Source: Paracoccaceae bacterium (GTDB taxonomy: Bacteria > Pseudomonadota > Alphaproteobacteria > Rhodobacterales > Rhodobacteraceae). From it: a stretch of DNA of 64,000 nt. This document shows, one piece after another, positions 1 to 64,000 of this stretch. A program made the position numbers and the translations under genes. The notes below the pieces were generated by a model. It made no database searches. It was not told where the DNA came from and saw nothing but the letters and a program-made list of their open reading frames with translations. Position 1 is the stretch's first letter. Each line of letters opens with the position of its first letter. The stretch is taken from positions 434,001 to 498,000 of the forward strand of contig JALHOL010000001.1 of the NCBI GenBank assembly GCA_022843025.1, written 5' to 3'.

Positions 1-96
1 GTGTTCTCAGCCGACGACGCGGGCAAATGGGTGGGTGCGCTTCGGGCCATGGGCATTGACCCGCTGATGCTGTCCGCAGCGGCGGGCCGGGCCTGA
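1..96 (+). CDS. 3' end of an unidentified gene
   Basis: An open frame runs from the window edge to a TGA at 94-96 and encodes the last 31 residues of a protein, ending in LSAAAGRA. The start lies outside the window. The fragment is too short to show a domain, and I do not recognise it. It is convergent with the aldehyde dehydrogenase gene, and the hairpin array follows directly. It could also be a chance open frame, but codon use looks like that of neighbouring genes (G/C at third positions). Confidence 0.45.
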   Translation: MFSADDAGKWVGALRAMGIDPLMLSAAAGRA

Positions 97-102
97 GCGG
101 GC

Positions 103-210
103 GCAAATTTTTCAGGGAAAAATTTGCGGTTCCGGGCAAATTTTACCTGTAAAATTTGCAGGCCTTCGCAGAAGGCCTGCGCGGGAAAAGTTTTCAGTGA
201 AAACTTTTCC
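103..210. repeat. Tandem array of four perfect hairpins between convergent genes
   Basis: Four perfect inverted repeats lie almost end to end: 103-127 (arms GCAAATTTTT), 136-159 (arms GCAAATTTTA), 158-180 (arms GCAGGCCTTC) and 184-210 (arms GGAAAAGTTTTC). The loop of the first (CAGGG) can pair with the loop of the second (CCTG), so the two are near reverse complements of one another. The position between two convergent genes would suit a bidirectional terminator. Similar arrays elsewhere in this window sit in non-terminator positions, so termination alone may not explain them. Confidence 0.85.
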
Positions 211-212
211 TC

Positions 213-2555
213 TCACTCGCCATAGGGCACCCAGACCGTCTTGATTGCGGTGGCATGGCGCAGAAATTCTCGCCCTTCGCCGGCTGCACCCATCCAGTCG
301 CGCAGGCGGGCGTTGTTCACCCAGGTGCGCTTCAGGTTGGTGGCGGATTCGGCTTCGATCAGCGCCGACAGGTCGGTCGAAGAGAAGGACCAGAGCGCGT
401 CGATATCCATATGCCCGGCCATCGGCTTGGCCAGTTCGGCATGCGAACCGGTCACGAAGTTCACCACGCCGGGCGGCAGGTCCGAGGTTTCCAGCACCTG
501 ATAAAGGTCCGTTGCCACCAGCGGAAAGGGGTCCGACGGAACCAGAACGCAGGTATTGCCCATGGCAATCGCGGGTGCCATGGCCGAGATCAGGCCCAGA
601 AGCGGCGCTTCATCCGCGCAAAGTGCGCCGATCACGCCGACGGGTTCGTTCAGTGCCAGTGCGATGCCGCGCAGGGGAACGGATTTCGCCTGACCGTCAA
701 ATTTGTCCGACCACGCCGCATAGGTGAACAGCCGCGCGATGCTGGCCTCTACCTCGGCCCGGCCATCACGACCGGTCAGGTCGCGCAGGCGGGCGGCGAA
801 TTCCCCGGTGCGCGCCGACAGGTTTTCGGCGATGTAATACAGGATTTGCGCGCGGTTATGCCCCGTGGCCTTACCCCAGCCCTTGGCGGCATGGGCAGCC
901 TCGACCGCATTGCGGATATCCTTGCGGTTGCCAAGGCCCACATGGCCCAGCAGCGCGCCCTTGGGCGAAAAGACCGCGCGGGAATAGCCACCGTCGTGGC
1001 GGGCCTGCTTGCCGCCGATGAACAGCTTGGCCGTACGGTCCAGTTCGGGGGCCGCAAAGCTGGCGGGTTCGGCGACCGGGGTGACAGGTTTCAGCGGTTT
1101 CACTGTCGCGGCGGGTTTGAGATAGGCCAAGAGCCCCTCCCACCCGCCTTCGCGGCCAAAGCCGCTTTCGCGCACGCCGCCAAAACCTGCGGCGGCGTCG
1201 AACAGGTTGGTGGCATTTACCCAGACCACGCCTGCCTTGACCTTGGGCGCGATGTCGAGCGCGAGGTTGACGTTTTCCGTCCAGATGCTGGCCGCAAGGC
1301 CGTAGCGGGTGTTGTTGGCCAGTTCCACCGCTTCGGTCGGGGTGCGGAAGGTCATCGACACGAGGACGGGGCCGAACACCTCTTCCTGCATCAGGCGCGA
1401 TGCAGTGCCGAGGCCGGTGATCAGCGTGGGCGGGTAATAGCAGCCGCCGGTGGGAAGCGGTGTGTTGGCGTGGTAAACCTCGCCGTCTGATCCGTTGACC
1501 ATATCGGTGATGGTCGCCAACTGGATCGGATCGACCACCGCGCCCACGTCGATGCATTTGTCCAGCGGGTCGCCGATGCGAAGGCCATCCATCCGGCGTT
1601 TCAGCTTGTCATGGAACCGCTCGGCAATGCCTTCCTGCACCAGAAGGCGGGAACCGGCGCAGCAGACCTGTCCCTGATTGAACCAGATCGCATCGACAAG
1701 GCCTTCGATGGCGCTGTCGATATCGGCATCGTCTAACACGATATAGGGGGATTCCCCCCCCAACTCGAGCGTCAGCGCCTTGCCCGTGCCTGCGGTCGCG
1801 CGGCGGATGGCCTTTCCCACAGAGGTGGAGCCTGTGAAGGCGATCTTGTCCACACCCGGATGGGCCACCAGCGCCGCCCCGGTTTCGCCGTCGCCCGTGA
1901 CGATGTTCAGCACGCCTTTGGGCAGCCCCGCCTCACGCGTGATTTCAGCGAAGAGAAGCGCGGTGAGAGGTGTGTATTCGGCGGGTTTGAGGACGACGGT
2001 ATTTCCGGCGGCCAGCGCGGGCGCGACTTTCCAGGCCAGCATCAGCAGGGGGAAGTTCCACGGGATCACCGCGCCGCAAACGCCCAGCGGGGACAGGCCG
2101 GGAAGTTCGCTGTCCATCAACTGTGCCAGGCCCGCGTGGTAATAGAAATGCCGCGCGACCAGTGGCACGTCGATATCGCGGCTTTCGCGGATGGGTTTGC
2201 CGTTGTCCATCGTTTCCAGCACGGCCAGCAGGCGGCTGTGTTTCTGAATCAGGCGGGCCAGCGCATAGAGGTATTTCGCCCGCGCATGGCCGGGCAGGCG
2301 GGCCCATTTCGGCTGGGCGCGGCGGGCGGCCTTGACTGCGGCTTCGATATCCTTGGCGGTGCCTTGCGTCACCATGGCCAGTGTGTCGCCATTCGCCGGG
2401 TTCTTCGTGGCAAAGCCTGTGCCGGGTTTGGCAAAGCCGCCATCAATGAAATGGCCAAAGCTGGATTTGTGTTTGGCCAGCCATGCCTTCACCTCGGCAT
2501 TGCCTTCCGGGGCGGGGCCGTAATCCATGCGGTCGAAGATTTCCTTGATCGTCAT
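213..2555 (-). CDS. Aldehyde dehydrogenase with a second, degenerate ALDH module
   Basis: A 780-residue protein. Residues 1 to about 490 form a full NAD(P)-dependent aldehyde dehydrogenase with the general-base Glu264 in LELGG and the nucleophile Cys298 in FNQGQVCCA. After a Pro-rich linker (about 490-505), a second ALDH-like segment (about 507-720) repeats the cofactor-binding half. It has no LELGG motif and no GQxC cysteine, and ends early, so it should be non-catalytic. The gene starts 4 nt after deoC ends, so the two are co-transcribed. Acetaldehyde released by DeoC is the likely substrate, giving acetate; this is inferred from gene order. The two-module architecture is encoded in one continuous frame without sign of a recent break. 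Confidence 0.88.
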   Translation of the reverse strand: MTIKEIFDRMDYGPAPEGNAEVKAWLAKHKSSFGHFIDGGFAKPGTGFATKNPANGDTLAMVTQGTAKDIEAAVKAARRAQPKWARLPGHARAKYLYALARLIQKHSRLLAVLETMDNGKPIRESRDIDVPLVARHFYYHAGLAQLMDSELPGLSPLGVCGAVIPWNFPLLMLAWKVAPALAAGNTVVLKPAEYTPLTALLFAEITREAGLPKGVLNIVTGDGETGAALVAHPGVDKIAFTGSTSVGKAIRRATAGTGKALTLELGGESPYIVLDDADIDSAIEGLVDAIWFNQGQVCCAGSRLLVQEGIAERFHDKLKRRMDGLRIGDPLDKCIDVGAVVDPIQLATITDMVNGSDGEVYHANTPLPTGGCYYPPTLITGLGTASRLMQEEVFGPVLVSMTFRTPTEAVELANNTRYGLAASIWTENVNLALDIAPKVKAGVVWVNATNLFDAAAGFGGVRESGFGREGGWEGLLAYLKPAATVKPLKPVTPVAEPASFAAPELDRTAKLFIGGKQARHDGGYSRAVFSPKGALLGHVGLGNRKDIRNAVEAAHAAKGWGKATGHNRAQILYYIAENLSARTGEFAARLRDLTGRDGRAEVEASIARLFTYAAWSDKFDGQAKSVPLRGIALALNEPVGVIGALCADEAPLLGLISAMAPAIAMGNTCVLVPSDPFPLVATDLYQVLETSDLPPGVVNFVTGSHAELAKPMAGHMDIDALWSFSSTDLSALIEAESATNLKRTWVNNARLRDWMGAAGEGREFLRHATAIKTVWVPYGE

Positions 2556-2559
2556 GGAT

Positions 2560-3561
2560 TTATCCCATCGCGTGGCGGTTGGCGGCCGAATAGTGGCCGG
2601 TCAGGTAATGTTCCAGTTGGCGTTCGATATCGCCCAGCAGGGAGGACGCGCCGAAGCGGAACAGATCGGGTTGCAGCCAAGGGTGGCCCAACTCATCCTT
2701 CATCAGCGCCAGATAAAGCAGCGCATCCTTGGCCTTGGCGATGCCGCCGGCGGGTTTGTAGCCGACCTTTACCCCTGTACGATCCTGATAGTCGCGGATG
2801 GCGCGGATCATGGTCAGCGTCACGGGCAGGGTGGCGTTGACGCTTTCCTTGCCGGTCGATGTCTTGATGAAATCCGCCCCTGCCATCATGCAGACCAGCG
2901 ACGCACGGGCCACGTTCCGCAGGGTGGCCAATTCGCCCGTGGCAAGGATGGCCTTCACATGGGCGGGACCGCAGGCCTCGCGCATTTCGCGCATCTCATC
3001 ATAGAGCGCCTGCCAGTTGCCGGTAAGGACATGGCGGCGGGAAATGACAATGTCGATTTCCTGCGCCCCGGCCTTTACGCTTTCGCCGATTTCGGCGATG
3101 CGCAGGTGATAGGGCGACAGGCCCGCGGGAAAACCTGTGGATACGGCGGCGACGGGAATCCCCGATCCCTCCAGCGCGCGCACGGCGGTTTCCACCATGT
3201 CGTGATAGACGCAGACGGCGCCGGTCTTCAGCCCCTCCATCCCTAGCTTTTCCAGCATCCAGGGCGCGACCGGCTGGCGTGCCTTGGCGCAGAGGCGCTG
3301 CACCCGGCCTGCGGTATCATCGCCCGACAAGGTGGTCAGGTCGATCAGGCTGACGGCTTTGAGCAGCCATGCCGCCTGAAATTCCTTTTTCACCGACCGG
3401 CGGCCACCCAAGGTGGCGGCGCGGCGTTCGATGGCCGAAGTATTGGCCTGCACGGCGGCGACCCAATCCAGATCCAGCGGCATGCCGGGATTGCGCGGAT
3501 GGGCGACCTGCGGAAGCTGGGCTTGGCCGTGTTCAGTCTGGCTGGGGGTGAGTGTCTGCAC
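2560..3561 (-). CDS. deoC: Deoxyribose-phosphate aldolase
   Basis: DeoC (EC 4.1.2.4) cleaves 2-deoxyribose 5-phosphate to glyceraldehyde 3-phosphate and acetaldehyde in the cytoplasm. The Schiff-base lysine is in DFIKTSTGK and the second active-site lysine in VGYKPAGG; VCVYHDMV is the typical early strand. I chose the GTG at 3561 because AGGGAGG lies five bases upstream; this gives 333 residues. The longer frame to 3600 lacks a comparable ribosome binding site. At 333 residues it resembles the longer, eukaryote-like DeoC class more than the 259-residue E. coli enzyme. It heads a two-gene unit with the downstream aldehyde dehydrogenase, consistent with deoxynucleoside catabolism. Confidence 0.93.
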   Translation of the reverse strand: MQTLTPSQTEHGQAQLPQVAHPRNPGMPLDLDWVAAVQANTSAIERRAATLGGRRSVKKEFQAAWLLKAVSLIDLTTLSGDDTAGRVQRLCAKARQPVAPWMLEKLGMEGLKTGAVCVYHDMVETAVRALEGSGIPVAAVSTGFPAGLSPYHLRIAEIGESVKAGAQEIDIVISRRHVLTGNWQALYDEMREMREACGPAHVKAILATGELATLRNVARASLVCMMAGADFIKTSTGKESVNATLPVTLTMIRAIRDYQDRTGVKVGYKPAGGIAKAKDALLYLALMKDELGHPWLQPDLFRFGASSLLGDIERQLEHYLTGHYSAANRHAMG

Positions 3562-3603
3562 GCGGTCCTCCCTTCGGACCGGGCGAAGATGCAACGCCAC
3601 GCG

Positions 3604-3623
3604 CCCCCGCGCAAGGGCGGGGG
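3604..3623. terminator. GC hairpin between the Mrp operon and deoC
   Basis: CCCCCGC and GCGGGGG arms enclose a six-base loop just downstream of the last antiporter gene and upstream of deoC, both on the minus strand. There is no T-tract on the minus strand, so a role in terminating the antiporter transcript is only possible, not shown. Confidence 0.35.
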
Positions 3624-3654
3624 TGCCGCGATGGGCAGAATTTTGACCTTATGG

Positions 3655-4047
3655 TCAGGAATCGCGGCTGGGAAGCAGCGGTTCTGCCTCTTGCGGGGCG
3701 GTGTCGAAGGTGGCCCAGTCGCGGCTGACGCCCGTGGTCGGGGTCTGCCCGTCATAGTGGCGCGATTGCAGATGCACCTTGGACAGGTAATTCGCGGTGA
3801 TCGGGGCGGTGACGAAAATGAAGATCATCACCAGCACCTCTTGCCAGGAAAACCCGGTGCCGATCATCAACCCGTGGAACATGGAGGCCAGCAGCGCCGT
3901 GCCAAGGCCGACGGTCGACGCCTTGGTCGGCGCATGGAGGCGCTGCATACGGTCTTTCAGCCGGATCAGGCCATAGCTGCCCGTCAGGCCAAACAGGCCA
4001 CCGACGACCAGAAGGATGGAAAGCGTGATTTCAAGGCCGAAGGTCAT
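3655..4047 (-). CDS. mnhG: Mrp/Pha cation:proton antiporter subunit G
   Basis: A 130-residue membrane protein starting at the ATG (4045-4047) that overlaps the stop of the subunit F gene by four bases (ATGA). Three hydrophobic segments lie in the first 95 residues, with the typical GLIRLKDRMQRLHAPTKAST stretch between the first two. The hydrophilic tail of about 35 residues is longer than in many MrpG proteins. It is the last gene of the six-gene operon encoding the multi-subunit Na+(K+)/H+ antiporter of the inner membrane. The complex is used for pH and salt homeostasis. Confidence 0.92.
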   Translation of the reverse strand: MTFGLEITLSILLVVGGLFGLTGSYGLIRLKDRMQRLHAPTKASTVGLGTALLASMFHGLMIGTGFSWQEVLVMIFIFVTAPITANYLSKVHLQSRHYDGQTPTTGVSRDWATFDTAPQEAEPLLPSRDS

Positions 4048-4313
4048 TCGATCACGCTCCCCCGCAGCAGGTACTTGCAAAAGGCGACCGTGCTGACAAA
4101 GCCGGTCAGGGCAAACAGCATGGCCGCTTCGAAGTTGATGCCTTGCCCGGTGTGGATCCCGTTCAGCACGATGATGGCGATGACGTTCACCACCATCGTA
4201 TCCAGTGCGAGGATGCGGTCGGCCACGGTGGGGCCGATGGCCAGCCGCCACAGATTCAGGATCAGGCCGATGCCAAAGCAGACAAGGGCGAAGCCAAGGG
4301 CATAGGTGATCAT
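4044..4313 (-). CDS. mnhF: Mrp/Pha cation:proton antiporter subunit F
   Basis: An 89-residue protein with three predicted membrane segments. The stretch GPTVADRILALDT between the first two is the hallmark of MnhF/MrpF/PhaF. It overlaps the E gene (4310-4313) and the G gene (4044-4047) by ATGA, indicating translational coupling. F is a small integral subunit of the antiporter and has no known catalytic residue of its own. Confidence 0.93.
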   Translation of the reverse strand: MITYALGFALVCFGIGLILNLWRLAIGPTVADRILALDTMVVNVIAIIVLNGIHTGQGINFEAAMLFALTGFVSTVAFCKYLLRGSVIE

Positions 4314-4801
4314 TCAAAGATCCTCTTCAGCCGTGTTTCATAGCGCGACTTGATATCGTCGCGGATGGCGTCAGGGTCGGGCGCGTGCAGGGAATGGATC
4401 AGCAGCACCCGCCCGCAGGCAGACATGTCGGCGGTCACCGTGCCGGGGGTCATCGTGATGGTTCCGGCCAGCAGGGCAATCGCCTCGGGTGATTTCAGCT
4501 CAATCGGCACGCGCACCCAGGCGGACTGGATCTTGTCGCGCGGCATGAACAGCACGATCTTGGCCACCTGAATGTTGGCGATGATCACGTCCCAGACCAC
4601 CAGCGCCACATAAGACAGCAGGGCGGGCATGCTGTTCAGGCGGGGGCGATGGGGCCAATAGGGCGCGGTGATCAACGGGATGACGGTGGCAAGAAAGATC
4701 GCCATGACAAGGCTGCCCAGCTTCCACTGATTGACCAGCAAGAACCAGGTCAGCACCAGAAACAGCGACAGATAAGGATGCGGATAGAGGCGGCGGAGCA
4801 T
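4310..4801 (-). CDS. mnhE: Mrp/Pha cation:proton antiporter subunit E
   Basis: A 163-residue protein. The N-terminal half is hydrophobic (segments near residues 10-50 and 60-85), followed by a soluble domain with PIELKSPEAIALLAGTITMTPGT, which is diagnostic for MnhE. It starts one base after the D gene ends and overlaps F by four bases. In the complex the E subunit packs against D and is needed for assembly of the antiporter. Confidence 0.93.
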   Translation of the reverse strand: MLRRLYPHPYLSLFLVLTWFLLVNQWKLGSLVMAIFLATVIPLITAPYWPHRPRLNSMPALLSYVALVVWDVIIANIQVAKIVLFMPRDKIQSAWVRVPIELKSPEAIALLAGTITMTPGTVTADMSACGRVLLIHSLHAPDPDAIRDDIKSRYETRLKRIFE

Positions 4802-4802
4802 G

Positions 4803-6311
4803 TCAGTTCACCTCTTGCAACTGATTGGCCGCGATATAGGCATCGGGCGCGTGCAGGGCGGCGGCGGTGATATCCAGCCAGGCCATGACCGGGCCTGCAA
4901 AGACTGTTAGCAGGACCAGACCCGCCAGCAAACCGCCAGCGGCGACAAAGGCCAGCGGCTCTGCCCGGTGATCGGTGGTAACAGCCTCACCCGTGGCGTG
5001 GGATTTCCAGAACAGGACCGAACCCGCGCGGGCAAAGCCCAGCACCATCAGGAAAGACGAGACAAGGATCACCGTCCAGATCAGGGCAAGGTTGTCGCGC
5101 AGCGCATCCATCACCAGCAGTTTGCCGATGAAGCCTGACAAGGGCGGCATCCCCGCCAGCGCGATGGCATTAGCAAAGAAGAAGGCCGCGATCAGGCCCT
5201 GCTGGGCAAAGCGGGGTTGGGCTGTCAGTGCCCCATTGCCGCGTCGGTCGCTGACCAGATCGGCGATCAGGAAGATTGCCGCCGTGGCAAGGGTGGAATG
5301 CAGCAGGTAATAAAGCCCCGCCGCCGTGGCCTGCGGGGTAAAGGCGGAAAATGCCGTGAACAGCGTGCCCATTGACGCGATCCCGGCAAAGGCGGCCAGA
5401 CGCGGCAGGGTGGTGGCCCCCAGAATACCGATGGACCCCACCGCCAACGTCACCAGCGCAGCGGGCAGCATCAGGTCGGCCACCATGCTGCCGGTCGCGG
5501 CCGTGTCGGGCGGGAAGATCAGCGTCGTGGTCCGCAGGATGGCATAGGCGCCGACCTTGGTCATGATGGCGAACAGCGCGGCCACAGGGCCGGGCGCATT
5601 GGCATAGGTGCCGGGCAGCCAGAATTGCAGCGGCACCAGCGCGCCCTTGATGGCAAAGACCGACAGCATCAGGATGGCAGCCACGCGGATCAGCCCGGCC
5701 TCACCCTCGGGCAGGGCGGCGACCTTTAGCGCGATATCGGCCATGTTCAGCGTGCCGGTGACGGCATAGATCGTGGCCAGCGCGAACAGGAACAGGGTCG
5801 AGGCGATCAGGTTGAAGGCGATGTATTGCACGCCCGCGCGCAACCGGTCCTTGCCCGCGCCGTGGATCATCAGCCCGTAAGAGGCGATCAGCAGCACTTC
5901 GAAGAAGACGAACAGGTTGAAGGCGTCGGCGGTCAGAAAGGCCCCGTTGATGCCCATCATCTGAAACAGGAACAGCGCGTGGAAATGCCGCCCGCGCGCA
6001 TCCCAATCGGTCGCGATGGCGTAAAGCTGCACCGCCAGCGCCAGCACCGCCGTCAGCAGCAACATCATGGCCGACAGCCTGTCCAGCATCAGCACGATGC
6101 CGAAAGGCGCAGGCCAGTTGCCGAGGAAATAGGCCTCGGGCGGGTTATGGCTGGCCGACCAGAGCAGGGCTGCGGAAATCGCCAACATGGCCAGCGTTCC
6201 GCCAACCGCAAAGATGCGTTGCAGCGTCAGGTCGTTGCGCATGATCAACACGATCAGCGGCGCAAGGATCGCGGGCAGCGCGACGGGGGCGATGATCCAG
6301 TGATCCATCAT
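4803..6311 (-). CDS. mnhD: Mrp/Pha cation:proton antiporter subunit D (NuoM/N-like)
   Basis: A 502-residue polytopic protein of the complex I antiporter-like family (Proton_antipo_M). Visible markers are FEVLLIASYGLMI with the membrane glutamate after the Phe, and the loop Lys in AIKGALVPLQFWLP. It is one of the two large proton-conducting subunits of the antiporter. The start codon overlaps the end of the C gene (6308-6311). Its length is normal for the family. Confidence 0.94.
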   Translation of the reverse strand: MMDHWIIAPVALPAILAPLIVLIMRNDLTLQRIFAVGGTLAMLAISAALLWSASHNPPEAYFLGNWPAPFGIVLMLDRLSAMMLLLTAVLALAVQLYAIATDWDARGRHFHALFLFQMMGINGAFLTADAFNLFVFFEVLLIASYGLMIHGAGKDRLRAGVQYIAFNLIASTLFLFALATIYAVTGTLNMADIALKVAALPEGEAGLIRVAAILMLSVFAIKGALVPLQFWLPGTYANAPGPVAALFAIMTKVGAYAILRTTTLIFPPDTAATGSMVADLMLPAALVTLAVGSIGILGATTLPRLAAFAGIASMGTLFTAFSAFTPQATAAGLYYLLHSTLATAAIFLIADLVSDRRGNGALTAQPRFAQQGLIAAFFFANAIALAGMPPLSGFIGKLLVMDALRDNLALIWTVILVSSFLMVLGFARAGSVLFWKSHATGEAVTTDHRAEPLAFVAAGGLLAGLVLLTVFAGPVMAWLDITAAALHAPDAYIAANQLQEVN

Positions 6312-6652
6312 TTGCCCATCTCCCCTTCGTCTTCGTCCATGTCGACCTTGTCATGTCCGGATTCCAGCCAAGCCCCCAAGGACATCAGCACGATCACCGC
6401 GGTCATCCCGAAGGAAATCACGATGGCCGTCAGCACCAGCGCCTGCGGCAGCGGATCGGTATAGCCCGCCGCATCCTTGGCGATGATGGCGGGCAGGCCG
6501 GGGACAAGGCGACCGGCGGCAAAGATGAAGACGTTGACAGCATAGGACAGCAGCGTCAGCCCGATGATCACGGGAAAGGTGCGCTGGCGCAGCATCAGGT
6601 AGATGCCCGATGCGGTAAGGGTGCCGATGGAGATGGCGATCAGGGCTTCCAT
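6308..6652 (-). CDS. mnhC: Mrp/Pha cation:proton antiporter subunit C (NuoK-like)
   Basis: A 114-residue protein with three membrane segments, homologous to NuoK of complex I. LLSYAVNVFIFAAG and DPLPQALVLTAIVI are characteristic of MnhC, the latter being the segment with the conserved proline pair. The C-terminal 20 residues are strongly acidic (DKVDMDEDEGEMGK). It lies between A/B and D; overlap with D is four bases and the gap to A/B is one base, so the operon is tightly packed. Confidence 0.93.
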   Translation of the reverse strand: MEALIAISIGTLTASGIYLMLRQRTFPVIIGLTLLSYAVNVFIFAAGRLVPGLPAIIAKDAAGYTDPLPQALVLTAIVISFGMTAVIVLMSLGAWLESGHDKVDMDEDEGEMGK

Positions 6653-6653
6653 T

Positions 6654-9494
6654 TCAGTTCCCTCCTTCCGGGCGGTCGACGGAGTAGGGATCGGCGCTGA
6701 CCGTTTCCCCCGCGCGGCGGGCCATCCGGCTGAGCGAGTTCAGCGCCAGAAGCACCGCGCCCAGCACGCAGAGGAAGACGCCCAGATCGAAGATCGCGGC
6801 GGTGGCCAGCTCAAACTCTTCCAGCGGCCAGAGGTTCACATAGGTGTAGCTGGACGACAGGAAGGGCGCGCCGAACAGCCACGATCCCACCCCTGCGGCG
6901 GCGGCGACCAGCACACCCGCCGCGATCAGCGCGTGGTATTCGATGCGCTGGCGCGCCTCGGTCCAGCCAAGGCCGGAGGCCATGTATTGCATGACCGTAG
7001 CGATGGCGAAGACCAGCCCCGCCACAAAGCCGCCGCCGGGCAGGTTATGGCCCCGGAAATACAGGAATACCCCGATCATCATCGCCACCGGCAGCAGGAA
7101 GCGCGTAGCCATCACCATCAAAAGCGGGTGGCGGTCGCCGGCGCGATCAGCGCGCACGGGCATGGCAAGCAAGCGATCATTCGCGGTGCCGGGTTTCAGC
7201 AGCGCCTCGACGAGCGCATAGATCAGCAGCGCGGCGATCCCCAGAACGATGATCTCACCAAAGGTGTCATAGCCCCGGAAATCCACGATGATCGTGTTCA
7301 CCGCATTGGTGCCGCCCGCGCCGGGTTTCGACTGGGCAAGGTGATAGGCGGAAATCGACGGAAAGGCGAAGTCGCGCGTCATGATGGCATAGGCCAGCCC
7401 GCCGATGCCCGCGCCCGCCGCAATCGCCACCACCGCATCACGGCCCCGCCGGAACGGGCTGCTTTCACGCGGCGTTTCCTTGGGCAGGAAGTTCAGCGCC
7501 AGCAGCATGAAGACCACCGTCACCACCTCGACCGTGATCTGGGTAAGCGCGAGGTCGGGTGCCGACAGCCATGCAAAGCCGAGCGAGATGATCAGCCCGA
7601 TAATCCCGATCAGGATCAGCGACATCAGGCGGTTGCGATGGGTCAAGACCACCCCGACGACCGCACACATCAGCAGGCCCCAACCGATCAGCGGCACGGG
7701 TTCCAGCGGCAGCATGGCGCGGGTTCCGGGGGTATGTGTCCCGCCCGCAAAGGCCCAAAGGCAGGCCGCCGTGATCGCCACGGTGCCGATCGCCACCGCG
7801 CGGGTGAGGGACCCGTTATGCAGCGCCTGGGTGACGGCGCGCGCGGCGGCAACCAGCGGTTCCATGATCGCATCAAAGATGACCTTCGCCTCGGGGCGCG
7901 GCGTGGCGTCCCACAGGGCGCGCATCGGGCGGAAGGCCGCCAGCAGCGCAAAGCCCCCGCCCACCGCCGCCAGCGACATCCACAAGGCGGGGGAATACAG
8001 GCCGTGCCAATGCTTGATATGCACCTCGGCCTCGGCCCCGGTAACGGCGCTGGCCGCCACATCCACCAGCCATGCGGCAGAGGTCATGGGGATCAGGCCG
8101 ATCAGGATGACCAGCAGGCAAAGAAAGGCAGGCGCGGCCCAAAGGCCAAAGCCCGGATCATGCGGGGTGTGGGGGTAATCATCGCGCTTCGGCCCCAGAA
8201 AGGCATGGGACAGGAAACGAAAGCTGTAGGCGACCGAAAAGAGCGCCCCTGCGGTGGCCAGCAGCGGCAGCAGCCAGACCGGGCCAAGCGCAGTATGCGC
8301 GGCCTCTTCCAGCATCATTTCCTTGGACAGGAACCCGTTGAACGGCGGGATGCCCGCCATGGACAGCGCGGCAATGCCCGCGATGGTAAAGGTGATGGGC
8401 ATCAGATGGCGCAAGCCACCCAGCCGCTTCAGATCGCGAGTGTGTGTCTCATGGTCCACGATCCCGGCCGTCATGAAGAGCGCGGCCTTGAAGGTGGCGT
8501 GGTTGATGATGTGAAACACCGCCACGGTTGCGGCCTTGGCCGTGCCCATGCCCAGCAGCATGGTGATCAGGCCAAGGTGGCTGACGGTGGAAAAGGCCAG
8601 CAATGCCTTCAGGTCATCCTTGAAAAAGGCGATCTTGGCGCCGATCAGCATGGTGATCAGGCCCGCCGAAGTGACGATCCAGAACCATTCCGGCGTTCCC
8701 GCCAGCACAGGCCAAAGCCGCGCCATCAGGAAGATGCCCGCCTTCACCATGGTGGCCGAATGCAGATAGGCCGAAACCGGGGTTGGCGCGGCCATGGCGT
8801 GCGGAAGCCAGAAATGGAACGGGAATTGCGCAGATTTGGTGAAACAGCCCAGCAGGATCAGGATCAGCGCGGGCAGATACCAGTCGGAGGCCTGAATCAC
8901 CTCTTTCTGCGTCAGGATGACCGACAGGTCATAGCTGCCTGCAATATTGCCAAGGATCAGCATCCCCCCGATCAGCGCCAGCCCGCCGCCGCCGGTGACC
9001 GCCAGCGCCATGCGCGCGCCCTGCCGCCCTTCGGGCAGGTGTTTCCAGAACCCGATCAGCAGGAAGGACGACAGCGAGGTCAGTTCCCAGAAGATCAGCA
9101 ACATCAGGATGTTGTCTGACAGCACGATCCCCACCATCGCGCCTTGGAACAGCATCAGATAGGTGTAGAACACCCCCATCGGATCGGATTTCGACAGGTA
9201 GAAACGGGCGTAAAGGATGATCAGCAGGCCGATGCCAAGGATCAGCCCCGCAAACAGCAGGCCCAGCCCATCGAGCATGAAATTCACGTTCAGGCCGAGC
9301 GAGGGGATCCATTCGATGCGGGTCTGCACCACTTCGCCGCGCAGCACGGCAGGGGCCTGCATCGCCAGCAGCACCAGCGCCAAGGCGGTGACCGAACCGG
9401 TCACGGTGGCACAGGCAGTGCGGCCGGAACGGATCAGGATGCCCGGCAACAAGGCGCCGAGAAAGGGCAGGGCGGCAATCAACGCAAGGGTCAT
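6654..9494 (-). CDS. phaAB: Mrp/Pha cation:proton antiporter fused subunits A and B
   Basis: A 946-residue protein and first gene of the antiporter operon. Residues 1 to about 600 are the NuoL/MrpA-like antiporter core (FWELTSLSSFLLIGFWKHLP, SATMVKAGIFLMARLWP). The MrpA-specific extension follows to about 790. Residues from about 795 onward match MnhB (RFLLPVAMMIGVFLYFRGHN, LPGGGFVAGLV). The A-B fusion is the usual arrangement in PhaAB of rhizobia and relatives. The lack of a separate B gene therefore reflects fusion, not loss. Transcription probably starts in 9495-9716, where I see no clear promoter. Confidence 0.94.
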   Translation of the reverse strand: MTLALIAALPFLGALLPGILIRSGRTACATVTGSVTALALVLLAMQAPAVLRGEVVQTRIEWIPSLGLNVNFMLDGLGLLFAGLILGIGLLIILYARFYLSKSDPMGVFYTYLMLFQGAMVGIVLSDNILMLLIFWELTSLSSFLLIGFWKHLPEGRQGARMALAVTGGGGLALIGGMLILGNIAGSYDLSVILTQKEVIQASDWYLPALILILLGCFTKSAQFPFHFWLPHAMAAPTPVSAYLHSATMVKAGIFLMARLWPVLAGTPEWFWIVTSAGLITMLIGAKIAFFKDDLKALLAFSTVSHLGLITMLLGMGTAKAATVAVFHIINHATFKAALFMTAGIVDHETHTRDLKRLGGLRHLMPITFTIAGIAALSMAGIPPFNGFLSKEMMLEEAAHTALGPVWLLPLLATAGALFSVAYSFRFLSHAFLGPKRDDYPHTPHDPGFGLWAAPAFLCLLVILIGLIPMTSAAWLVDVAASAVTGAEAEVHIKHWHGLYSPALWMSLAAVGGGFALLAAFRPMRALWDATPRPEAKVIFDAIMEPLVAAARAVTQALHNGSLTRAVAIGTVAITAACLWAFAGGTHTPGTRAMLPLEPVPLIGWGLLMCAVVGVVLTHRNRLMSLILIGIIGLIISLGFAWLSAPDLALTQITVEVVTVVFMLLALNFLPKETPRESSPFRRGRDAVVAIAAGAGIGGLAYAIMTRDFAFPSISAYHLAQSKPGAGGTNAVNTIIVDFRGYDTFGEIIVLGIAALLIYALVEALLKPGTANDRLLAMPVRADRAGDRHPLLMVMATRFLLPVAMMIGVFLYFRGHNLPGGGFVAGLVFAIATVMQYMASGLGWTEARQRIEYHALIAAGVLVAAAAGVGSWLFGAPFLSSSYTYVNLWPLEEFELATAAIFDLGVFLCVLGAVLLALNSLSRMARRAGETVSADPYSVDRPEGGN

Positions 9495-9716
9495 CGAGAA
9501 ATTTTACTCCCTTAGCGTCGTGTCCGCGACGCACACTCCTCTTCGGCAGGAACCGCGCAAAGATTAGGCCACCTTTGGCACGGACACCCCCCATCTGTGC
9601 AAAATGTTCGATCAGATCAAGACGCTGTTGCAGCAAAAACGCAGGTTTGGGGCCGTTTTCGGCATCGCGGTGCGGCGGGTAGTCGGGATGCGCGCGCCTG
9701 TATGGCGGCCCGAAGG

Positions 9717-10937
9717 TCAGCCCTGCGCGGCGGCAGGGTCGATCAAATAGCGCTGGGCCAGCGGTATTGCGGCAGCCCCCAGCGCGCGCGCCTCGGCCCC
9801 GACGGTGCCTTCGCGGACCTGCGGTTGTTCCACCCCCGACAGATCAAGCCGTGACAGCGCGGCATGGGTGCGGCGGGTGATTTCGGCCCGCACATCGGTG
9901 GGCATCCAGCCGTCGATCATCACTGCCTCCAGTTCCACCAGTGCAGCGGCGGACAGGGTGGCATAGGCCAACCCCTCGGCGGCATGACCGATCCAGTCAT
10001 CCAGAATATCGGGCGATACGCGCCATTCCAGATGCTGTTCCCACAGGTGATCTGCGCTTTCGCCGGCGGCTTCCATCTGTTCGGCCAGCCGCGACATCGA
10101 CGCCACGTCGAACAGGCGTTGCAGGGTGCCATCCGGGCCGGGCACGGGCATGGGGCCCACGCCCCCGGCATTGCCGGTGCGCCCGGTGAACAACTGGCCG
10201 TTCAGGACCAGCCCGCCACCGATGAAGGTACCAAAGTAGAAATACAGGAAATCCTTGGGCTTTTCGCCCGTGCCAAAAACCAGTTCCGCCCCGCAGGCGG
10301 CGGTGGCGTCGTTCTGCACATGGACGGGCATCCCGGCGATGGCGGCGATTTCAGCGTTGATGTCGCGGTTGCGCCAACTGTCCATCTCGGCCTGTGGCGC
10401 GCCAAGGTAGTGCACCCAGTTCCACAGCTGGAACGGCATGGCGATCCCCATGCCACCTACCCTGTCGCGCTGCGCGCCGGGCAGCATGGCCAGAACGGCG
10501 GGCAGGGCATCGGTGACGAAGGCCACCACAATATCGGGGGTCGGATAGCGATAGATGCGGCGGCGTGTGGCGCGCACACGACCCAGAAAATCGACCAGCA
10601 TCAGATCAGCCGACCGTCGCCCGATCTTCAGCCCCAGGAAGAACGCGCCTTCCGCATCCAGCGACATTGGCACCGACGGCTGGCCGATGCGGCCGCGGAT
10701 CGGCTCGCCCCGCAGCAGCAGGCCATCCTGTTCCAGACTGCGCATGATGACAGATACAGTCTGCACCGACAGGCCGGTGATCCGCGCCAGATCGGACTTG
10801 GCCAACGGCCCCTGCTGGCGCAGGATCGACAGCACCAGCCTTTCATTATGGGCGCGCATGCCGGACTGGTTCGACCCCCGAAAGCCAGCGGCTTCGGGGG
10901 CGTGACGATCCGGCATCGTCTCGGCCAATGGTCGCAC
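9717..10937 (-). CDS. ROK-family transcriptional regulator of the adjacent sugar transporter
   Basis: A 406-residue regulator. Residues about 20-75 form a winged helix-turn-helix (LARITGLSVQTVSVIMRSLE). The rest is a ROK sugar-kinase-like domain with FYFGTFIGGGLVLNG and a GNAGGVGPMP loop. The expected cysteine-rich zinc motif of ROK proteins is not evident, as in many ROK repressors of alphaproteobacteria. I chose GTG at 10937, preceded by GGGAGGAGAC; a longer frame reaches 11003. It is divergent from the frcBCA-like operon and probably represses it until a sugar or sugar phosphate binds. The control target and ligand are inferred from position. Confidence 0.85.
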   Translation of the reverse strand: MRPLAETMPDRHAPEAAGFRGSNQSGMRAHNERLVLSILRQQGPLAKSDLARITGLSVQTVSVIMRSLEQDGLLLRGEPIRGRIGQPSVPMSLDAEGAFFLGLKIGRRSADLMLVDFLGRVRATRRRIYRYPTPDIVVAFVTDALPAVLAMLPGAQRDRVGGMGIAMPFQLWNWVHYLGAPQAEMDSWRNRDINAEIAAIAGMPVHVQNDATAACGAELVFGTGEKPKDFLYFYFGTFIGGGLVLNGQLFTGRTGNAGGVGPMPVPGPDGTLQRLFDVASMSRLAEQMEAAGESADHLWEQHLEWRVSPDILDDWIGHAAEGLAYATLSAAALVELEAVMIDGWMPTDVRAEITRRTHAALSRLDLSGVEQPQVREGTVGAEARALGAAAIPLAQRYLIDPAAAQG

Positions 10938-11010
10938 GTCTCCTCCCGTTCCGGGCGGTTTTGCCCAGTTTTGAGGCGAGGATGCGCGGGGAATCGGCGG
11001 CATGTCAATA

Positions 11011-11033
11011 ATAATTCAGAGTGATTTAATTAT
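11011..11033. promoter_or_regulatory. Candidate ROK operator (inverted repeat) before the sugar-transport operon
   Basis: ATAATT and AATTAT arms are separated by 11 bases in a conspicuously AT-rich stretch between the divergent ROK gene and the transporter operon. A TTGACG hexamer follows at 11035-11040 and could be a -35 element, although no good -10 is visible at the right spacing. Two arms about 17 bases apart fit a dimeric repressor on one DNA face. Confidence 0.4.
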
Positions 11034-11107
11034 CTTGACGCGGCGGAGGGAATCGGTTTTCTTGTCACCGTCGCAAGGGGGGATTACCCCTCACGGCACA
11101 TCACATG

Positions 11108-11144
11108 AGGGGGCGCACCCCCTGATTTTCTTGGGAGGAAAATC
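11108..11144 (+). promoter_or_regulatory. Two abutting hairpins overlapping the frcB ribosome binding site
   Basis: AGGGGG-CGCA-CCCCCT (11108-11123) is directly followed by GATTTTC-TTGGGAG-GAAAATC (11124-11144), one base before the ATG. The Shine-Dalgarno sequence GGGAGG sits in the loop and 3' arm of the second hairpin. The structure could set translation or protect the 5' end of the mRNA. The same pair of stem types, in the other order, follows aroA at 32423-32460. Confidence 0.6.
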
Positions 11145-11145
11145 A

Positions 11146-12168
11146 ATGAAATTCAAAGCAAAAGCCCTTGCCGGGGCTGCCACGCTTGCGCTGCTGTCGG
11201 CTGCTCCGGTCATGGCGCAGGACGTTGCCGCGTGCCTGATCACCAAGACCGACACCAACCCCTTCTTCGTGAAGATGAAGGAAGGTGCCGAGGCGAAGGC
11301 CGCCGAACTGGGCGTTTCGCTGAAGTCCTACGCAGGCAAGGTTGACGGCGACCATGACAGCCAGGTTGCTGCCATCGAAGCCTGCATCGCCGACGGCGCC
11401 AAGGGCATCCTGATCGCCGCCTCCGACACCAAGGCCATCGTGGATTCGGTGAAAAAAGCGCAAGAGGCCGGCATGGTCGTCATCGCGCTGGACACCCCGC
11501 TTGATCCGGCAGATGCCGCCGACGCGACCTTCGCGACCGACAACCTCGAAGCCGGCAAGCTGATCGGCGCCTGGGCTGCCGCAACGCTGGGTGCAGAAGC
11601 CGCGAACGCCAAGATCGGCTTCCTGAACCTGACCCCGTCGGAACCGACCGTCGACGTCCTGCGTAACCAGGGCTTCATGATGGGCTTCGGCATCGACGTG
11701 GCCGACCCGAACGACATCGGCGACGAAACCGATCCGCGCATCGTTGGCCATGACGTGACCAACGGCAACGAAGAAGGCGGCCGCAAGGCGATGGAGAACC
11801 TTCTGCAGATCAACCCCGATATCAACGTGATCCACACGATCAACGAACCCGCCGCCGTGGGCGCCTATCAGGCGCTGAAGGCTGTCGGCAAGGAAAACGA
11901 CGTGCTGATCGTGTCGGTTGACGGCGGCTGCCCGGGCGTTGCCTCGGTCAAGGACGGCGTCATCGGTGCAACCTCGCAGCAGTATCCGCTGATGATGGCG
12001 GCTCTGGGCGTGGAAGCCATCAAGAAGTGGGCTGACTCGGGCGAGAAGCCTGCACCGACCCCGGGCAAGGCCTTCTTCGATACCGGCGTGGCGCTGATCA
12101 CCGACAAGCCCGCCGAAGGCGTGACGTCGATCGACACCACCAAAGGCACGGAACTGTGCTGGGGCTAA
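11146..12168 (+). CDS. frcB: Sugar ABC transporter periplasmic binding protein, FrcB-like
   Basis: A 340-residue periplasmic protein. A Sec signal peptide ends near VMAQ (residue 24), then a type I periplasmic-binding fold of the ribose-binding family begins. [20 protein letters not shown] at the mature N-terminus and the ending [14 protein letters not shown] closely recall the fructose-binding FrcB proteins of rhizobia. The ATG at 11146 is preceded by TTGGGAGGAAAATCA. It is followed by a matching permease and ATPase gene, but no kinase gene is in the window. Fructose, or a related sugar such as ribose or mannose, is the likely substrate; this is inferred from family similarity. Confidence 0.88.
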
Positions 12169-12180
12169 TCTGAGGCTTGT

Positions 12181-12252
12181 GCGGGGGGGCAGCCCCCCGC
12201 ATGATCCCAGACGGGAGAAAACGGGGGCGGCTCTCGACCAGGGCCGCCCTTT
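12181..12252 (+). terminator. Intercistronic hairpins between frcB and frcC
   Basis: A strong hairpin GCGGGGGG-GCAG-CCCCCCGC (12181-12200) follows the frcB stop. A second stem, GGGCGGC (12225-12231) with GCCGCCC (12243-12249), is followed by TTT. Such pairs behind binding-protein genes usually stabilise the upstream message or partly terminate, so that the binding protein is made in excess over the membrane parts. That role is inferred here. Confidence 0.65.
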
Positions 12253-12308
12253 GTCTAGGCAGAACCCGCGCCTTGGGCGCAAAGCGGGTCTTTCAGGGGG
12301 GGTGACAC

Positions 12309-13418
12309 ATGAGCCAGCCACAGGAATTCGAGAAGGTCCTTGATAAAAGCGCGGCGACCGTCGCGCATTTCGACGAACACAGGGGCGGCCTTCGCAAGTT
12401 GCAGCATTATCTGCACTCCAACCCGGCGGCGGTGCCGATGATCGTGCTTGTCGCGCTGATCATCTTTTTTGCCGCAGCGCGGGACGGATCGGTTCTGATG
12501 GAGTTCCGCTGGATCACGGGTGATTTCGAAGGTCTGCGGTTCTTCTCGGCCTATACGCTCACGCTGATCATGCAGCAGGTGGCCGTGGTCGGTATTCTTG
12601 CCGCGGCGCAAACGCTTGTCATCCTGACGGCGGGCATTGACCTTGCGATCGGCGTGGTCATGGTTTTCGCCTTTGTTCTTATGGGCCATGCCGTGCTGAC
12701 CTATGGCCTGCCTTGGTATCTTGCGATCATTGCAGGCTTTGCGCTGGCCGGGTTCTGCGGTTGGATCAACGGGTATCTGGTCGCCCGTCTGCGTCTGCCG
12801 CCGTTCATCGTGACCTTGGGCACATGGAACGTGTTCATGGCCGTCTGTCTGATCTATTCCGCCAACGAGACCATGCGCGAAGCCGATCTGACGGCCCTGA
12901 CGACCGGGCTGCACTTCTTTGGCAACCGGTTTGAACTGGGCGGCGCGCAGGTCACCTATGGGGTGATCTGCATGGTGCTGGTCTATGTCGCGCTGTGGTA
13001 CATGCTGAACTACACCGCATTCGGGCGCCATATCTATGCCGTCGGTGACGATCCCGATGCATCAGAGCTGTCGGGCATCCGGGTCAGCCGCGTGCTGATC
13101 GGCGTCTATGCTCTGGCCGGTCTGATCGCAGCGTTGGCGGCGTGGGTGTCGATCGGGCGGAACGGGTCGATTTCGCCCTCGACCGTGACCACCGATTTCA
13201 ACCTTCAGGCCATCACGGCGGCGGTGATCGGGGGGATATCGCTGTTCGGTGGGCGCGGGTCCATTCTGGGCGTGCTGTTCGGAACGCTGATCGTGGGCGT
13301 GATGAGCATGGGGCTGAACATGCTGGGTGCCGATCCGCAATGGAAGGTGCTGCTGACGGGTATCCTGATCATCGGCGCTGTCGCCATTGACCAGTGGATC
13401 CGCAAGGTTTCGGGCTGA
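12309..13418 (+). CDS. frcC: Sugar ABC transporter permease, FrcC-like
   Basis: A 369-residue inner-membrane permease of the RbsC/BPD_transp_2 family. A soluble N-terminal stretch of about 45 residues precedes eight to ten hydrophobic segments. The family signature region TILTAGIDLAIG-like (VILTAGIDLAIGVVMVFAF) and the conserved GGISLFGGRGSILGVLFGTL near the C-terminus are present. The start is an ATG after a G-rich ribosome binding site. It would form the membrane channel with FrcA as ATPase and FrcB delivering the sugar. The C-terminus ends 14 nt before the ATPase gene. Confidence 0.9.
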   Translation: MSQPQEFEKVLDKSAATVAHFDEHRGGLRKLQHYLHSNPAAVPMIVLVALIIFFAAARDGSVLMEFRWITGDFEGLRFFSAYTLTLIMQQVAVVGILAAAQTLVILTAGIDLAIGVVMVFAFVLMGHAVLTYGLPWYLAIIAGFALAGFCGWINGYLVARLRLPPFIVTLGTWNVFMAVCLIYSANETMREADLTALTTGLHFFGNRFELGGAQVTYGVICMVLVYVALWYMLNYTAFGRHIYAVGDDPDASELSGIRVSRVLIGVYALAGLIAALAAWVSIGRNGSISPSTVTTDFNLQAITAAVIGGISLFGGRGSILGVLFGTLIVGVMSMGLNMLGADPQWKVLLTGILIIGAVAIDQWIRKVSG

Positions 13419-13432
13419 GGGAGGGACAAGAC

Positions 13433-14206
13433 ATGGCTGAACCCATTCTGAGTGCGCGCGGTCTGACCAAGCGCTACGGGCGCGTGACCGCGCTGGACCA
13501 GTGCGACTTTGACCTCTATCCCGGCGAGATCCTTGCGGTGATCGGCGATAACGGGGCCGGGAAATCGACGCTGATCAAGGCGCTGTGCGGGGCGGTTACC
13601 CCGGATGAGGGCGAGATCAAGCTGGACGGGAAACCTGTTCAGTTCGCCAACCCGATGCAGGCACGCGATGCCGGGATCGAGACGGTGTATCAAAACCTTG
13701 CGCTGTCGCCCGCGCTGTCCATCGCAGACAACATGTTCATGGGGCGCGAAATTCGCAAACCCGGTGTGATGGGGTCGGTGTTCCGGATGCTGGACCGGGG
13801 CGCGATGGAACAGATCGCCCGCGACAAGCTTACGGAACTGGGCCTGATGACGATTCAGAACATCGGGCAGGCGGTGGAAACACTGTCAGGCGGTCAGCGG
13901 CAGGGTGTGGCAGTGGCACGGGCGGCGGCCTTCGGGTCCAAGGTCGTGATCATGGACGAACCCACCGCCGCGCTGGGTGTAAAGGAAAGCCGCCGGGTGC
14001 TGGAACTGATCCAGGATGTGAAAAAGCGCGGGTTGCCGATCATCCTGATCAGCCACAACATGCCGCATGTGTTCGAAGTGGCCGATCGCATCCACATCCA
14101 CCGCTTGGGCAAGCGGCTGTGCGTGATCGACCCGAAGGAATACACGATGTCTGATGCCGTGGCCTTCATGACCGGGGCCAAGGTGCCGGAACATGTGATC
14201 GCCTGA
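13433..14206 (+). CDS. frcA: Sugar ABC transporter ATP-binding protein, FrcA-like
   Basis: A 257-residue single-domain ATPase. Walker A is GDNGAGKST, the ABC signature is LSGGQRQGVAVARA, Walker B is VVIMDEPTAALG and the switch histidine is in LISHNM. With one nucleotide-binding domain it differs from the duplicated RbsA/XylG type and fits the FrcA/short type that works as a dimer. The ATG at 13433 follows GAGGGAGGGACAAGAC; the longer frame to 13394 overlaps frcC and is less likely. An intrinsic terminator closes the operon. Confidence 0.91.
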   Translation: MAEPILSARGLTKRYGRVTALDQCDFDLYPGEILAVIGDNGAGKSTLIKALCGAVTPDEGEIKLDGKPVQFANPMQARDAGIETVYQNLALSPALSIADNMFMGREIRKPGVMGSVFRMLDRGAMEQIARDKLTELGLMTIQNIGQAVETLSGGQRQGVAVARAAAFGSKVVIMDEPTAALGVKESRRVLELIQDVKKRGLPIILISHNMPHVFEVADRIHIHRLGKRLCVIDPKEYTMSDAVAFMTGAKVPEHVIA

Positions 14207-14231
14207 AAGGGTATCCTGATTGCAGGGAAAC

Positions 14232-14254
14232 GGGGGCCGGAAGGCCCCCTTTTT
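14232..14254 (+). terminator. Intrinsic terminator of the frcBCA-like operon
   Basis: GGGGGCC-GGAA-GGCCCCC followed by a run of five T, 25 bases after the frcA stop. This is a textbook rho-independent terminator. Confidence 0.92.
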
Positions 14255-14382
14255 CTTGCCCGGCAGGTGGGCAGTGATGTTGCACCGGCTTGCGGGGCGC
14301 AGCAGGATCGGGCGGCGGATACCGGGTGCAAAACGGGCGCGCCCTTCACACAGCGTTAACCTTAACGATGGGCAAAGGCAGC

Positions 14383-14430
14383 GCGCGTATGCACAGCCGT
14401 CTGCACCAGTGTCTGCACCGCCAGCGGCAC
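14383..14430 (-). repeat. 48-bp element of four 12-bp units, copy A
   Basis: Read on the minus strand, this is four consecutive 12-base units beginning GTGCCG, GTGCAG, GTGCAG and GTGCAT, ending GTGCATACGCGC. A GTTAAG-GTTAAC block follows on the same strand 17 bases further on. It lies between convergent genes (frcA and the DoxX gene). Copies B (33944-33992) and C (56151-56198) have the same build. Confidence 0.8.
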
Positions 14431-14477
14431 AGGGTTTTTGCCGGATTTCCGTTCGTAAACCCTGCGCCCGCAAGGAC

Positions 14478-14915
14478 TTAGCGGTCCAGACCCAGTTGCC
14501 GGTCCAGCGACAACCGCCCCGGCCCGGCCACGATCAGCGCAAGGAAGCAGGCGGCCCACAGCCCATGCGTCTGCCAAGCACCGGGATAGACGAAAATCTG
14601 GATCACCGCCGTCATCGCCAGCAGACCCAACGCCGAAAGCCGCGTGCACAGGCCCAGCACCAGAAGGGCGGGCAGCACATGTTCCGCCACCGTCGCCGCT
14701 ACGGCGGCGATGTCGGACGGGATCAGCGGCAGGGCATATTCATGCTGAAACAGGAACCATGTGCTGTCGGCAATGCGCCAGCCATCCAGCTTGGTCTGGC
14801 CCGAGGCGAAGAACACCGCCGCCGGAAAGATCCGCAGAGCCAGTGCCGCCGCATCCCAGGGCAGGCGGGCCAGCTTGCTGTTGATTTTCCTGATGAATAC
14901 CGTCGTCTTGGCCAT
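14478..14915 (-). CDS. DoxX-family membrane protein, last gene of the bufferin operon
   Basis: A 145-residue DoxX-family protein with four hydrophobic segments ([21 protein letters not shown] is the typical first one). DoxX proteins commonly accompany DUF692/DUF2063 pairs in bufferin clusters, where a quinone-linked or membrane-associated redox role is suspected but not proven. The ATG is preceded by AAGGATAGATC and lies three bases after the upstream stop, so it is co-translated with the DUF2063 gene. Function here is inferred from operon context. Confidence 0.88.
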
Positions 14916-14918
14916 GAT

Positions 14919-15674
14919 CTATCCTTGTTGCGCGATCCCGGTGATCGCCCCCGCCCGCATCAGAATTGCCAGCAGGCGCGCGGGATCTGCGCCTTCGGCC
15001 CGTGTTGCAGCGTCAAGCAGGGTTTCGCCGCGCATCAGCGCGGACTGAAACCCTGCCTCACCCGCAGACAGGGCGATGACCGGCACCTGATCGGCGCGGT
15101 CGCGCAGGACCAGCGCATCCTCGGCCCGGTCGGCGCGCAGCGGCCCGGTCTGCGCCGCGCCCGGCTGGTTGGCCTGCCAGATCGTCACCACCGCAAGCCG
15201 CGACCGGATCAGCCCGACCGACGGGTGCAGCACCAGCCTGAACCGCGCCGGATCAGCCGCCGCCTGCGCCAGATCGGTGGCGGCCACCGATGGCACATCC
15301 GCGGCGTGATAGGCCAGACCGCGCTGCCATTCCAGCCGGGAAACATCGGGCAGATAAGCCAGCGATCGCACCGGGGGAAACCCCTGCAGAAACCGGGCAA
15401 ACCCCTCACCCCAAAGGAAAAGCTGCGGAGAGGCGGGGGGATCGGCTTCGATGTAGAGCCGCGCCATGGCGGTGAAGAACTCCAGCCCCACCAGACGCTC
15501 CACCACCGGAAAGCGGCGGGCAAGCGCGCGGGTCAGGCTGTGGGCCACGTTGTTGCGATAGACGGCAAAGCGCTGGGCGGCCTCATCCGGGGCCTGCGCA
15601 GTTACGCCGGGCGGAAGGGCGCCGTTGAACAGGCCTGCGCGGAAGGCGCGGGTGAATTCAGCATGCCTGAGCAT
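14919..15674 (-). CDS. bufC: DUF2063 protein, BufC-type partner of the MNIO maturase
   Basis: A 251-residue protein of the DUF2063 (putative DNA-binding domain) family. The N-terminal module has [29 protein letters not shown], the standard motif of these proteins. In bufferin clusters the DUF2063 protein is thought to bind the precursor and present it to the DUF692 enzyme, rather than act on DNA. The gene overlaps the maturase gene by 17 bases, and GAGGTGCACC precedes the ATG. Assignment as BufC rests on family and on its place between bufB and the DoxX gene. Confidence 0.9.
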
Positions 15675-16506
15675 GGTGCACCTCGGCCCGGGTCAGGATG
15701 TCGGCGGCGCGGGCGGCCTCGGCCAGCAAGATGGGAAAGTCGGGAACATCATTGTCCCATTCGATCAGCGTGGGCAGGGCACCCGCGCGGGCGATGGTCT
15801 GGCTGTACAGCGCCCAGACCGGATCGGCGACCGGGCTGCCATGATCGTCGATCAGCAGGGGGCCAGAAGGCAGGGCCTCGGTCGCGTGCCCGCCCAGATG
15901 CACCTCGCCCACCGCATCGAGCGGGATGGCGGCCAGCCAATCCTGCGGGTCGGTCCGGTGGTTGGTGCAAGAGACGAAGACGTTGTTCACATCCAGCAGA
16001 AGGCCACATCCCGTGCGGCGGGCGATTTCGGCCAGAAACTCTGTCTCGGCCAATGTGGATTGGGCAAAAAGCACATAGGTCGACGGGTTTTCCAGCAAGA
16101 GCCTGCACCCCAATGTGGCCTGCACCTCATCCACATGGTCGCAGACAAGTTGCAGCGTCTCGGGCGTGTAGGGCAGGGGAAGAAGGTCATTGAGGTAGTC
16201 CGACCCATGGCTGGACCATGCCAGATGTTCGGAAAAACTTTCGGGTTGATAGCGGTTGATCAGATCGTGCAGGCGTTTCAGATGGGCGGCATCGGGGCGG
16301 TCCGGGCCGCCGATGGACAGGCCCACGCCATGCAGCGAAAGCGCATAGTCCTGCCGCAGCGCGGTGAGTTGTCGATGCGGCGGGCCGCCTGCGCCCATAT
16401 AGTTTTCGGCATGCACCTCGAAAAACCCCAGCCGGGGCCGGGTGTCTCGGATGGCGGCGAAATGTTCGGCCTTGAAGCCGAGGCCGGGGGCGGCGGGCAG
16501 GGGCAT
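15658..16506 (-). CDS. bufB: DUF692 (MNIO) multinuclear iron oxidase, bufferin maturase
   Basis: A 282-residue TIM-barrel protein of DUF692, the family of MbnB and BufB, multinuclear non-heme iron-dependent oxidases that modify cysteines in ribosomal peptides. Candidate metal ligands are in [43 protein letters not shown] and IEWDND. It should convert precursor cysteines to heterocycles (thiooxazoles are reported for bufferins). I chose ATG at 16506, which gives the usual family N-terminus ([10 protein letters not shown]); a GTG frame to 16554 adds 16 Pro-rich residues. It lies directly downstream of the precursor gene. Confidence 0.92.
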
Positions 16507-16567
16507 GGCGGGCAACCTTGGATAAGGGAAGGGGCCGGGGCGGGGAAGCGCCACCCCGGCGCCGTGA

Positions 16568-16843
16568 TCAGGATTCGATCGCTTCGAGCGAGCCCATGCC
16601 GTTCGGGGTTTCCATCGTCACGCAGGTGCCGGCCGGAACGAGTTTCCACGCGTTGCCCTGATAATCGGTGGTCGAGGTGCCAGCGCAGGTGGTCCCCGGT
16701 CCGGCGGCGCAATCGTTTTCACCCGCAAGCGCCACGCCATAGCATTTTTCCATCCCTTCCTGAGCGTGGGCGGTGGCGGCGGCCATGGTCAGGGCGGCGG
16801 CCAGCGTTGCGGTCAGGGTGAGGGTCTTGTCGAACATGGTCAT
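16568..16843 (-). CDS. bufA: Bufferin precursor, BufA1-type (DUF2282) 4-Cys peptide
   Basis: A 91-residue precursor. A Sec signal peptide (residues 1-27, ending ATAHA) precedes a mature part with four cysteines at 34, 45, 53 and 74 in the BufA1/DUF2282 pattern [14 protein letters not shown]...TTCAG...VPAGTC. Unlike most RiPPs, bufferins carry an N-terminal signal peptide and are exported. They are known to bind copper after cysteine modification by the DUF692 enzyme. The ATG is preceded by GGAGAGACCC. The gene is first in a four-gene operon and divergent from sigF. Substrate metal here (Cu, possibly other soft metals) is inferred from the family. Confidence 0.92.
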
Positions 16844-16923
16844 GGGTCTCTCCGTCTGTGAACTTGGGTTTGAACCTTTGGCTGTACTTGAGCCAAGGAC
16901 CGTTGTGGTCCTCGGTAAGTCCA

Positions 16924-16949
16924 TTCGCGGCGGGGATGGCGGGCGTTAC
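16924..16949 (-). promoter_or_regulatory. Predicted SigF promoter of the bufferin operon
   Basis: On the minus strand GTAACG (16949-16944), 16 bases, then CGAA (16927-16924). This matches the GTAAC(C)/CGAA bipartite pattern I recall for Caulobacter SigF. The -10 lies about 80 bases upstream of the bufA ATG, leaving a leader of about 70 bases. Confidence 0.7.
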
Positions 16950-17039
16950 CGGTGATCACGGATCGGTGTTCAAATTGGAAAAACGGATCCGAAGGCTTTG
17001 CGTTTCCCAAACATTTGCAGAAGAATTTGCGCTGTCGCT

Positions 17040-17065
17040 GTAACAAAGGGCCAGTGCGCCGCGAA
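17040..17065 (+). promoter_or_regulatory. Predicted SigF promoter of sigF-nrsF (autoregulation)
   Basis: GTAACA (17040-17045), 16 bases, then CGAA (17062-17065): the same pattern and spacing as the divergent bufA promoter. The -10 is only 12 bases before the chosen sigF ATG (17078), so the transcript would have a very short leader, or the true start is slightly downstream (ATG at 17084). Confidence 0.65.
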
Positions 17066-17077
17066 GGGACCATCGGA

Positions 17078-17620
17078 ATGACGATGCGTGAAGCCGAATG
17101 GTCAGCGTTGCTGCGGGCAGCGATGGAAGGGGACGGGCGCGCCTATGCCCGCTTCCTTGGGCTTGTCACGCCAGTGCTGCGCGGGATTGTCCGGGCACGC
17201 GGGCGTGCGTTGGGGCCGGAAGGACAAGAGGATGTGGTGCAGGAGGTGTTGATCGCGATTCACACCAAGCGCCACACCTGGGACCAGTCGGCGGCGCTGT
17301 TGCCGTGGCTTTATGCGGTGACGCTGCACAAGGTGGTGGATGCGTTCCGGCGCAGGGGGGCATCGATCCACCTGCCGATTGACGATTACGCCGATGTGCT
17401 GGAGGCAGAAGCTGTGCCGGATGCGTTGGCGGCGCGGGATAGTGCGGTGCTGATCGGGCAGTTGGATGCACGGTCGGCGGCGATTGTGCGGGCGGTCAGC
17501 CTTGACGGGCAAAGCACCGCCGAGGTGGGCGCACGACTGGAAATGTCGGAGGGGGCAGTTCGGGTGGCTTTGCATCGCGCGATCCAGCGGATGGCGCGGC
17601 TGGCAAGAGGAATGGAATGA
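17078..17620 (+). CDS. sigF: ECF RNA polymerase sigma factor, SigF type
   Basis: A 180-residue ECF sigma factor. Region 2 spans roughly residues 10-80, with DVVQEVLIAIHTKRHTWD as region 2.2 and the AFRRRG stretch after it. Region 4 spans 120-175, with the helix-turn-helix EVGARLEMSEGAVRVALHRAIQRM. The stop overlaps the nrsF start (ATGA). Linked nrsF and a divergent bufferin operon are the hallmark of SigF of Caulobacter, which responds to heavy metals. Transcription from a promoter like that of bufA suggests positive autoregulation. Confidence 0.9.
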   Translation: MTMREAEWSALLRAAMEGDGRAYARFLGLVTPVLRGIVRARGRALGPEGQEDVVQEVLIAIHTKRHTWDQSAALLPWLYAVTLHKVVDAFRRRGASIHLPIDDYADVLEAEAVPDALAARDSAVLIGQLDARSAAIVRAVSLDGQSTAEVGARLEMSEGAVRVALHRAIQRMARLARGME

Positions 17621-18258
17621 TGAAGACGGAAGACCTGATCGGCATTCTGGCGGCGGACTCCGCCCCGCCCGCGCTGCTGCGTCCTAAGCGGATTGCGGCG
17701 GTGGTGCTGGTCGTGATGGCTGTGGCGGTTGCGCTGTTTCTGTGGCGGTTCGGCATTCGCGACTCGGTCCTGCAGGCGATGACGCGGCCGCAGGTGGCGG
17801 CGAAGACGCTGCTGCCGCTGGCGCTGTGCGCCATCGCAATGCCCTTCGCGCTGGTGCAGATGCGCCCAGGCGCGGTGCGGGTGGTGCAGTTGCGCTGGTT
17901 GGCGGTGCCGCTGGGCGTGGCGGCGGGGCTGTGGCTCTGGGCTTTTGCGACGCTGCCGCAGGAAGTCCGGTTCGCCGAGGTGTCGCCTTTTTCGCTTAGG
18001 GAATGTCTGGGCCTGATTTCCGGCCTGTCGTTGCTGCCCTTGGGCGTGCTGCTGCTGATGATGCGGCGGGGGGCAAGTGCCGCCCCGGTGCGGGCGGGGG
18101 CGATGGCGGGGCTGGGCGTGGCCGGCGGGATCGCGGCGGGTTATTCGCTGTTCTGCGTGATGGACAATCCGCTGTTCTATGTCACCTGGTATGGCGTGGC
18201 GATTGCGGCTGTCACGGCGTTGGGTGGCCTGGCGGGCGGGTGGTTGCTGCGCTGGTAG
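17617..18258 (+). CDS. nrsF: NrsF-type (DUF1109) membrane anti-sigma factor
   Basis: A 213-residue protein with six predicted membrane segments after a short cytoplasmic N-terminus that would hold the sigma factor. Cysteines fall at 71, 130 and 180. The 130/180 pair has the 50-residue spacing of the two cysteines reported as essential for metal sensing in Caulobacter NrsF. Binding of chromate, cadmium or copper is thought to release SigF; the actual inducer here is unknown. It is translationally coupled to sigF. High Ala/Val/Leu content is typical of the DUF1109 family. Confidence 0.9.
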   Translation: MMKTEDLIGILAADSAPPALLRPKRIAAVVLVVMAVAVALFLWRFGIRDSVLQAMTRPQVAAKTLLPLALCAIAMPFALVQMRPGAVRVVQLRWLAVPLGVAAGLWLWAFATLPQEVRFAEVSPFSLRECLGLISGLSLLPLGVLLLMMRRGASAAPVRAGAMAGLGVAGGIAAGYSLFCVMDNPLFYVTWYGVAIAAVTALGGLAGGWLLRW

Positions 18259-18281
18259 CGGTTGCGGCGGTCAGGCCGGGG

Positions 18282-19154
18282 TTAGAACCACTGCCCCGGC
18301 TCCATCAGGCCAAGGTCCATCAATTGCTGCGAATGCCACTGGAACCCGGTGGAATTGTGCCATTGAAAGGTCTTGATCTCCCACTTTGAACCGGGGTTCG
18401 CCTTCAGCGCTTTGGCGGTGCGGAAGGAACAAACCGCCGCTGTCAGGTTGTTGTGCCAAGGGCAGGCGTAGGTGTTGTATTCTTCATCGTTGAAGGTGAA
18501 GTCAGGGCGCAGGACCAGCCCCTTCTTGGCCTTGAACAGCGAGATTCGGTCGATCTTGCGGCGGGTGTAGGGGACGTGCTCCTCGAACCGCCAGCGCAGA
18601 CCACCGAAGAAATCCAGTTGCCGTTCCTTTGGGTGCCAATGGTTGTCGGCATCCTGCCGGGCAAGGGCGTAATAGCCGGACCGGTCGAGATGGGCGTTTT
18701 CAAGGCTGACCGCGGCAGGAAACCGGTCGAGGTCACCGGCATAAAGGTCGATCACATAGGTCAGCATCGCGTCGCGCCGTTCTTCGGCGTGAAAGGCGAT
18801 CAGGTCGCGCACGGTCCGCGTCTCGCAGAACGGATGAAACAGGTATTCGGCGTTAAAGCAGTAATACATCCATAGGCCAGGGAAGGCCTCGATCAGCGGG
18901 TTGACCGCCGCCATAAGTGCATGTTCGGCATGGACATCATGTTTGATGCGGTGGACCTTTTCCTCCATCCCCTTGGGCGTGGCGATGGCGTCGGGGGCCA
19001 AGAGCAGGACATCGCGAAAGCCAGCTTGCAGGTGATGGCGCAGGGTCGTGTCCACCTCGACCGGGTCTTCGGCCAGGATGATGGCCATGGGGCCCTTGAG
19101 CGGCGGTTTGCTTGCCGCCGCGTTGATGAAGGCTGACACGCTGTCATATTGCAT
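18282..19154 (-). CDS. Conserved hypothetical protein, possibly glycosyltransferase-like
   Basis: A 290-residue soluble protein without signal peptide or membrane segments. The start ([20 protein letters not shown]) followed by [16 protein letters not shown] recalls the nucleotide-binding N-terminus of GT2-like glycosyltransferases. The rest is rich in Trp, Tyr and His ([47 protein letters not shown]). I know of similar Rhodobacteraceae proteins only as hypothetical. The ATG at 19154 was chosen because the longer frame to 19244 runs into the divergent miaB promoter region. It is convergent with nrsF and separated from it by 23 bases. Confidence 0.8.
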
Positions 19155-19342
19155 GGACCTGCCCCAAGTCCGAACCTGTAAACCATGCGCCCCGGTCGTT
19201 GCCGGGCCGCAATGGCGTGCAGAGTCTGGCATGGGCCGTGGCAATGCAAGCCCCCGCAGGCGGGGCGATCACGAAAATGCCGGATCATTGCAGAGAGGCG
19301 GCGTTTGCGTGTATGGGGCGGACTGCGGAACAGGGGTGCGCC

Positions 19343-20659
19343 ATGGCGGAACCGAAGAAGCTTTTCATCAAGACCTATGGCTGTCAGATGAACGTCTATG
19401 ACAGCGAGCGCATGGTCGAGGCGCTGGGTGCCGAAGGCTATGTCACCACCGAGGTCGCCGAAGAGGCGGATATGGTGCTGCTGAACACCTGCCACATCCG
19501 CGAAAAAGCATCCGAGAAGCTCTATTCCGATCTGGGACGGTTGAAGCCGCTGAAGGCGGCGAAACCGGGGATGAAGATCGGCGTGGCAGGCTGCGTGGCG
19601 CAGGCCGAAGGGGCCGAGATTCAGCGGCGGATGCCGCTGGTCGATCTGGTGGTGGGGCCGCAAAGCTATCACCGTCTGCCCACGATGATGGGCGATCTGG
19701 CGCAGGGCAAGACCGCGATCGAGACGGATTTCCCGCCCGAGGACAAATTCGACCATCTGCCCGAGCGCAAGGCGCTGCGCGGGCCATCGGCTTTTCTGAC
19801 CGTGCAGGAAGGTTGCGACAAGTTCTGCGCCTTTTGCGTGGTGCCTTATACGCGCGGTGCCGAGGTCAGCCGCCCGGTGGACCGGTTGCTGACCGAGGCG
19901 CGCGGGTTGGTGGGAAAGGGCGTGAAGGAGATCACGCTTCTGGGTCAGAACGTGAATGCCTATCACGGCGCGGGCGAAGGTGGGGCTTGGGGGTTGGCGC
20001 GGCTGGTGCGGGCGCTGGCCCGCATCGACGGGCTGGAGCGGATCCGGTACACGACCAGCCATCCCAACGACATGGAAGATGACCTGATCGCCGCCCACGG
20101 GGATGAGGCCAAGCTGATGCCCTATCTGCACCTGCCGGTGCAATCCGGCAGCGACCGCATCCTGAAGGCAATGAACCGCAAGCATACGCGAGATCAGTAT
20201 TTCCGCCTGATCGAGCGCATCCGTGCGGCGCGGCCCGATATCCTGCTGAGTTCGGATTTCATCGTGGGCTTCCCCGGTGAGACGGATCAGGACTTTGCCG
20301 ATACAATGGACCTGATCCGCACGGTCGGGTTCGGGTCTTCGTTCAGTTTCAAGTATTCGGCCCGGCCCGGCACGCCCGCGGCCGAGAAGGACCCGGTCGC
20401 GGCCGAGATCGCCGATTCGCGGTTGCAGGAATTGCAGGCGCTGATCACCGCGCAGCAACGCGCCGCGCAGGAGGCGATGGTCGGGCGCGAGGTGGGCGTG
20501 ATTTATGAAAAGCCCGGTCGCCTGCCGGGGCAGATGGTGGGCAAGTCTGACCACCTGCATGCGGTGCATGTCGATGATGCCGAAGGGCGGATCGGCGATC
20601 TGGTCCGCGTGCGGATCAAGGCTGCATCAACAAATTCGCTGGCAGGTGTGCGTCTGTAG
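19343..20659 (+). CDS. miaB: tRNA-2-methylthio-N6-dimethylallyladenosine synthase
   Basis: MiaB (EC 2.8.4.3) is a radical SAM methylthiotransferase acting on i6A37 of tRNA. The 438-residue protein has an N-terminal UPF0004 domain with three cysteines ([34 protein letters not shown]). The radical SAM cluster motif is [16 protein letters not shown] near residue 155. The TRAM domain is at the C-terminus (residues about 370-435). ATG at 19343 gives the normal family length. In many alphaproteobacteria miaB directly precedes phoH; here two envelope genes lie between them. Confidence 0.95.
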
Positions 20660-20867
20660 CACCGCTGCGGGCGGGGCAATGCCAAGAGGTTTGTTTCCGT
20701 ATTTCGGACAATCCCTTTGCCGCGGCCTGATCGTTCAGGAATCCCTCGCGACCTATGCCTTTGCCGTTAGCGAAGGTGATGATTCCGCTTGATTTGCAGC
20801 CAAAGCGGCGGCAATCCTGAGGGCGAGTATCTGTATGTGGTGATTTGTTAACGAGGAGGGCTTCGGC

Positions 20868-21437
20868 TTGTTTCGATACTCCACGCGCGCGCTTTTTGGC
20901 GCGCTGTGTCTGTTGGTTGCCGCTGGTATGCCGACGGACGTTCTTGCCCAATCCCAACCGGAAGTGAAGGGTCGCATCGATTGGGGCGCCTGGATCGATG
21001 ATGATGGGTGCATGCATTGGTGGGCCGATGGCGGGGTCGAGGGATACATGGTCCCCCGCCGCGATCCGCATACCTGCAAACCGGTCTGCCTGAAGCGCAA
21101 CCTGTGTCTGGTGGAAAACACAGACACGCTGTTTGCCACCGACAGCGCAAGGCTGACGGCGCATGGGCGGGCCCGGTTGCAGAGCTTTTTCAAGTCTGCC
21201 GGGGCCTTTGGCTATGCCATCTATGGCCATACCGACAGCCGCGCGTCGGATGAATACAACATCCGCCTGTCGCAGCGCCGCGCGGCGGCGGTTGGCGATG
21301 TGGCGCGGTCGGTAGGGGCGCCGGTGGAACGGCAGCTTGGCTATGGCGAGCGGCAGCCGCGTGCGACCAACGCAACGGCGGAAGGCATGCAGCAGAACCG
21401 CCGCGTGGAAGTTGTTTGCTACACGTGGGGTCGGTAA
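20868..21437 (+). CDS. OmpA-family envelope protein with an N-terminal DGC/EGY module
   Basis: A 189-residue exported protein starting at TTG, preceded by GAGGAGGG seven bases upstream. The signal peptide ends near DVLAQ (residue 27). Residues about 35-75 hold a short module, DDDGCMHWWADGGVEGYMVP...DP...CKPVC. Residues about 80-185 form an OmpA-like peptidoglycan-binding domain with the diaminopimelate-binding GHTDSRASDEYNIRLSQRRA (Asp and Arg present). The short module recurs in the next gene. It likely anchors to the cell wall; the role of the DGC/EGY module is unknown. Confidence 0.87.
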   Translation: MFRYSTRALFGALCLLVAAGMPTDVLAQSQPEVKGRIDWGAWIDDDGCMHWWADGGVEGYMVPRRDPHTCKPVCLKRNLCLVENTDTLFATDSARLTAHGRARLQSFFKSAGAFGYAIYGHTDSRASDEYNIRLSQRRAAAVGDVARSVGAPVERQLGYGERQPRATNATAEGMQQNRRVEVVCYTWGR

Positions 21438-21451
21438 TCGTGGGGTCGGTG

Positions 21452-21799
21452 ATGAAGTATGTGATGATGCCCCGTGCCGGGCTGTTGCTCGTGCTGGGCC
21501 TGACGGTATCGGCCTGCGGTATCCAGCCCTATGCAGGGTCGAACTCCGTGATCGCCACCGGAGCGGATCGCGGGGTGTTCGACCGCACCGCGCTGGTGAA
21601 TGGTGAGGCGGCAATCGCCTATGATCCGGATGGCTGCCAAAACTGGATCATCGATGACGGGATCGAGGGTTATTCCAGCCCGCGCTATGACCCGGTGTCG
21701 GGCCTGCCCATCTGCAACAACCGCTATCCGCCGGGAACGGTGCTGGGCGAATACGAGACGCGTTCTGCGACTCTGGGCGATTGGGTTCCGCGGAACTGA
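21452..21799 (+). CDS. Small lipoprotein sharing the DGC/EGY module
   Basis: A 115-residue predicted lipoprotein. The lipobox VSAC puts the lipidated cysteine at about residue 22 after a hydrophobic stretch (AGLLLVLGLTVSAC). The mature part contains YDPDGCQNWIIDDGIEGY followed by PRYDP and LPIC. This matches the module of the upstream OmpA-family protein in order and spacing (D-DGC, W, DG-EGY, PR-DP, C). The ATG at 21452 lies 14 bases after the upstream stop; the ribosome binding site is weak. An intrinsic terminator follows. I do not recognise the family. Confidence 0.78.
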   Translation: MKYVMMPRAGLLLVLGLTVSACGIQPYAGSNSVIATGADRGVFDRTALVNGEAAIAYDPDGCQNWIIDDGIEGYSSPRYDPVSGLPICNNRYPPGTVLGEYETRSATLGDWVPRN

Positions 21800-21820
21800 T
21801 CGGGCTGAAAGATGGATTAG

Positions 21821-21848
21821 GGGCCGTACCACGGGTGCGGCCCTTTTT
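21821..21848 (+). terminator. Intrinsic terminator after the lipoprotein gene
   Basis: GGGCCGTACC and GGTGCGGCCC form a 10-bp stem with one wobble pair and a three-base loop, followed by TTTTT. It ends the two-gene envelope unit ahead of phoH. Confidence 0.88.
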
Positions 21849-21999
21849 CTTTGGGTGGTCGATTGACTCGGGCGCGCTGTCACGCATCTTGCACAATCCT
21901 TGGGCAGACTGGTGCCGTAGGCTTGAATGATGCTTGCCTTGTGGATGAACGCGGCACATCATCAAGATATTGGCGAAGCCCCTTAAGAAGGAGACCTCC

Positions 22000-23019
22000 T
22001 TGGGCATCAGCGCGCTGACCCCCCCGACCCGTCCTGAAGACGTTGTTGAAACGCTTCTCGAATTTCCGGACAACCGGTTGCTGATCGATCTGTGCGGCGA
22101 GTTTGACCGCAATCTGGCACAGATAGAACATCAGGTCGGGGTCCATATCCTCAGACGCGGCAACAGGTTGGCCGTGATCGGGGAAAAGGGCGCGCGGGAC
22201 CAGGCGGCAGGTGTGCTGCGGTCGCTTTACGCGCGGCTGGAATCGGGGCGCGGCGTGGCGGCGGGCGATATCGACGGCGCGATGCGCATGGGCCGCCCGA
22301 TGCCCGACCGGCCGATGGCCGAGGGCGAACAGATCGAGATGTTCTCAGCCGGCAGCGTGGAATTGCGCACCCGCAAGAAGCCGATCGAACCCCGGACCGA
22401 GGCGCAGAAGGCCTATGTCGCCAATCTGTTTGCCAATGAACTTGGCTTTGGCATTGGGCCTGCGGGCACCGGCAAGACCTATCTGGCGGTGGCTGTGGGC
22501 GTGACCATGTTCATCAGCGGCGCGGTGGAAAAGATCATCCTGTCGCGCCCTGCGGTGGAAGCGGGCGAGCGGCTGGGCTTCCTGCCCGGCGACATGAAGG
22601 AAAAGATCGATCCCTACATGCAGCCGCTTTACGACGCGCTGAACGATTTCCTGCCGCAAAAGCAGGTGCAGAAGCTGATCGAGGAAAAGCGGATCGAGAT
22701 TGCGCCGCTGGCCTTCATGCGCGGGCGGACATTGTCGAATGCTTTCGTGGTGCTGGACGAGGCGCAGAATGCCACGACCATGCAGATGAAGATGTTCCTG
22801 ACCCGTCTGGGTGAGGGCAGCCGCATGGTGATTACCGGCGACCGCACACAGATCGACCTGCCGCGCGGGGTGCCGAGCGGGTTGCAGGATGCCGAGCGCA
22901 TTCTGAAAGGGGTGAAGGGCGTGACCTTCAACTACTTCACCGCCAAGGATGTGGTGCGCCACCCGCTGGTGGCGCGGATCATCGAGGCCTATGAGGCGGA
23001 CGAGAGCCCGCAGGCCTGA
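22000..23019 (+). CDS. phoH: PhoH-like ATPase
   Basis: A 339-residue PhoH/YbeZ protein. An N-terminal KH-like segment (about 1-120) precedes the P-loop ATPase domain with Walker A GPAGTGKT and Walker B VVLDEAQN. I chose TTG at 22000 because AAGGAG sits seven bases upstream; a TTG at 21970 gives ten more residues without such a site. YbeZ works with the neighbouring YbeY in rRNA maturation and stress response. The order phoH-ybeY-corC-lnt is conserved across proteobacteria. Confidence 0.93.
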   Translation: MGISALTPPTRPEDVVETLLEFPDNRLLIDLCGEFDRNLAQIEHQVGVHILRRGNRLAVIGEKGARDQAAGVLRSLYARLESGRGVAAGDIDGAMRMGRPMPDRPMAEGEQIEMFSAGSVELRTRKKPIEPRTEAQKAYVANLFANELGFGIGPAGTGKTYLAVAVGVTMFISGAVEKIILSRPAVEAGERLGFLPGDMKEKIDPYMQPLYDALNDFLPQKQVQKLIEEKRIEIAPLAFMRGRTLSNAFVVLDEAQNATTMQMKMFLTRLGEGSRMVITGDRTQIDLPRGVPSGLQDAERILKGVKGVTFNYFTAKDVVRHPLVARIIEAYEADESPQA

Positions 23020-23071
23020 ACCGGAAGCAGCGCGCGGCTAATCTTTTGCGCTGCGCGCTGCATCGGCCGCC

Positions 23072-23118
23072 GGGGGCGCTGCCCCCGGACCCCCGGGATA
23101 TTTTCGCAGAGAAGAAAA
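23072..23118 (+). repeat. GC-rich repeat with a TATTTT and purine-rich tail, copy 1
   Basis: GGGGGCGCTGCCCCC (a hairpin) is followed by GGACCCCCGGGATATTTT and a tail CGCAGAGAAGAAAA. A similar arrangement (GGGGGC...GCCCCC, CCCCCGAGGGTATTT, then AAGATGAAGG) occurs before cmk at 32442-32506. I have seen related sequences often in Rhodobacteraceae intergenic regions; their role is not established. Confidence 0.65.
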
Positions 23119-23162
23119 GGCGGGGTTTGCGCTTTTGCCCTGTCGCGGCTAAAGGGCGGCGC

Positions 23163-23681
23163 ATGGAACCGCTGGTTGAGATCGTGATCGAAGACGCGCG
23201 CTGGGAGGCGTTCGGGCTGGAGGCTGTGGCCGAACGGGCCTGCCGGGCGACGCTGGTGCATCTGGGATTGGGGGTCGAGGGGTTTTCCGTGGTGGTGATG
23301 GGCTGCGACGATGCCCGGATTGCGGTGCTGAACGCCGATTTCCGCGGCAAGCCGCAGCCCACGAATGTGCTGTCCTGGCCGTCAGAGGAACGGGCGTCCG
23401 ATGTGGCAGGAGAGGTGCCGGATCGGCCCGAAGCGGGCGATGCGGAGGATCCCGAGGCATTGGGCGATATTGCCATCGCCTGGGAGACCTGCGCGGCGGA
23501 GGCGGTGGATCAGGGCAAGCCGATGGCCGACCATGTGACCCATCTGATCGTTCATGGAATGTTGCATTGTCTGGGCTATGATCACGTCGAAGACGCAGAT
23601 GCGGAATTGATGGAAGGGTGTGAGGTGGAGATACTTGCCAGCCTTGGCCTTTCCGACCCATACTTGGCAGGTTCCGCATGA
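23163..23681 (+). CDS. ybeY: Endoribonuclease YbeY
   Basis: YbeY is a zinc-dependent single-strand endoribonuclease needed for 16S rRNA 3'-end maturation and ribosome quality control. The 172-residue protein carries the zinc motif HGMLHCLGYDH (three histidines) near residue 135 and the conserved ADFRGKPQPTNVLSWP. Start is the ATG at 23163. It has no strong Shine-Dalgarno sequence, and the GC-rich repeat ends 45 bases upstream. It lies between phoH and corC as in other proteobacteria. Confidence 0.94.
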   Translation: MEPLVEIVIEDARWEAFGLEAVAERACRATLVHLGLGVEGFSVVVMGCDDARIAVLNADFRGKPQPTNVLSWPSEERASDVAGEVPDRPEAGDAEDPEALGDIAIAWETCAAEAVDQGKPMADHVTHLIVHGMLHCLGYDHVEDADAELMEGCEVEILASLGLSDPYLAGSA

Positions 23682-23705
23682 CGGAACGTTTTGGAAGAAG
23701 GACAG

Positions 23706-24632
23706 ATGGGCAGTAGCACCGACGGGTCTAATGCGGCGCAAAGCGCGCAGGGATCGACCCATGATGACGGATCAGAGCGCGCAAAGCGCGGCTTTTTCGG
23801 GCGGATATTGACCGCCTTTTCGTCTTCGGCAGATACGGGCGGGTCAGGTGGCAGCGATGCCGCATCAAACGTGCAGCCCGTGGCGGGGCCGGGGGGTGGA
23901 TTGCCGGGGATCGGCAATTTGCGCAGGCTGCGCGTCGATGACGTGGCCGTGCCCAAGGTCGAAATCGTGGCCGTGCCGCTGGATATCGGCAAGGATGACC
24001 TGGTCGAGGTGTTCCGCGAGCACGGTTTCAGCCGGGTGCCTGTATACAAGGGAACGCTGGATCATCCGCAGGGATTGGTGCTGCTGAAGGATTTGGCCTT
24101 GCAGCACGGGTTCGGGGCGGCGGGGCGGTTTTCTTTGAAGAAACTGCTGCGTCCGGTGCTGTATGCGCCCCCGTCCATGCCCATCGGCGTGCTGTTGCAG
24201 AAGATGCAGCGCGAGCGGGTACATATGGCGCTGGTGATCGATGAATATGGCGGGGTGGATGGTCTGGTGACCATCGAGGACCTGATCGAGACCGTGATCG
24301 GCGAGATCGAGGATGAGCATGACGAGGAGGAGGGCGCGCTCTGGAAGGAAGAGCGTCCCGGTGTCTTTGTCGCCATGGCCAATACGCCGCTGGAAGAGAT
24401 TGAAAGCGCGACCGGGTTGCAGCTACGCCATGACGAGGATGACGAAGAGATCGATACCCTTGGTGGGATCGTCTTTCTGCGTACCGGGCGGGTGCCGCTG
24501 CGGGGCGAGATCGTGCCGCATGAAAGCGGGGCGGAGTTCGAGGTGATCGACGCCGATCCGCGCCGGATCAAGCGGGTGCGAATCCGCCTGCCGGAGGTTG
24601 TCGCCCAGCAAGAGAAGGTGGCCGTCGGGTGA
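23706..24632 (+). CDS. corC: CorC/YbeX-type CBS-domain protein
   Basis: A 308-residue cytoplasmic protein. A low-complexity Ser/Gly N-terminus (about 1-70) precedes two CBS domains (about 75-190, with VALPLD-like and VIDEYGGVDGLVTIEDLIE). A C-terminal CorC_HlyC domain (about 220-300) follows with TLGGIVFLRTGRVPLRGE. It lacks the DUF21 membrane domain, as YbeX does. The family is linked to Mg2+/Co2+ efflux and ribosome maturation. The stop overlaps the lnt start (GTGA). The ATG at 23706 is preceded by GAAGGACAG. Confidence 0.91.
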   Translation: MGSSTDGSNAAQSAQGSTHDDGSERAKRGFFGRILTAFSSSADTGGSGGSDAASNVQPVAGPGGGLPGIGNLRRLRVDDVAVPKVEIVAVPLDIGKDDLVEVFREHGFSRVPVYKGTLDHPQGLVLLKDLALQHGFGAAGRFSLKKLLRPVLYAPPSMPIGVLLQKMQRERVHMALVIDEYGGVDGLVTIEDLIETVIGEIEDEHDEEEGALWKEERPGVFVAMANTPLEEIESATGLQLRHDEDDEEIDTLGGIVFLRTGRVPLRGEIVPHESGAEFEVIDADPRRIKRVRIRLPEVVAQQEKVAVG

Positions 24633-26119
24633 TCAGGGCGCTGTGCCGCAAGGCCGTGGCGGGCTGGCCCGGCGCGCGCCCTGTGGCCGGCATGGCCCTT
24701 GTGGGCGCGGTGATGGCAACCGGGCAGGCGCCGCTGGGGTGGTGGTGGTTGTCGCTGCCGGCGCTGGCTTTATTCCTGCATTTGCTGGCTACTGCACCGC
24801 GTGGGCGGGCATGGCTGGCCTGGTTCGGAGGCGCGGGCTATTTCGCAGCGGCGCTGGCCTGGATTGTGGAGCCATTCCTGATCGCGCCCGAGATACATGG
24901 CTGGATGGCGCCTTTCGCGGTGGTGTTCCTGTCCTTTGGGTTGGCGCTGTTCTGGATGGTGGCATCGCTGGCGGCGCGGGGGCGGTTTCCGCTGATCGGT
25001 CTGGCGCTGGGGCTGACACTGGTGGAACTGGCGCGCGGCTATGTGCTGACGGGGTTTCCCTGGGCGATGATCGGCCATGTCTGGATTGGTCATGCGCCCG
25101 CGCAGCTGGCGGCGCTGATCGGGCCATCCGGGCTGACGCTGTTCACATTGCTCGCGGCGGCGCTGCTTGCACAGTTGCGGGCGGTTTCGGTCGGGTTGGG
25201 ACTGGCGCTGGTGGCGGCGGGGTTTGGTTTCGGGCTGTGGCGCGACGCGCAGCCCGAGCCTGCGCCGCGCATGGCGATGCTGCGGCTGGTGCAGCCCAAT
25301 GCCGAGCAGGGGTTGAAATGGGATCCCGATCAGGCGCGGCTGTTCTTTGACCGGCAATTGTCCTTTACCGCCGCCGGGTCGCGGCCCGATCTGGTGATCT
25401 GGCCGGAAACGGCGGTGCCTTATCTGCTGGAGGAAAACCCCGTAGTGGGCGAACTGATCGCCGAAGCCGGGCGGGGCAGCCCGGTTGCAGTGGGCGTGCA
25501 GCGGGTAAAGGGGCGGCAGTTCTGGAACAGCCTTGCCGTGATCGGGCCCGGCGGGCGGGTGACGGCCAATTACGACAAGCATCATCTGGTGCCATTTGGC
25601 GAGTACATCCCTTTTGGCGACGTGCTGTATGACTGGCTGGGGCTGGTGGCCTTTGCGGCGCGGCAGGGGAATGGCTATTCGCCCGGTCCTGGCCCTGTGG
25701 TGCTGGATCTGGGCGGGAATTTGGGCAAGGCGCTGCCGCTGATCTGTTATGAGGCGATCTTTCCCCAAGACCTGCGCGCCGCGCCGGAACGGGCGGCCTG
25801 GATATTGCAGATCACCAATGACGCATGGTTCGGCACGTGGTCGGGGCCGTTCCAGCATCTGGCGCAGGCGCAGTTGCGGGCGATCGAGCAGGGGCTGCCT
25901 TTGGTGCGGGTGGCCAATACCGGGGTGACGGCGGTGATCAATGCGCGGGGGCGGATCGTGGGCAGCCTGCCAATGGGAGAGGCGGGATATCTGGATGCGC
26001 GCCTACCCGGGGCCTTGCCTGCCACACCCTATGCCCGCTGGGGCGAGGGGCCGGTTCTGCTGTTGCTGTTGGGTCTTGCCCTTGGGTTGTGGGCCGCCGC
26101 GCGGCGGAGACCTGCCTGA
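24629..26119 (+). CDS. lnt: Apolipoprotein N-acyltransferase
   Basis: Lnt (EC 2.3.1.269) adds the third acyl chain to lipoproteins at the periplasmic face of the inner membrane. The 496-residue protein has five to six N-terminal membrane segments, a nitrilase-like catalytic domain (about 215-460) and a final membrane segment. The catalytic triad is visible: Glu in IWPETAVPY, Lys in NYDKHHLVPFGEY and Cys in LICYEAIFP. Start is GTG, overlapping the corC stop by four bases. Confidence 0.95.
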   Translation: MIRALCRKAVAGWPGARPVAGMALVGAVMATGQAPLGWWWLSLPALALFLHLLATAPRGRAWLAWFGGAGYFAAALAWIVEPFLIAPEIHGWMAPFAVVFLSFGLALFWMVASLAARGRFPLIGLALGLTLVELARGYVLTGFPWAMIGHVWIGHAPAQLAALIGPSGLTLFTLLAAALLAQLRAVSVGLGLALVAAGFGFGLWRDAQPEPAPRMAMLRLVQPNAEQGLKWDPDQARLFFDRQLSFTAAGSRPDLVIWPETAVPYLLEENPVVGELIAEAGRGSPVAVGVQRVKGRQFWNSLAVIGPGGRVTANYDKHHLVPFGEYIPFGDVLYDWLGLVAFAARQGNGYSPGPGPVVLDLGGNLGKALPLICYEAIFPQDLRAAPERAAWILQITNDAWFGTWSGPFQHLAQAQLRAIEQGLPLVRVANTGVTAVINARGRIVGSLPMGEAGYLDARLPGALPATPYARWGEGPVLLLLLGLALGLWAAARRRPA

Positions 26120-26171
26120 CGTGGACATCTGCTTGACGTGGGCAGGGGCGGGGTCTAGTGAGGCGACTTAA

Positions 26172-26217
26172 CCGCTACAACGGCTTCCTGGCGTGGCGGG
26201 GATCACCCAATGGAGCA
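26172..26217 (+). promoter_or_regulatory. SAM/SAH riboswitch in the metK leader
   Basis: CCGCTAC (26172-26178) pairs with GTGGCGG (26193-26199) around the loop AACGGCTTCCTGGC. The loop CUUCC/GCUUCC can form a pseudoknot with GGAGC at 26212-26216, which is the metK ribosome binding site. The core AACGGCUUCCUGGCG and the 3' UGGAGCA match the SAM/SAH riboswitch known from Rhodobacterales metK leaders. SAM binding should hide the Shine-Dalgarno sequence and shut off translation. Confidence 0.92.
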
Positions 26218-26223
26218 CTTCCC

Positions 26224-27393
26224 ATGACCCGTAAGAACTATGTGTTTACCTCCGAGTCCGTGTCGGAGGGGCATCCCGACAAGGTGTGCGACCGCATTTC
26301 CGATGCCGTCCTTGATGCTTTCCTTTCGGAAGAGCCCAATGCCCGTGTAGCCTGTGAAACCTTTGCCACGACCAATACGGTTGTCGTGGGCGGGGAAGTG
26401 GGGCTGTCCACCGAGGCGGCCACCAAGGCCATGCTTGGCCGTGTCGAAGCCATCGTGCGCGATTGCGTGAAGGACATCGGCTATGAGCAGGACAAGTTCC
26501 ACTGGAACACCCTGAAGGTGCATAACTTCCTGCATGAACAATCGGCCCATATCGCCCAAGGCGTGGACCGGGATGGTGCAGGCGATCAGGGCATCATGTT
26601 CGGCTATGCCTGCCGCGAAACGCCGGAACTGATGCCGGCGCCGATCCAGTATTCCCACGCAATCCTGCGCCGTCTGGCCGAGGTGCGGAAATCGGGGCAA
26701 GAACCGACGCTGGGGCCGGATGCCAAGTCGCAGTTGTCGCTGCGCTATGAAGATGGCAAGCCGGTCGAGGTGACGTCGATCGTGCTGTCGACCCAGCATC
26801 TGGATGAGGCGCAAACGAGCGACGACATCCGCGCGATTGTTGAGCCCTATATCCGTGAGATCCTGCCGAATGGCTGGATCACCGGGAAAACCGAATGGTG
26901 GGTCAACCCGACGGGCAAGTTCGTGATCGGTGGCCCCGATGGCGATGCGGGCCTGACCGGGCGCAAGATCATCGTGGATACGTATGGTGGCGCGGCCCCG
27001 CATGGCGGCGGCGCGTTTTCGGGCAAGGACCCCACCAAGGTGGACCGGTCTGCCGCCTATGCCGCGCGCTATCTGGCCAAGAACGTGGTCGCTGCCGGGC
27101 TGGCGGATCGCTGCACCTTGCAGGTGTCCTATGCCATCGGGGTGGCGAAGCCGCTGTCGATCTATGTCGATACGCATGGCACCGGTGTGGTGGAGGCGGA
27201 CGTCATCGAACGCGCCGTGGCCGAATGCATGGACCTGACGCCGCGCGGCATCCGCACGCATCTGGGCCTGAACAAGCCGATCTATGCGCGCACCTCGGCC
27301 TATGGCCATTTCGGGCGCGATGCGACGGCGGATGGCGGGTTCAGCTGGGAAAAGACCGATCTGGTCGAGGCGCTGAAATCTGCGGTGAAGTAA
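26224..27393 (+). CDS. metK: S-adenosylmethionine synthase
   Basis: MetK (EC 2.5.1.6) makes SAM from methionine and ATP. The 389-residue protein shows [20 protein letters not shown] at the N-terminus, [12 protein letters not shown] (the ATP-binding hexapeptide region) and [19 protein letters not shown] with catalytic lysines. The ATG at 26224 lies eight bases after GGAGC, which is part of the riboswitch pseudoknot. The gene is followed by an intrinsic terminator, so it is probably monocistronic and fed back by its own product. Confidence 0.97.
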
Positions 27394-27417
27394 GGGCGTC
27401 GGGTTTTCGTTAGGGGC

Positions 27418-27449
27418 GGGCGCAGGGGGCAACCCTTGCGCCCGTTTCG
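27418..27449 (+). terminator. Terminator between metK and the convergent hydrolase gene
   Basis: GGGCGCAGGG and CCCTTGCGCCC form a long stem followed by GTTTCGTTT. It sits between two convergent genes and would serve metK. Confidence 0.78.
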
Positions 27450-27455
27450 TTTAGG

Positions 27456-28523
27456 TCAGTCGAGGCTGGCTTCGATCTGGGCAGCGAGTTCCCAGAGATC
27501 GGCCGATTCGCCGTTGGCCAGCAGGATGACAGTGACGCCACTGGTCAGGTTGCGTTGGTAGAGGGTGGAGGTGCCCATCCAACTGCCGGTATGGGCGGCA
27601 TAGTCGCTTTCCCCGTCGTTGGAGATGCCCCAGCCGTAGCCATAGCCTTCGCCGCTGTCGTCCTGGATGGGGCTGCCATCGTCAAAGGTGCCATTGGTGA
27701 ACAGGGCGGTGGTTTCGGATAGGTAGCGGTCGTCCCAGAAACCCTGTTCATAGCGCGCAAGGTCGCGCAGGGTGCTGAACACATTGCCGTCGCCTTGGGC
27801 GATGTTCGGCTCGACGCTGGGTTCGAAATCGCCGCCGGTCCCGTCATAGCCGGTGACACGGCGGTCTTCGTCGATGGGGTCGGGCAGGGCGGTATCGGCC
27901 ATGCCGGATGCATCCCAGATGCGGGTTTGCAGGACGGAGGCGAGGTCGTCGGCCTCATCCGCGGCGGCGACGAGGCTGCCCAGGGCGAGGTAACCGCTGT
28001 TGGAATAGTCGTATTGTGCGCCGGGGTCGTGATCGAGGTCTTGTTCGGCCAGCCATGCCAGCACTTCGGCATTGGAGGTGTCAGGGCTGTAATCGTCCCA
28101 TGACAGGTAATCGGTCAGGCCAGACAGGTGATGGACCAGATCGCCCACGGTCAGGGGGCGGGGGCTGTCGATACCCGCGAGTTCGGGCAGCAGGTCGGCG
28201 ATGGGGGTGTCTTCATCATAAAGACCGTCTTCGATCTGCATGCGGGCGGCGAGGGCGGTCATCTGTTTTGAGACTGAGGCGAGGTCGAAGATGCTGTCGG
28301 GGGTGACGGGGGTTTCATCGTCGATGTCGGCAAGGCCGTAGCCAGCGATATGCAGGGGTTTGCCCTGCCGGGTGACCACAACGCCAAGGCCAGGGGTGGT
28401 GTCGCCGATGAAATCTTCGACCAGAACGTCAATGGCGGGGAGGGTGGGGTCGGCGGCTTGGGCCGGGTAAGTCAGCGCGGTGAGGATGAGAAGCGCGGCG
28501 GGGCAGGCGAGACGGGGGAACAT
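27456..28523 (-). CDS. Exported serine hydrolase, class C beta-lactamase/DD-peptidase fold
   Basis: A 355-residue exported protein. The signal peptide ends near TYPAQA (residue 23). The catalytic motifs of the Beta-lactamase (PF00144) fold are present: SxxK as SVSK in FDLASVSKQM, YxN as YSN in YDYSNSGY, and HTG (in place of KTG) in AAHTGSWMG. Such proteins include esterases, D-aminopeptidases and DD-carboxypeptidases, so antibiotic hydrolysis cannot be inferred. The protein is strongly acidic (many Asp). Its start has GAGGTACC upstream. No operon partner is visible. Confidence 0.86.
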   Translation of the reverse strand: MFPRLACPAALLILTALTYPAQAADPTLPAIDVLVEDFIGDTTPGLGVVVTRQGKPLHIAGYGLADIDDETPVTPDSIFDLASVSKQMTALAARMQIEDGLYDEDTPIADLLPELAGIDSPRPLTVGDLVHHLSGLTDYLSWDDYSPDTSNAEVLAWLAEQDLDHDPGAQYDYSNSGYLALGSLVAAADEADDLASVLQTRIWDASGMADTALPDPIDEDRRVTGYDGTGGDFEPSVEPNIAQGDGNVFSTLRDLARYEQGFWDDRYLSETTALFTNGTFDDGSPIQDDSGEGYGYGWGISNDGESDYAAHTGSWMGTSTLYQRNLTSGVTVILLANGESADLWELAAQIEASLD

Positions 28524-28679
28524 TGGTACCTCAGGCTATGAAACGGGCGCAGGATGGGCGTTCGCGGGGGCAGAGGTAAGGGGTGGTGGCGGGGCGCGTG
28601 GGCCTGTGCGAGGGTGGGGGAGTTGGGGAATGGATGAGGGGTTGGACGCAATGACGATGCAGCGGCAGGAGCGGGTCTG

Positions 28680-29120
28680 ATGGGGGTTGGTGCACCGCCC
28701 GAGCCTTGGGCCATGGGGATGGCCGAAATGATGGTCACGGATTACGCCGCGTCCTATGCCTTTTGGACCGGGGTGTTGGGCTTTGGCCTGGCCTTTGAAC
28801 GACCCGCGCAGAAGCTTGCCTGTCTGGCCCATCCCGATGGGGCGCAGGTGATGATCTATCAGCGCGACGGCGATTGGGAAACCGGGCCGATGGAGGCCCC
28901 CTTTGGCCGGGGGCTGGTGGTGCAGGTCTATGTGCGCGATGCGCGGGACGCTGAGGCAAAGGCGCGCGGTGCGGGGGTGCCGTTTTATGTGGAGCCGCGC
29001 GAGAAGTGGCGCGATTGGGGCGACCGGATGGGCGGGCAACAGGAGTTTCTGGTGCAAGACCCGGATGGCTATCTGGTGATGGTGGCCCAGCGGATCGGCG
29101 AGCGGCCGTTGGAGGACTGA
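28680..29120 (+). CDS. VOC-family protein (glyoxalase/bleomycin-resistance fold)
   Basis: A 146-residue single VOC module with two beta-alpha-beta-beta-beta repeats (MAEMMVTDYAASYAFWTGVL and FLVQDPDGYLVMVAQR). The usual metal-binding His at the start of the first strand is replaced by Glu/Met, and only the final strand looks canonical, so a glyoxalase reaction is doubtful. Binding of a hydrophobic or aromatic ligand, as in bleomycin-resistance proteins, is possible. The gene ends 63 bases before trmB; co-transcription is likely. Confidence 0.82.
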   Translation: MGVGAPPEPWAMGMAEMMVTDYAASYAFWTGVLGFGLAFERPAQKLACLAHPDGAQVMIYQRDGDWETGPMEAPFGRGLVVQVYVRDARDAEAKARGAGVPFYVEPREKWRDWGDRMGGQQEFLVQDPDGYLVMVAQRIGERPLED

Positions 29121-29183
29121 GCCCTCGCAGGCTTGACCTTGGGGCGCGGGGGCGGATAGGTCGCGCGCAATCCAAAGGGACAG

Positions 29184-29894
29184 ATGATGACCGAAACGCC
29201 CGAAAGCACCGCGCCGCGCCGCAATTTCTATGGCCGTGTGCATGGCAAGACGCTGCGCACCAGCCAGAAAACCTATCTGGCCGAGGATCTGGGCAAGCTG
29301 TCGCTGCCGGGGGTGACGGTCGAGGACAACCCCGCCCGCGCGCCGATCGATCCGGTGGCGCTGTTCGGGGGGAGGCCTGTTTGGCTGGAGGTGGGGTTCG
29401 GCGGCGGCGAGCATCTGGTGCATATGGCCGCGCGATACCCGGACATCGGGATCATCGGATGTGAGCCGTTCGTGAACGGGATTGCGATGCTGCTGGGCAA
29501 GATACGGGCGGCGGGGGTGACCAATCTGATGATCCATCCCGGCGATGTGCGCGATCTGTTTGACGTGCTGCCTGCCGCTTCGGTGGCGAAGTGCTTCCTG
29601 AATTATCCCGACCCCTGGCCCAAGGCGCGGCACCATCGGCGGCGGTTCGTGACGCCGGGCTATCTGGCGTTGCTGGCGCGTGTGATGATCCCAGGGTCGG
29701 AATTCCGGGTGGCGACGGACATACCCGATTACGTGCGCCAGACGCTGGAAGAGGTGCCTGTCGCGGGGTTTGATCTGATCGCGCAGGCCGGGCCGGGCGG
29801 GGCGTGGGACGACTGGATTTCAACCCGCTATGAACAAAAGGCGCTGCGCGAGGGGCGCGCGCCGCATTACCTGACCTTCCGTCGGCAGGGCTGA
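29184..29894 (+). CDS. trmB: tRNA (guanine-N7-)-methyltransferase
   Basis: TrmB (EC 2.1.1.33) makes m7G46 in tRNA variable loops using SAM. The 236-residue protein has the SAM-binding motif LEVGFGGGEHLVHMAARYP and the TrmB signature NYPDPWPKARHHRRRF. The C-terminal TxYE-like region is seen as STRYEQKAL. AAGGGACAG precedes the start. Its stop codon directly abuts the stop of the convergent metallo-hydrolase gene, with no intergenic base. Confidence 0.95.
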   Translation: MMTETPESTAPRRNFYGRVHGKTLRTSQKTYLAEDLGKLSLPGVTVEDNPARAPIDPVALFGGRPVWLEVGFGGGEHLVHMAARYPDIGIIGCEPFVNGIAMLLGKIRAAGVTNLMIHPGDVRDLFDVLPAASVAKCFLNYPDPWPKARHHRRRFVTPGYLALLARVMIPGSEFRVATDIPDYVRQTLEEVPVAGFDLIAQAGPGGAWDDWISTRYEQKALREGRAPHYLTFRRQG

Positions 29895-30959
29895 TCAGAT
29901 TTGCGGAATCGCCCATGCCTCGCCGGGGGCGAGGGGGCGGAAGCGGTCGGACGACAAGCCGCGCTGGGCGAGTGCCGCTGCCAGTTCGCGAGGCGGGGCT
30001 TCGCGGCTCTCATTCGTGAGCTGGAAGGTGCCCCAATGGTGGCCCACGGCATGGGCCGCACCAGAGAGCAGGAACCCCTCCACCGCCTCGGCTGGGTCCT
30101 GATGCTGATCGCGCATGAACCAGCGGGGTTCATAGGCCCCTACAGGCAGGATCGCGGCGCGGATAGGGCCATGCTTTTCCGGGATATGGCGGTAGGGTCG
30201 ACCCTGATCAAAGCCGGTGTCACCGATATGGTGGATGCGGCCTACAGGAGTGTCGATCACGAAGGCCGCCCACAGAGCCATGGACCGGTCACGCGTGCCG
30301 CGCGCAGACCAGTGGTGGCAGGGTTCGAAATGAACGGTGGCCGGGCCGATGCGGGCGGTGTCGCCCCAGTTCCCGGTCTGCACGCGCATGTCGGGCACCG
30401 CGTCGCGGATGATTGCGTCATTGCCCAAAGGCGTAATCACCAAGGGGTCATGCGCGGCCTTGAGCCGAGCCAGCGTTTCAAGGTCGAGGTGATCGTAGTG
30501 GTTGTGGCTCAGCAGGACCGCGTCGATCCGGGGCAGGTGTTCAAAGCGGATGCCGGGAACGGTGGCGCGTTTCGGCCCCGCAAAGGAAAACGGGCTGGCG
30601 CGCAGCGACCAGACCGGATCCGTCAGCAGGTTCAGCCCCGCCACCTGCACCAGCAGCGTGGCATGACCGACCATGGTGATGGTCATGTCATCCACTTTGG
30701 GAGTGGGTTTGTTGGGTGTGATCGCGATGCCTTCGGGCCATGGCGTGCGTCCGCCGCCCGCCTGCCATTTCAACACGTCGCCAAACCCTTTGGGCGCGGC
30801 GCCGCCGGGGTTGAAGAAGCGCGTGCCGTCAAAGTTATGGGCGGGCGGGCCGGAGTAATAGCGGTTGCGGGCAGGGCTCAAGGCGAAGGCTCCGGTCGCG
30901 GCAAGGGCCCCGCCAAGGGCGAGCAGGGCGCTGCGTTTGAAAAAGCTGCGTCGGTTCAT
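29895..30959 (-). CDS. Tat-exported MBL-fold metallo-hydrolase (NAPE-PLD/UlaG-like)
   Basis: A 354-residue protein. The N-terminus [17 protein letters not shown] is a twin-arginine signal. The beta-lactamase-like metal motif HxHxDH is seen as SHNHYDHLD, with further histidines in [16 protein letters not shown] and VGHHWGTF. The fold and length resemble NAPE-phospholipase D-type hydrolases of the periplasm. Substrate is unknown; a phosphodiester or phospholipid is plausible for the family. It is convergent with trmB with zero spacing. Confidence 0.85.
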
Positions 30960-31074
30960 CTTTCGGATATGCGCCGCGCTGCGGCAGGTTCAAGCCTTTT
31001 GCGGCGGAAAGCGGGGCATGGACCGGCCCCTGCGCTTGCGCTATCAGGCGTGCCGATGCCTCAGGGAGAAGACC

Positions 31075-32421
31075 ATGTCCGGCCACGGCGAAGCGCAACC
31101 CATGACCGCCCACAAGTCAGGCCCGCTGAAGGGCCGGGCCGAAGTGCCGGGGGATAAATCCATCAGCCACCGCGCGCTGATCTTTGGCGCGATGGCGGTG
31201 GGCGAGACGCGGGTGACCGGCCTTCTGGAAGGGCAGGACGTGCTGGACACGGCCAAGGCGATGCGGGCCTTCGGGGCCGAGGTGACGCGGCACGGGCAAG
31301 GCGAATGGTCGGTGCATGGCGTGGGTGTGGGCGGGTTCCGCGAACCTGCGGATGTGATCGACTGCGGCAACAGCGGCACGGGTGTGCGGCTGATCATGGG
31401 GACCATGGCCACCAGCGCGATCACGGCGACCTTCACGGGGGATGCCAGCCTTCGCAAGCGGCCGATGGGGCGGGTGACCGATCCGCTGAGCCTGTTCGGG
31501 ACGCGCGCCTATGGGCGGCAGGGTGGGCGGCTGCCGATGACGGTGGTCGGCGCGGCCAACCCGGTGCCGGTGCGCTATGCCCTGCCTGTCGCGTCGGCGC
31601 AGGTGAAATCGGCGGTGCTGCTGGCGGGGCTGAACGCGCCGGGGCAGACCGTGGTGATCGAACGGGAACCCACGCGGGACCATTCCGAGCGGATGCTGCT
31701 GGGCTTTGGCGCAGAATTGACGGTGGAGAAGACGGGCGAGGGCAATGTCATCACCCTGACCGGACGGCCGGAACTGCGGCCCCAGACTGTGGCCGTGCCG
31801 CGTGATCCTTCATCCGCGGCCTTTCCGGTGTGCGCGGCGTTGATCGTAGAAGGGTCTGACATCATGGTTCCCGGCGTCAGCCAGAACCTGACACGGAACG
31901 GGCTTTATCTGACGCTGGTCGAGATGGGGGCCGAGATCGAATTCCAGAACCCGCGCGAAGAAGGGGGCGAGCCGGTGGCCGACCTGCGCGTGCGGTTCAG
32001 CGGCGACATGCGGGGCTTCGAGGTGCCGGAAGAGCGCGCGCCCAGCATGATCGACGAGTATCCGATCCTGTCAGTGGTGGCGGCCTTTGCCACCGGTAAG
32101 ACGGTGATGCGCGGCGTCAGGGAATTGCGGGTCAAGGAAAGCGACCGGATCGATGCCATGGCGCGGGGGCTTGAGGCCTGTGGCGTGAAGGTCGAGGAAG
32201 ATGAGGACACGCTGATTGTGCACGGCATGGGCGCGGGCGGTGTGCCGGGCGGGGCGACCTGCGCCACGCATCTGGACCACAGAATCGCCATGAGTTTCCT
32301 CGTCTGCGGGATGGCGGCGAAGGCGGCGGTGTCGGTCGATGATGCGTCGCCCATCCTGACCTCATTCCCGATCTTCGAGGGATTGATGACGGGGCTGGGT
32401 GCTGCGCTGGAACGCGGGTAA
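31075..32421 (+). CDS. aroA: 5-enolpyruvylshikimate-3-phosphate synthase
   Basis: AroA (EC 2.5.1.19) is the sixth step of the shikimate pathway. The 448-residue protein has [13 protein letters not shown] (PEP/phosphate-binding Lys28), [14 protein letters not shown], and DEYPIL with the catalytic Asp. These segments follow the class II (CP4-like) pattern. The residue that is Ala in CP4 EPSPS (in GNAATG) is Gly101 here (GNSGTG), the usual glyphosate-sensitive form at that site. The ATG at 31075 follows CAGGGAGAAGACC. cmk and an SDR gene follow in the same direction. Confidence 0.95.
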
Positions 32422-32422
32422 C

Positions 32423-32506
32423 GATTTTTCTGCGAAAAATCAGGGGGCTGTCCGCCCCCTCGCCCCTGCGGGGCTCACCCCCGAGGGTATTTGGGCCAAG
32501 ATGAAG
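32423..32506 (+). repeat. Hairpin pair plus GC-rich repeat (copy 2) between aroA and cmk
   Basis: Two perfect hairpins abut right after the aroA stop: GATTTTTC-TGC-GAAAAATC (32423-32441) and AGGGGGC-TGTCC-GCCCCCT (32442-32460). Then comes CCCCTGCGGGG and the repeat body CACCCCCGAGGGTATTTGGGCCAAGATGAAGG, related to the copy at 23072-23118. The purine-rich tail AAGATGAAGGGG reaches the cmk start and provides its ribosome binding site. Confidence 0.7.
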
Positions 32507-32515
32507 GGGCTTGCG

Positions 32516-33109
32516 GTGATCTTCACGGTGGCGATTGACGGGCCGGCAGCGGCGGGCAAGGGCACGATCGGGCGGGCTGTGGCGGCGCGGTTCGGGTTTG
32601 CGCATCTGGATACAGGGCTGCTTTATCGGGCGGTGGGGGCCAAGGGCGGCGATCCCGTTGCGGCGGCGGAAGGGTTGATGCCAAGCGATCTGGCGCGGGA
32701 CGATCTGCGGTCGCTGGAGGCGGGGCAGGCGGCATCACGGGTGGCCGTGATCCCGCAAGTGCGCGCGGCGCTTGTGGAATTTCAGCGCCGCTTTGCCCGG
32801 GCCGAAGGGGGCGCGGTGCTGGATGGGCGCGATATCGGCACGGTGATCTGTCCGGAGGCAGAGGTGAAGCTTTATGTCACCGCCAGTGCCGAGGTGCGGG
32901 CGCATCGGCGGTGGCTGGAGGTGGGGGGCGATGAGGCCCGCGTTTTGGCCGAAGTGCAGGAGCGGGATGCGCGCGACATGGGGCGGGCGGATGCGCCGCT
33001 CAGGGCGGCGGTGGATGCTTTTGTGATGGATACCAGTGTGTTGTCGGTGGATGAGGCGGTGGCGCGGGCCATATCGCTTGTGGAACAAAAACTGGGAGAG
33101 CGGACATGA
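32516..33109 (+). CDS. cmk: Cytidylate kinase
   Basis: Cmk (EC 2.7.4.25) phosphorylates CMP and dCMP. The 197-residue protein starts [17 protein letters not shown], which holds the P-loop, followed by [11 protein letters not shown] and [14 protein letters not shown], both conserved in Cmk. GTG at 32516 was preferred because it gives the normal family N-terminus with AAGGGG six bases upstream; an in-frame ATG at 32501 lies within the upstream repeat and would add five residues. The stop overlaps the next start (ATGA). Confidence 0.93.
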
Positions 33110-33882
33110 CGGGGATGCGGTTGCCGGAACTGGCGGGCAAGGCGGTGCTGATCACGGGTGCATCCACCGGCATCGGGGCGGCGCTGGCGCGGGCCTTTGC
33201 CGCGCAGGGCGCGCGGGTGGGGTTGCATTACAATGCGTCGGAAGATGCAGCAAAAGCCGTGGCTTACGAGATCGGCGCGGCGGGGGGTGAGGCGGTGCTG
33301 ATCCGCGCGGATGTGGGGTCGGGCGCGGGGGCGCGGTCGGCGGTGGAGCAGGCGGTGGCGGCGTTCGGGGGGCTGGACGGGTTGGTGAATAACGCCGGGG
33401 GAATGGTGCGGCGGGTGCCCTATGCCGATGTTTCTGAACAAGATTATGATGAGATCATGGACCTGAACGCGCGGTCGGTGGTGGTGGCGTCGCAGGCCGC
33501 CGTGGCCCCGATGAAGGCGGCGGGGGGTGGTTTCATCATCAACACCACGTCGGTTGCCGCGCGCAATGGGGCTTCGGGCGGGGCGGGGCTGTATGGTTCG
33601 TCCAAGGCGTTCGTCCATAACGTGACGCGGGGGATGGCCAAGGAATTGATTCCCTTCGGTATTCGGGTGAATGCCGTGGCACCGGGGGTGATCACGACGC
33701 CGTTCCATGAGCGCTATTCGACCGAGGCGCAGTTGACGGCGCAGCTGGCCACGATCCCGGCCGGGCGGCTGGGTGTGGCCGAGGATTGTGTGGGGGCATA
33801 CCTGTTTCTCGCCTGTGCCAGCCTGTCGGGGTATGTCATCGGACAGGTGATCGAGGTGAATGGTGGGCAGTTGATGCCCTGA
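33106..33882 (+). CDS. SDR-family oxidoreductase
   Basis: A 258-residue classical short-chain dehydrogenase. Cofactor motif is [12 protein letters not shown], the structural motif is NNAGG, and the active site is Ser in [10 protein letters not shown] with YGSSK (Tyr and Lys). The C-terminal [18 protein letters not shown] is typical. Arg/Asn after the second strand (HYNASED) suggests NADP(H) preference. Substrate is unknown; 3-oxoacyl reduction or sugar/alcohol oxidation are the common options. Translation is coupled to cmk by a four-base overlap. Confidence 0.88.
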
Positions 33883-33943
33883 GGGCATCAGGGTTAACTG
33901 GCGGGAATCCAAGGGTTTTTGGCGGGAAGCGCCGTTGGCGACT

Positions 33944-33992
33944 GTGCAGCCCGCCTGTGCAGCGCGCTGTGCAGACGGGTGTGCATACCGAT
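33944..33992 (+). repeat. 48-bp element of 12-bp units, copy B
   Basis: GTGCAG starts at 33944, 33957 and 33969 and GTGCAT at 33981, so the spacing is 13, 12 and 12 bases. A GGTTAAG follows 34 bases further on. It is less regular than copies A and C, but the last two units (GTGCAGACGGGT, GTGCATACC) fit the shared consensus. Confidence 0.75.
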
Positions 33993-34261
33993 TTGGGCAG
34001 AGTGGGGGTGGGGATCGTGGTTAAGGGTGCATGGGTGCACAGGGGGTGACCTTGGCGCTGTGGTTGATCCGGGACCTTTGGGCGGGCGTCGGGCGCTGGT
34101 GGCGGGGGAGGTACCGGCTCGGGGCCGGGCCGGGACGTTTCGGCAGGGCACCGTCACGTCCAAGTCTTTGACAAATGGACTGGCGCAAAGAGCCCTTTGC
34201 GGACGGTCAGAGCGCCAAGGAAACCTGGCCTCAACGCTGCCTACGATACCGCCTGCATTAT

Positions 34262-34640
34262 CTTGAAACCACTTAATTGAAGTTGAACCATCGTTCATTT
34301 CGTCGATTTTTTGTGGGCAATTAACGCATCAACAACAATTAGTAGCGGCCAGAAAAAAACCATGAGCTTCAACAGCAATTCAAATCGACCCTCGCCGTCC
34401 GAAAGCAAGAAAAAAAATAAGCAGCGCAAGAACATATACAGAAACGTTCCAAGCAATACGTGTCTTTAGGCTCATGATTTGCTCATCCGTTCGGCAGCTC
34501 TCAGCCAGTTCAGTTGCCTCATTTTCCGTAGTTGGCTAATCGCAGAAAGCTCCAGAAAGTCTACTGTGCCACGCAACGCGCCCGTTCATAAACTGAACGT
34601 TCTTTGAAGTTACAGTACGTTGAGATTGGGTCAATCCAAG
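34262..34640. other. AT-rich patch in a gene-poor 960-bp stretch
   Basis: Between the SDR gene (ends 33882) and the DUF6614-like gene (34846) there is no intact gene of normal size. The outer parts are GC-rich and contain the copy B element and G-rich non-coding sequence. The middle 380 bases are AT-rich, with A and T runs unlike the rest of the window, which suggests acquired or decaying DNA. It holds the frameshifted small membrane-protein gene. Beyond that gene I see nothing recognisable. Confidence 0.65.
34295..34475 (-). pseudogene. Frameshifted small two-helix membrane protein gene
   Basis: An ATG at 34475 opens a frame reading MSLKTRIAWNVSVYVLALLIFF. It then crosses a run of eight T (minus strand, 34411-34418) and stops after 31 codons. 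Removing one T joins it to the adjacent frame, which continues as LLSDGEGRFELLLKLMVFFW, then PLLIVVDALIAHKKSTK, and ends at TGA 34297-34295. The joined 59-residue product would have a basic start, two hydrophobic helices and a basic tail. It could be a decayed gene, a slippage-controlled gene or a base-call error in a homopolymer. No family is recognised. Confidence 0.5.
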
Positions 34641-34845
34641 AACGACAGCTATGTCCCGCATAGCCGCCGATCAGTCTGCACGGCGCCTCTGGCATCAGCT
34701 TTGGGCAAAGAAGCGCTCTTTCTCAATGTGCAGGGAGACCCCGCCCCGGACTTGACCAGGGGCGTCCGGGCAGGGGGCGCGGGTGGTGGGGGAGGTCCCG
34801 GCTCAGGGCCGGGACGGGTGGAAGACTGGGCTTGGAGGGCGCCGA

Positions 34846-35202
34846 TCAGATCAGCGCGATGCGCTCTCTCTGCGCGGGGTCGGGGTAGGGGCGGTAGAGG
34901 CCGATTTCGGCGCTTTCGATCATGGCGTGCATTTTCTCGTAGAGTTGGACCGCGTGATCGTCGGCGTCGGCCAGCGCGGTGAAGGCGTCGTCGAGGGCGG
35001 CCATACCCTTGATTTCGATCTCCAGCACGAAATCGGTGTGGCGGCCGGAGGCAAGGCCGAATTTGCGGCGCATGAGGCGCCAGCCGGAGACCAGTTCAAG
35101 CTTGGTCAGATGGTCAAGCCAAAGTTCAACAGAATGGGCAAAGGACAGCGCGCGCGCCCCTGATTTCAGCTCGATCAAGCAATGGTAAACGTTCACGATC
35201 AA
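34846..35202 (-). CDS. Conserved hypothetical protein, DUF6614-like
   Basis: A 118-residue soluble protein of alpha/beta ferredoxin-like pattern. MIVNVYHCLIELKSGARALSF, GWRLMRRKFGLASG, DFVLEIEIKG and ESAEIGLYRPYPDP match what I recall of the DUF6614 family in Rhodobacteraceae. No catalytic residues are evident. It is transcribed away from rpsA, and the two share a 450-base upstream region. Function unknown; the family name is given from memory and should be treated as probable. Confidence 0.78.
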   Translation of the reverse strand: MIVNVYHCLIELKSGARALSFAHSVELWLDHLTKLELVSGWRLMRRKFGLASGRHTDFVLEIEIKGMAALDDAFTALADADDHAVQLYEKMHAMIESAEIGLYRPYPDPAQRERIALI

Positions 35203-35486
35203 CCTCCCCTACGGATTGCGAATCCCGTCCTTGGGATCGCTGCACAGGATGCCAGCCCAGAGCCTGCGTTTTTGTTAATACGACCAAGGCCCTGTTTTCG
35301 TTAGCGCGGCCGGTTTGATCCTGTGGCTTGCTTCGCAGGGCGGCGCTGCGTGGCGGGGGCGCGGGCCGGATGGTGCGGGGGCGACAGGAGGCTGGACCGT
35401 GGGCCGGGGATGCGGTTGGTGGGGGGCAGGCCCGGGACAGCGGGCGGCGAGGTGGCGCCGGGCGGGGTGAGGCGGGCGCTTGACGC

Positions 35487-35515
35487 TTGTTTTCCTGACC
35501 TCAAGCGACTATAGG
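35487..35515 (+). promoter_or_regulatory. Candidate promoter of rpsA
   Basis: TTGTTT (35487-35492), 17 bases, TATAGG (35510-35515), placing transcription start about 125 bases before the rpsA ATG. An alternative TTGACG at 35480 is too far from the -10. The long leader could carry autogenous control by S1, but no defined structure was identified. Confidence 0.45.
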
Positions 35516-35648
35516 CCCCCCATCCGAGAGGCAGAGTCGCGCCTGTTGCCGGTTTTCCGGGGCGGGCGGGTATTTGCGGACGGGATGCCACAAAGACCGG
35601 CGGAGCCAACCGCATGGCCAGAAAACCATGATAAAGGACGAACTGCAT

Positions 35649-37328
35649 ATGTGCGCGAAAAACGCTATGGAAGAATTTGAAGCCCTTCTGAAGGAGAGCT
35701 TCGAGATTGACACCCCCGAAGAGGGAACGGTTGTCAAAGGCAAGGTCATTGCCATCGAGGCGGGCCAGGCCATCATCGATGTCGGCTACAAGATGGAAGG
35801 CCGCATCGACCTGAAGGAATTTGCCAACCCCGGTGAACAGCCCAACATCAATGTGGGCGACGAGGTTGAGGTCTATCTGGACCGCGTGGAAAATGCCCGC
35901 GGCGAAGCGCAGATCAGCCGTGAGAAGGCCCGCCGCGAAGAGGCGTGGGACCGTCTTGAAAAGGCCTATGCGTCGGAGACCCGCGTCGAAGGCGCGATCT
36001 TCGGTCGTGTCAAAGGCGGCTTCACTGTCGATCTGGGCGGCGCTGTTGCGTTCCTGCCGGGTTCGCAGGTTGACGTCCGTCCGGTGCGTGATGCTGGCCC
36101 GCTGATGGGCATGAAGCAGCCGTTCCAGATTCTGAAGATGGACCGTCGCCGTGGCAACATCGTTGTCTCGCGCCGTGCGATCCTTGAGGAATCGCGTGCC
36201 GAGCAGCGCGCCGAGGTGATCGGCAACCTGACCGAAGGCCAGACCATCGACGGCGTCGTGAAGAACATCACCGAATACGGTGCCTTCGTCGACCTGGGCG
36301 GCGTGGACGGCCTGCTGCACGTGACCGACATGGCATGGCGCCGTGTGAACCACCCGTCGGAAATCCTTGCCATCGGCGAGACGATCAAGGTGCAGGTCAT
36401 CAAGATCAACAAGGAAACCCATCGTATCAGCCTGGGCATGAAGCAGCTGCAGGCCGATCCGTGGGATGCTGTTGAGCGTGCCTATCCGCTGGGTTCGGTC
36501 CACAAGGGCCGCGTGACCAACATCACCGATTACGGCGCCTTCGTGGAGCTGGAAGCCGGTGTCGAGGGTCTGGTCCACGTGTCGGAAATGTCCTGGACCA
36601 AGAAGAACGTGCATCCCGGCAAGATCGTGTCCACCTCGCAGGAAGTGGATGTCATGGTGCTGGAAATCGACAGCGCCAAGCGCCGCGTGTCGCTGGGTCT
36701 GAAGCAGACCATGCGCAACCCGTGGGAAGTGTTCGCCGAAACCCATCCGGTCGGGTCGGTCATCGAGGGCGAAGTCAAGAACATCACCGAATTCGGTCTG
36801 TTCGTCGGCCTCGACAACGATATCGACGGCATGGTCCACCTTTCGGACCTGTCCTGGGACCAGCGTGGCGAGGATGCCATTGCGAACTATCGCAAGGGCG
36901 ACACCGTCAAGGCATCGGTCACCGAGGTGGATGTCGAGAAGGAGCGTATCTCGCTTTCGGTCAAGGCGCTGGGTGAAGACAACTTCACCGATGCAGTCGA
37001 TGGCGTGAAGCGTGGGTCCATCGTCACCGTCGTTGTGACGGCGATCGAAGAGGGCGGCGTCGAGGTGGAATACAACGGCGCCAAGTCGTTCATCCGCCGT
37101 TCCGACCTGTCGCGCGACCGGGCCGATCAGCGCCCCGAGCGTTTCCAGGTGGGTGATTCCGTCGACGTGCGCGTGACCAACATTGATCCGAAGACCCGCC
37201 GTCTGGGCCTGTCGATCAAGGCGCGCGAGATCGCCGAAGAGAAAGAAGCCGTGGAACAGTACGGTTCGTCCGATTCGGGTGCTTCGCTGGGGGATATCCT
37301 TGGCGCGGCTCTGAAGGGCGGCAACTGA
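35649..37328 (+). CDS. rpsA: 30S ribosomal protein S1
   Basis: S1 binds mRNA on the 30S subunit during initiation. The 559-residue protein contains six S1 (OB-fold) repeats. Clear copies include GRVKGGFTVDLGGAVAFLPGS (domain 2), VVKNITEYGAFVDLGGVDGLLH (3), RVTNITDYGAFVELEAGVEGLV (4) and VKNITEFGLFVGLDNDIDGMVH (5). ATG at 35649 gives a start close to other alphaproteobacterial S1 proteins, with AAGGA about ten bases upstream. Codon choice is visibly more biased to C-ending codons than in neighbours, as expected for high expression. An intrinsic terminator follows. Confidence 0.96.
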   Translation: MCAKNAMEEFEALLKESFEIDTPEEGTVVKGKVIAIEAGQAIIDVGYKMEGRIDLKEFANPGEQPNINVGDEVEVYLDRVENARGEAQISREKARREEAWDRLEKAYASETRVEGAIFGRVKGGFTVDLGGAVAFLPGSQVDVRPVRDAGPLMGMKQPFQILKMDRRRGNIVVSRRAILEESRAEQRAEVIGNLTEGQTIDGVVKNITEYGAFVDLGGVDGLLHVTDMAWRRVNHPSEILAIGETIKVQVIKINKETHRISLGMKQLQADPWDAVERAYPLGSVHKGRVTNITDYGAFVELEAGVEGLVHVSEMSWTKKNVHPGKIVSTSQEVDVMVLEIDSAKRRVSLGLKQTMRNPWEVFAETHPVGSVIEGEVKNITEFGLFVGLDNDIDGMVHLSDLSWDQRGEDAIANYRKGDTVKASVTEVDVEKERISLSVKALGEDNFTDAVDGVKRGSIVTVVVTAIEEGGVEVEYNGAKSFIRRSDLSRDRADQRPERFQVGDSVDVRVTNIDPKTRRLGLSIKAREIAEEKEAVEQYGSSDSGASLGDILGAALKGGN

Positions 37329-37352
37329 TCCTATCTGCTTGAATTTCTGAGA

Positions 37353-37378
37353 AAGGCCCCGCGTTTGCGGGGCCTTTT
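37353..37378 (+). terminator. Intrinsic terminator of rpsA
   Basis: AAGGCCCCGCG-TTTG-CGGGGCCTT with TTTT, 25 bases after the stop codon. Confidence 0.93.
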
Positions 37379-37463
37379 GCTTTGCGGCGGGGGCGGGGGC
37401 GAAAAACAGGGGTGCAGGGCTGCCGCGGGGGCCTGTGCTTTGACGTGCGGTTTTTCGTTTTCG

Positions 37464-37491
37464 TTGTGCAGTTGGTTTTTTTGCCTATAGT
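37464..37491 (+). promoter_or_regulatory. Candidate promoter of ihfB
   Basis: TTGTGC (37464-37469), 16 bases containing a run of seven T, and TATAGT (37486-37491). It is 57 bases upstream of the ihfB ATG, after the rpsA terminator, so ihfB has its own start. Confidence 0.5.
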
Positions 37492-37547
37492 CCAATCCAA
37501 ACAACAGCGTGGCGACCGGCCAACGGTGCACCACAGGGGGGACTTGG

Positions 37548-37832
37548 ATGATCCGTTCGGAACTGATCCAGAAGATCGCGGATGAAAACCCGCACCTCAC
37601 GCAGCGGCATGTGGAGCGGATCGTGAATACGGTCTTTGAGGAAATCATCGAGGCGCTGGCCAAGGGGGACCGCGTGGAGCTGCGCGGCTTTGGCGCGTTT
37701 TCGGTGAAGGCGCGCGATGCGCGCGTGGGCCGCAATCCGCGCACCGGCGAAGCGGTGAAGGTCGATGACAAGAAGGTTCCCTTCTTCAAGACCGGCAAGC
37801 TGTTGCGCGACCGGCTGAACGGCAAGAGCTGA
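37548..37832 (+). CDS. ihfB: Integration host factor subunit beta
   Basis: IHF beta pairs with IHF alpha to bind and bend DNA. The 94-residue protein has the dimer helices ([20 protein letters not shown]) and the DNA-binding arm [12 protein letters not shown] with the intercalating proline. It ends [15 protein letters not shown], the standard C-terminus of IHF/HU proteins. The ATG at 37548 follows AGGGGGGACTTGG. The order rpsA-ihfB-lapA is conserved in many proteobacteria. Confidence 0.95.
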
Positions 37833-37905
37833 GATTTCCTGTCTGATGCCTTGCGCGCCGGGAGCGGGGGCGCGATAGTCTGGGCCTACCCATCGGGAGG
37901 CACGG

Positions 37906-38268
37906 ATGTTGCGCTATTTCCGCTATCTGATCATCGTTGCCATGCTGCTGCTGTTGCTGACGGTGGCGCTGGCCAATCGCACGGTGGTGCCGGTGCGGTT
38001 CCTGCCCGAAGATATGGGGGCGCTGTTCGGCGTGACCTGGCAGATGGAATTGCCGCTGTTTCTGGTCATTCTGGGCGGGGTGGTGATGGGTGTGCTGATC
38101 GGGTTCACCTGGGAATGGCTGCGCGAGCACAAGTATCGCAAGACGGCGAGCGTGCGCGGCAAGGAACTGGCACGGCTGGAACGCGAGATGGAAGTGATGC
38201 GCGATTCGTCGAGCGTGCCGAAGGATGAGATCCTGTCGCTGATCGACAAGCCGCGGAAAGCCGGCTGA
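37906..38268 (+). CDS. lapA: LapA-domain inner-membrane protein
   Basis: A 120-residue protein with two membrane helices (about 5-25 and 48-70) followed by a cytoplasmic tail with a short coiled coil ([16 protein letters not shown]). It belongs to the LapA/DUF1049 family. In E. coli LapA works with LapB in control of lipopolysaccharide assembly; LapB is not adjacent here. The ATG is preceded by GGGAGGCACGG. Only two bases separate it from trpF. Confidence 0.88.
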
Positions 38269-38270
38269 CC

Positions 38271-38909
38271 ATGGGTGAGGTGCGGGTGAAGATCTGCGGT
38301 CTGCGGACCGTGCAGGATGTTGTCGCCGTGGCGGCTGCCGGAGCGGCCTATGCGGGGTTCGTGTTTTTCCCGAAATCGCCGCGCCATCTGACAGTGGAAC
38401 AGGCCGCCGTGCTGGCGCTGGCGGCGCCGCCGGGGCTGGCCAAGGTGGCGCTGGTGGTGGATGCCGAGGATGCGGCGCTGGATGCCATCGTGGAGGGCGT
38501 CGCGCTGGATATGCTGCAACTGCATGGGCACGAAAGCCCGGAGCGGGTGGCCGAGGTGCGCGCGCGGTACGGGCTGCCGGTGATGAAGGCGGTGGGCGTG
38601 GCGGATGAGGGCGATCTGGCGGCGCTGTTCGATTACAGCACGGTTGCGGATCAGATCCTGATTGATGCCAAGCCGCCCAAGGGGACGGCGTTGCCGGGGG
38701 GGAACGGTTTGTCCTTCGACTGGCGGCTGGTGGCGCAGCGGCGGTGGCTGCGGCCATGGATGCTGGCCGGGGGGCTGACGGCCGAGAATGTGGCCGAAGC
38801 GGTGCGGCTGACAAATGCGCGGCAGGTGGATGTGTCGTCGGGGGTGGAAAGCGCGCCCGGACAAAAGGATGCCGCGAAGATTGCGGCCTTTGTCCGGGCG
38901 GCTGGGTAG
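38271..38909 (+). CDS. trpF: Phosphoribosylanthranilate isomerase
   Basis: TrpF (EC 5.3.1.24) catalyses the third step of tryptophan synthesis. The 212-residue TIM barrel has the catalytic Cys in VKICGLRT (residue about 9) and Asp in [21 protein letters not shown] and the phosphate-binding [12 protein letters not shown] and [15 protein letters not shown] are also present. Typically trpB follows directly in this group; here a convergent DUF4394 gene and a hairpin array come between. Confidence 0.95.
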
Positions 38910-38921
38910 ACTGAAAGGTTG

Positions 38922-38954
38922 GCTGATCCGGGGCGGGAGCGGACCCGGATCAGC
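38922..38954. terminator. Long hairpin between convergent trpF and the DUF4394 gene
   Basis: GCTGATCCGGG and CCCGGATCAGC make an 11-bp perfect stem around an 11-base loop, in the 54-base gap between two convergent genes. No T-tract is present, so it may act as a transcription barrier or mRNA 3' stabiliser for both. Confidence 0.7.
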
Positions 38955-38963
38955 GCCGTCAGC

Positions 38964-39746
38964 TTACATCGCGGGCAGGATCGTCAGGTCGCGGACCGGT
39001 TGATCGGTGCCGGTGATGGCGATGGTGCCGGACACTGCACCGGTGGCGAGGTCAAGCATGTGCAACCCCCCCAGAGCGGCGACGTAAGCCGTGTTGGTGC
39101 CGTCGGCGGTGGTGGCGACATCCATCGCGACCGGGCCTTCCAGCGTGACACCCAGCGAACCGATGGTGGCGAGGACGCCATCATTCGGGGCGGTCTGTTG
39201 CAGCAGCGCGTTCAGGCCGGCGTCGATGTCATACATCGCGGTCTTTTCCGGCTTGCCGTAGCTGTTGGTATAGGCGACCGCGACGACCATCGGGGTTGCG
39301 GCGGCATTGGCGTCGGCCGGGTCGAAGTTCAGCGCGCCATCGACGGTGACTTCGCCGGTCGCCATGTCCACACGGTGGTTGGTGGTGCCGGACATGAAGC
39401 GCAGACGGTCGGCGGCGGGGTTCACGTCAACGATCACGGCTGCGCCGTCAGCGATGGTGAGCATCGTGTTCATCTTGGCGATTTCGGTGGTCGCGCCGGT
39501 GGCGGGGTCGATTTCGACAATGGCCTGCGTTTCGGTCACGCCGATCACCTTGCTGGTGCCGGGGCGGTAATCGATGCCGTGCAGGCGGGTGACGCCTTGG
39601 GCTTCGACGCTGCCGGTCACGGCGCCGGTGGCGGTGTCGATCATGACCAGCGTGCGGTCGCCCGTCAGGCCGAGGGCGGTGTCTGCATGGGCGACGCCTG
39701 CCATGCCGGCGAGGCTGAGGGTGAGGGCGGTTGTGAAGGTCTTCAT
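38964..39746 (-). CDS. Exported DUF4394-domain protein
   Basis: A 260-residue exported protein. The signal peptide ends at VAHA (residue 21). The rest is a beta-propeller-like DUF4394 domain ([79 protein letters not shown]). Such proteins are surface or periplasmic, and their function is not established. The ATG at 39746 is preceded by CAGGAGACGATCC. It interrupts the trpF-trpB order and is transcribed away from trpB. Confidence 0.88.
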
Positions 39747-39852
39747 GGATCGTCTCCTGTTGTCACTTGCGTTTGCATGGGAAGTTACGAAGCGATTTCC
39801 GGGAGGTTTCACCGGGGCGATCACGAAAGCGTCAGATCGTTTTTCCGGGCGG

Positions 39853-39969
39853 GCGATTTCTGACGCAGAAATCGCGGCGGAATTTGACGCAAATTCCGGT
39901 TCAGGACCGCTGGGCCGGGGACTGCGAAATCTGCGCCAGATTTCGGCGCGGCGTTTGCGTCAAACTCCG
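39853..39969. repeat. Tandem array of four hairpins upstream of trpB
   Basis: Hairpins at 39853-39875 (arms GCGATTTCTG), 39878-39898 (CGGAATTTG), 39925-39945 (CGAAATCTG) and 39949-39969 (CGGcGTTTG, one mismatch). The apical part of the second (TTTGACGCAAA) is the exact reverse complement of the apical part of the fourth (TTTGCGTCAAA), so they can pair with each other. The array sits in a divergent intergenic region, so it is not a simple terminator. It could lie in the trpB leader. Confidence 0.82.
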
Positions 39970-40038
39970 TTTTTCGTGCGGGCTTTCCTGTGGCCGCCAA
40001 GGGCGCTACATCGGGGGGGCAAGCAAAGGGGGTGGCCC

Positions 40039-41271
40039 ATGGCCGAGGACGGGATCAACAGTTTCATGACCGGGCCGGATGAGGCCGGGCGGTTTGGCAT
40101 TTTCGGCGGGCGGTTCGTGTCCGAGACGCTGATGCCGCTGATCCTGGAACTGGAAGAGCGCTATGAGCATGCCAAGACCGACCCGACTTTCTGGGCCGAG
40201 ATGGATTATCTGTGGAAGCATTACGTGGGCCGCCCGTCGCCGCTGTACTATGCCGAGCGGCTGACCGAGCATCTGGGTGGTGCCAAGATCTATATGAAGC
40301 GCGACGAGCTGAACCATACCGGCGCGCATAAGATCAACAATGTGCTGGGGCAGATCATTCTGGCCCGCCGCATGGGCAAGACGCGGATCATCGCGGAAAC
40401 CGGGGCGGGGCAGCATGGGGTGGCGACGGCCACGGTCTGCGCGAAGTTCGGGCTGCAATGCGTGGTCTATATGGGCGCGCATGATGTGGAGCGGCAGGCA
40501 CCCAACGTGTTCCGCATGAAGCTGTTGGGGGCGGAGGTGATTCCCGTCACTTCGGGCCGGGGGACGCTGAAGGATGCGATGAACGATGCGTTGCGCGACT
40601 GGGTGACCAATGTGCGCGACACGTTCTATTGCATCGGCACGGTGGCGGGGCCGCATCCGTACCCGGCCATGGTGCGGGATTTCCAGAGCATCATCGGCAA
40701 GGAAGTGCGCTGGCAGATGGCCGAGCAAGAGGGCGAGGGGCGGTTGCCGGATACGGTGATCGCGGCCATCGGGGGCGGGTCCAACGCGATGGGGCTGTTC
40801 TATCCGTTCCTGGATGATCCGTCAGTGCGGATCATCGGGGTGGAAGCCGGCGGCAAGGGTGTAGATGACCGCATGCAGCATTGCGCATCGCTGACCGGGG
40901 GGCGGCCGGGCGTGCTGCATGGCAACCGGACCTATCTGCTGCAGGACGATGACGGGCAGATTCTTGAAGGGTTCAGCATCAGCGCGGGGCTGGATTATCC
41001 GGGCATCGGGCCGGAACATGCCTGGCTGCACGATATTGGCCGGGCGGAGTATGTGAGCATCACGGATGCCGAGGCGCTGGAGGCCTTTCAGTTGTCCTGC
41101 AAGCTGGAGGGAATCATCCCGGCGCTGGAGCCGAGCCACGCGCTGGCCCATGTGATGAAGATCGCGCCGACGCTGCCGCGCGAGCATATCATCGTGATGA
41201 ACATGTGCGGGCGGGGCGACAAGGACATCTTCACCGTGGCCAAGCATCTGGGCGTGGACATGAAGGTTTGA
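40039..41271 (+). CDS. trpB: Tryptophan synthase beta chain
   Basis: TrpB (EC 4.2.1.20) condenses indole and serine. The 410-residue protein has the PLP lysine in HTGAHKINN and the phosphate-binding GGGSNAMG, with [14 protein letters not shown] and [14 protein letters not shown] also conserved. ATG at 40039 is preceded by AAAGGGGGTGGCCC and gives normal length. trpA is not in the window directly downstream; an intrinsic terminator follows instead, so trpB stands alone or trpA is elsewhere. Confidence 0.96.
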
Positions 41272-41313
41272 CCTGGGCCGCAGGTCTTTTGGCCTGATCC
41301 TGCAAGGGCTTGA

Positions 41314-41346
41314 ACGCCCCCGTTGCGCCAGCAGCGGGGGCGTTTT
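41314..41346 (+). terminator. Intrinsic terminator of trpB
   Basis: ACGCCCCCG and CGGGGGCGT arms with a short inner loop, followed by TTTTGCTTTTT. Confidence 0.92.
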
Positions 41347-41497
41347 GCTTTTTGGCCCTGCCGAGGTGGCGGGGTGGTTGCGCATCCGGGCCGCAGGCGA
41401 TGCCATGAAAATGTCGCAACGCGGCCATGCTGGGTTCCGGATGTTGAAAGATATCTTAACGGCTTGAGGAATGCGGCTTGCCCTAGAGGGGGTGCAG

Positions 41498-41896
41498 ATG
41501 ATGGCACGGAAAGTCATGGGGGCGCTGGTTGCCGGCGCGATGGGGACAACGCCAGTGATGGCGGATGTCTATGCGCGCACGATCGTGGAGCAGCTTGAGG
41601 CCGAAGGGTACCGCAGCATTTCCACCGAACGCACCTGGCTGGGCCGGATGCGGATCGTTGCAGAAAACGGCGACGGGCAGCGCGAGATCGTCATCAATCC
41701 GAACAACGGCGAGGTGCTGCGCGATCTGTGGCTGGCCGAGGGCGGCGAGGCTGTGGGGGGCGGCAACGGCAACGGGTCGAGCGTGATGTCTTCGGCCAAT
41801 CGCGACGGTGGCGGATCGGCATCGTCAAGCTCTGGATCGGGTGGCGATCAGGGTGGCGGGGATGAAGGCGGTGACGACGAAGGCGATGACGGCTGA
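41498..41896 (+). CDS. Exported PepSY-like protein with Gly/Asp-rich tail (possibly truncated)
   Basis: A 132-residue exported protein. The signal peptide ends near TPVMA (residue 22). A single PepSY-like domain (IVEQLEAEGYRSISTERTW, then REIVINPNNGEVLRDLW) is followed by a low-complexity Gly/Ser/Asp tail. After the TGA at 41894-41896 the same frame stays open for 33 codons of the same composition (QNRGGNADGRSGGESHDDGS) to a second TGA at 41996. The tail may therefore have lost 33 residues to a nonsense change. PepSY domains often inhibit or chaperone secreted enzymes. A paralogue is at 55674-56117. Confidence 0.72.
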   Translation: MMARKVMGALVAGAMGTTPVMADVYARTIVEQLEAEGYRSISTERTWLGRMRIVAENGDGQREIVINPNNGEVLRDLWLAEGGEAVGGGNGNGSSVMSSANRDGGGSASSSSGSGGDQGGGDEGGDDEGDDG

Positions 41897-42013
41897 GACG
41901 GCCGCGATCAATTCAGCTCTGACCAGAACCGTGGCGGCAATGCCGATGGCCGGAGTGGCGGCGAATCGCACGATGACGGGTCGCAATCTGCCAGATGAGG
42001 GGCGGGACAAGGC

Positions 42014-42529
42014 GTGACGAAGAAATGGGTCATCGCCGGGGTTCTGCTGATTCAGGCGCTGTGCGCCGTCTTCTTCATTTCCGATATCGCGACCTCGCTG
42101 TTGGGGATCTATACGCCCCCCTTGCCGTGGGAACTGCGCGAGATCATGGAAGTGGCGGCGGCGCTGGGGCTGTTCATGGGCGTGGTGCTGGGAGCGGTTT
42201 TGTTGCGCAATGTGCTGCGGGAACGCAACGATGCGCGGGAACGGCTGCGCCGCGCGTCGGGTGCGTTCATGGATCTGCTGGAAGAGCGGTTTGGCGAATG
42301 GGCGCTGACCCCGGCGGAACGGGATGTGGCGCTGTTTGCCATCAAGGGCATGTCGACCGCCGAGATTGCGATGCTGCGGACAACGTCCGAAGGCACGGTC
42401 AAGGCGCAGACCAATGCGATCTATCGCAAGGCGGGGGTGAGCGGGCGGCCACAGCTGCTGTCGCTGTTCATTGATGATCTGATGCGGGACGATGTGACCG
42501 AACAGATCCGGCCCAGAGCGGCCGCCTAG
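42014..42529 (+). CDS. Membrane-anchored LuxR-type transcriptional regulator
   Basis: A 171-residue protein. Two hydrophobic segments (VIAGVLLIQALCAVFFISDI, and AALGLFMGVVLGAVLL) are followed by a short coiled helix. A C-terminal LuxR helix-turn-helix (ALTPAERDVALFAIKGMSTAEIAMLR, GTVKAQTNAIYRKAGVSGR) spans about residues 95-155. No ligand or receiver domain is present. A DNA-binding domain held at the membrane suggests direct sensing at the envelope. It starts at GTG 17 bases behind the second stop of the upstream PepSY frame, so the two are probably one transcript and perhaps one pathway (inference). Confidence 0.83.
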   Translation: MTKKWVIAGVLLIQALCAVFFISDIATSLLGIYTPPLPWELREIMEVAAALGLFMGVVLGAVLLRNVLRERNDARERLRRASGAFMDLLEERFGEWALTPAERDVALFAIKGMSTAEIAMLRTTSEGTVKAQTNAIYRKAGVSGRPQLLSLFIDDLMRDDVTEQIRPRAAA

Positions 42530-42549
42530 CGCGCAGGGTTCGCCAGTGG

Positions 42550-42930
42550 TCAACCCGTGGGCAGATCGACGGCATATTCCTTCAAGATCGACAGCGGCAC
42601 GATATCGAGCGCGCGGATATGGGTGGCCGCGAGGCGCACCTTGGGGGCCGCGCCTTCCTCATGCGCCTGATAGAAGCGGGCAGCGCAGAGGCACCAGTGA
42701 TCACCGGGTTTGAGGCCCGCAAAGCCGTATTCGGGGCGCGGGGTGGACAGGTCGTTGCCGAGGTATTTCGACAGGGCGAGGAATTCCCGGGTCATTTCGG
42801 CGCAGACGGTGTGCTGGCCCGTGTCCATCGGCCCGGTGTCGCAGCAGCCGTTGCGGAAGAAACCCGTGACAGGGGCGGTGGAGCAGGTTTCCAGCGGCTG
42901 GCCCAGAACGTTGATCGAGGCTTCTTTCAT
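42550..42930 (-). CDS. DUF2237 family protein
   Basis: A 126-residue soluble protein. NVLGQPLETCSTAPVTGFFRNG, CCDTGPMDTGQHTVCAEM, FLALSKYLGNDLSTPRPEYGF and LKPGDHWCLCAARFYQA are the conserved blocks of DUF2237. The many conserved cysteines and histidines suggest metal binding, but no function is established for the family. It is convergent with the LuxR gene and divergent from the DUF2339 gene. Confidence 0.9.
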   Translation of the reverse strand: MKEASINVLGQPLETCSTAPVTGFFRNGCCDTGPMDTGQHTVCAEMTREFLALSKYLGNDLSTPRPEYGFAGLKPGDHWCLCAARFYQAHEEGAAPKVRLAATHIRALDIVPLSILKEYAVDLPTG

Positions 42931-43071
42931 CGGGCTGCCCTTTCGCGTGTCGTGACAAAGCTAACGCATGGGCGGGCGATGTCGAGTGCGGCGATTTGCA
43001 GGGGGCGCGCAGTCGGTTAAGGTTCGCGCATTAACCGGGGCAGTTCCGGGCGTATTGCTGAGGATTGTGAT

Positions 43072-45819
43072 TTGGAAATTGTCATTCTGGGCCTGTTGGC
43101 GGTTCTTGCGATCCCGGTCGGGGTGATTGTGCTTTGGGTGCGCGTGTCGGGGATGACGCGCGACATGGACGCGATGGCCGAGCGGTTGGCGCGGGCCGAG
43201 GCGCGGCTGGTTGCGGTGGAGGCGGGGACGCCGTCACCGTGGGTGCGCAAAGAGGCGGTGGCAGAGACCGGTGTGCTGCCTGCGGTGCGGGCCGAGGCGG
43301 TTTTGCCTGAGGTGCCAGTGCCGGACGCCGTGGTGGCGGATGCCGTTGACGCGCCTTTGCCGAGCGAGGCCGTGCCAGTGGTGCCGCCTGTTGTGCCGCC
43401 TGTTGTGCCGCCAGTGGTGCCGCCCGTGATGCCGCCGGGGCCGCGCAGGAAGGGGCTGGCCGAACGGTTCGTGGCGTGGCTGGGCGAGAACTGGGTTTAT
43501 GCGGTTTCCGGTGTGTCGCTGGCCTTGGCCGGTGTGTTTCTGGTGCAATACGGGATGGAGCGGGGATTCCTGCCGCCTGCATTGCGGGTGCTGGCGGGGA
43601 TCGGGTTCGGTTTGGCGCTGATCTATGCCGGAGAGCGGGTGCGGCGGCGGTTTGGTGATGGGGAAGAGTCTTCCACCGCCTATCTGCCATCGGTGTTTTC
43701 CGGGGCGGGTCTGGTTTCGGTCTTTGCCGCCGTGCTGGCCGCGCGGCAGATGTATGGGCTGATCGGGCCGGAGGTGACCTTTGCCGCGCTGGTGGCGACG
43801 GCGGGGGGGGCGATCCTGCTGGGCTGGTTCCACGGGCCGCTGCTGGCGGCGCTGGGGCTGGTGGGGGCGACACTGTCGCCTTTTGTCGTGGGCGGCACTG
43901 CCGACAGCGTGGACTGGTTGCAGGGCTATTTCCTGCTGGTGGCGGCAGTCGGGCTGGCGGTGGATGCGATGCGGCGCTGGGCCTGGGTTTCCGGGCTGTC
44001 GGTCGGGTTGGCGCTGCTGGCGGGGGTTCTGCTGACGGCGGGTGGCGGCACGGTGGCGGCGTTCCAGATCGCGGTGACGGTGCTGGCGGTTCTGGCCGTG
44101 GGTGTTCCGGCGCTGCGGTTGTTCCCGGATCATGCGGGGCCGACGGTTCTGTCCGTGTCGCTGATCCAGAAGGGCGGGGGGAGGCCGGTTTTTCCGGTGA
44201 TGCTGGGCTGGGCTGCGGTGGTGGCGGCGGTGGTGGCGATGGTGCTGCTGATCCCCGCGCCGGGATGGGGGTTGCTGCCCTTTGTCCTGCTGGCGGCTTT
44301 GGCGATTGGGCTGGCGCTGTGGACGGGCGAGGCGCGCGGGTTGCATGACCTGCCATTGGTGCCTGCGGCGGGGTTCGTGGCGCTGGTGGCTTTTGCGCCC
44401 GAGCAGTGGGGCGATCTGTTCCGCAGCTTTGAGGATGCGGCGTTGGCCTTGCGCGCGCCAGAGACGGCGGCCCCATGGACGGTGACGTGGTTGCTGGTGC
44501 TGGCGGCGGGGGTGTCCTGTGCGCTGGCGTTCCGGGCGCAGCGGGGGGCGGCGCATCCGGTGATCCTGTCGATTGCGGCGGCGCTGGCAGCGCCCATGAC
44601 GGCGTTGATGCTGGAACTGACATGGCCGGTGTCGGCGGTGATCGGGGCCTATCCTTGGGCGTTGCAGGTGATGGCGCTGGCCGCGCTGATGGTGGCGCTG
44701 GCGGTGCAGTTTGCGCGGGCTGACGGGGGCGCGTTGCGGCGGGCGGCGCATTTCACGCTGTCGGCGCTGGCGTTGATCGCCTTGGCGCTGTTCCTGATCC
44801 TGTCGCATGCGGCGCTGTCGCTGGGTCTGGCAGTGTTGGTGGCGGTGGCGGCGGGGCTGGACCGGCGGCTGCGGCTGCCGGAAATGGCACTGGCAGTGCA
44901 GGCGGGGGTGATCCTGCTGGGTTGGCGGATGGCGGTTGATCCGGGGTTGATCTGGGCCTTTGACGCGTCGTTGATGGCGGCGGTGGCGGCCTATGTCGGG
45001 CCGATCATCGGGCTGGGGGCGGCGTTGTGGCTGTTGCCGCGCGAGGGGCGGGATGCGGCGCGGGCCTTTGCGGAAAGCGGGATCGCGCTGGCGTTGGTGT
45101 TGTTGGCGGATGTTTTGATCCTGCGCTGGATGACCGGGGCGCCGGGGGTGGCACCGCCCGAGGCGCATTGGTCGGCGGCGTTGCTGGCGCTGCCATGGCT
45201 GATGATGGCGCTGGTGCAGCTTTACCGGGTGAAACTGGGCGGGCGGCTGGAGCTGTTGCGCTATGTCCTTGCGGGCGTGGCGGGGGTGATCTGGGGGCTG
45301 GCGATGCTGGTCGCCGTGACGGGGCTGAACCCGCTGATCGCGGGGGATACGGTGCGCGGGCCGCTGCTTCTGGACAGCCTGTTCGCGGCCTATGGGCTGG
45401 CGGGTGGGGTGGTCCTGATGGCGCGGCGCTGGCTGGCGCATCTGCCGTTGGTGTTGCAGCGGGCGATGGATGGCGTGGGGGCGGCGCTGGTGGCGTTGTA
45501 TGCCGGGCTGGAGATCCGGCGGTTCTGGCGGGGGGATGACCTGTCGGTGCCGGGGACGAGCCAGCCTGAGCTGTATTCCTATACCATCGCGCTGCTGATC
45601 GTGGGGGCGGTGCTGCTGTGGCAGGCCATCGCGCGGCGGTCGGTCGGGTTGCGGCGGGTGGCGCTGGGGCTGATCGGGTTGACGGTGGCGAAGGTGTTTC
45701 TGGTCGATGCGGCGGGGCTGTCGGGGCTGATGCGGGTGTTTTCCTTCCTGGCGCTGGGGCTGTCGCTGGCGGGGCTGGCCTGGCTGAACCGCTGGGCGGC
45801 AACACGGGCGGCGAACTGA
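43072..45819 (+). CDS. Large DUF2339 polytopic membrane protein
   Basis: A 915-residue membrane protein starting at TTG with GAGGA seven bases upstream. An N-terminal helix is followed by a short coiled coil (about 25-60) and a Pro/Val linker with five VVPP-type tetrapeptides (residues 103-122). From about 135 onward there are more than twenty hydrophobic segments, starting with WLGENWVYAVSGVSLALAGV, which is characteristic of DUF2339. Function is unknown; polysaccharide or envelope roles have been suggested for relatives without firm proof. No obvious partner gene is adjacent. Confidence 0.88.
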   Translation: MEIVILGLLAVLAIPVGVIVLWVRVSGMTRDMDAMAERLARAEARLVAVEAGTPSPWVRKEAVAETGVLPAVRAEAVLPEVPVPDAVVADAVDAPLPSEAVPVVPPVVPPVVPPVVPPVMPPGPRRKGLAERFVAWLGENWVYAVSGVSLALAGVFLVQYGMERGFLPPALRVLAGIGFGLALIYAGERVRRRFGDGEESSTAYLPSVFSGAGLVSVFAAVLAARQMYGLIGPEVTFAALVATAGGAILLGWFHGPLLAALGLVGATLSPFVVGGTADSVDWLQGYFLLVAAVGLAVDAMRRWAWVSGLSVGLALLAGVLLTAGGGTVAAFQIAVTVLAVLAVGVPALRLFPDHAGPTVLSVSLIQKGGGRPVFPVMLGWAAVVAAVVAMVLLIPAPGWGLLPFVLLAALAIGLALWTGEARGLHDLPLVPAAGFVALVAFAPEQWGDLFRSFEDAALALRAPETAAPWTVTWLLVLAAGVSCALAFRAQRGAAHPVILSIAAALAAPMTALMLELTWPVSAVIGAYPWALQVMALAALMVALAVQFARADGGALRRAAHFTLSALALIALALFLILSHAALSLGLAVLVAVAAGLDRRLRLPEMALAVQAGVILLGWRMAVDPGLIWAFDASLMAAVAAYVGPIIGLGAALWLLPREGRDAARAFAESGIALALVLLADVLILRWMTGAPGVAPPEAHWSAALLALPWLMMALVQLYRVKLGGRLELLRYVLAGVAGVIWGLAMLVAVTGLNPLIAGDTVRGPLLLDSLFAAYGLAGGVVLMARRWLAHLPLVLQRAMDGVGAALVALYAGLEIRRFWRGDDLSVPGTSQPELYSYTIALLIVGAVLLWQAIARRSVGLRRVALGLIGLTVAKVFLVDAAGLSGLMRVFSFLALGLSLAGLAWLNRWAATRAAN

Positions 45820-45843
45820 CGCGGCGCACTGGACCCTTGGGCG

Positions 45844-45967
45844 GCGCGCGTCTATAACGCGCGCCATGATGCAGATGTTCGCGATAGATGCCCGAATTAG
45901 TAGCCCGGCGCGCTGATAAGCCGCCGGGAGACCTGCCTGTCGCCTGCGGCACTGTGACCGGTGCCGC
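45844..45967 (+). other. ileS leader region with two hairpins
   Basis: GCGCGCGT-CTATA-ACGCGCGC (45844-45864) and GCGGCAC-TGTGACCG-GTGCCGC (45946-45967) lie between the DUF2339 gene and ileS. The first could end the upstream transcript. The second is 34 bases before the ileS ATG. There is no T-box signature. A regulatory role is unproven. Confidence 0.4.
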
Positions 45968-46001
45968 GACCCTGCCCCGATGATCGCAAGGACAGACGCC
46001 C

Positions 46002-48920
46002 ATGTGCGCCGACACGACGAATACGCCCGACTATCGTTCCACCGTTTTCCTGCCCGAGACCGACTTTCCCATGCGCGCGGGGTTGCCGCAGCGCGAGCCG
46101 GAATGGCTGGAGCGCTGGGCGCGGATCGGAATCTATGACCGGCTGCGGGAAAAGCAGGGGCGGGTGCCGTTCGTGCTGCATGATGGCCCTCCTTACGCCA
46201 ACGGGCATCTGCATATCGGCCACGCGCTGAACAAGGTGCTGAAGGATATGGTGGTGCGCAGCCAGCAGATGATGGGGCGCGACGCGCGCTATGTGCCGGG
46301 CTGGGATTGCCACGGCCTGCCCATCGAATGGAAGATCGAAGAGCAGTACCGCGCCAAGGGGTTGAACAAGGATGACGTGGACGTGGTGGCCTTCCGTCAG
46401 GAATGCCGCCGCTTTGCCGAGGGCTGGATCGACGTTCAGCGCGAAGAATTCAAGCGTCTGGGGATCACGGGCAACTGGGCCGATCCTTACCTGACGATGG
46501 ATTATCATGCGGAAGCGGTGATCGCGGACGAGTTCATGAAATTCGTGATGAACGGGTCGCTCTATCAGGGGTCAAAGCCCGTGATGTGGTCGCCGGTGGA
46601 GAAAACCGCGCTGGCCGAGGCGGAGGTGGAGTATCACGATCACACCAGCCACACGATCTGGGTTCGGTTCCCGGTTGTGGCGGCGGGGGACGCGATGTTC
46701 ACCAAGACGCGGACGGATGTGGTGATCTGGACCACGACGCCTTGGACCATCCCGCAGAACCGGGCGATCAGTTTCGGGCCGGAAATCGGCTATGGCCTGT
46801 ATGAGATCATCGGGCGGCCTGCCGACAGCACGGCGACCATCGGGCAGCGGCTGATTGTGGCCGACAAGCTGGCCGAGGCGGTATTCACGCAGGCCAAGCT
46901 GGCGGGGCCAGAGTTTGTGCGTCGGCTGTGCGATGTGGCGGCGGCTGACCTTGCCACGATGGTTTGCGCGCATCCGTTCCGGGGCGTTGAGGGTGGATTG
47001 GCCGAGTGGGATTTCGACGTGCCGATGCTGCCGGGGGAGCATGTGACCGATGATGCGGGCACGGGCTTTGTGCATACTGCGCCGTCGCACGGGGATGACG
47101 ACTATCAGATGGGCCTGAAGTTCGGCCTGCCGATGACCTATAACGTCGAGCCCGATGGCAGCTATCGCGCCGATCTTCCGCTGTTCGGGGGGCAGGCGAT
47201 CCTGACGGTCGAGGGCAAGGAAGGCCCGGCGAATGTGAGCGTGATCAAGCAGTTGGCCTATAGTGGTGCGCTGTTTGCCAAGGGCAAGCTGAAGCATTCC
47301 TATCCGCATTCGTGGCGGTCCAAGGCGCCGCTGATCTATCGCAACACGCCGCAATGGTTTGTGGCGATTGACCGGACGCTTGAGGATGGCATGTCCACCT
47401 ATGGCGACACGATCCGCAAGCGGGCGCTGAATTCGATCAACCAGTTGGTGGAATGGACGCCGGTGACCGGGCGCAACCGTCTGCATTCGATGATCGAAGC
47501 GCGGCCGGACTGGGTGCTGTCGCGCCAGCGGGCCTGGGGTGTGCCGCTGACCTGCTTCGTGAAGAAGGGGGCCAAGCCCACGGATGCCGATTACCTGCTG
47601 CGGAATGCCGAGGTGAACGCGCGCATCAAGGCGGCGTTTGAGGCCGAGGGTGCCGATGTCTGGTATGTGGACGGGTTCAAGGAGCGAGTGCTTTCGGGCC
47701 TGGTGAACCCCGAGGATTACACCCAGGTCTTTGACGTGCTGGATGTGTGGTTCGATAGCGGGTCCACCCATGCTTTTGTGCTGCGCGACCGGGCAGATGG
47801 GGCGGCGGACGGGATTGCCGACCTGTATCTGGAAGGCACCGACCAGCATCGCGGGTGGTTCCATTCCAGCATGTTGCAGGCCTGTGGGACCAAGGGGCGC
47901 GCGCCTTATCGCGGTGTGCTGACGCATGGCTTCACGCTGGACGAGAAGGGCATGAAGATGTCCAAGTCGTTGGGCAATACCGTGGCCCCGCAAGAGGTGA
48001 TCGACGAATATGGCGCCGATATCCTGCGGCTGTGGGTGGCGCAGTCGGATTACACGATCGACCTGCGGATCGGGAAGGAAATCCTGAAAGGGGTGGCCGA
48101 CAGCTATCGCCGGTTGCGCAATACGCTGCGGTTCCTGCTGGGCAATCTGGCGGGGTTCACGGAAGCCGAGCGGGTGTCTGTCGACGAGATGCCGGAGCTG
48201 GAACAGTGGGTGCTGCACCGGTTGGCAGAGCTGGATGCCGAAGTGCGTGCGGGCTATGCGCGTTATGATTTCCAGGGCGTGTTCCAGAAGCTGTTCACCT
48301 TTGCGACGACGGACCTGTCGGCGGTATATTTCGATATCCGCAAGGACAGCCTGTATTGCGATGCGCCTGGCAGCTTGCGGCGGCGGGCGGCGCGGACGGT
48401 TCTGGATGCGCTGTTCCATCGGCTGACGACATGGCTTGCGCCGATCCTCGTGTTCACGATGGAGGATGTCTGGCTGTCGCGTTTCCCCGGCGAGGGGGAT
48501 TCGGTCCATCTGCATGACATTCCCGAAACCCCGGCTGCCTGGCTGAACCCGGCGCTGGCGGCGAAATGGGACCGGATCCGCGCGGTGCGCCGGGTGGTAA
48601 CGGGCGCGCTGGAGGTGCAGCGGACGGCCAAGGTGATTGGTGCATCGCTCGAGGCGGACCCGGTGGTTTATGTTGATGCCGAGACGGCACGGATGCTGGA
48701 AGGCGTGGATTTCGCCGATCTGTGCATCACCTCTAGCATCAGCGTTTCCACCGGAGCGGCACCCGAGGGGGCCTTTACGCTGGCTGATGTGGCGGGCGTG
48801 GCGGTGGTGTTCCGGGAAGCGGGCGGCGAGAAGTGCGAACGCTGCTGGAAAGTGTTGCCTGATGTGGGCACGCATGCCCATGCCGGGGTCTGCGCGCGCT
48901 GTGATGAAGCCCTCGGATGA
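46002..48920 (+). CDS. ileS: Isoleucyl-tRNA synthetase
   Basis: IleRS (EC 6.1.1.5), 972 residues. HIGH is at residues 71-74 (in PPYANGHLHIGHAL) and KMSKS in GMKMSKSLGN. The editing CP1 domain with WTTTPWTIPQN and the TDDAGTGFVHTAPSHGDDDY loop is intact. The C-terminal zinc finger ending is GEKCERCWKVLPDVG...CARCDEALG. This bacterial type with a C-terminal zinc site is usually mupirocin sensitive. ATG at 46002 follows AAGGACAGACGCCC. A small DUF3253 gene overlaps its 3' end. Confidence 0.96.
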   Translation: MCADTTNTPDYRSTVFLPETDFPMRAGLPQREPEWLERWARIGIYDRLREKQGRVPFVLHDGPPYANGHLHIGHALNKVLKDMVVRSQQMMGRDARYVPGWDCHGLPIEWKIEEQYRAKGLNKDDVDVVAFRQECRRFAEGWIDVQREEFKRLGITGNWADPYLTMDYHAEAVIADEFMKFVMNGSLYQGSKPVMWSPVEKTALAEAEVEYHDHTSHTIWVRFPVVAAGDAMFTKTRTDVVIWTTTPWTIPQNRAISFGPEIGYGLYEIIGRPADSTATIGQRLIVADKLAEAVFTQAKLAGPEFVRRLCDVAAADLATMVCAHPFRGVEGGLAEWDFDVPMLPGEHVTDDAGTGFVHTAPSHGDDDYQMGLKFGLPMTYNVEPDGSYRADLPLFGGQAILTVEGKEGPANVSVIKQLAYSGALFAKGKLKHSYPHSWRSKAPLIYRNTPQWFVAIDRTLEDGMSTYGDTIRKRALNSINQLVEWTPVTGRNRLHSMIEARPDWVLSRQRAWGVPLTCFVKKGAKPTDADYLLRNAEVNARIKAAFEAEGADVWYVDGFKERVLSGLVNPEDYTQVFDVLDVWFDSGSTHAFVLRDRADGAADGIADLYLEGTDQHRGWFHSSMLQACGTKGRAPYRGVLTHGFTLDEKGMKMSKSLGNTVAPQEVIDEYGADILRLWVAQSDYTIDLRIGKEILKGVADSYRRLRNTLRFLLGNLAGFTEAERVSVDEMPELEQWVLHRLAELDAEVRAGYARYDFQGVFQKLFTFATTDLSAVYFDIRKDSLYCDAPGSLRRRAARTVLDALFHRLTTWLAPILVFTMEDVWLSRFPGEGDSVHLHDIPETPAAWLNPALAAKWDRIRAVRRVVTGALEVQRTAKVIGASLEADPVVYVDAETARMLEGVDFADLCITSSISVSTGAAPEGAFTLADVAGVAVVFREAGGEKCERCWKVLPDVGTHAHAGVCARCDEALG

Positions 48921-49140
48921 GGGGATCGCGGCGGTCCTGACGGACCTTGCGCTGCGGCGGGGCAGGGGGAAGACCTTCTGCCCCTCGGACGCGGCCAAGG
49001 CGCTGTCGCCGGATTGGCGGCCCTTGATGCCCGAGGTGCGGCGGGTGGCGGCGGGGCATCCGGATGTGGTGGCCACGCAGAAGGGCGTGCCGGTTGATCC
49101 GGTCACGGCGCGGGGGCCGATCCGGTTGGGTTTGCGCTAG
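48904..49140 (+). CDS. Small DUF3253 family protein
   Basis: A 78-residue protein in another frame overlapping the last 17 bases of ileS. IAAVLTDLALRRGRGKTFCPSDAAKAL and MPEVRRVAA...VPVDPVTARGPIRLGLR match the DUF3253 winged-helix-like family. It is basic and soluble. Function unknown; overlap with ileS implies coupled translation. ATG at 48904 was chosen (GTG at 48901 is the codon before). Confidence 0.85.
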   Translation: MKPSDEGIAAVLTDLALRRGRGKTFCPSDAAKALSPDWRPLMPEVRRVAAGHPDVVATQKGVPVDPVTARGPIRLGLR

Positions 49141-49259
49141 GCTGTTTACGGCCAGATCGTTCGCGAAGTAAGGCCAGAGGCGGGAAAGGCTGCGATGCGG
49201 CTTGCCCTTGGGCAGCGGGGGGATTAGCCGTTTTGTAACGGTTATATGACAGGTGCCCG

Positions 49260-50096
49260 GTGACCTTTGGCGTCTTTCTGGCGGTTCTGGCGGCGGCGTT
49301 CCTGCATGCGCTGTGGAATGCGCTGATCAAGGTGGGCACGTCCAAGGCGGGCGGGATGGTGATCCTGTCGATTGCCGAAATTCCCATCGGGTTGACGATC
49401 GCGCTGTTCTGCCCCTGGCCCGACCCTGAGGTGTGGTGGTGGGTGCTGGCGTCGGGCTGCACGCATTTTTGCTATAAGTCGTTTCTGGTGTTTGCCTATG
49501 AGCGCGGCGATCTGAGCCGGGTTTACCCGATTGCGCGGGGGGCCGCGCCGATGGTGGTGGCGCTGGTGGGCGCGTTCACGCTGGCCGATGCCATTTCCGG
49601 CAAGGAATACTTGGGCATTGCGGTGCTGGGCCTTGGCATCCTGCTGATGGCGCGGGGGGTGTTCACGCAAGCCGAAGATCGGCGGCTGTTGCCCTTTGCG
49701 CTGGGGTCGGCCTGCGCGACGGCAACTTATACGATGATCGACGGGCTGGGCGCGCGGGTGTCGGGCGATGCGGTGGCCTATGTGGCGTGGGTGTTCGTGG
49801 CGGATGGGCTGATCTTCACGACGGGGATGCTGTTGTGGAAGGGCGTGGATGTGATCCCGCGGGACCGCAAGGCCTGGGGGTTGGCGACGTTTGCGTCGGC
49901 CGCGTCTTATGGGGCTTATGCGGTTTCGGTCTGGGCGATGACGGTGGCTCCGCTGGCGGTGGTGGCCGCGCTGCGCGAGACGTCGATCCTGTTTGCGGTG
50001 CTGATCGGCTGGCTGGTGTTCGCCGAGAAGATGGGGACGGAGAAGGCGATTGCCTCTGTCGTGATCGTGCTGGGGGTTGTGTTGACGCGGCTGTAG
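49260..50096 (+). CDS. EamA/DMT-family transporter
   Basis: A 278-residue inner-membrane protein with ten hydrophobic segments in two repeated EamA-like halves (FLHALWNALIKVGTSKAGG in the first; ALRETSILFAVLIGWLVFAEK in the second). The drug/metabolite transporter family exports amino acids, nucleosides and other small molecules; the substrate is unknown. The start is GTG at 49260. It is convergent with pcs, ten bases apart. Confidence 0.88.
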   Translation: MTFGVFLAVLAAAFLHALWNALIKVGTSKAGGMVILSIAEIPIGLTIALFCPWPDPEVWWWVLASGCTHFCYKSFLVFAYERGDLSRVYPIARGAAPMVVALVGAFTLADAISGKEYLGIAVLGLGILLMARGVFTQAEDRRLLPFALGSACATATYTMIDGLGARVSGDAVAYVAWVFVADGLIFTTGMLLWKGVDVIPRDRKAWGLATFASAASYGAYAVSVWAMTVAPLAVVAALRETSILFAVLIGWLVFAEKMGTEKAIASVVIVLGVVLTRL

Positions 50097-50106
50097 CGGG
50101 GCCGTG

Positions 50107-50814
50107 TCAGGAGACGCGGTCGATGCTGCGATCCGGGATGATCTGCTGGGCGATCCCTGCGAAGGTCAGGTAAAGCGAGGTGATGACCAGCCCCCAATGC
50201 GCCCAGCTTTGCGGGTTGAAATCGACCCAGGCCGCCCAGCCCGCGAAGAACACCCAGCCCAGTGCCATCGGCAGCGTGACATAGCGCCAGCGGGCGGTGC
50301 GGACGGGGTGGACGAATTTCAGGTTGGTGAACATCCCCACAGTCAGCGCGACGACGACGATCAGGCTGATCCACCAGATCGGGTGCAGGGCGAAAAGGAC
50401 AAGGATCACCATGTTCCAGCAGGCCGGGAAGCCGGCAAAGGATTTGTCCTTTGTCTTCATTCGCGTGTCGGCGAAATAGACGACCGAGCCGTAGACGATG
50501 GCGATGATGGCGAACCAGCCCGTCCAGCCCGGAAGAAGGCCGGATTTGAACAGAGCATAAGCGGGGATGAAGACGTAGGTGAGGTAATCGACGATCAGGT
50601 CCATCAGGACGCCGTCATAGGTGGGCCAGTTCTTGGTGACGTCATAGCGGCGGGCGAGGGGGCCGTCGATGCCGTCGACCAGAAGGGCCACGACGAGCCA
50701 GAGGAACATCAAGCTCCACTGTTCTTGCACGGCGGCGAGCATGGCGAACATGGACAGGACGGCACCTGTCGCGGTGAGGAGGTGAACGCCAAGCGCCTTG
50801 AAACGAATATCCAT
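50107..50814 (-). CDS. pcs: Phosphatidylcholine synthase
   Basis: Pcs (EC 2.7.8.24) makes phosphatidylcholine from CDP-diacylglycerol and choline in the inner membrane. The 235-residue protein carries the CDP-alcohol phosphatidyltransferase motif DGIDGPLARRYDVTKNWPTY followed by DGVLMDLIVDYLTYV. The second half of the motif is spaced as in rhizobial Pcs, not as in PgsA or PssA. About eight hydrophobic segments are present. ATG at 50814 gives MDIRFKALGVHLLTATGAV; the frame to 50850 adds 12 residues. Pcs is typical of Rhodobacterales and rhizobia. Confidence 0.9.
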   Translation of the reverse strand: MDIRFKALGVHLLTATGAVLSMFAMLAAVQEQWSLMFLWLVVALLVDGIDGPLARRYDVTKNWPTYDGVLMDLIVDYLTYVFIPAYALFKSGLLPGWTGWFAIIAIVYGSVVYFADTRMKTKDKSFAGFPACWNMVILVLFALHPIWWISLIVVVALTVGMFTNLKFVHPVRTARWRYVTLPMALGWVFFAGWAAWVDFNPQSWAHWGLVITSLYLTFAGIAQQIIPDRSIDRVS

Positions 50815-50856
50815 GATGCTTGGTTTGCCCCGAAATCGGATTTGGTGCAATTCCTG

Positions 50857-51780
50857 TCAGGCGCGGGGATGCGCCTTTTCGTAGACTTCCATCAATCTGG
50901 CGGCATCCACGGCGGTATATGCCTGCGTTGTGGACAGAGATGCGTGACCGAGCAGTTCCTGTATCGCGCGCAGATCGCCACCTGCGGAGAGCAGGTGCGT
51001 GGCAAAGCTGTGGCGCAGGGCGTGGGGGGTGGCGGTGGCGGGAAGGCCAAGCTGGAGGCGGGTTTTTTCCATCACCAGCGCGATGAGCCGGGGGTTGAGC
51101 GGGCCACCGCGCGCGCCGCGAAACAGGGGGGCGTTGCGCGACAGGTCATAGGGGCAGAGGCGGGCGTATTGGGCGACGGCGGCGCGGGCGGTGGGCAGGA
51201 CGGGGACGAGGCGGGTCTTGTCGCCCTTGCCGGTGATGCGCAGCACGTCGGGCAGCGGATGGTCGGCCCCGGTGAGGCCGAGCGCTTCGGATATCCGCAG
51301 GCCACAGCCGTAGAGGAGGGTGACCACGGCGGTATCGCGGGCAGCAATCCAGTCTTCGCGCGCCTGATCGCCAACGGTATCGAGCATGGCGCGGGCGCCG
51401 TCCTCGGACAGCGGGCGGGGGAGCTTGCGGCGGAACTTCGGGCCACGGGTGGTGAGGATCGCGGTGGCATCCGTGCCGTCACGATCCGCTAGCCAGGCGG
51501 TGAAGCCCTTGACGGCTGACAGCGCGCGGGCGAGCGAGCGGGCCGACAGGCCGCGCCCGCGTTCATGCGCCATCCAGGCGCGGATGTCCTGAATGGCGAG
51601 GGTGGTCAGCGCAGCCGTGCCCTCGGCCCCGCCGCGATGGGTGGCAAGGAAGCTGAGATATCCCGCCACATCGCGGCCATAGGCGGTGATGGTGTTGGCG
51701 GCCGCCCCGTCCAGCGCGCGCAGATGGGTGAGCCAGCGATCCAGCGCATCGCGCTGTTGCGGCGAGAGCAGGGCCGTCAT
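50857..51780 (-). CDS. xerC: Site-specific tyrosine recombinase XerC
   Basis: A 307-residue tyrosine recombinase. N-terminal SAM-like core-binding domain (about 10-110), then the catalytic domain with Arg in GCGLRISEAL, Lys in GKGDKTRLVP, HxxR in HALRHSFATHLL, His in LGHASLS and the nucleophile Tyr in TQAYTAVD. Normal XerC length and linkage to a DUF484 gene indicate the chromosome-dimer resolution recombinase rather than a phage integrase. Its start overlaps the DUF484 stop by four bases. Confidence 0.92.
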   Translation of the reverse strand: MTALLSPQQRDALDRWLTHLRALDGAAANTITAYGRDVAGYLSFLATHRGGAEGTAALTTLAIQDIRAWMAHERGRGLSARSLARALSAVKGFTAWLADRDGTDATAILTTRGPKFRRKLPRPLSEDGARAMLDTVGDQAREDWIAARDTAVVTLLYGCGLRISEALGLTGADHPLPDVLRITGKGDKTRLVPVLPTARAAVAQYARLCPYDLSRNAPLFRGARGGPLNPRLIALVMEKTRLQLGLPATATPHALRHSFATHLLSAGGDLRAIQELLGHASLSTTQAYTAVDAARLMEVYEKAHPRA

Positions 51781-52472
51781 GACAGCCAGCGGCGCATGGT
51801 CCGTTCAAAGACCCCGGCGAAGAAGGCCAGAAGGTCGGTGCCGTGGGTGGGTTTGAACTGATGCGGGTCTTCGGCACCGAAGACCAGCATCCCCGGCAAG
51901 CGGCCTGCGCCGAAATCGAGACGCATCAGCGCCTCGGACCGGATCCAGCCGGCGCGTTCGCCATAGAGGGCGTCGTTATCGGGTTGGACCTGACGCAGCA
52001 CGACCGGGCGCAGGGGGACGTTGCGGCCCCCGGCAAGGTAGTCGGTCACGAAACCGGGTTCGGCCACGAACAGCACATCGCCCAGTTTGCGCAGAAGGGC
52101 GGGGCTGTCTTCGGGCTGGACCGATTCCAGCACCAGCCGCACGCATTCCACGCGCAGGGTGCCTGCGACATCGGTGGCGAGGGTTTTCAGGAATTCCTCA
52201 AAGCTGAGCGGGTCGAGCATCTGGAGGATGGCGCGGTGCACCTGATTGGTGCCGGCGAGGTTTTCGTAGGCGGCGGCGATGACGGAGCGGTGGGTGTCTT
52301 CCAGCCGGTCAAGCCGCGCCTCAAGCCGTTCCATCGCAATGCCGCGCAGATCGACGATGTTCGATCCCATCGCGCGTTCATTCGCGGCGATGAGCGCGTT
52401 CATCACGTCGCGGTCTTCCAGCAACAATTCCGGCTCTGACAGGAGCCGGTCGCGCAAATCAGGTTCGATCAT
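51777..52472 (-). CDS. DUF484 family protein
   Basis: A 231-residue soluble protein. An N-terminal helical part with a coiled coil (NIVDLRGIAMERLEARLDRLE) precedes a GAF-like domain (about 90-225) with ending FFAGVFERTMRRWLS. DUF484 genes very often lie upstream of xerC, as here (ATGA overlap), but the function is not known. ATG at 52472 gives MIEPDLRDRLLSEPELLLED, the family's normal start. Confidence 0.9.
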   Translation of the reverse strand: MIEPDLRDRLLSEPELLLEDRDVMNALIAANERAMGSNIVDLRGIAMERLEARLDRLEDTHRSVIAAAYENLAGTNQVHRAILQMLDPLSFEEFLKTLATDVAGTLRVECVRLVLESVQPEDSPALLRKLGDVLFVAEPGFVTDYLAGGRNVPLRPVVLRQVQPDNDALYGERAGWIRSEALMRLDFGAGRLPGMLVFGAEDPHQFKPTHGTDLLAFFAGVFERTMRRWLS

Positions 52473-52480
52473 TGGTGTCA

Positions 52481-52525
52481 CTGCCCGGTAATCTTGTTGG
52501 TTGTTCTTGGTGATTTGCCGGGCAG
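52481..52525. repeat. Inverted repeat between fsa and the DUF484 gene
   Basis: CTGCCCGG (52481-52488) and CCGGGCAG (52518-52525) flank 29 bases. It is located nine bases before the DUF484 start and twelve after the fsa stop on the minus strand. It could be an operator or a loose terminator; no T-tract. Confidence 0.45.
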
Positions 52526-52537
52526 TGTAGCAGGTTT

Positions 52538-53191
52538 TCAGAGGATCTTCTGCCCCGTTTTTGCCCAGTCCTTCATGAACTGATCCAGCCCCTTGTCGGT
52601 GAGGACGTGGGAGGCCATCGCCTTGATCACCGAGGGCGGCGCGGTCATCACATCGGCGCCGATCAGGGCGCATTGGGTGACGTGGTTGGCGGTGCGGATG
52701 GAGGCGGCGAGGATCTGGGTTTCGAACCCGTAATTGTCATAGATCTGGCGGATGTCGCCGATCAGTTCCAGACCATCAAGGTTGATGTCATCCAGACGCC
52801 CGATGAAGGGCGAGATGAAGGTCGCGCCTGCCTTGGCGGCCAGCAGGGCCTGATTGGCCGAGAAGCAGAGCGTGACGTTGACCATCTTGCCTTCGCCCGA
52901 CAGCACCTTGCAGGTTTTCAGACCATCCCAGGTGAGCGGCACCTTGACCGCGATATTCGGCGCGATCTCGGCCAGTTTGCGGCCTTCGGCGATCATGTCT
53001 TCGGCTTTCAGCGCCACCACTTCGGCCGAGACGGGACCGGAGACGATGGAACAGATTTCACGCGTAACCTCGATGATGTCGCGGCCGGATTTCAGGATCA
53101 GCGAGGGGTTGGTGGTGACACCATCGACCATGCCCAGATCATTAAGCTCGGCGATCGCTTCGACATCGGCGGTGTCCACAAAGAATTTCAT
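52538..53191 (-). CDS. fsa: Transaldolase/fructose-6-phosphate aldolase-type enzyme
   Basis: A 217-residue class I aldolase of the short TalC/FSA subfamily. [31 protein letters not shown], the Schiff-base Lys in [14 protein letters not shown], and [31 protein letters not shown] are the family blocks. Many alphaproteobacterial members annotated this way act as transaldolase; one cannot tell from these motifs alone. ATG at 53191 gives standard length. It is divergent from priA. Confidence 0.9.
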
Positions 53192-53304
53192 CGGCGCGGT
53201 CCTTATGGGTTGCGGGGGTTTGGGGGCGGGTTTACCCCAAAGGGCGGGCAGGCGAAAGTGCCGGATCGGGCATGTCGGATAGAAATGTATGAGGGCGGTG
53301 ACAT

Positions 53305-55497
53305 TTGTATGACCGGACCTATCAGGCGGGAGACCTTGTCGGTGTTCTGACGACCGAGCCTTTGGGGCGCGTGCTGGATTACCGCGCGCCGGAGGGGGGC
53401 TGCGGCGACGGGGATTTCGTCGAGGTGCCGCTGGGCCCGCGCCGGGTGCTGGGCGTGGTCTGGGGCAAGGGGCGGGGTGATTGGGATATTGCCAAGGTGC
53501 GCCCTGTGGGGCGGGTGCTGGATGCGCCCCCCATGCGGTTGGAATTGCGACAGTTTCTGACACGGGCGGCGGATTACACGCTGACGCCGCTGCCGCAGAT
53601 GCTGCGCCTTGCGACGCGGTCGCCGGGGTTGATGGAGGGGGCGGCGACGCGGCGGGTGTATCGGCTGGGCGGCGCGGTACCGAACAGCCTGACCGATGCG
53701 CGGCACCGGGTGGTGGAGGTGCTGCGCAGCTTTGCCGGTGCGCCGATGACGATTGGCGAATTGGCGGAAGAGGCGGGCTGTGGCGCGTCTGTCGTGAAGG
53801 GGCTGGTGAAGCTGGGGGTGGTGATCGAGGAGGAGGCGCCGCGCGATCTGCCCTTTCCGCCGCTGGACCCTAAGGGCGGGCCGGATCTGCAGGGCGATCA
53901 GGTGGCGGCGGCGGATGCTCTCGTCGCGTCGGTGGCGGCGGGTGAATATGCCACGACGCTGCTGAAGGGGGTGACGGGCTCGGGCAAGACCGAGGTTTAT
54001 CTGGAGGCGGTGGCGGAGTGCCTGCGCGCGGGGCGGCAGGCGTTGGTGCTGTTGCCGGAGATTGCGCTGACGGCAGAGTTCCTGAAGCGGGTGGAGGCGC
54101 GGTTTGGCGCGCGGCCTGCAGAATGGCATTCGGGCGTGACGCAGACGGAACGGCGGCGGGTGTGGAAGATGGTGGCGCAGGGCGGCGCGTCCTTCGTTGT
54201 GGGTGCGCGGTCGGCGCTTTTCCTGCCGTTTCAACGGCTTGGCCTGATCGTGGTGGATGAGGAACATGACACCTCCTACAAGCAGGAGGAGGGCGTTCTG
54301 TACAATGCGCGCGACATGGCGGTGCTGCGGGCGGCGATTGTGGGCTGCCCGGTGGTGTTGGCCAGTGCGACGCCGTCGCTGGAGACATGGGCCAATGTCG
54401 AGGCGGGGAAGTATGGGCGGCTGGATCTGAGCGCGCGGTTCGGGGCGGCGGAGATGCCCGATGTTCGGGCGGTAGACATGCGCGGCGAAAAGCTGGCGGC
54501 GGATCGCTGGATCGGCGAGCGGCTGGCGGCTGAGGTGGCCGCGCGGACGGCGAAGGGGGAGCAGTCGTTGCTGTTCCTGAACCGGCGGGGCTATGCGCCG
54601 GTGACGCTGTGCCGGGCTTGCGGGCATCAGGTGGGGTGTGACCAGTGCGACGCGCGGATGGTGGAGCACCGGTTTCAGAAGCGGCTGGTCTGCCATCAAT
54701 GCGGGGCGACGAAGCCGGTTCCCGTGGCCTGCCCGGCCTGCGGGGTTGAGGGGCGGATGGCCGCCGTGGGGCCGGGGGTGGAACGGCTGGCGGAAGAGGT
54801 GGCGGCGCGGTTCCCCGATGCGCGGGTGGCGGTGTTGTCATCGGACCTGTTCGGATCGGCGCGGGCCTTGAAAGCGCAGATCGAAGAGATCGCGGCGGGG
54901 GCGGCGGATATCATCATCGGCACGCAGATCGTGGCGAAGGGGCACAACTTTCCGTTACTCACCTTGGTGGGGGTGATTGATGCCGACCTTGGTTTGCAGG
55001 GGTCGGACCTGCGGGCGGCGGAGCGAACGTTTCAACTGATGCGGCAGGTGGCGGGGCGCGCGGGGCGGATGGAGGGGATGAAGGGCGTGGCGCTTTTGCA
55101 GACGCATCAGCCCGAGCATCCGGTGATCCGCGCCATTCTGGGGGGCGATGAAGAGGCCTTCTGGAAGGCCGAAGCGGCCGAGCGGCGTGCGGCGGGGGTG
55201 CCGCCCTATGGGCGCATGGCGGGGGTGATCCTGTCCAGCCCGGATGTAGCGCAGGTGTTTGATTTTGCAGGGGAACTTGCGCGGCGGGATGGGCCTTTGC
55301 GGCGGGTTGGGGCGCAGGTGTTCGGCCCTGCGCCCGCGCCCATTGCGCGGGTGCGCGGGCGACATCGGGTGCGGTTGCTGGTGAAGGCGGAGAAGGGTGT
55401 GGCCTTGCAGGCGGCGCTGGCGGAATGGGTGGCGCAGTTGAAGCCGCCCGCAAATCTGCGGCTGGCCATCGACATTGATCCGCAGAGTTTCCTGTAA
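53305..55497 (+). CDS. priA: Primosomal replication-restart helicase PriA
   Basis: PriA restarts stalled forks by loading the replisome. The 730-residue protein has an N-terminal 3'-DNA-binding domain and Walker A in [12 protein letters not shown]. The DEEH box is [14 protein letters not shown]. Eight zinc-binding cysteines run from [14 protein letters not shown] to CHQCG and CPACG, and helicase motifs V-VI follow ([19 protein letters not shown]). The start is TTG at 53305, with GAGGG nine bases upstream; no in-frame ATG lies nearby. Confidence 0.93.
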
Positions 55498-55513
55498 GGC
55501 GGTCTCGGCGGGA

Positions 55514-55528
55514 TTAACCTGCCGTTAA
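55514..55528 (+). promoter_or_regulatory. CtrA-type box upstream of a PepSY-like gene
   Basis: TTAA-CCTGCCG-TTAA followed by CC is a perfect TTAA-N7-TTAA match to the binding site of CtrA, the alphaproteobacterial cell-cycle regulator. It lies 146 bases before the start of the gene at 55674. Confidence 0.55.
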
Positions 55529-55673
55529 CCTGTACCGCGCCATGGGCGGATTTCCCCCAAACACCGATCCCCCAAGATATCGCCACAAGTTGGACAAAAC
55601 TGTCTGCTGTAACGCTTTAAGACATGTGAAGACGTCGCGCGGGCCGTGGGGTGCGTGGGGCGGGGGTAAGCGG

Positions 55674-56117
55674 ATGGCGACAATGGGCAAGAAAGCCTTT
55701 GAATTCTTGGCTTTGGCGGTGGTGCTGGGGGTGGTGCCGGTTGTGGCCGGGGCGCAGGCCCTGACCAAGGATGATGTGATCGCAGAGTTGCAGAGCGAGG
55801 GGTTCGTGGTGGTGGACACCGGGACCACGCTGCTGGGGCGGTTGCGGATCACGGCGACGGGGCCGGAGGGCACGCGCGAAGTGATCCTGAACACGCGCAA
55901 CGGCAAGGTGCTGCGCGATGTGATGATCGAGGAAGCCCCTGAAATACCAGTGGAAATTACCAATACCGCAGTGGTTGCCCCGGTGGTTACCGAGCCGTTG
56001 CCGCCCGTGGTTGCGCCGCCCGTCGGCGGGGACGCCGGGGCGCATGGCGCAGGGGCGGAAGCGGCGGTACCTGACCGGTTGACGGTGGATGACGAGGCGG
56101 AGCCGAACCTGCCATAG
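55674..56117 (+). CDS. Exported PepSY-like protein with Pro/Val-rich tail
   Basis: A 147-residue exported protein. The signal peptide ends near VVAGAQA (residue 26). The PepSY-like domain (LTKDDVIAELQSEGFVVVDTG, TREVILNTRNGKVLRDVMIE) aligns with that of the protein at 41498-41896: both have a VxxLxxEGx start, an LGRxRI strand and an N-NGxVLRD ending. The tail is Pro/Val/Ala-rich and acidic. The ATG at 55674 is preceded by GGGGGTAAGCGG. A CtrA-type box lies upstream. Function unknown. Confidence 0.82.
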   Translation: MATMGKKAFEFLALAVVLGVVPVVAGAQALTKDDVIAELQSEGFVVVDTGTTLLGRLRITATGPEGTREVILNTRNGKVLRDVMIEEAPEIPVEITNTAVVAPVVTEPLPPVVAPPVGGDAGAHGAGAEAAVPDRLTVDDEAEPNLP

Positions 56118-56150
56118 CGCCCGGCGCGGCGGAATGGGCACGTTTCGGCT

Positions 56151-56198
56151 GTGCCGCTGATGGTGCAGATGGCGGTGCAGACAGGTGTGCATACGCAG
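56151..56198 (+). repeat. 48-bp element of four 12-bp units, copy C
   Basis: Units start at 56151 (GTGCCG), 56163 (GTGCAG), 56175 (GTGCAG) and 56187 (GTGCAT), exactly 12 bases apart. GTTAACC follows at 56219. Unit by unit it matches copy A on the opposite strand at 14383-14430. Confidence 0.82.
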
Positions 56199-56325
56199 CG
56201 AGCGCCGGGTGAAGCCGGAGTTAACCTTTCCGCCCCCATTTGACCCGCACCGATGGGGGGCGTTGGAATGTACCCGTCACAAGTTTTCCCTGTTGCCCTG
56301 CCGGGCATGCGCGTAAGGCCGGATT

Positions 56326-57567
56326 ATGGGAATGCAGATCATGACCTTGGCCGATGCGCAGCGGTTGCCGGTTTGGCGGCGGCCGGAGAGCCTGTTGTTC
56401 CTGATGGCTTTTGCGATGCCCATCGCCTTTGCCACCTGGTCGGCGCTGCTCAACAATTTCGTCATCGAGGCGGCGCAGTTCTCCGGGGTGGAAATCGGCT
56501 GGCTGCATACGGTACGCGAGATACCGGGGCTGCTGGCCATCGGGGTGATCTTTCTGATCCTGCTGATGCGCGAACAGGTGCTGGGCGTGGTGTCGCTGGG
56601 CCTTTTGGGCGTGGCGACGGCGGTGACGGCGTGGTTCCCGTCGTTCGGTGGGATGCTTTTGGTGACGCTGCTGTCTTCGATCGGGTTTCACTATTACGAG
56701 ACGGTCAACCAGTCGCTGCAATTGCAATGGATCGACAAGAAGCGTGCGCCGCAGGTTCTGGGCCTGTTGGTGGGGGTCGGATCGGGGGCATCGCTGTTGG
56801 CTTATGGTGCCATCGTGCTGCTGTGGGACAGGCTGCAACTGAGCTATGACACGGTCTATCTGGTGTCGGGTGGGATCACGGCGGGGATCGCGGTGTTTTG
56901 CTATTTCGCCTATCCGCAGTTCGAGGGGCCGCATGTGCAGCACAAACACATGGTGCTGCGGAAACGATACTGGCTGTTCTATGCGCTGCAATTCATGGCG
57001 GGCGCGCGGCGGCAGATTTTCGTGGTTTTTGCCGGGTTCATGATGGTGGAGCGGTTCGGGATGAAAGTCTCGGAGATGACGATGCTGCTCTTGGTGAACT
57101 ATGTGCTTCAGATGGTGGCGGCCCCGGTGATGGGCCGTGCGCTGGGCAAGTTCGGCGAGCGCAATGTGATGGCGTTTGAATATGTCGGGCTGACGCTGGT
57201 GTTTCTGGCCTATGGCGGGCTGTACTGGTTTGGCTGGGGTTTGGTGATCGCGGGGGGGCTGTATATTCTGGACCAGATGTTCTTTGCGCTGTCCTTCGCG
57301 CTGAAGACCTATTTCCAGAAGATCGCCGATCCGCAGGATATCGCGCCCTCGGCGGCAGTGGCCTTTACCATCAACCATATCGCGGCGGTGTTTCTGCCGG
57401 CGGCGCTGGGCTATATGTGGGCGAAATCGCCGGACTATGTGTTCGTGCTGGGGGCGGGGATGGCACTGGTGGCGTTGGGGCTGGTGCTGCTGATCCCGCG
57501 CCATCCGGAGCCGGGATATGAGACGGTGTTCGGCGCGGCGGGGCCGCGAACGGCACCCGCGGAGTAG
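56326..57567 (+). CDS. MFS transporter
   Basis: A 413-residue inner-membrane protein with about twelve hydrophobic segments and a middle loop ([18 protein letters not shown]). The conserved MFS loop motif is weak. No substrate-specific motif is recognised. The copy C element and a GTTAACC lie upstream. A gap of 92 bases containing a hairpin pair separates it from msrA. Confidence 0.85.
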
Positions 57568-57572
57568 GGTGC

Positions 57573-57616
57573 CAAAAATCTTGGAAGATTTTTGCAAATT
57601 TCTTCCAAGAAATTTG
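57573..57616. repeat. Two abutting hairpins with complementary tops
   Basis: CAAAAATCTT-GG-AAGATTTTTG (57573-57594) and CAAATTTCTT-CC-AAGAAATTTG (57595-57616), both perfect and without a spacer. TCTTGGAAGA in the first is the exact reverse complement of TCTTCCAAGA in the second, so the two can also pair with each other. It lies between the MFS gene and msrA, same strand. Confidence 0.85.
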
Positions 57617-57659
57617 GGGGTGCGACCCTATATATCAGGCACAGGATTGGAGGCCGCAG

Positions 57660-58310
57660 ATGTTTTTCCTTGATCGCCGCAAGACCGAGATGGTGACGCC
57701 CGACCGCGCCCTGCCGGGGCGGCCTGAGCCGCTGCCGACGGCAGAGACGCATTTCCTTTCGGGTATTCCGCTGAAATCGCCCGTGCCTGCGGGCATGGAA
57801 GAGGCGATGTTCGGGATGGGCTGTTTCTGGGGCGTGGAGCGGAAGTTCTGGCAGGTTGAGGGCGTGTGGCTGACCATGGTGGGTTATGCCGGGGGCATTA
57901 CGCCGAACCCGACCTACAAGGAGACCTGCACCCAGTTGACCGGGCATAACGAGGTGGTGCGGGTGATTTTTGACCCCGCCATCGTGAGCTATGCCGAATT
58001 GCTGCAACTGTTCTGGGAAGGGCATAACCCGACGCAAGGGATGCGGCAGGGCAATGATGTGGGGTCCACCTATCGCAGCGGGATCTATTGCTATTCCGAC
58101 GCGCAGGCACAGGCGGCGCGCGAGACGAAGGCGGCCTATCAGGCGCGGCTGACGGCGGCGGGGTATGGGGCGATCACGACCGAGATCATTCCGGTGCCGG
58201 TGTTTTATTATGCCGAGGATTATCACCAGCAGTATCTGGCAAAGAACCCCGACGGTTATTGCGGCATCGGGGGCACCGGGGTAACTTGTCCCATCGGACT
58301 GACCGCCTGA
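57660..58310 (+). CDS. msrA: Peptide-methionine (S)-S-oxide reductase MsrA
   Basis: MsrA (EC 1.8.4.11) repairs oxidised methionine. The 216-residue protein has the catalytic MGCFWGVE and the conserved [25 protein letters not shown], and [10 protein letters not shown] (His/Gln/Tyr). The resolving cysteine is in the C-terminal region ([15 protein letters not shown]). N-terminal 45 residues precede the domain, without a signal peptide. A methyltransferase gene follows after 37 bases. Confidence 0.93.
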
Positions 58311-58347
58311 AGAAGCGGCAGCGCTTTTCGGGAGGGGTTTCACAGGC

Positions 58348-59211
58348 ATGGGTTCGGGGCGCATCGACACGCGCACCGTCGGGCTGGAGGCAGGCTGCGC
58401 GCTTGCCCGGTGGCTGACGGGCAAGGAGCATCTGCATTACGGGCTGTGGGGCGGGTTGGAGCCGGTGGCGGCCAATCTGGGCGCGGCGCAGGAGGCCTAT
58501 AGCCAGCGGTTGCTGGCGCTGTTTCCGCCGGGAAAGCTGCGGATTCTGGATATCGGCGGTGGCGCGGGCGAAACGGCGAAGCGGCTGATCGCGCTGGGGC
58601 ATCGGGTGGAGATCGTGGTGCCGTCGGCCTTTCTGGCGGCGCGCTGCCGGGTGAATGCGCCCGAGGCGGTGGTGCATGAGGCGATGTTCGAACAGGCGCA
58701 GGTGACGGGGCCGTTCGACCTGTGTCTCTTTTCCGAGAGTTTTCAGTATATCCGGCTGTATGACAGCCTGCCGAAGGCGAAGGCGCTGTTGGCGCCGGGC
58801 GGGGCGATCGTGATTGGCGACTGTTTCCGGCTGGTGGATGGCGAATGGGTGAAAAACCCGCATCGCACAGTGGGCGGTGGGCATGTGGTGGAGCGGTTCC
58901 TTGAGGCTGCCGAGCGTGAGGGCCTGGTGATCGAGGCGCAGGAGGATGTCACCGATCAGGTGGCACCGTCCATCGATGTGGAGCAGGCGTTTTTCAACGT
59001 GCTGGGCGTGGGCGTGGCCGGGATGGACCGCGAATTGCGGGCCAAGCGGCCATGGCTGCGCGGGCTGGCCGTGGGGGTGCTGGGCCGGGTCATGGGCGAA
59101 CGGCGGCGGGCTACGCTGATGCGGCGGCTGACCGGTGATGAGCGGACGGGTGAGGCGTTCCGGCGCAGCAACCGCTATCTGCTGATGCGGTTGCGCCCTG
59201 CGGCGGTTTAG
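58348..59211 (+). CDS. Class I SAM-dependent methyltransferase
   Basis: A 287-residue protein with a Rossmann methyltransferase domain: motif [16 protein letters not shown], acidic strand-2 end weak, and motif post-[15 protein letters not shown]. The [13 protein letters not shown] strand is typical of small-molecule or lipid methyltransferases (UbiE/CMAS-like group). The N-terminus ([13 protein letters not shown]) resembles sterol/tocopherol/CFA-like enzymes. Substrate unknown. It follows msrA closely and precedes prmA by 48 bases; the three may be co-transcribed. Confidence 0.85.
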
Positions 59212-59259
59212 GGTTTACGGGGCTGAGTTTTCTGGGGCTGACCCATCGGGAGAATGACC

Positions 59260-60132
59260 ATGCCGACCTATTCCGCCCTGACGACGCTGGAGGGCGAGGA
59301 CGCCGCCGTGGCGCTGGCCAATGCCATCGAGCGGATGGAGCCGGAACCCACGGGCGTGGGCGTGTTCGAGATCGAGGATGATTCCGGGCTGTGGGAGGTG
59401 GGGGCCTATTTCCTGGAAGCGCCGGACATGGTGATGCTGGAGGTGATTGCGCTGGCCTTTGGGGCGAAGCCTTTTGCCATTTCAGAACTGCCCGAGATCG
59501 ACTGGGTCGCCAAGGTGCGCCGGGAGTTGAGCCCGGTTGAGGCGGGTCGGTTCTTCGTGTTCGGCAGCCATGATGCCGACAAGGTGCCCGAAGGGCGGGT
59601 GGCGTTGCAGATCGAGGCGACGGTGGCGTTTGGGACCGGGCATCACGGCACGACGCTGGGCTGTTTGCGGGCGTTTGACCGGCTGTATGAGGCCGGGTTC
59701 CGGCCTGCAACGGTGGCTGATATCGGCTGTGGCACGGCGGTGCTGGCGATGGCAGCGGCAGCAGTGTTGCCGGATGCGGTGGTGATTGCGTCCGACATCG
59801 ACGCGGTAGCGGTGGATGTGGCGCTGGCCAATGTGGCGATCAACGGGCTGGATGGCCGGTTGGAATGCCTTGAGGCGACGGGGTTCGGACATGGGCGGCT
59901 GGAAGAAGCGGGGCCGTTCGATCTGGTCTTCGCCAATATCCTGAAGGGGCCGCTGATCGAACTGGCCCCGGACATGGCCGTGCATGTGGCCAAGGACGGG
60001 CTGGCGATCCTGTCGGGGTTGCTGGTGGTGCAGGCCGAAGCGGTGACGGCGGCCTATGTCGCGGCGGGATTCGCGCTGGAGGCGCGCGAAGACATCGGCG
60101 AGTGGTCGACGCTGGTTTTGCGGCGCTCATAA
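59260..60132 (+). CDS. prmA: Ribosomal protein L11 methyltransferase
   Basis: PrmA trimethylates ribosomal protein L11. The 290-residue protein has an N-terminal L11-recognition domain (about 1-95) and a SAM domain with FGTGHHGTTLGCLRAFDRL, VADIGCGTAVLAMAAA and the NPPY-like motif as FANILKGPL, a known PrmA form. I chose the ATG at 59260, which has GGGAGA eight bases upstream; the ATG two codons earlier overlaps that site. Confidence 0.92.
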   Translation: MPTYSALTTLEGEDAAVALANAIERMEPEPTGVGVFEIEDDSGLWEVGAYFLEAPDMVMLEVIALAFGAKPFAISELPEIDWVAKVRRELSPVEAGRFFVFGSHDADKVPEGRVALQIEATVAFGTGHHGTTLGCLRAFDRLYEAGFRPATVADIGCGTAVLAMAAAAVLPDAVVIASDIDAVAVDVALANVAINGLDGRLECLEATGFGHGRLEEAGPFDLVFANILKGPLIELAPDMAVHVAKDGLAILSGLLVVQAEAVTAAYVAAGFALEAREDIGEWSTLVLRRS

Positions 60133-60235
60133 ACCAAAGTTGTATTAAAAGTTGCGGCAGAAAAGCGGCAAAGGGGCTGTTTCGCCGTAATTTTGCCATG
60201 ATCTGAAGATATTGGTTAAGACGGTGGGGGTCGAG

Positions 60236-60604
60236 ATGCAGGTGCAAGCCATGTCTGACCCTAATTTGGAAGACTTCTATACCCGCGTGGGCCGCATCGA
60301 GCAGGCCCATGCGATGGGATACGGCTTTGAGGCGCCCGATACACTTGGGCGGTCCTTTTATCGGCGTTTGCCTGTGCGGCGGCGGCCGATCTTTCGCGTC
60401 GGTGTTTTCCTGTTCTGTGCCTGCTTCGGGATGAAGGGCGCGATCCATTACCATATGGGCGAGGCGTCATTCGACCGGCGCGTGGCCGAGATCGAAGCGC
60501 GGGGCGGTTTCGACGCGGTTCAGGGGTTCTTGATGCGGTCTGAACCGATCACGCGGCTGGTGTCGGACGGCATTGCGCTGGTGGTGGAGCGCAGCAAGAT
60601 CTGA
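60236..60604 (+). CDS. Small hypothetical protein with one membrane segment
   Basis: A 122-residue protein: an acidic/polar N-terminus (DPNLEDFYTRVGRIEQAHAMG), a basic patch (RSFYRRLPVRRRPIFRVG), one hydrophobic segment (VGVFLFCACFGMKGAIHYHM) and a helical C-terminus. The orientation implied by positive charges is N-inside. I do not recognise the family. It ends with its own terminator. The start could also be the ATG at 60251. Confidence 0.7.
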   Translation: MQVQAMSDPNLEDFYTRVGRIEQAHAMGYGFEAPDTLGRSFYRRLPVRRRPIFRVGVFLFCACFGMKGAIHYHMGEASFDRRVAEIEARGGFDAVQGFLMRSEPITRLVSDGIALVVERSKI

Positions 60605-60632
60605 GGCTGAGGGAGTCCGGTTCGGACTTGGA

Positions 60633-60661
60633 GCAGGTCGCCCTGGCGGCACCTGCTTTTT
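60633..60661 (+). terminator. Intrinsic terminator after the small hypothetical gene
   Basis: GCAGGT and ACCTGC arms with inner GCC/GGC pairing, followed by TTTTT. A smaller stem AGTCCG-GTT-CGGACT lies just before (60614-60628). Confidence 0.85.
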
Positions 60662-60720
60662 GGCGTTTGCTATGACGTCGTTTCGGCAGAAGGCGCATCA
60701 CGCGAGGGCTGGAAAAGCAA

Positions 60721-60752
60721 AGAGCCGTCGGTCCCCCACGGACGACGGCTCT
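60721..60752 (-). terminator. Intrinsic terminator of the DUF1127 gene
   Basis: On the minus strand AGAGCCGTC pairs with GACGGCTCT around a 14-base loop with five G, followed by TTGCTTTT. It is 26 bases after the DUF1127 stop. Confidence 0.87.
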
Positions 60753-60777
60753 GGCAGGTCGTTCGGTGGCTGAAGGA

Positions 60778-60981
60778 TCAGCGACCGAGCATTTCGATAT
60801 CGCCACGGCACAGACCGATATCATCAAGCTCACGATCGGAAAGCTTGGCGAGGGTGTTGCGCGTGACGCGGGCATCGTTCCAGTTCGAGAACGCAATGAA
60901 GGCATTGCTGATGAACTGAACGGTGCGGAAGATCGAAATGGCGCCGAACGGCGCCGGACGGGTCGTCTCGAAGGCGGCCAT
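60778..60981 (-). CDS. DUF1127 (YjiS-like) small protein
   Basis: A 67-residue protein. The C-terminal ARVTRNTLAKLSDRELDDIGLCRGDIEML is the DUF1127 signature (L-LSD-EL-DIGL-R-DI). The first 35 residues are mildly hydrophobic. DUF1127 proteins of alphaproteobacteria are linked to phosphate, carbon and stress responses and may bind RNA; in Rhodobacter sphaeroides one is tied to a small-RNA operon. I see no CCUCCUCCC-type small RNA downstream here. AAAGGA lies eight bases before the ATG. Confidence 0.9.
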   Translation of the reverse strand: MAAFETTRPAPFGAISIFRTVQFISNAFIAFSNWNDARVTRNTLAKLSDRELDDIGLCRGDIEMLGR

Positions 60982-60993
60982 GGGAATTATCCT

Positions 60994-61203
60994 TTACAAA
61001 CTGCTCATGGTAGAAGCATTCGCGCTTCTTGAGAGCCATATAATCGTGCTGCATGTGCAAAGCCAGTGCTGCGCTTGCAAAGCACCCTTGCAATGGCTAC
61101 ATGACGAAAAGGGCCCGAAGGGCCCGTTATTGTTTGGGTTTTGAAATGCGGTCTGCGCTTCTGTCGGTTTCGACGGGGGCAGCGTCGCGTTCTGCATCTG
61201 CAT
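60994..61203 (-). CDS. Doubtful small reading frame upstream of the DUF1127 gene
   Basis: The frame runs from ATG at 61203, with AAAGG seven bases upstream, for 69 codons to a TAA 13 bases before the DUF1127 ATG. The first 32 residues are [20 protein letters not shown] then [12 protein letters not shown]. The Gly-Pro-Phe repeat is encoded by a perfect GGGCCC hairpin. The rest ([17 protein letters not shown]) looks less protein-like. It may be a leader peptide, or not coding at all. The stretch 60982-61300 holds nothing else I can name apart from this and the hairpin. Confidence 0.25.
61107..61126 (-). terminator. Hairpin with T-tract in the DUF1127 leader
   Basis: GGGCCC-TTC-GGGCCC on the minus strand, followed by TTTT. 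It lies 125 bases upstream of the DUF1127 ATG, so it could terminate a short leader RNA or act as an attenuator. Confidence 0.6.
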
Positions 61204-61300
61204 AACAAAACCTTTACAAAGGCTGCAAGCAGAAAAGCCATTTGCCGGATGTTCCCGTTTCGTGCTAGTTCTGGGCCAAGCAAGAAGAAAAGGGGCGGGC

Positions 61301-61819
61301 ATGCGTGTTCTGGGGATTGATCCCGGCCTTCGCAACCTGGGCTGGGGGGTGATCGACGTGGCGGGGTCACGCCTGACCCATGTCGCCAATGGCATCTGCC
61401 ATTCCGCCCCCGGCGAGGGTGAGGGTGATCTGGCGCAGCGATTGCTGTCGCTGCATTTCCAGCTGACCGAGGTGCTGCGCGAGTGGCAACCGGATACGGC
61501 GGCGGTGGAGCATACATTCGTGAACAAGGACGCGGTGGCGACGCTGAAGCTGGGGCAGGCGCGGGGGATCGCGCTGCTGGTGCCGGCGCAGTTCGGGCTG
61601 AGCGTCGGGGAATATGCGCCCAATGCGGTGAAGAAGACGGTGGTGGGCGTGGGCCATGCGGCCAAGGTGCAGGTGGACCATATGGTGAAGCTGCATCTGC
61701 CGGGGGTGAAGATTGCCGGTCCGGATGCGGCGGACGCGCTGGCAGTGGCGATTTGCCATGCCCATCACAGCCAGAGCGCCGGGCGGATGCAGGCGGCGCT
61801 GAAGAGGGCGGCGGGATGA
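61301..61819 (+). CDS. ruvC: Crossover junction endodeoxyribonuclease RuvC
   Basis: RuvC resolves Holliday junctions. The 172-residue protein has the catalytic Asp in [12 protein letters not shown], Glu in VEHTFVNKD, and the Asp pair in [17 protein letters not shown] at 61301 is preceded by AAAAGGGGCGGGC. The stop overlaps ruvA by four bases. Confidence 0.96.
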
Positions 61820-62496
61820 TCGGCAAGATTTCGGGACGAGTGGATTGGCGCGGCGGCGATCAGGTTTTGATCGATGTGCGGGGCGTGGGGTATATCGTGC
61901 ATGTGAACGAGCGTACGATGGCCAGCCTGCCGGGGGTGGGCGAGGCGGTATCGCTGTATACCGACTTGCTGGTGCGCGAGGATCTTTTGCAGCTGTTCGG
62001 GTTCCCGACCATGCTGGAGAAGGAGTGGCACAAGTTGCTGATGACGGTGCAGGGGGTGGGGGCGAAGGCCGCCATGGCCATCCTTGGTGCCTTGGGGGCC
62101 GAGGGCGTGGCACGGGCGATTTCGCTGGGCGATGCGCGGGCGGTTCAGGCGGCACCCGGTGTGGGGCCAAAGCTGGCGCAGCGGGTGATCCTTGAGCTGA
62201 AGTCAAAAGCGCCGGGGTTGATGGCGATGGGGGGGAACCTGTCAGTATCGGCGGTTGCGGATGATGCAGATGCGGTGATCGAGCCGATGACGCCCGCGCC
62301 AAAGCGGGTGGCAAAGGTGGACGGGGCGGCGCAGGCGCGTGCCACGGCCAGCGCGGATGCGCTGTCGGCGTTGTCGAACCTTGGCTATGGCCCCGGCGAT
62401 GCGGCGCAGGCCGTGGCGACCGCGGCGGCGGACCTGCCGGAGGCCGATACCGGGGCGCTGATCCGGGCGGCGCTGAAGCTGCTGGCGCCGAAATAG
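61816..62496 (+). CDS. ruvA: Holliday junction branch migration protein RuvA
   Basis: RuvA tetramers hold the junction and recruit RuvB. The 226-residue protein has the OB-fold domain I ([20 protein letters not shown]), the two HhH motifs of domain II ([19 protein letters not shown] and [20 protein letters not shown]) and the C-terminal RuvB-binding domain ([20 protein letters not shown]). It is coupled to ruvC by ATGA. ruvB follows only after the htpX gene. Confidence 0.96.
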
Positions 62497-62563
62497 AGGT
62501 TCCTGCACGGGTCTTGCGCGGTCGGCCGGATGTCCCATCTTTGGGGAAACGGAGGGTCTGACG

Positions 62564-63448
62564 ATGACCGGATATGCCAAGACATTTGTTCTGATGGCGG
62601 CGCTGACGGCGCTGTTCATGGGGATCGGGGCCATGCTGGGCGGGGCCAGCGGGGCGGTGCTTGCGCTGGTGGTGGCGGCGGGGATGAACCTGATCGGCTA
62701 TTGGAATGCCGACAAGGCCGTGCTGCGCATGACCGGCGCGCGCGAGGTGACAGCGCAAACCGCGCCGGATTTCGTGCGGATGGTGCATCGGCTGGCCGAT
62801 GGGGCGGGGATGCCGCGGCCACGGGTCTATGTGATCGAGACGGATCAGCCCAATGCCTTTGCCACCGGGCGGAACCCCGATAATGCAGCGGTGGCGGCGA
62901 CGACGGGATTGCTGCGGCGGTTGACGGCCGAGGAGGTGGCGGCGGTGATGGCGCATGAACTGGCGCATATCCAGAACCGCGACACGCTGATCATGACGGT
63001 GACGGCGACATTTGCCGGGGCGATCGGGATGCTGGCCAATTTCGCATTGTTCTTCGGGTCGCGTGACCGGCCCGGCGGGATGATCGGGACCATCGCGCTG
63101 ATGCTGCTGGCCCCGATGGCGGCGGGGTTGGTGCAGATGGCAATCTCTCGGTCGCGCGAATATGAGGCCGACAAGGTGGGGGCGGCGATCTGCGGCAATC
63201 CGCTGTGGCTGGCCTCGGCTTTGAAGAAGATCGACGCCTTTGCCAGGGGCATCGACAATGACGCGGCCGAACGGAACCCGGCGGTGGCGCATATGTTCAT
63301 CATCAATCCGCTGCATGCCCATGCCCATGATGCGCTGTTTTCCACCCATCCCGCGACTGCCAATCGCGTTGCGGCGCTGGAGGCCTTGGCGGGAGAGGGC
63401 AAGCGCTGGGGCAAGGTGGGGGTGGCGGCGCGGGGGCCTTGGGAATAG
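62564..63448 (+). CDS. htpX: Membrane zinc metalloprotease HtpX
   Basis: HtpX (M48B) degrades damaged membrane proteins. The 294-residue protein has two N-terminal membrane segments, the zinc motif HELAH at 131-135, two further membrane segments (about 147-190) and the third ligand Glu in [11 protein letters not shown]-terminal FIINPLHA and [14 protein letters not shown] are conserved. It sits between ruvA and ruvB, which are usually adjacent. ATG at 62564 follows ACGGAGGGTCTGACG. Confidence 0.95.
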
Positions 63449-63496
63449 GTTTGGCGCTTCTTGCCAAATCGGCGGCGTTCTGTGAATGTTCCCGCC

Positions 63497-64000
63497 ATGA
63501 TGGACCCGGACCCGACCTTGCGCCCCGAGCGGCTGCCCGAAGATACCGACCGCGCCTTGCGCCCGCAGGCGCTTGAGGAATTCGTGGGGCAGGCGGAGGC
63601 GCGGGCCAATCTGCGCGTCTTTATCGAAAGCGCCCGGATGCGGGGCGAGGCGATGGACCATACGCTGTTCCATGGGCCGCCCGGATTGGGGAAAACCACG
63701 CTGGCTCAGATCATGGCGCGGGAATTGGGCGTGGGGTTTCGCATGACATCCGGCCCGGTGCTGGCCAAGCCCGGCGATCTGGCGGCGATCCTGACCAATC
63801 TGGAACCGCGCGATGTGCTGTTCATCGACGAGATTCACCGCCTGTCGCCTGTGGTGGAGGAGGTGCTCTATCCCGCGATGGAGGATTTCGCGCTGGATCT
63901 GGTGATCGGCGAGGGGCCAGCGGCGCGGACGGTGCGGATTGAATTGCAGCCCTTTACGCTGGTGGGGGCGACGACGCGGCTGGGGCTTTTGACGACCCCG
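63497..64000 (+). CDS. ruvB: Holliday junction DNA helicase RuvB, 5' part
   Basis: The first 168 codons of RuvB, cut off by the window edge. The N-terminus [21 protein letters not shown] is typical, Walker A is [12 protein letters not shown], Walker B is LFIDEIHRL, and sensor 1 lies in [11 protein letters not shown]. RuvB hexamers drive branch migration with RuvA. ATG at 63497 (followed by another ATG) was taken as start; the ribosome binding site is weak. Confidence 0.95.

Follow-up and report, generated by a model that had tools for sequence, protein, structure and literature searches.

A Buf1-type bufferin operon beside its own SigF/NrsF switch, with a putative CenR-type operator, in a Rhodobacter-type genome

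The wiring of bufferin genes to a SigF/NrsF switch is already known from cluster CC3252-CC3257 of Caulobacter crescentus/vibrioides (bufferin-1; CCNA_03273, 03362-03366), which has the same six gene families in a divergent layout and for which promoters mapped by 5'RACE, SigF dependence, and mutants of NrsF Cys131 and Cys181 have been described. Published work reports that Caulobacter Buf1 binds copper through thiooxazoles. According to a bufferin survey, Buf1 clusters include genes for a sigma factor and NrsF, the criterion for Buf1 being a DUF2282 precursor with four conserved cysteines. Such precursors carry a Sec signal peptide at the N-terminus, and the operon holds an MNIO maturase together with a DUF2063 partner, in most cases also DoxX. 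Under metal stress, autoregulation of Caulobacter sigF is not strong, its promoter being only partly SigF-dependent, and a section heading of the published account describes SigF, CC2906, and CC3255 as inessential in metal-stress resistance.

A sequence-only reading of the window, by which we mean the whole 64,000-nucleotide stretch of DNA analyzed here, had placed a six-gene bufferin and SigF/NrsF locus at 14478-18258; all six proteins were found there, every one passing its Pfam gathering cut-off (Table 1). The ECF sigma factor gene overlaps nrsF, and the two diverge from the minus-strand genes bufA1, bufB, bufC, and doxX. The DUF2282 profile, chosen beforehand as the refuting check, matched the 91-residue precursor with E = 4.6e-26. 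The maturase matched MbnB_TglH_ChrH/DUF692 with 352.2 bits (Pfam cut-off, 25) and passed the NCBIfam model NF050167 MNIO_BufB (382.5; cut-off, 310), whereas NrsF (53.5/300), BufC (39.3/142), and DoxX (51.6/80) scored under the cut-offs of the narrower NCBIfam equivalog models, and no NCBIfam model matching BufA was found. For bufB, the ATG at 16506 is a likelier start than the GTG at 16554, which opens a longer frame, and the N-termini of aligned relatives agree with the ATG; the SigF reading frame was taken from 17078. MNIO, DUF2282, and NrsF each had one match in the 3.9-Mb genome.

Table 1. Features of the bufferin locus and its intergenic region (window positions).
Feature	Positions	Strand	Basis or detail
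doxX, DoxX-family membrane protein, 145 aa	14478..14915	-	PF07681, 66.7 bits (cut-off, 23.6)
bufC, DUF2063 partner, 251 aa	14919..15674	-	PF09836, 82.5 bits (cut-off, 27.2)
bufB, MNIO (DUF692) maturase, 282 aa from ATG 16506	15658..16506	-	PF05114, MNIO_BufB, relatives' alignment
bufA1, DUF2282 bufferin precursor, 91 aa	16568..16843	-	PF10048, 91 bits (cut-off, 22.4)
SigF-type promoter of buf operon, GTAAC 16945-16949, N17, CGAA 16924-16927	16924..16949	-	Motif search
Putative CenR-type dyad ACACCGATCCGTGA, 8/10 consensus positions	16956..16969	-	6 bases upstream of buf-side GTAAC
SigF-type promoter of sigF, GTAAC 17040-17044, N17, CGAA 17062-17065	17040..17065	+	Motif search
sigF-like ECF sigma factor, 180 aa	17078..17620	+	Pfam sigma-70 region 2, 31.6 bits (cut-off, 24); region 4, 35 (25.7)
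nrsF anti-sigma factor, 213 aa, Cys130 and Cys180	17617..18258	+	PF06532, 122.2 bits (cut-off, 26.8)

The cysteines of BufA (34, 45, 53, and 74) and the conserved pair of NrsF (130 and 180; a third cysteine is Cys71) lie where the same reading had put them. The 11-8-21 spacing of the BufA cysteines is common to 105 of 106 Rhodobacteraceae bufA loci, and in all 12 recovered NrsF frames the cysteine pair is 50 residues apart. The N-terminus of BufA is hydrophobic, and a by-eye reading suggests a signal peptide to approximately residue 27 (AHA|QE). The family tests and the matched promoters, together with the gene order and the spacing of the cysteines, agree with the earlier claim of a Buf1 operon under SigF/NrsF. 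We consider it very probable that the locus represents a Buf1-type operon (bufA1-bufB-bufC-doxX) governed by a SigF/NrsF switch of its own that responds to copper or a related metal.

The genes, their families, the cysteine pattern, and the promoter motifs with their conservation are established here; sensing, modification, metal, and export of the module we infer from Caulobacter. At the membrane, an excess of copper or a related metal would disturb the paired cysteines of NrsF; the anti-sigma factor would then let go of SigF, and SigF would drive transcription of the buf operon from GTAAC-N17-CGAA and, probably likewise, of its own operon. BufB together with BufC would turn the inner Cys45 and Cys53 of BufA into thiooxazoles, the outer Cys34 and Cys74 may form a disulphide, Sec is the presumed export route of the peptide, and mature BufA would serve as a periplasmic copper chelator, with DoxX as a likely helper of the bufferin system. 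By analogy with Caulobacter, copper is the best-supported metal for the module. Chromium and cadmium were the first stresses tied to Caulobacter SigF, and a methionine sulfoxide reductase system is placed within its regulon in the literature, which would suit a module that answers another stress (chromate, cadmium, or oxidants) with copper binding of the peptide incidental. This alternative is unlikely in view of further Caulobacter results, in which copper induced the cluster in either medium and either cell type, and a sigF::Tn5 mutant was copper-sensitive with its chromate and cadmium sensitivity unchanged.

Two matches to the SigF-type motif were found in the window versus 0.08 expected (0/100 shuffles), both of them the Caulobacter motif (consensus GTAACC-N16-CGAA) with one changed base. 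Upstream of bufA, the motif was present in 13/14 SigF-linked loci versus 5/92 other Rhodobacteraceae loci, and the reversed-motif control gave 0/12 for SigF-adjacent loci and 1/94 for others. The link between motif and SigF was weaker in named genomes (24/36 versus 11/41), and a test on independent tree pairs contrasting SigF linkage with the motif was precluded by their number, only 2. The idea that SigF has a wider regulon in the genome was rejected: the motif is not enriched genome-wide, since 12 sites, several of them within reading frames, compare with 18 for the reversed pattern. Around the three Oxidored_molyb matches of the genome, no clean SigF motif was found, only matches with 1-2 changed bases, which were uncounted. 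The sigF-side promoter stops 12 bases short of the sigF ATG and overlaps the likely ribosome-binding site, which leaves almost no leader; this feature stands as a contrary observation alongside the modest Caulobacter autoregulation and the missing genome-wide enrichment.

A new observation is that most bufferin operons in Rhodobacteraceae have no SigF beside them, only 14 of the 106 bufA loci being SigF-linked. The conserved neighbors of SigF-free loci are thrS and a membrane protein of approximately 122-124 aa, and a local regulator for these loci was considered and set aside, regulator-like frames being confined to a minority of loci (LysR-like in 11 loci, ArsR-like in 16; named by eye). Two TCACG-N4-CGTGA dyads lie upstream of bufA in 72/91 SigF-free loci, a hold-out count that is preferred to the 73/91 (and 2/14 linked loci) of an earlier tandem-box matrix scored on its own training set. 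The consensus of this dyad was fixed on the SigF-free set, and the dyad was seen by eye in SigF-linked loci before testing there; at 8/10 positions or better, it precedes the bufA-side GTAAC in 13/14 SigF-linked loci (0.33 expected by shuffles), placed 5-16 bases ahead of the SigF -35 in 13/14, and it occurs on the sigF side in 0/12 loci. Named genomes, a set that may overlap the main locus set, repeat the dyad in 21/27 SigF-linked cases (19 with a gap of 4-6, versus 0.81 expected) and in 6/13 unlinked cases (1 with such a gap, versus 0.16 expected). The window site itself is weak, with a CenR-matrix score of 6.8 under the 99% level of 11.3 and a shuffle p of ~0.02 for this single locus, and its location is common to relatives. 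None of three Rhizobiaceae SigF loci has the box, and at 17 fasciclin loci the [ACG]AAC starts that follow the dyad do not keep to one set distance from it.

These patterns are compatible with two-input control, to which we would give even odds on sequence grounds: SigF/NrsF would act together with CenR, a response regulator of envelope stress bound at a TCACG-N4-CGTGA box immediately ahead of the bufA -35, and SigF-free relatives would use two boxes alone with a housekeeping-type promoter. Two-input control extends the SigF/NrsF explanation and does not exclude control by SigF/NrsF. Perfect dyads elsewhere are also located past stop codons, several of them directly so (e.g., after genes that by eye resemble purB and xthA), which would fit an RNA terminator hairpin or another non-regulatory repeat, with SigF as the sole controller of the operon. 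Such a role is very unlikely at bufA, given that the dyad lies between divergent genes at most SigF-linked loci and at a nearly constant gap from GTAAC. In 68 thrS-linked boxed loci, moreover, it sits at a median of 114 bp past the thrS stop and 88 bp ahead of bufA, 61 of these loci lack a T-run of more than 2 in the 15 bases after it, and a YTANNNT element follows 19-20 bases beyond the box in 38 of the 72 SigF-free loci that carry the tandem dyads. Sensor, regulator, precursor, maturase, and partner do adjoin, but the earlier description of the module as self-contained is doubtful: a second operator, of CenR type, probably acts on it as well.

The dyad itself points to the candidate second regulator, being identical to the majority consensus that 31 CenR sites published for Rhodobacter sphaeroides, an outside set, yield; therefore, Rhodobacterales bufferin operons are predicted to be probable CenKR targets as well. 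The CenR matrix exceeded the 99% shuffle level in 28/91 SigF-free bufA regions (0.9 expected) and 4/14 SigF-linked bufA regions (0.1 expected), against 0/105 and 1/103 controls. The 11/14 sigF-upstream regions over the level are not independent evidence, because divergent loci show the same palindromic site from the other gene. A regulator resembling CenR is encoded in the source genome, and a matching box precedes its gene. On the other side, Table 1 of the CenKR paper (PMC9275681) has no bufferin genes, and DUF2282, DUF692, DoxX, and copper are absent from its main text. The chances seem to us evenly balanced that, Rhodobacterales-wide, the essential CenKR envelope-stress system directly drives production of the copper-chelating bufferin. 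SigF-type loci would join a CenR box to a SigF promoter, and most loci, having no adjacent SigF, would use two tandem CenR boxes. If so, copper defence would belong to the envelope-integrity response and not form a metal module by itself, and a new class of copper-binding peptides would be tied to a regulator essential for the cell envelope.

Among known systems, the SigF-bufferin module of Caulobacter is the one found here, intact, in a genome of Rhodobacter type, and the Caulobacter cluster is alike in its four-cysteine DUF2282 precursor, in NrsF C131/C181 being 50 residues apart, and in the same SigF motif. In Caulobacter, SigF also controls a second operon, CC2907-CC2905, and has msrPQ as a target, whereas DUF2282 and MNIO each occur once in the source genome. 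The upstream putative CenR-type dyad is a feature of the window; Caulobacter was compared by way of published descriptions. The literature places the gold-induced gene (GIG) clusters of Cupriavidus metallidurans and Legionella pneumophila in the same category. The comparison also provides a specific candidate regulator for bufferin operons without an adjacent SigF: in the CenKR regulon of R. sphaeroides (31 sites; majority consensus TCACGnnnnCGTGA), 28 of the 31 CenR sites adjoin the -35 on its upstream side, like the dyads at bufA loci (PMC9275681).

The window (G000:C1, positions 434001-498000) comes from a genome of 3.9 Mb in 22 contigs, 99.99% complete, and carries a six-gene buf and SigF/NrsF locus, which was confirmed by all six proteins exceeding their Pfam gathering scores and by the maturase passing the cut-off of the NCBIfam bufferin-maturase model. 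The window proteins fell below the narrow cut-offs of the NCBIfam HvfX, HvfC, and NrsF models, and its BufA matched none of the NCBIfam models. The bufB and bufC genes overlap, with three bases between bufC and doxX. One flank of the locus holds a sugar-type ABC transporter together with a ROK-family gene, and the opposite flank a glycosyltransferase-like gene that scored below its cut-off. The nearest named maturase, 79% identical, came from Gemmobacter lutimaris in one contig scan, which may omit sequences very close to the window.

Our family survey indicated that SigF linkage is a minority state among bufA loci, which is new here. DUF2282 was present in 106 of 149 family genomes and an NrsF match in 23 (22 above the cut-off). 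With one bufA stretch per genome and all 106 examined, SigF was located within 2.5 kb upstream of bufA at 12 loci and downstream of the operon at two more (L106, L145), the other 92 being SigF-free. The thrS gene adjoined 77 of these 92 loci, compared with one of the 14 SigF-linked loci. In a FastTree phylogeny of 105 BufB proteins (one family locus lacks BufB), SigF linkage required four changes, which the tree does not distinguish as losses or gains, and 11 of the 14 SigF-linked loci, including that of the window, formed one strongly supported set. At L066 (G007) and at L105 (G100), a second DUF2282 match lies a few hundred bases from the first, representing tandem bufferin precursors.

The Caulobacter SigF motif has been given as GTAACC-N16-CGAA (PMC3511200). 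With one changed base, two copies were found in the window against 0.08 expected, and none of 100 shuffles contained two. The start site of Caulobacter CC2907 at -7 (PMC3511200) suggests that a short leader is possible for the sigF-side copy. The pattern was not enriched genome-wide (12 matches versus 18 for the reversed control); its weight therefore lies in position and conservation only. Within 300 bases upstream of bufA, the motif was observed at 13 of the 14 SigF-linked loci versus 5 of the 92 others, and the reversed motif at 0 of the 12 loci with SigF upstream of bufA and 1 of the remaining 94. The same contrast was weaker in loci from named genomes (77 of 80, those with a BufA match), with SigF linkage judged at the locus only: 24 of 36 SigF-linked loci versus 11 of 41 (reversed control, 2/36 and 1/41). 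On another contig of the window's genome (G000:C5; L008/L009), at about 22-23 kb, a pair of SigF-type motifs was found inside 1 kb, 76 and 25 bases ahead of frames resembling, by eye, SGNH-type and YHS-type secreted proteins; the pair may be a chance occurrence.

Features of the bufferin locus and of the candidate regulator (window positions unless a fetched stretch is named)
Feature	Position	Strand	Remark
bufA1, bufB, bufC, doxX	16843 down to 14478	minus	
ECF sigma factor and NrsF	17078-18258	plus	genes overlap by 4 bases
SigF-type motif	16924-16949		faces buf operon; one changed base relative to the Caulobacter motif
SigF-type motif	17040-17065		faces sigF; one changed base; 12 bases separate its end from the sigF ATG
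OmpR-type response regulator, CenR-like candidate	L362:739-1425	minus	window's own genome

Upstream regions of SigF-free bufA genes shared a 34-base box in which two TCACG-N4-CGTGA dyads stand in tandem at a distance of 15 bases. With fivefold hold-out and the 99% level of dinucleotide shuffles as cut-off, the box was present in 72 of 91 SigF-free loci (one of the 92 was dropped as unusable) versus 1 of 14 SigF-linked loci. A YTANNNT element followed 19-20 bases past the box in 38 of the 72. When one mismatch was allowed, the box was found in 20 of 30 genomes (20/25 SigF-free, 0/5 SigF-type), each having it once, at the bufA locus, upstream of bufA in 19 and downstream in one (G063); the reversed box was found nowhere in the same search. 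The tandem box of the SigF-free loci (L045-L149) resembles a double CenR site.

A single dyad (at least 8 of 10 positions) was present within 40 bases before the bufA-side GTAAC at 13 of the 14 SigF-linked loci, including the window (0.33 expected by shuffles). It is separated from the GTAAC by 5-6 bases at 11 of these loci and by 15-16 at two; on the sigF side, it was found at 0 of 12 loci. Among motif-bearing SigF-linked loci of named genomes, 21 of 27 had the dyad, 19 with a gap of 4-6 (0.81 expected), as did 6 of 13 motif-bearing loci with no adjoining SigF, one with that gap (0.16 expected). By group, it occurred in 11 of 12 Paracoccaceae, 3 of 3 Roseobacteraceae, and 0 of 3 Rhizobiaceae loci. 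The window's own dyad, ACACC-GATC-CGTGA, is poor (shuffle p about 0.02 taken alone). L054 (G010), the sole SigF-linked locus also adjoining thrS, combines the SigF motif with one dyad in place of the tandem box, and may thus be a switch from one control to the other.

In Rhodobacter sphaeroides, ChIP-seq identified 31 CenR sites, 28 directly upstream of the -35 element, with TGA-N8-TGA as the authors' motif (PMC9275681); their majority consensus is TCACGnnnnCGTGA. A matrix built from these published sites alone exceeded its threshold (99% shuffle level) in 28 of 91 SigF-free bufA regions (0.9 expected) and 4 of 14 SigF-linked ones (0.1 expected), compared with 0/105 and 1/103 in two control regions; the window's bufA region scored 6.8, below the 11.3 threshold. 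The candidate regulator in the window's genome carries aspartates where PMC9275681 places them (11-13, 51, and 56) and ACACGACCGCGTGA upstream, versus ACACGAGCGCGTGAG at R. sphaeroides cenR; it matched no NCBIfam model for CenR. A looser dyad pattern occurred at 17 places in that genome (20 matches versus 10 for the reversed control), seven inside called genes, and others precede BamD, beta-lactamase-superfamily, and TerC genes, in keeping with an envelope regulon. The TerC-family gene has TGACGAATTCGTGA upstream, and TCACGGGCGCGTGA lies on the upstream side of a second gene, TerC-like by eye (L353/L261). In stretches L289-L348, which cover 30 loci of 44 fasciclin-domain match rows and 30 of 48 for CCP_MauG peroxidases, the preceding 400 bases contained a dyad (at least 9 of 10) for 13 of the 30 fasciclin-domain matches (0.60 expected) and for 4 of the 30 peroxidase matches (0.32 expected), making both possible further CenR targets. 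The main text of the CenKR paper (PMC9275681) contains no DUF2282, DUF692, DoxX, or copper, its 2023 sequel has copper only as a copper grid, the text of the bufferin survey drawn on here (PMC12452194) mentions neither CenR nor a response regulator, and CenKR was absent from all 8 listed papers that contain two or more of the terms CenKR, bufferin, DUF692, and DUF2282. We predict that CenR acts as a second input to Rhodobacterales bufferin operons, more strongly for the family than for the window, and this link is the part of our results worth following.

The cysteines named in the sequence-only reading, Cys34, 45, 53, and 74 of BufA and Cys130 and Cys180 of NrsF, were found as described. The 11-8-21 BufA spacing was exact in 101 of 106 family loci and accompanied by extra cysteines further upstream in four; L149 (G130) is the single locus without it. 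There, the diverged DUF2282 gene encodes only two cysteines, no BufB match adjoins it, and the genome's strongest NrsF match lies on a different contig. The NrsF pair was 50 residues apart in all 12 frames recovered from the 14 SigF-linked loci (two gave none), and substitution of the Caulobacter pair, C131/C181, raises SigF-dependent expression (PMC3511200). In Buf1 precursors, the inner two cysteines are modified and the outer two form a disulphide, Caulobacter Buf1 carries copper-binding thiooxazoles, and sigma and NrsF genes have been described in Buf1 clusters (PMC12452194); thiooxazoles are also supported for the MNIO/DUF692 enzyme class (PMC13097082). Caulobacter CC3252-CC3257 has the same gene set and order as the window, which supports the earlier proposal of a bufferin module, a good annotation of one already known. 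Microarray, qRT-PCR, and promoter-fusion data showed these genes to depend on SigF, with no strong autoregulation of sigF itself (PMC3511200); copper induction was seen in both media and in both cell types, and a sigF::Tn5 mutant is copper-sensitive (PMC8224329). The module in the window belongs to this known kind.
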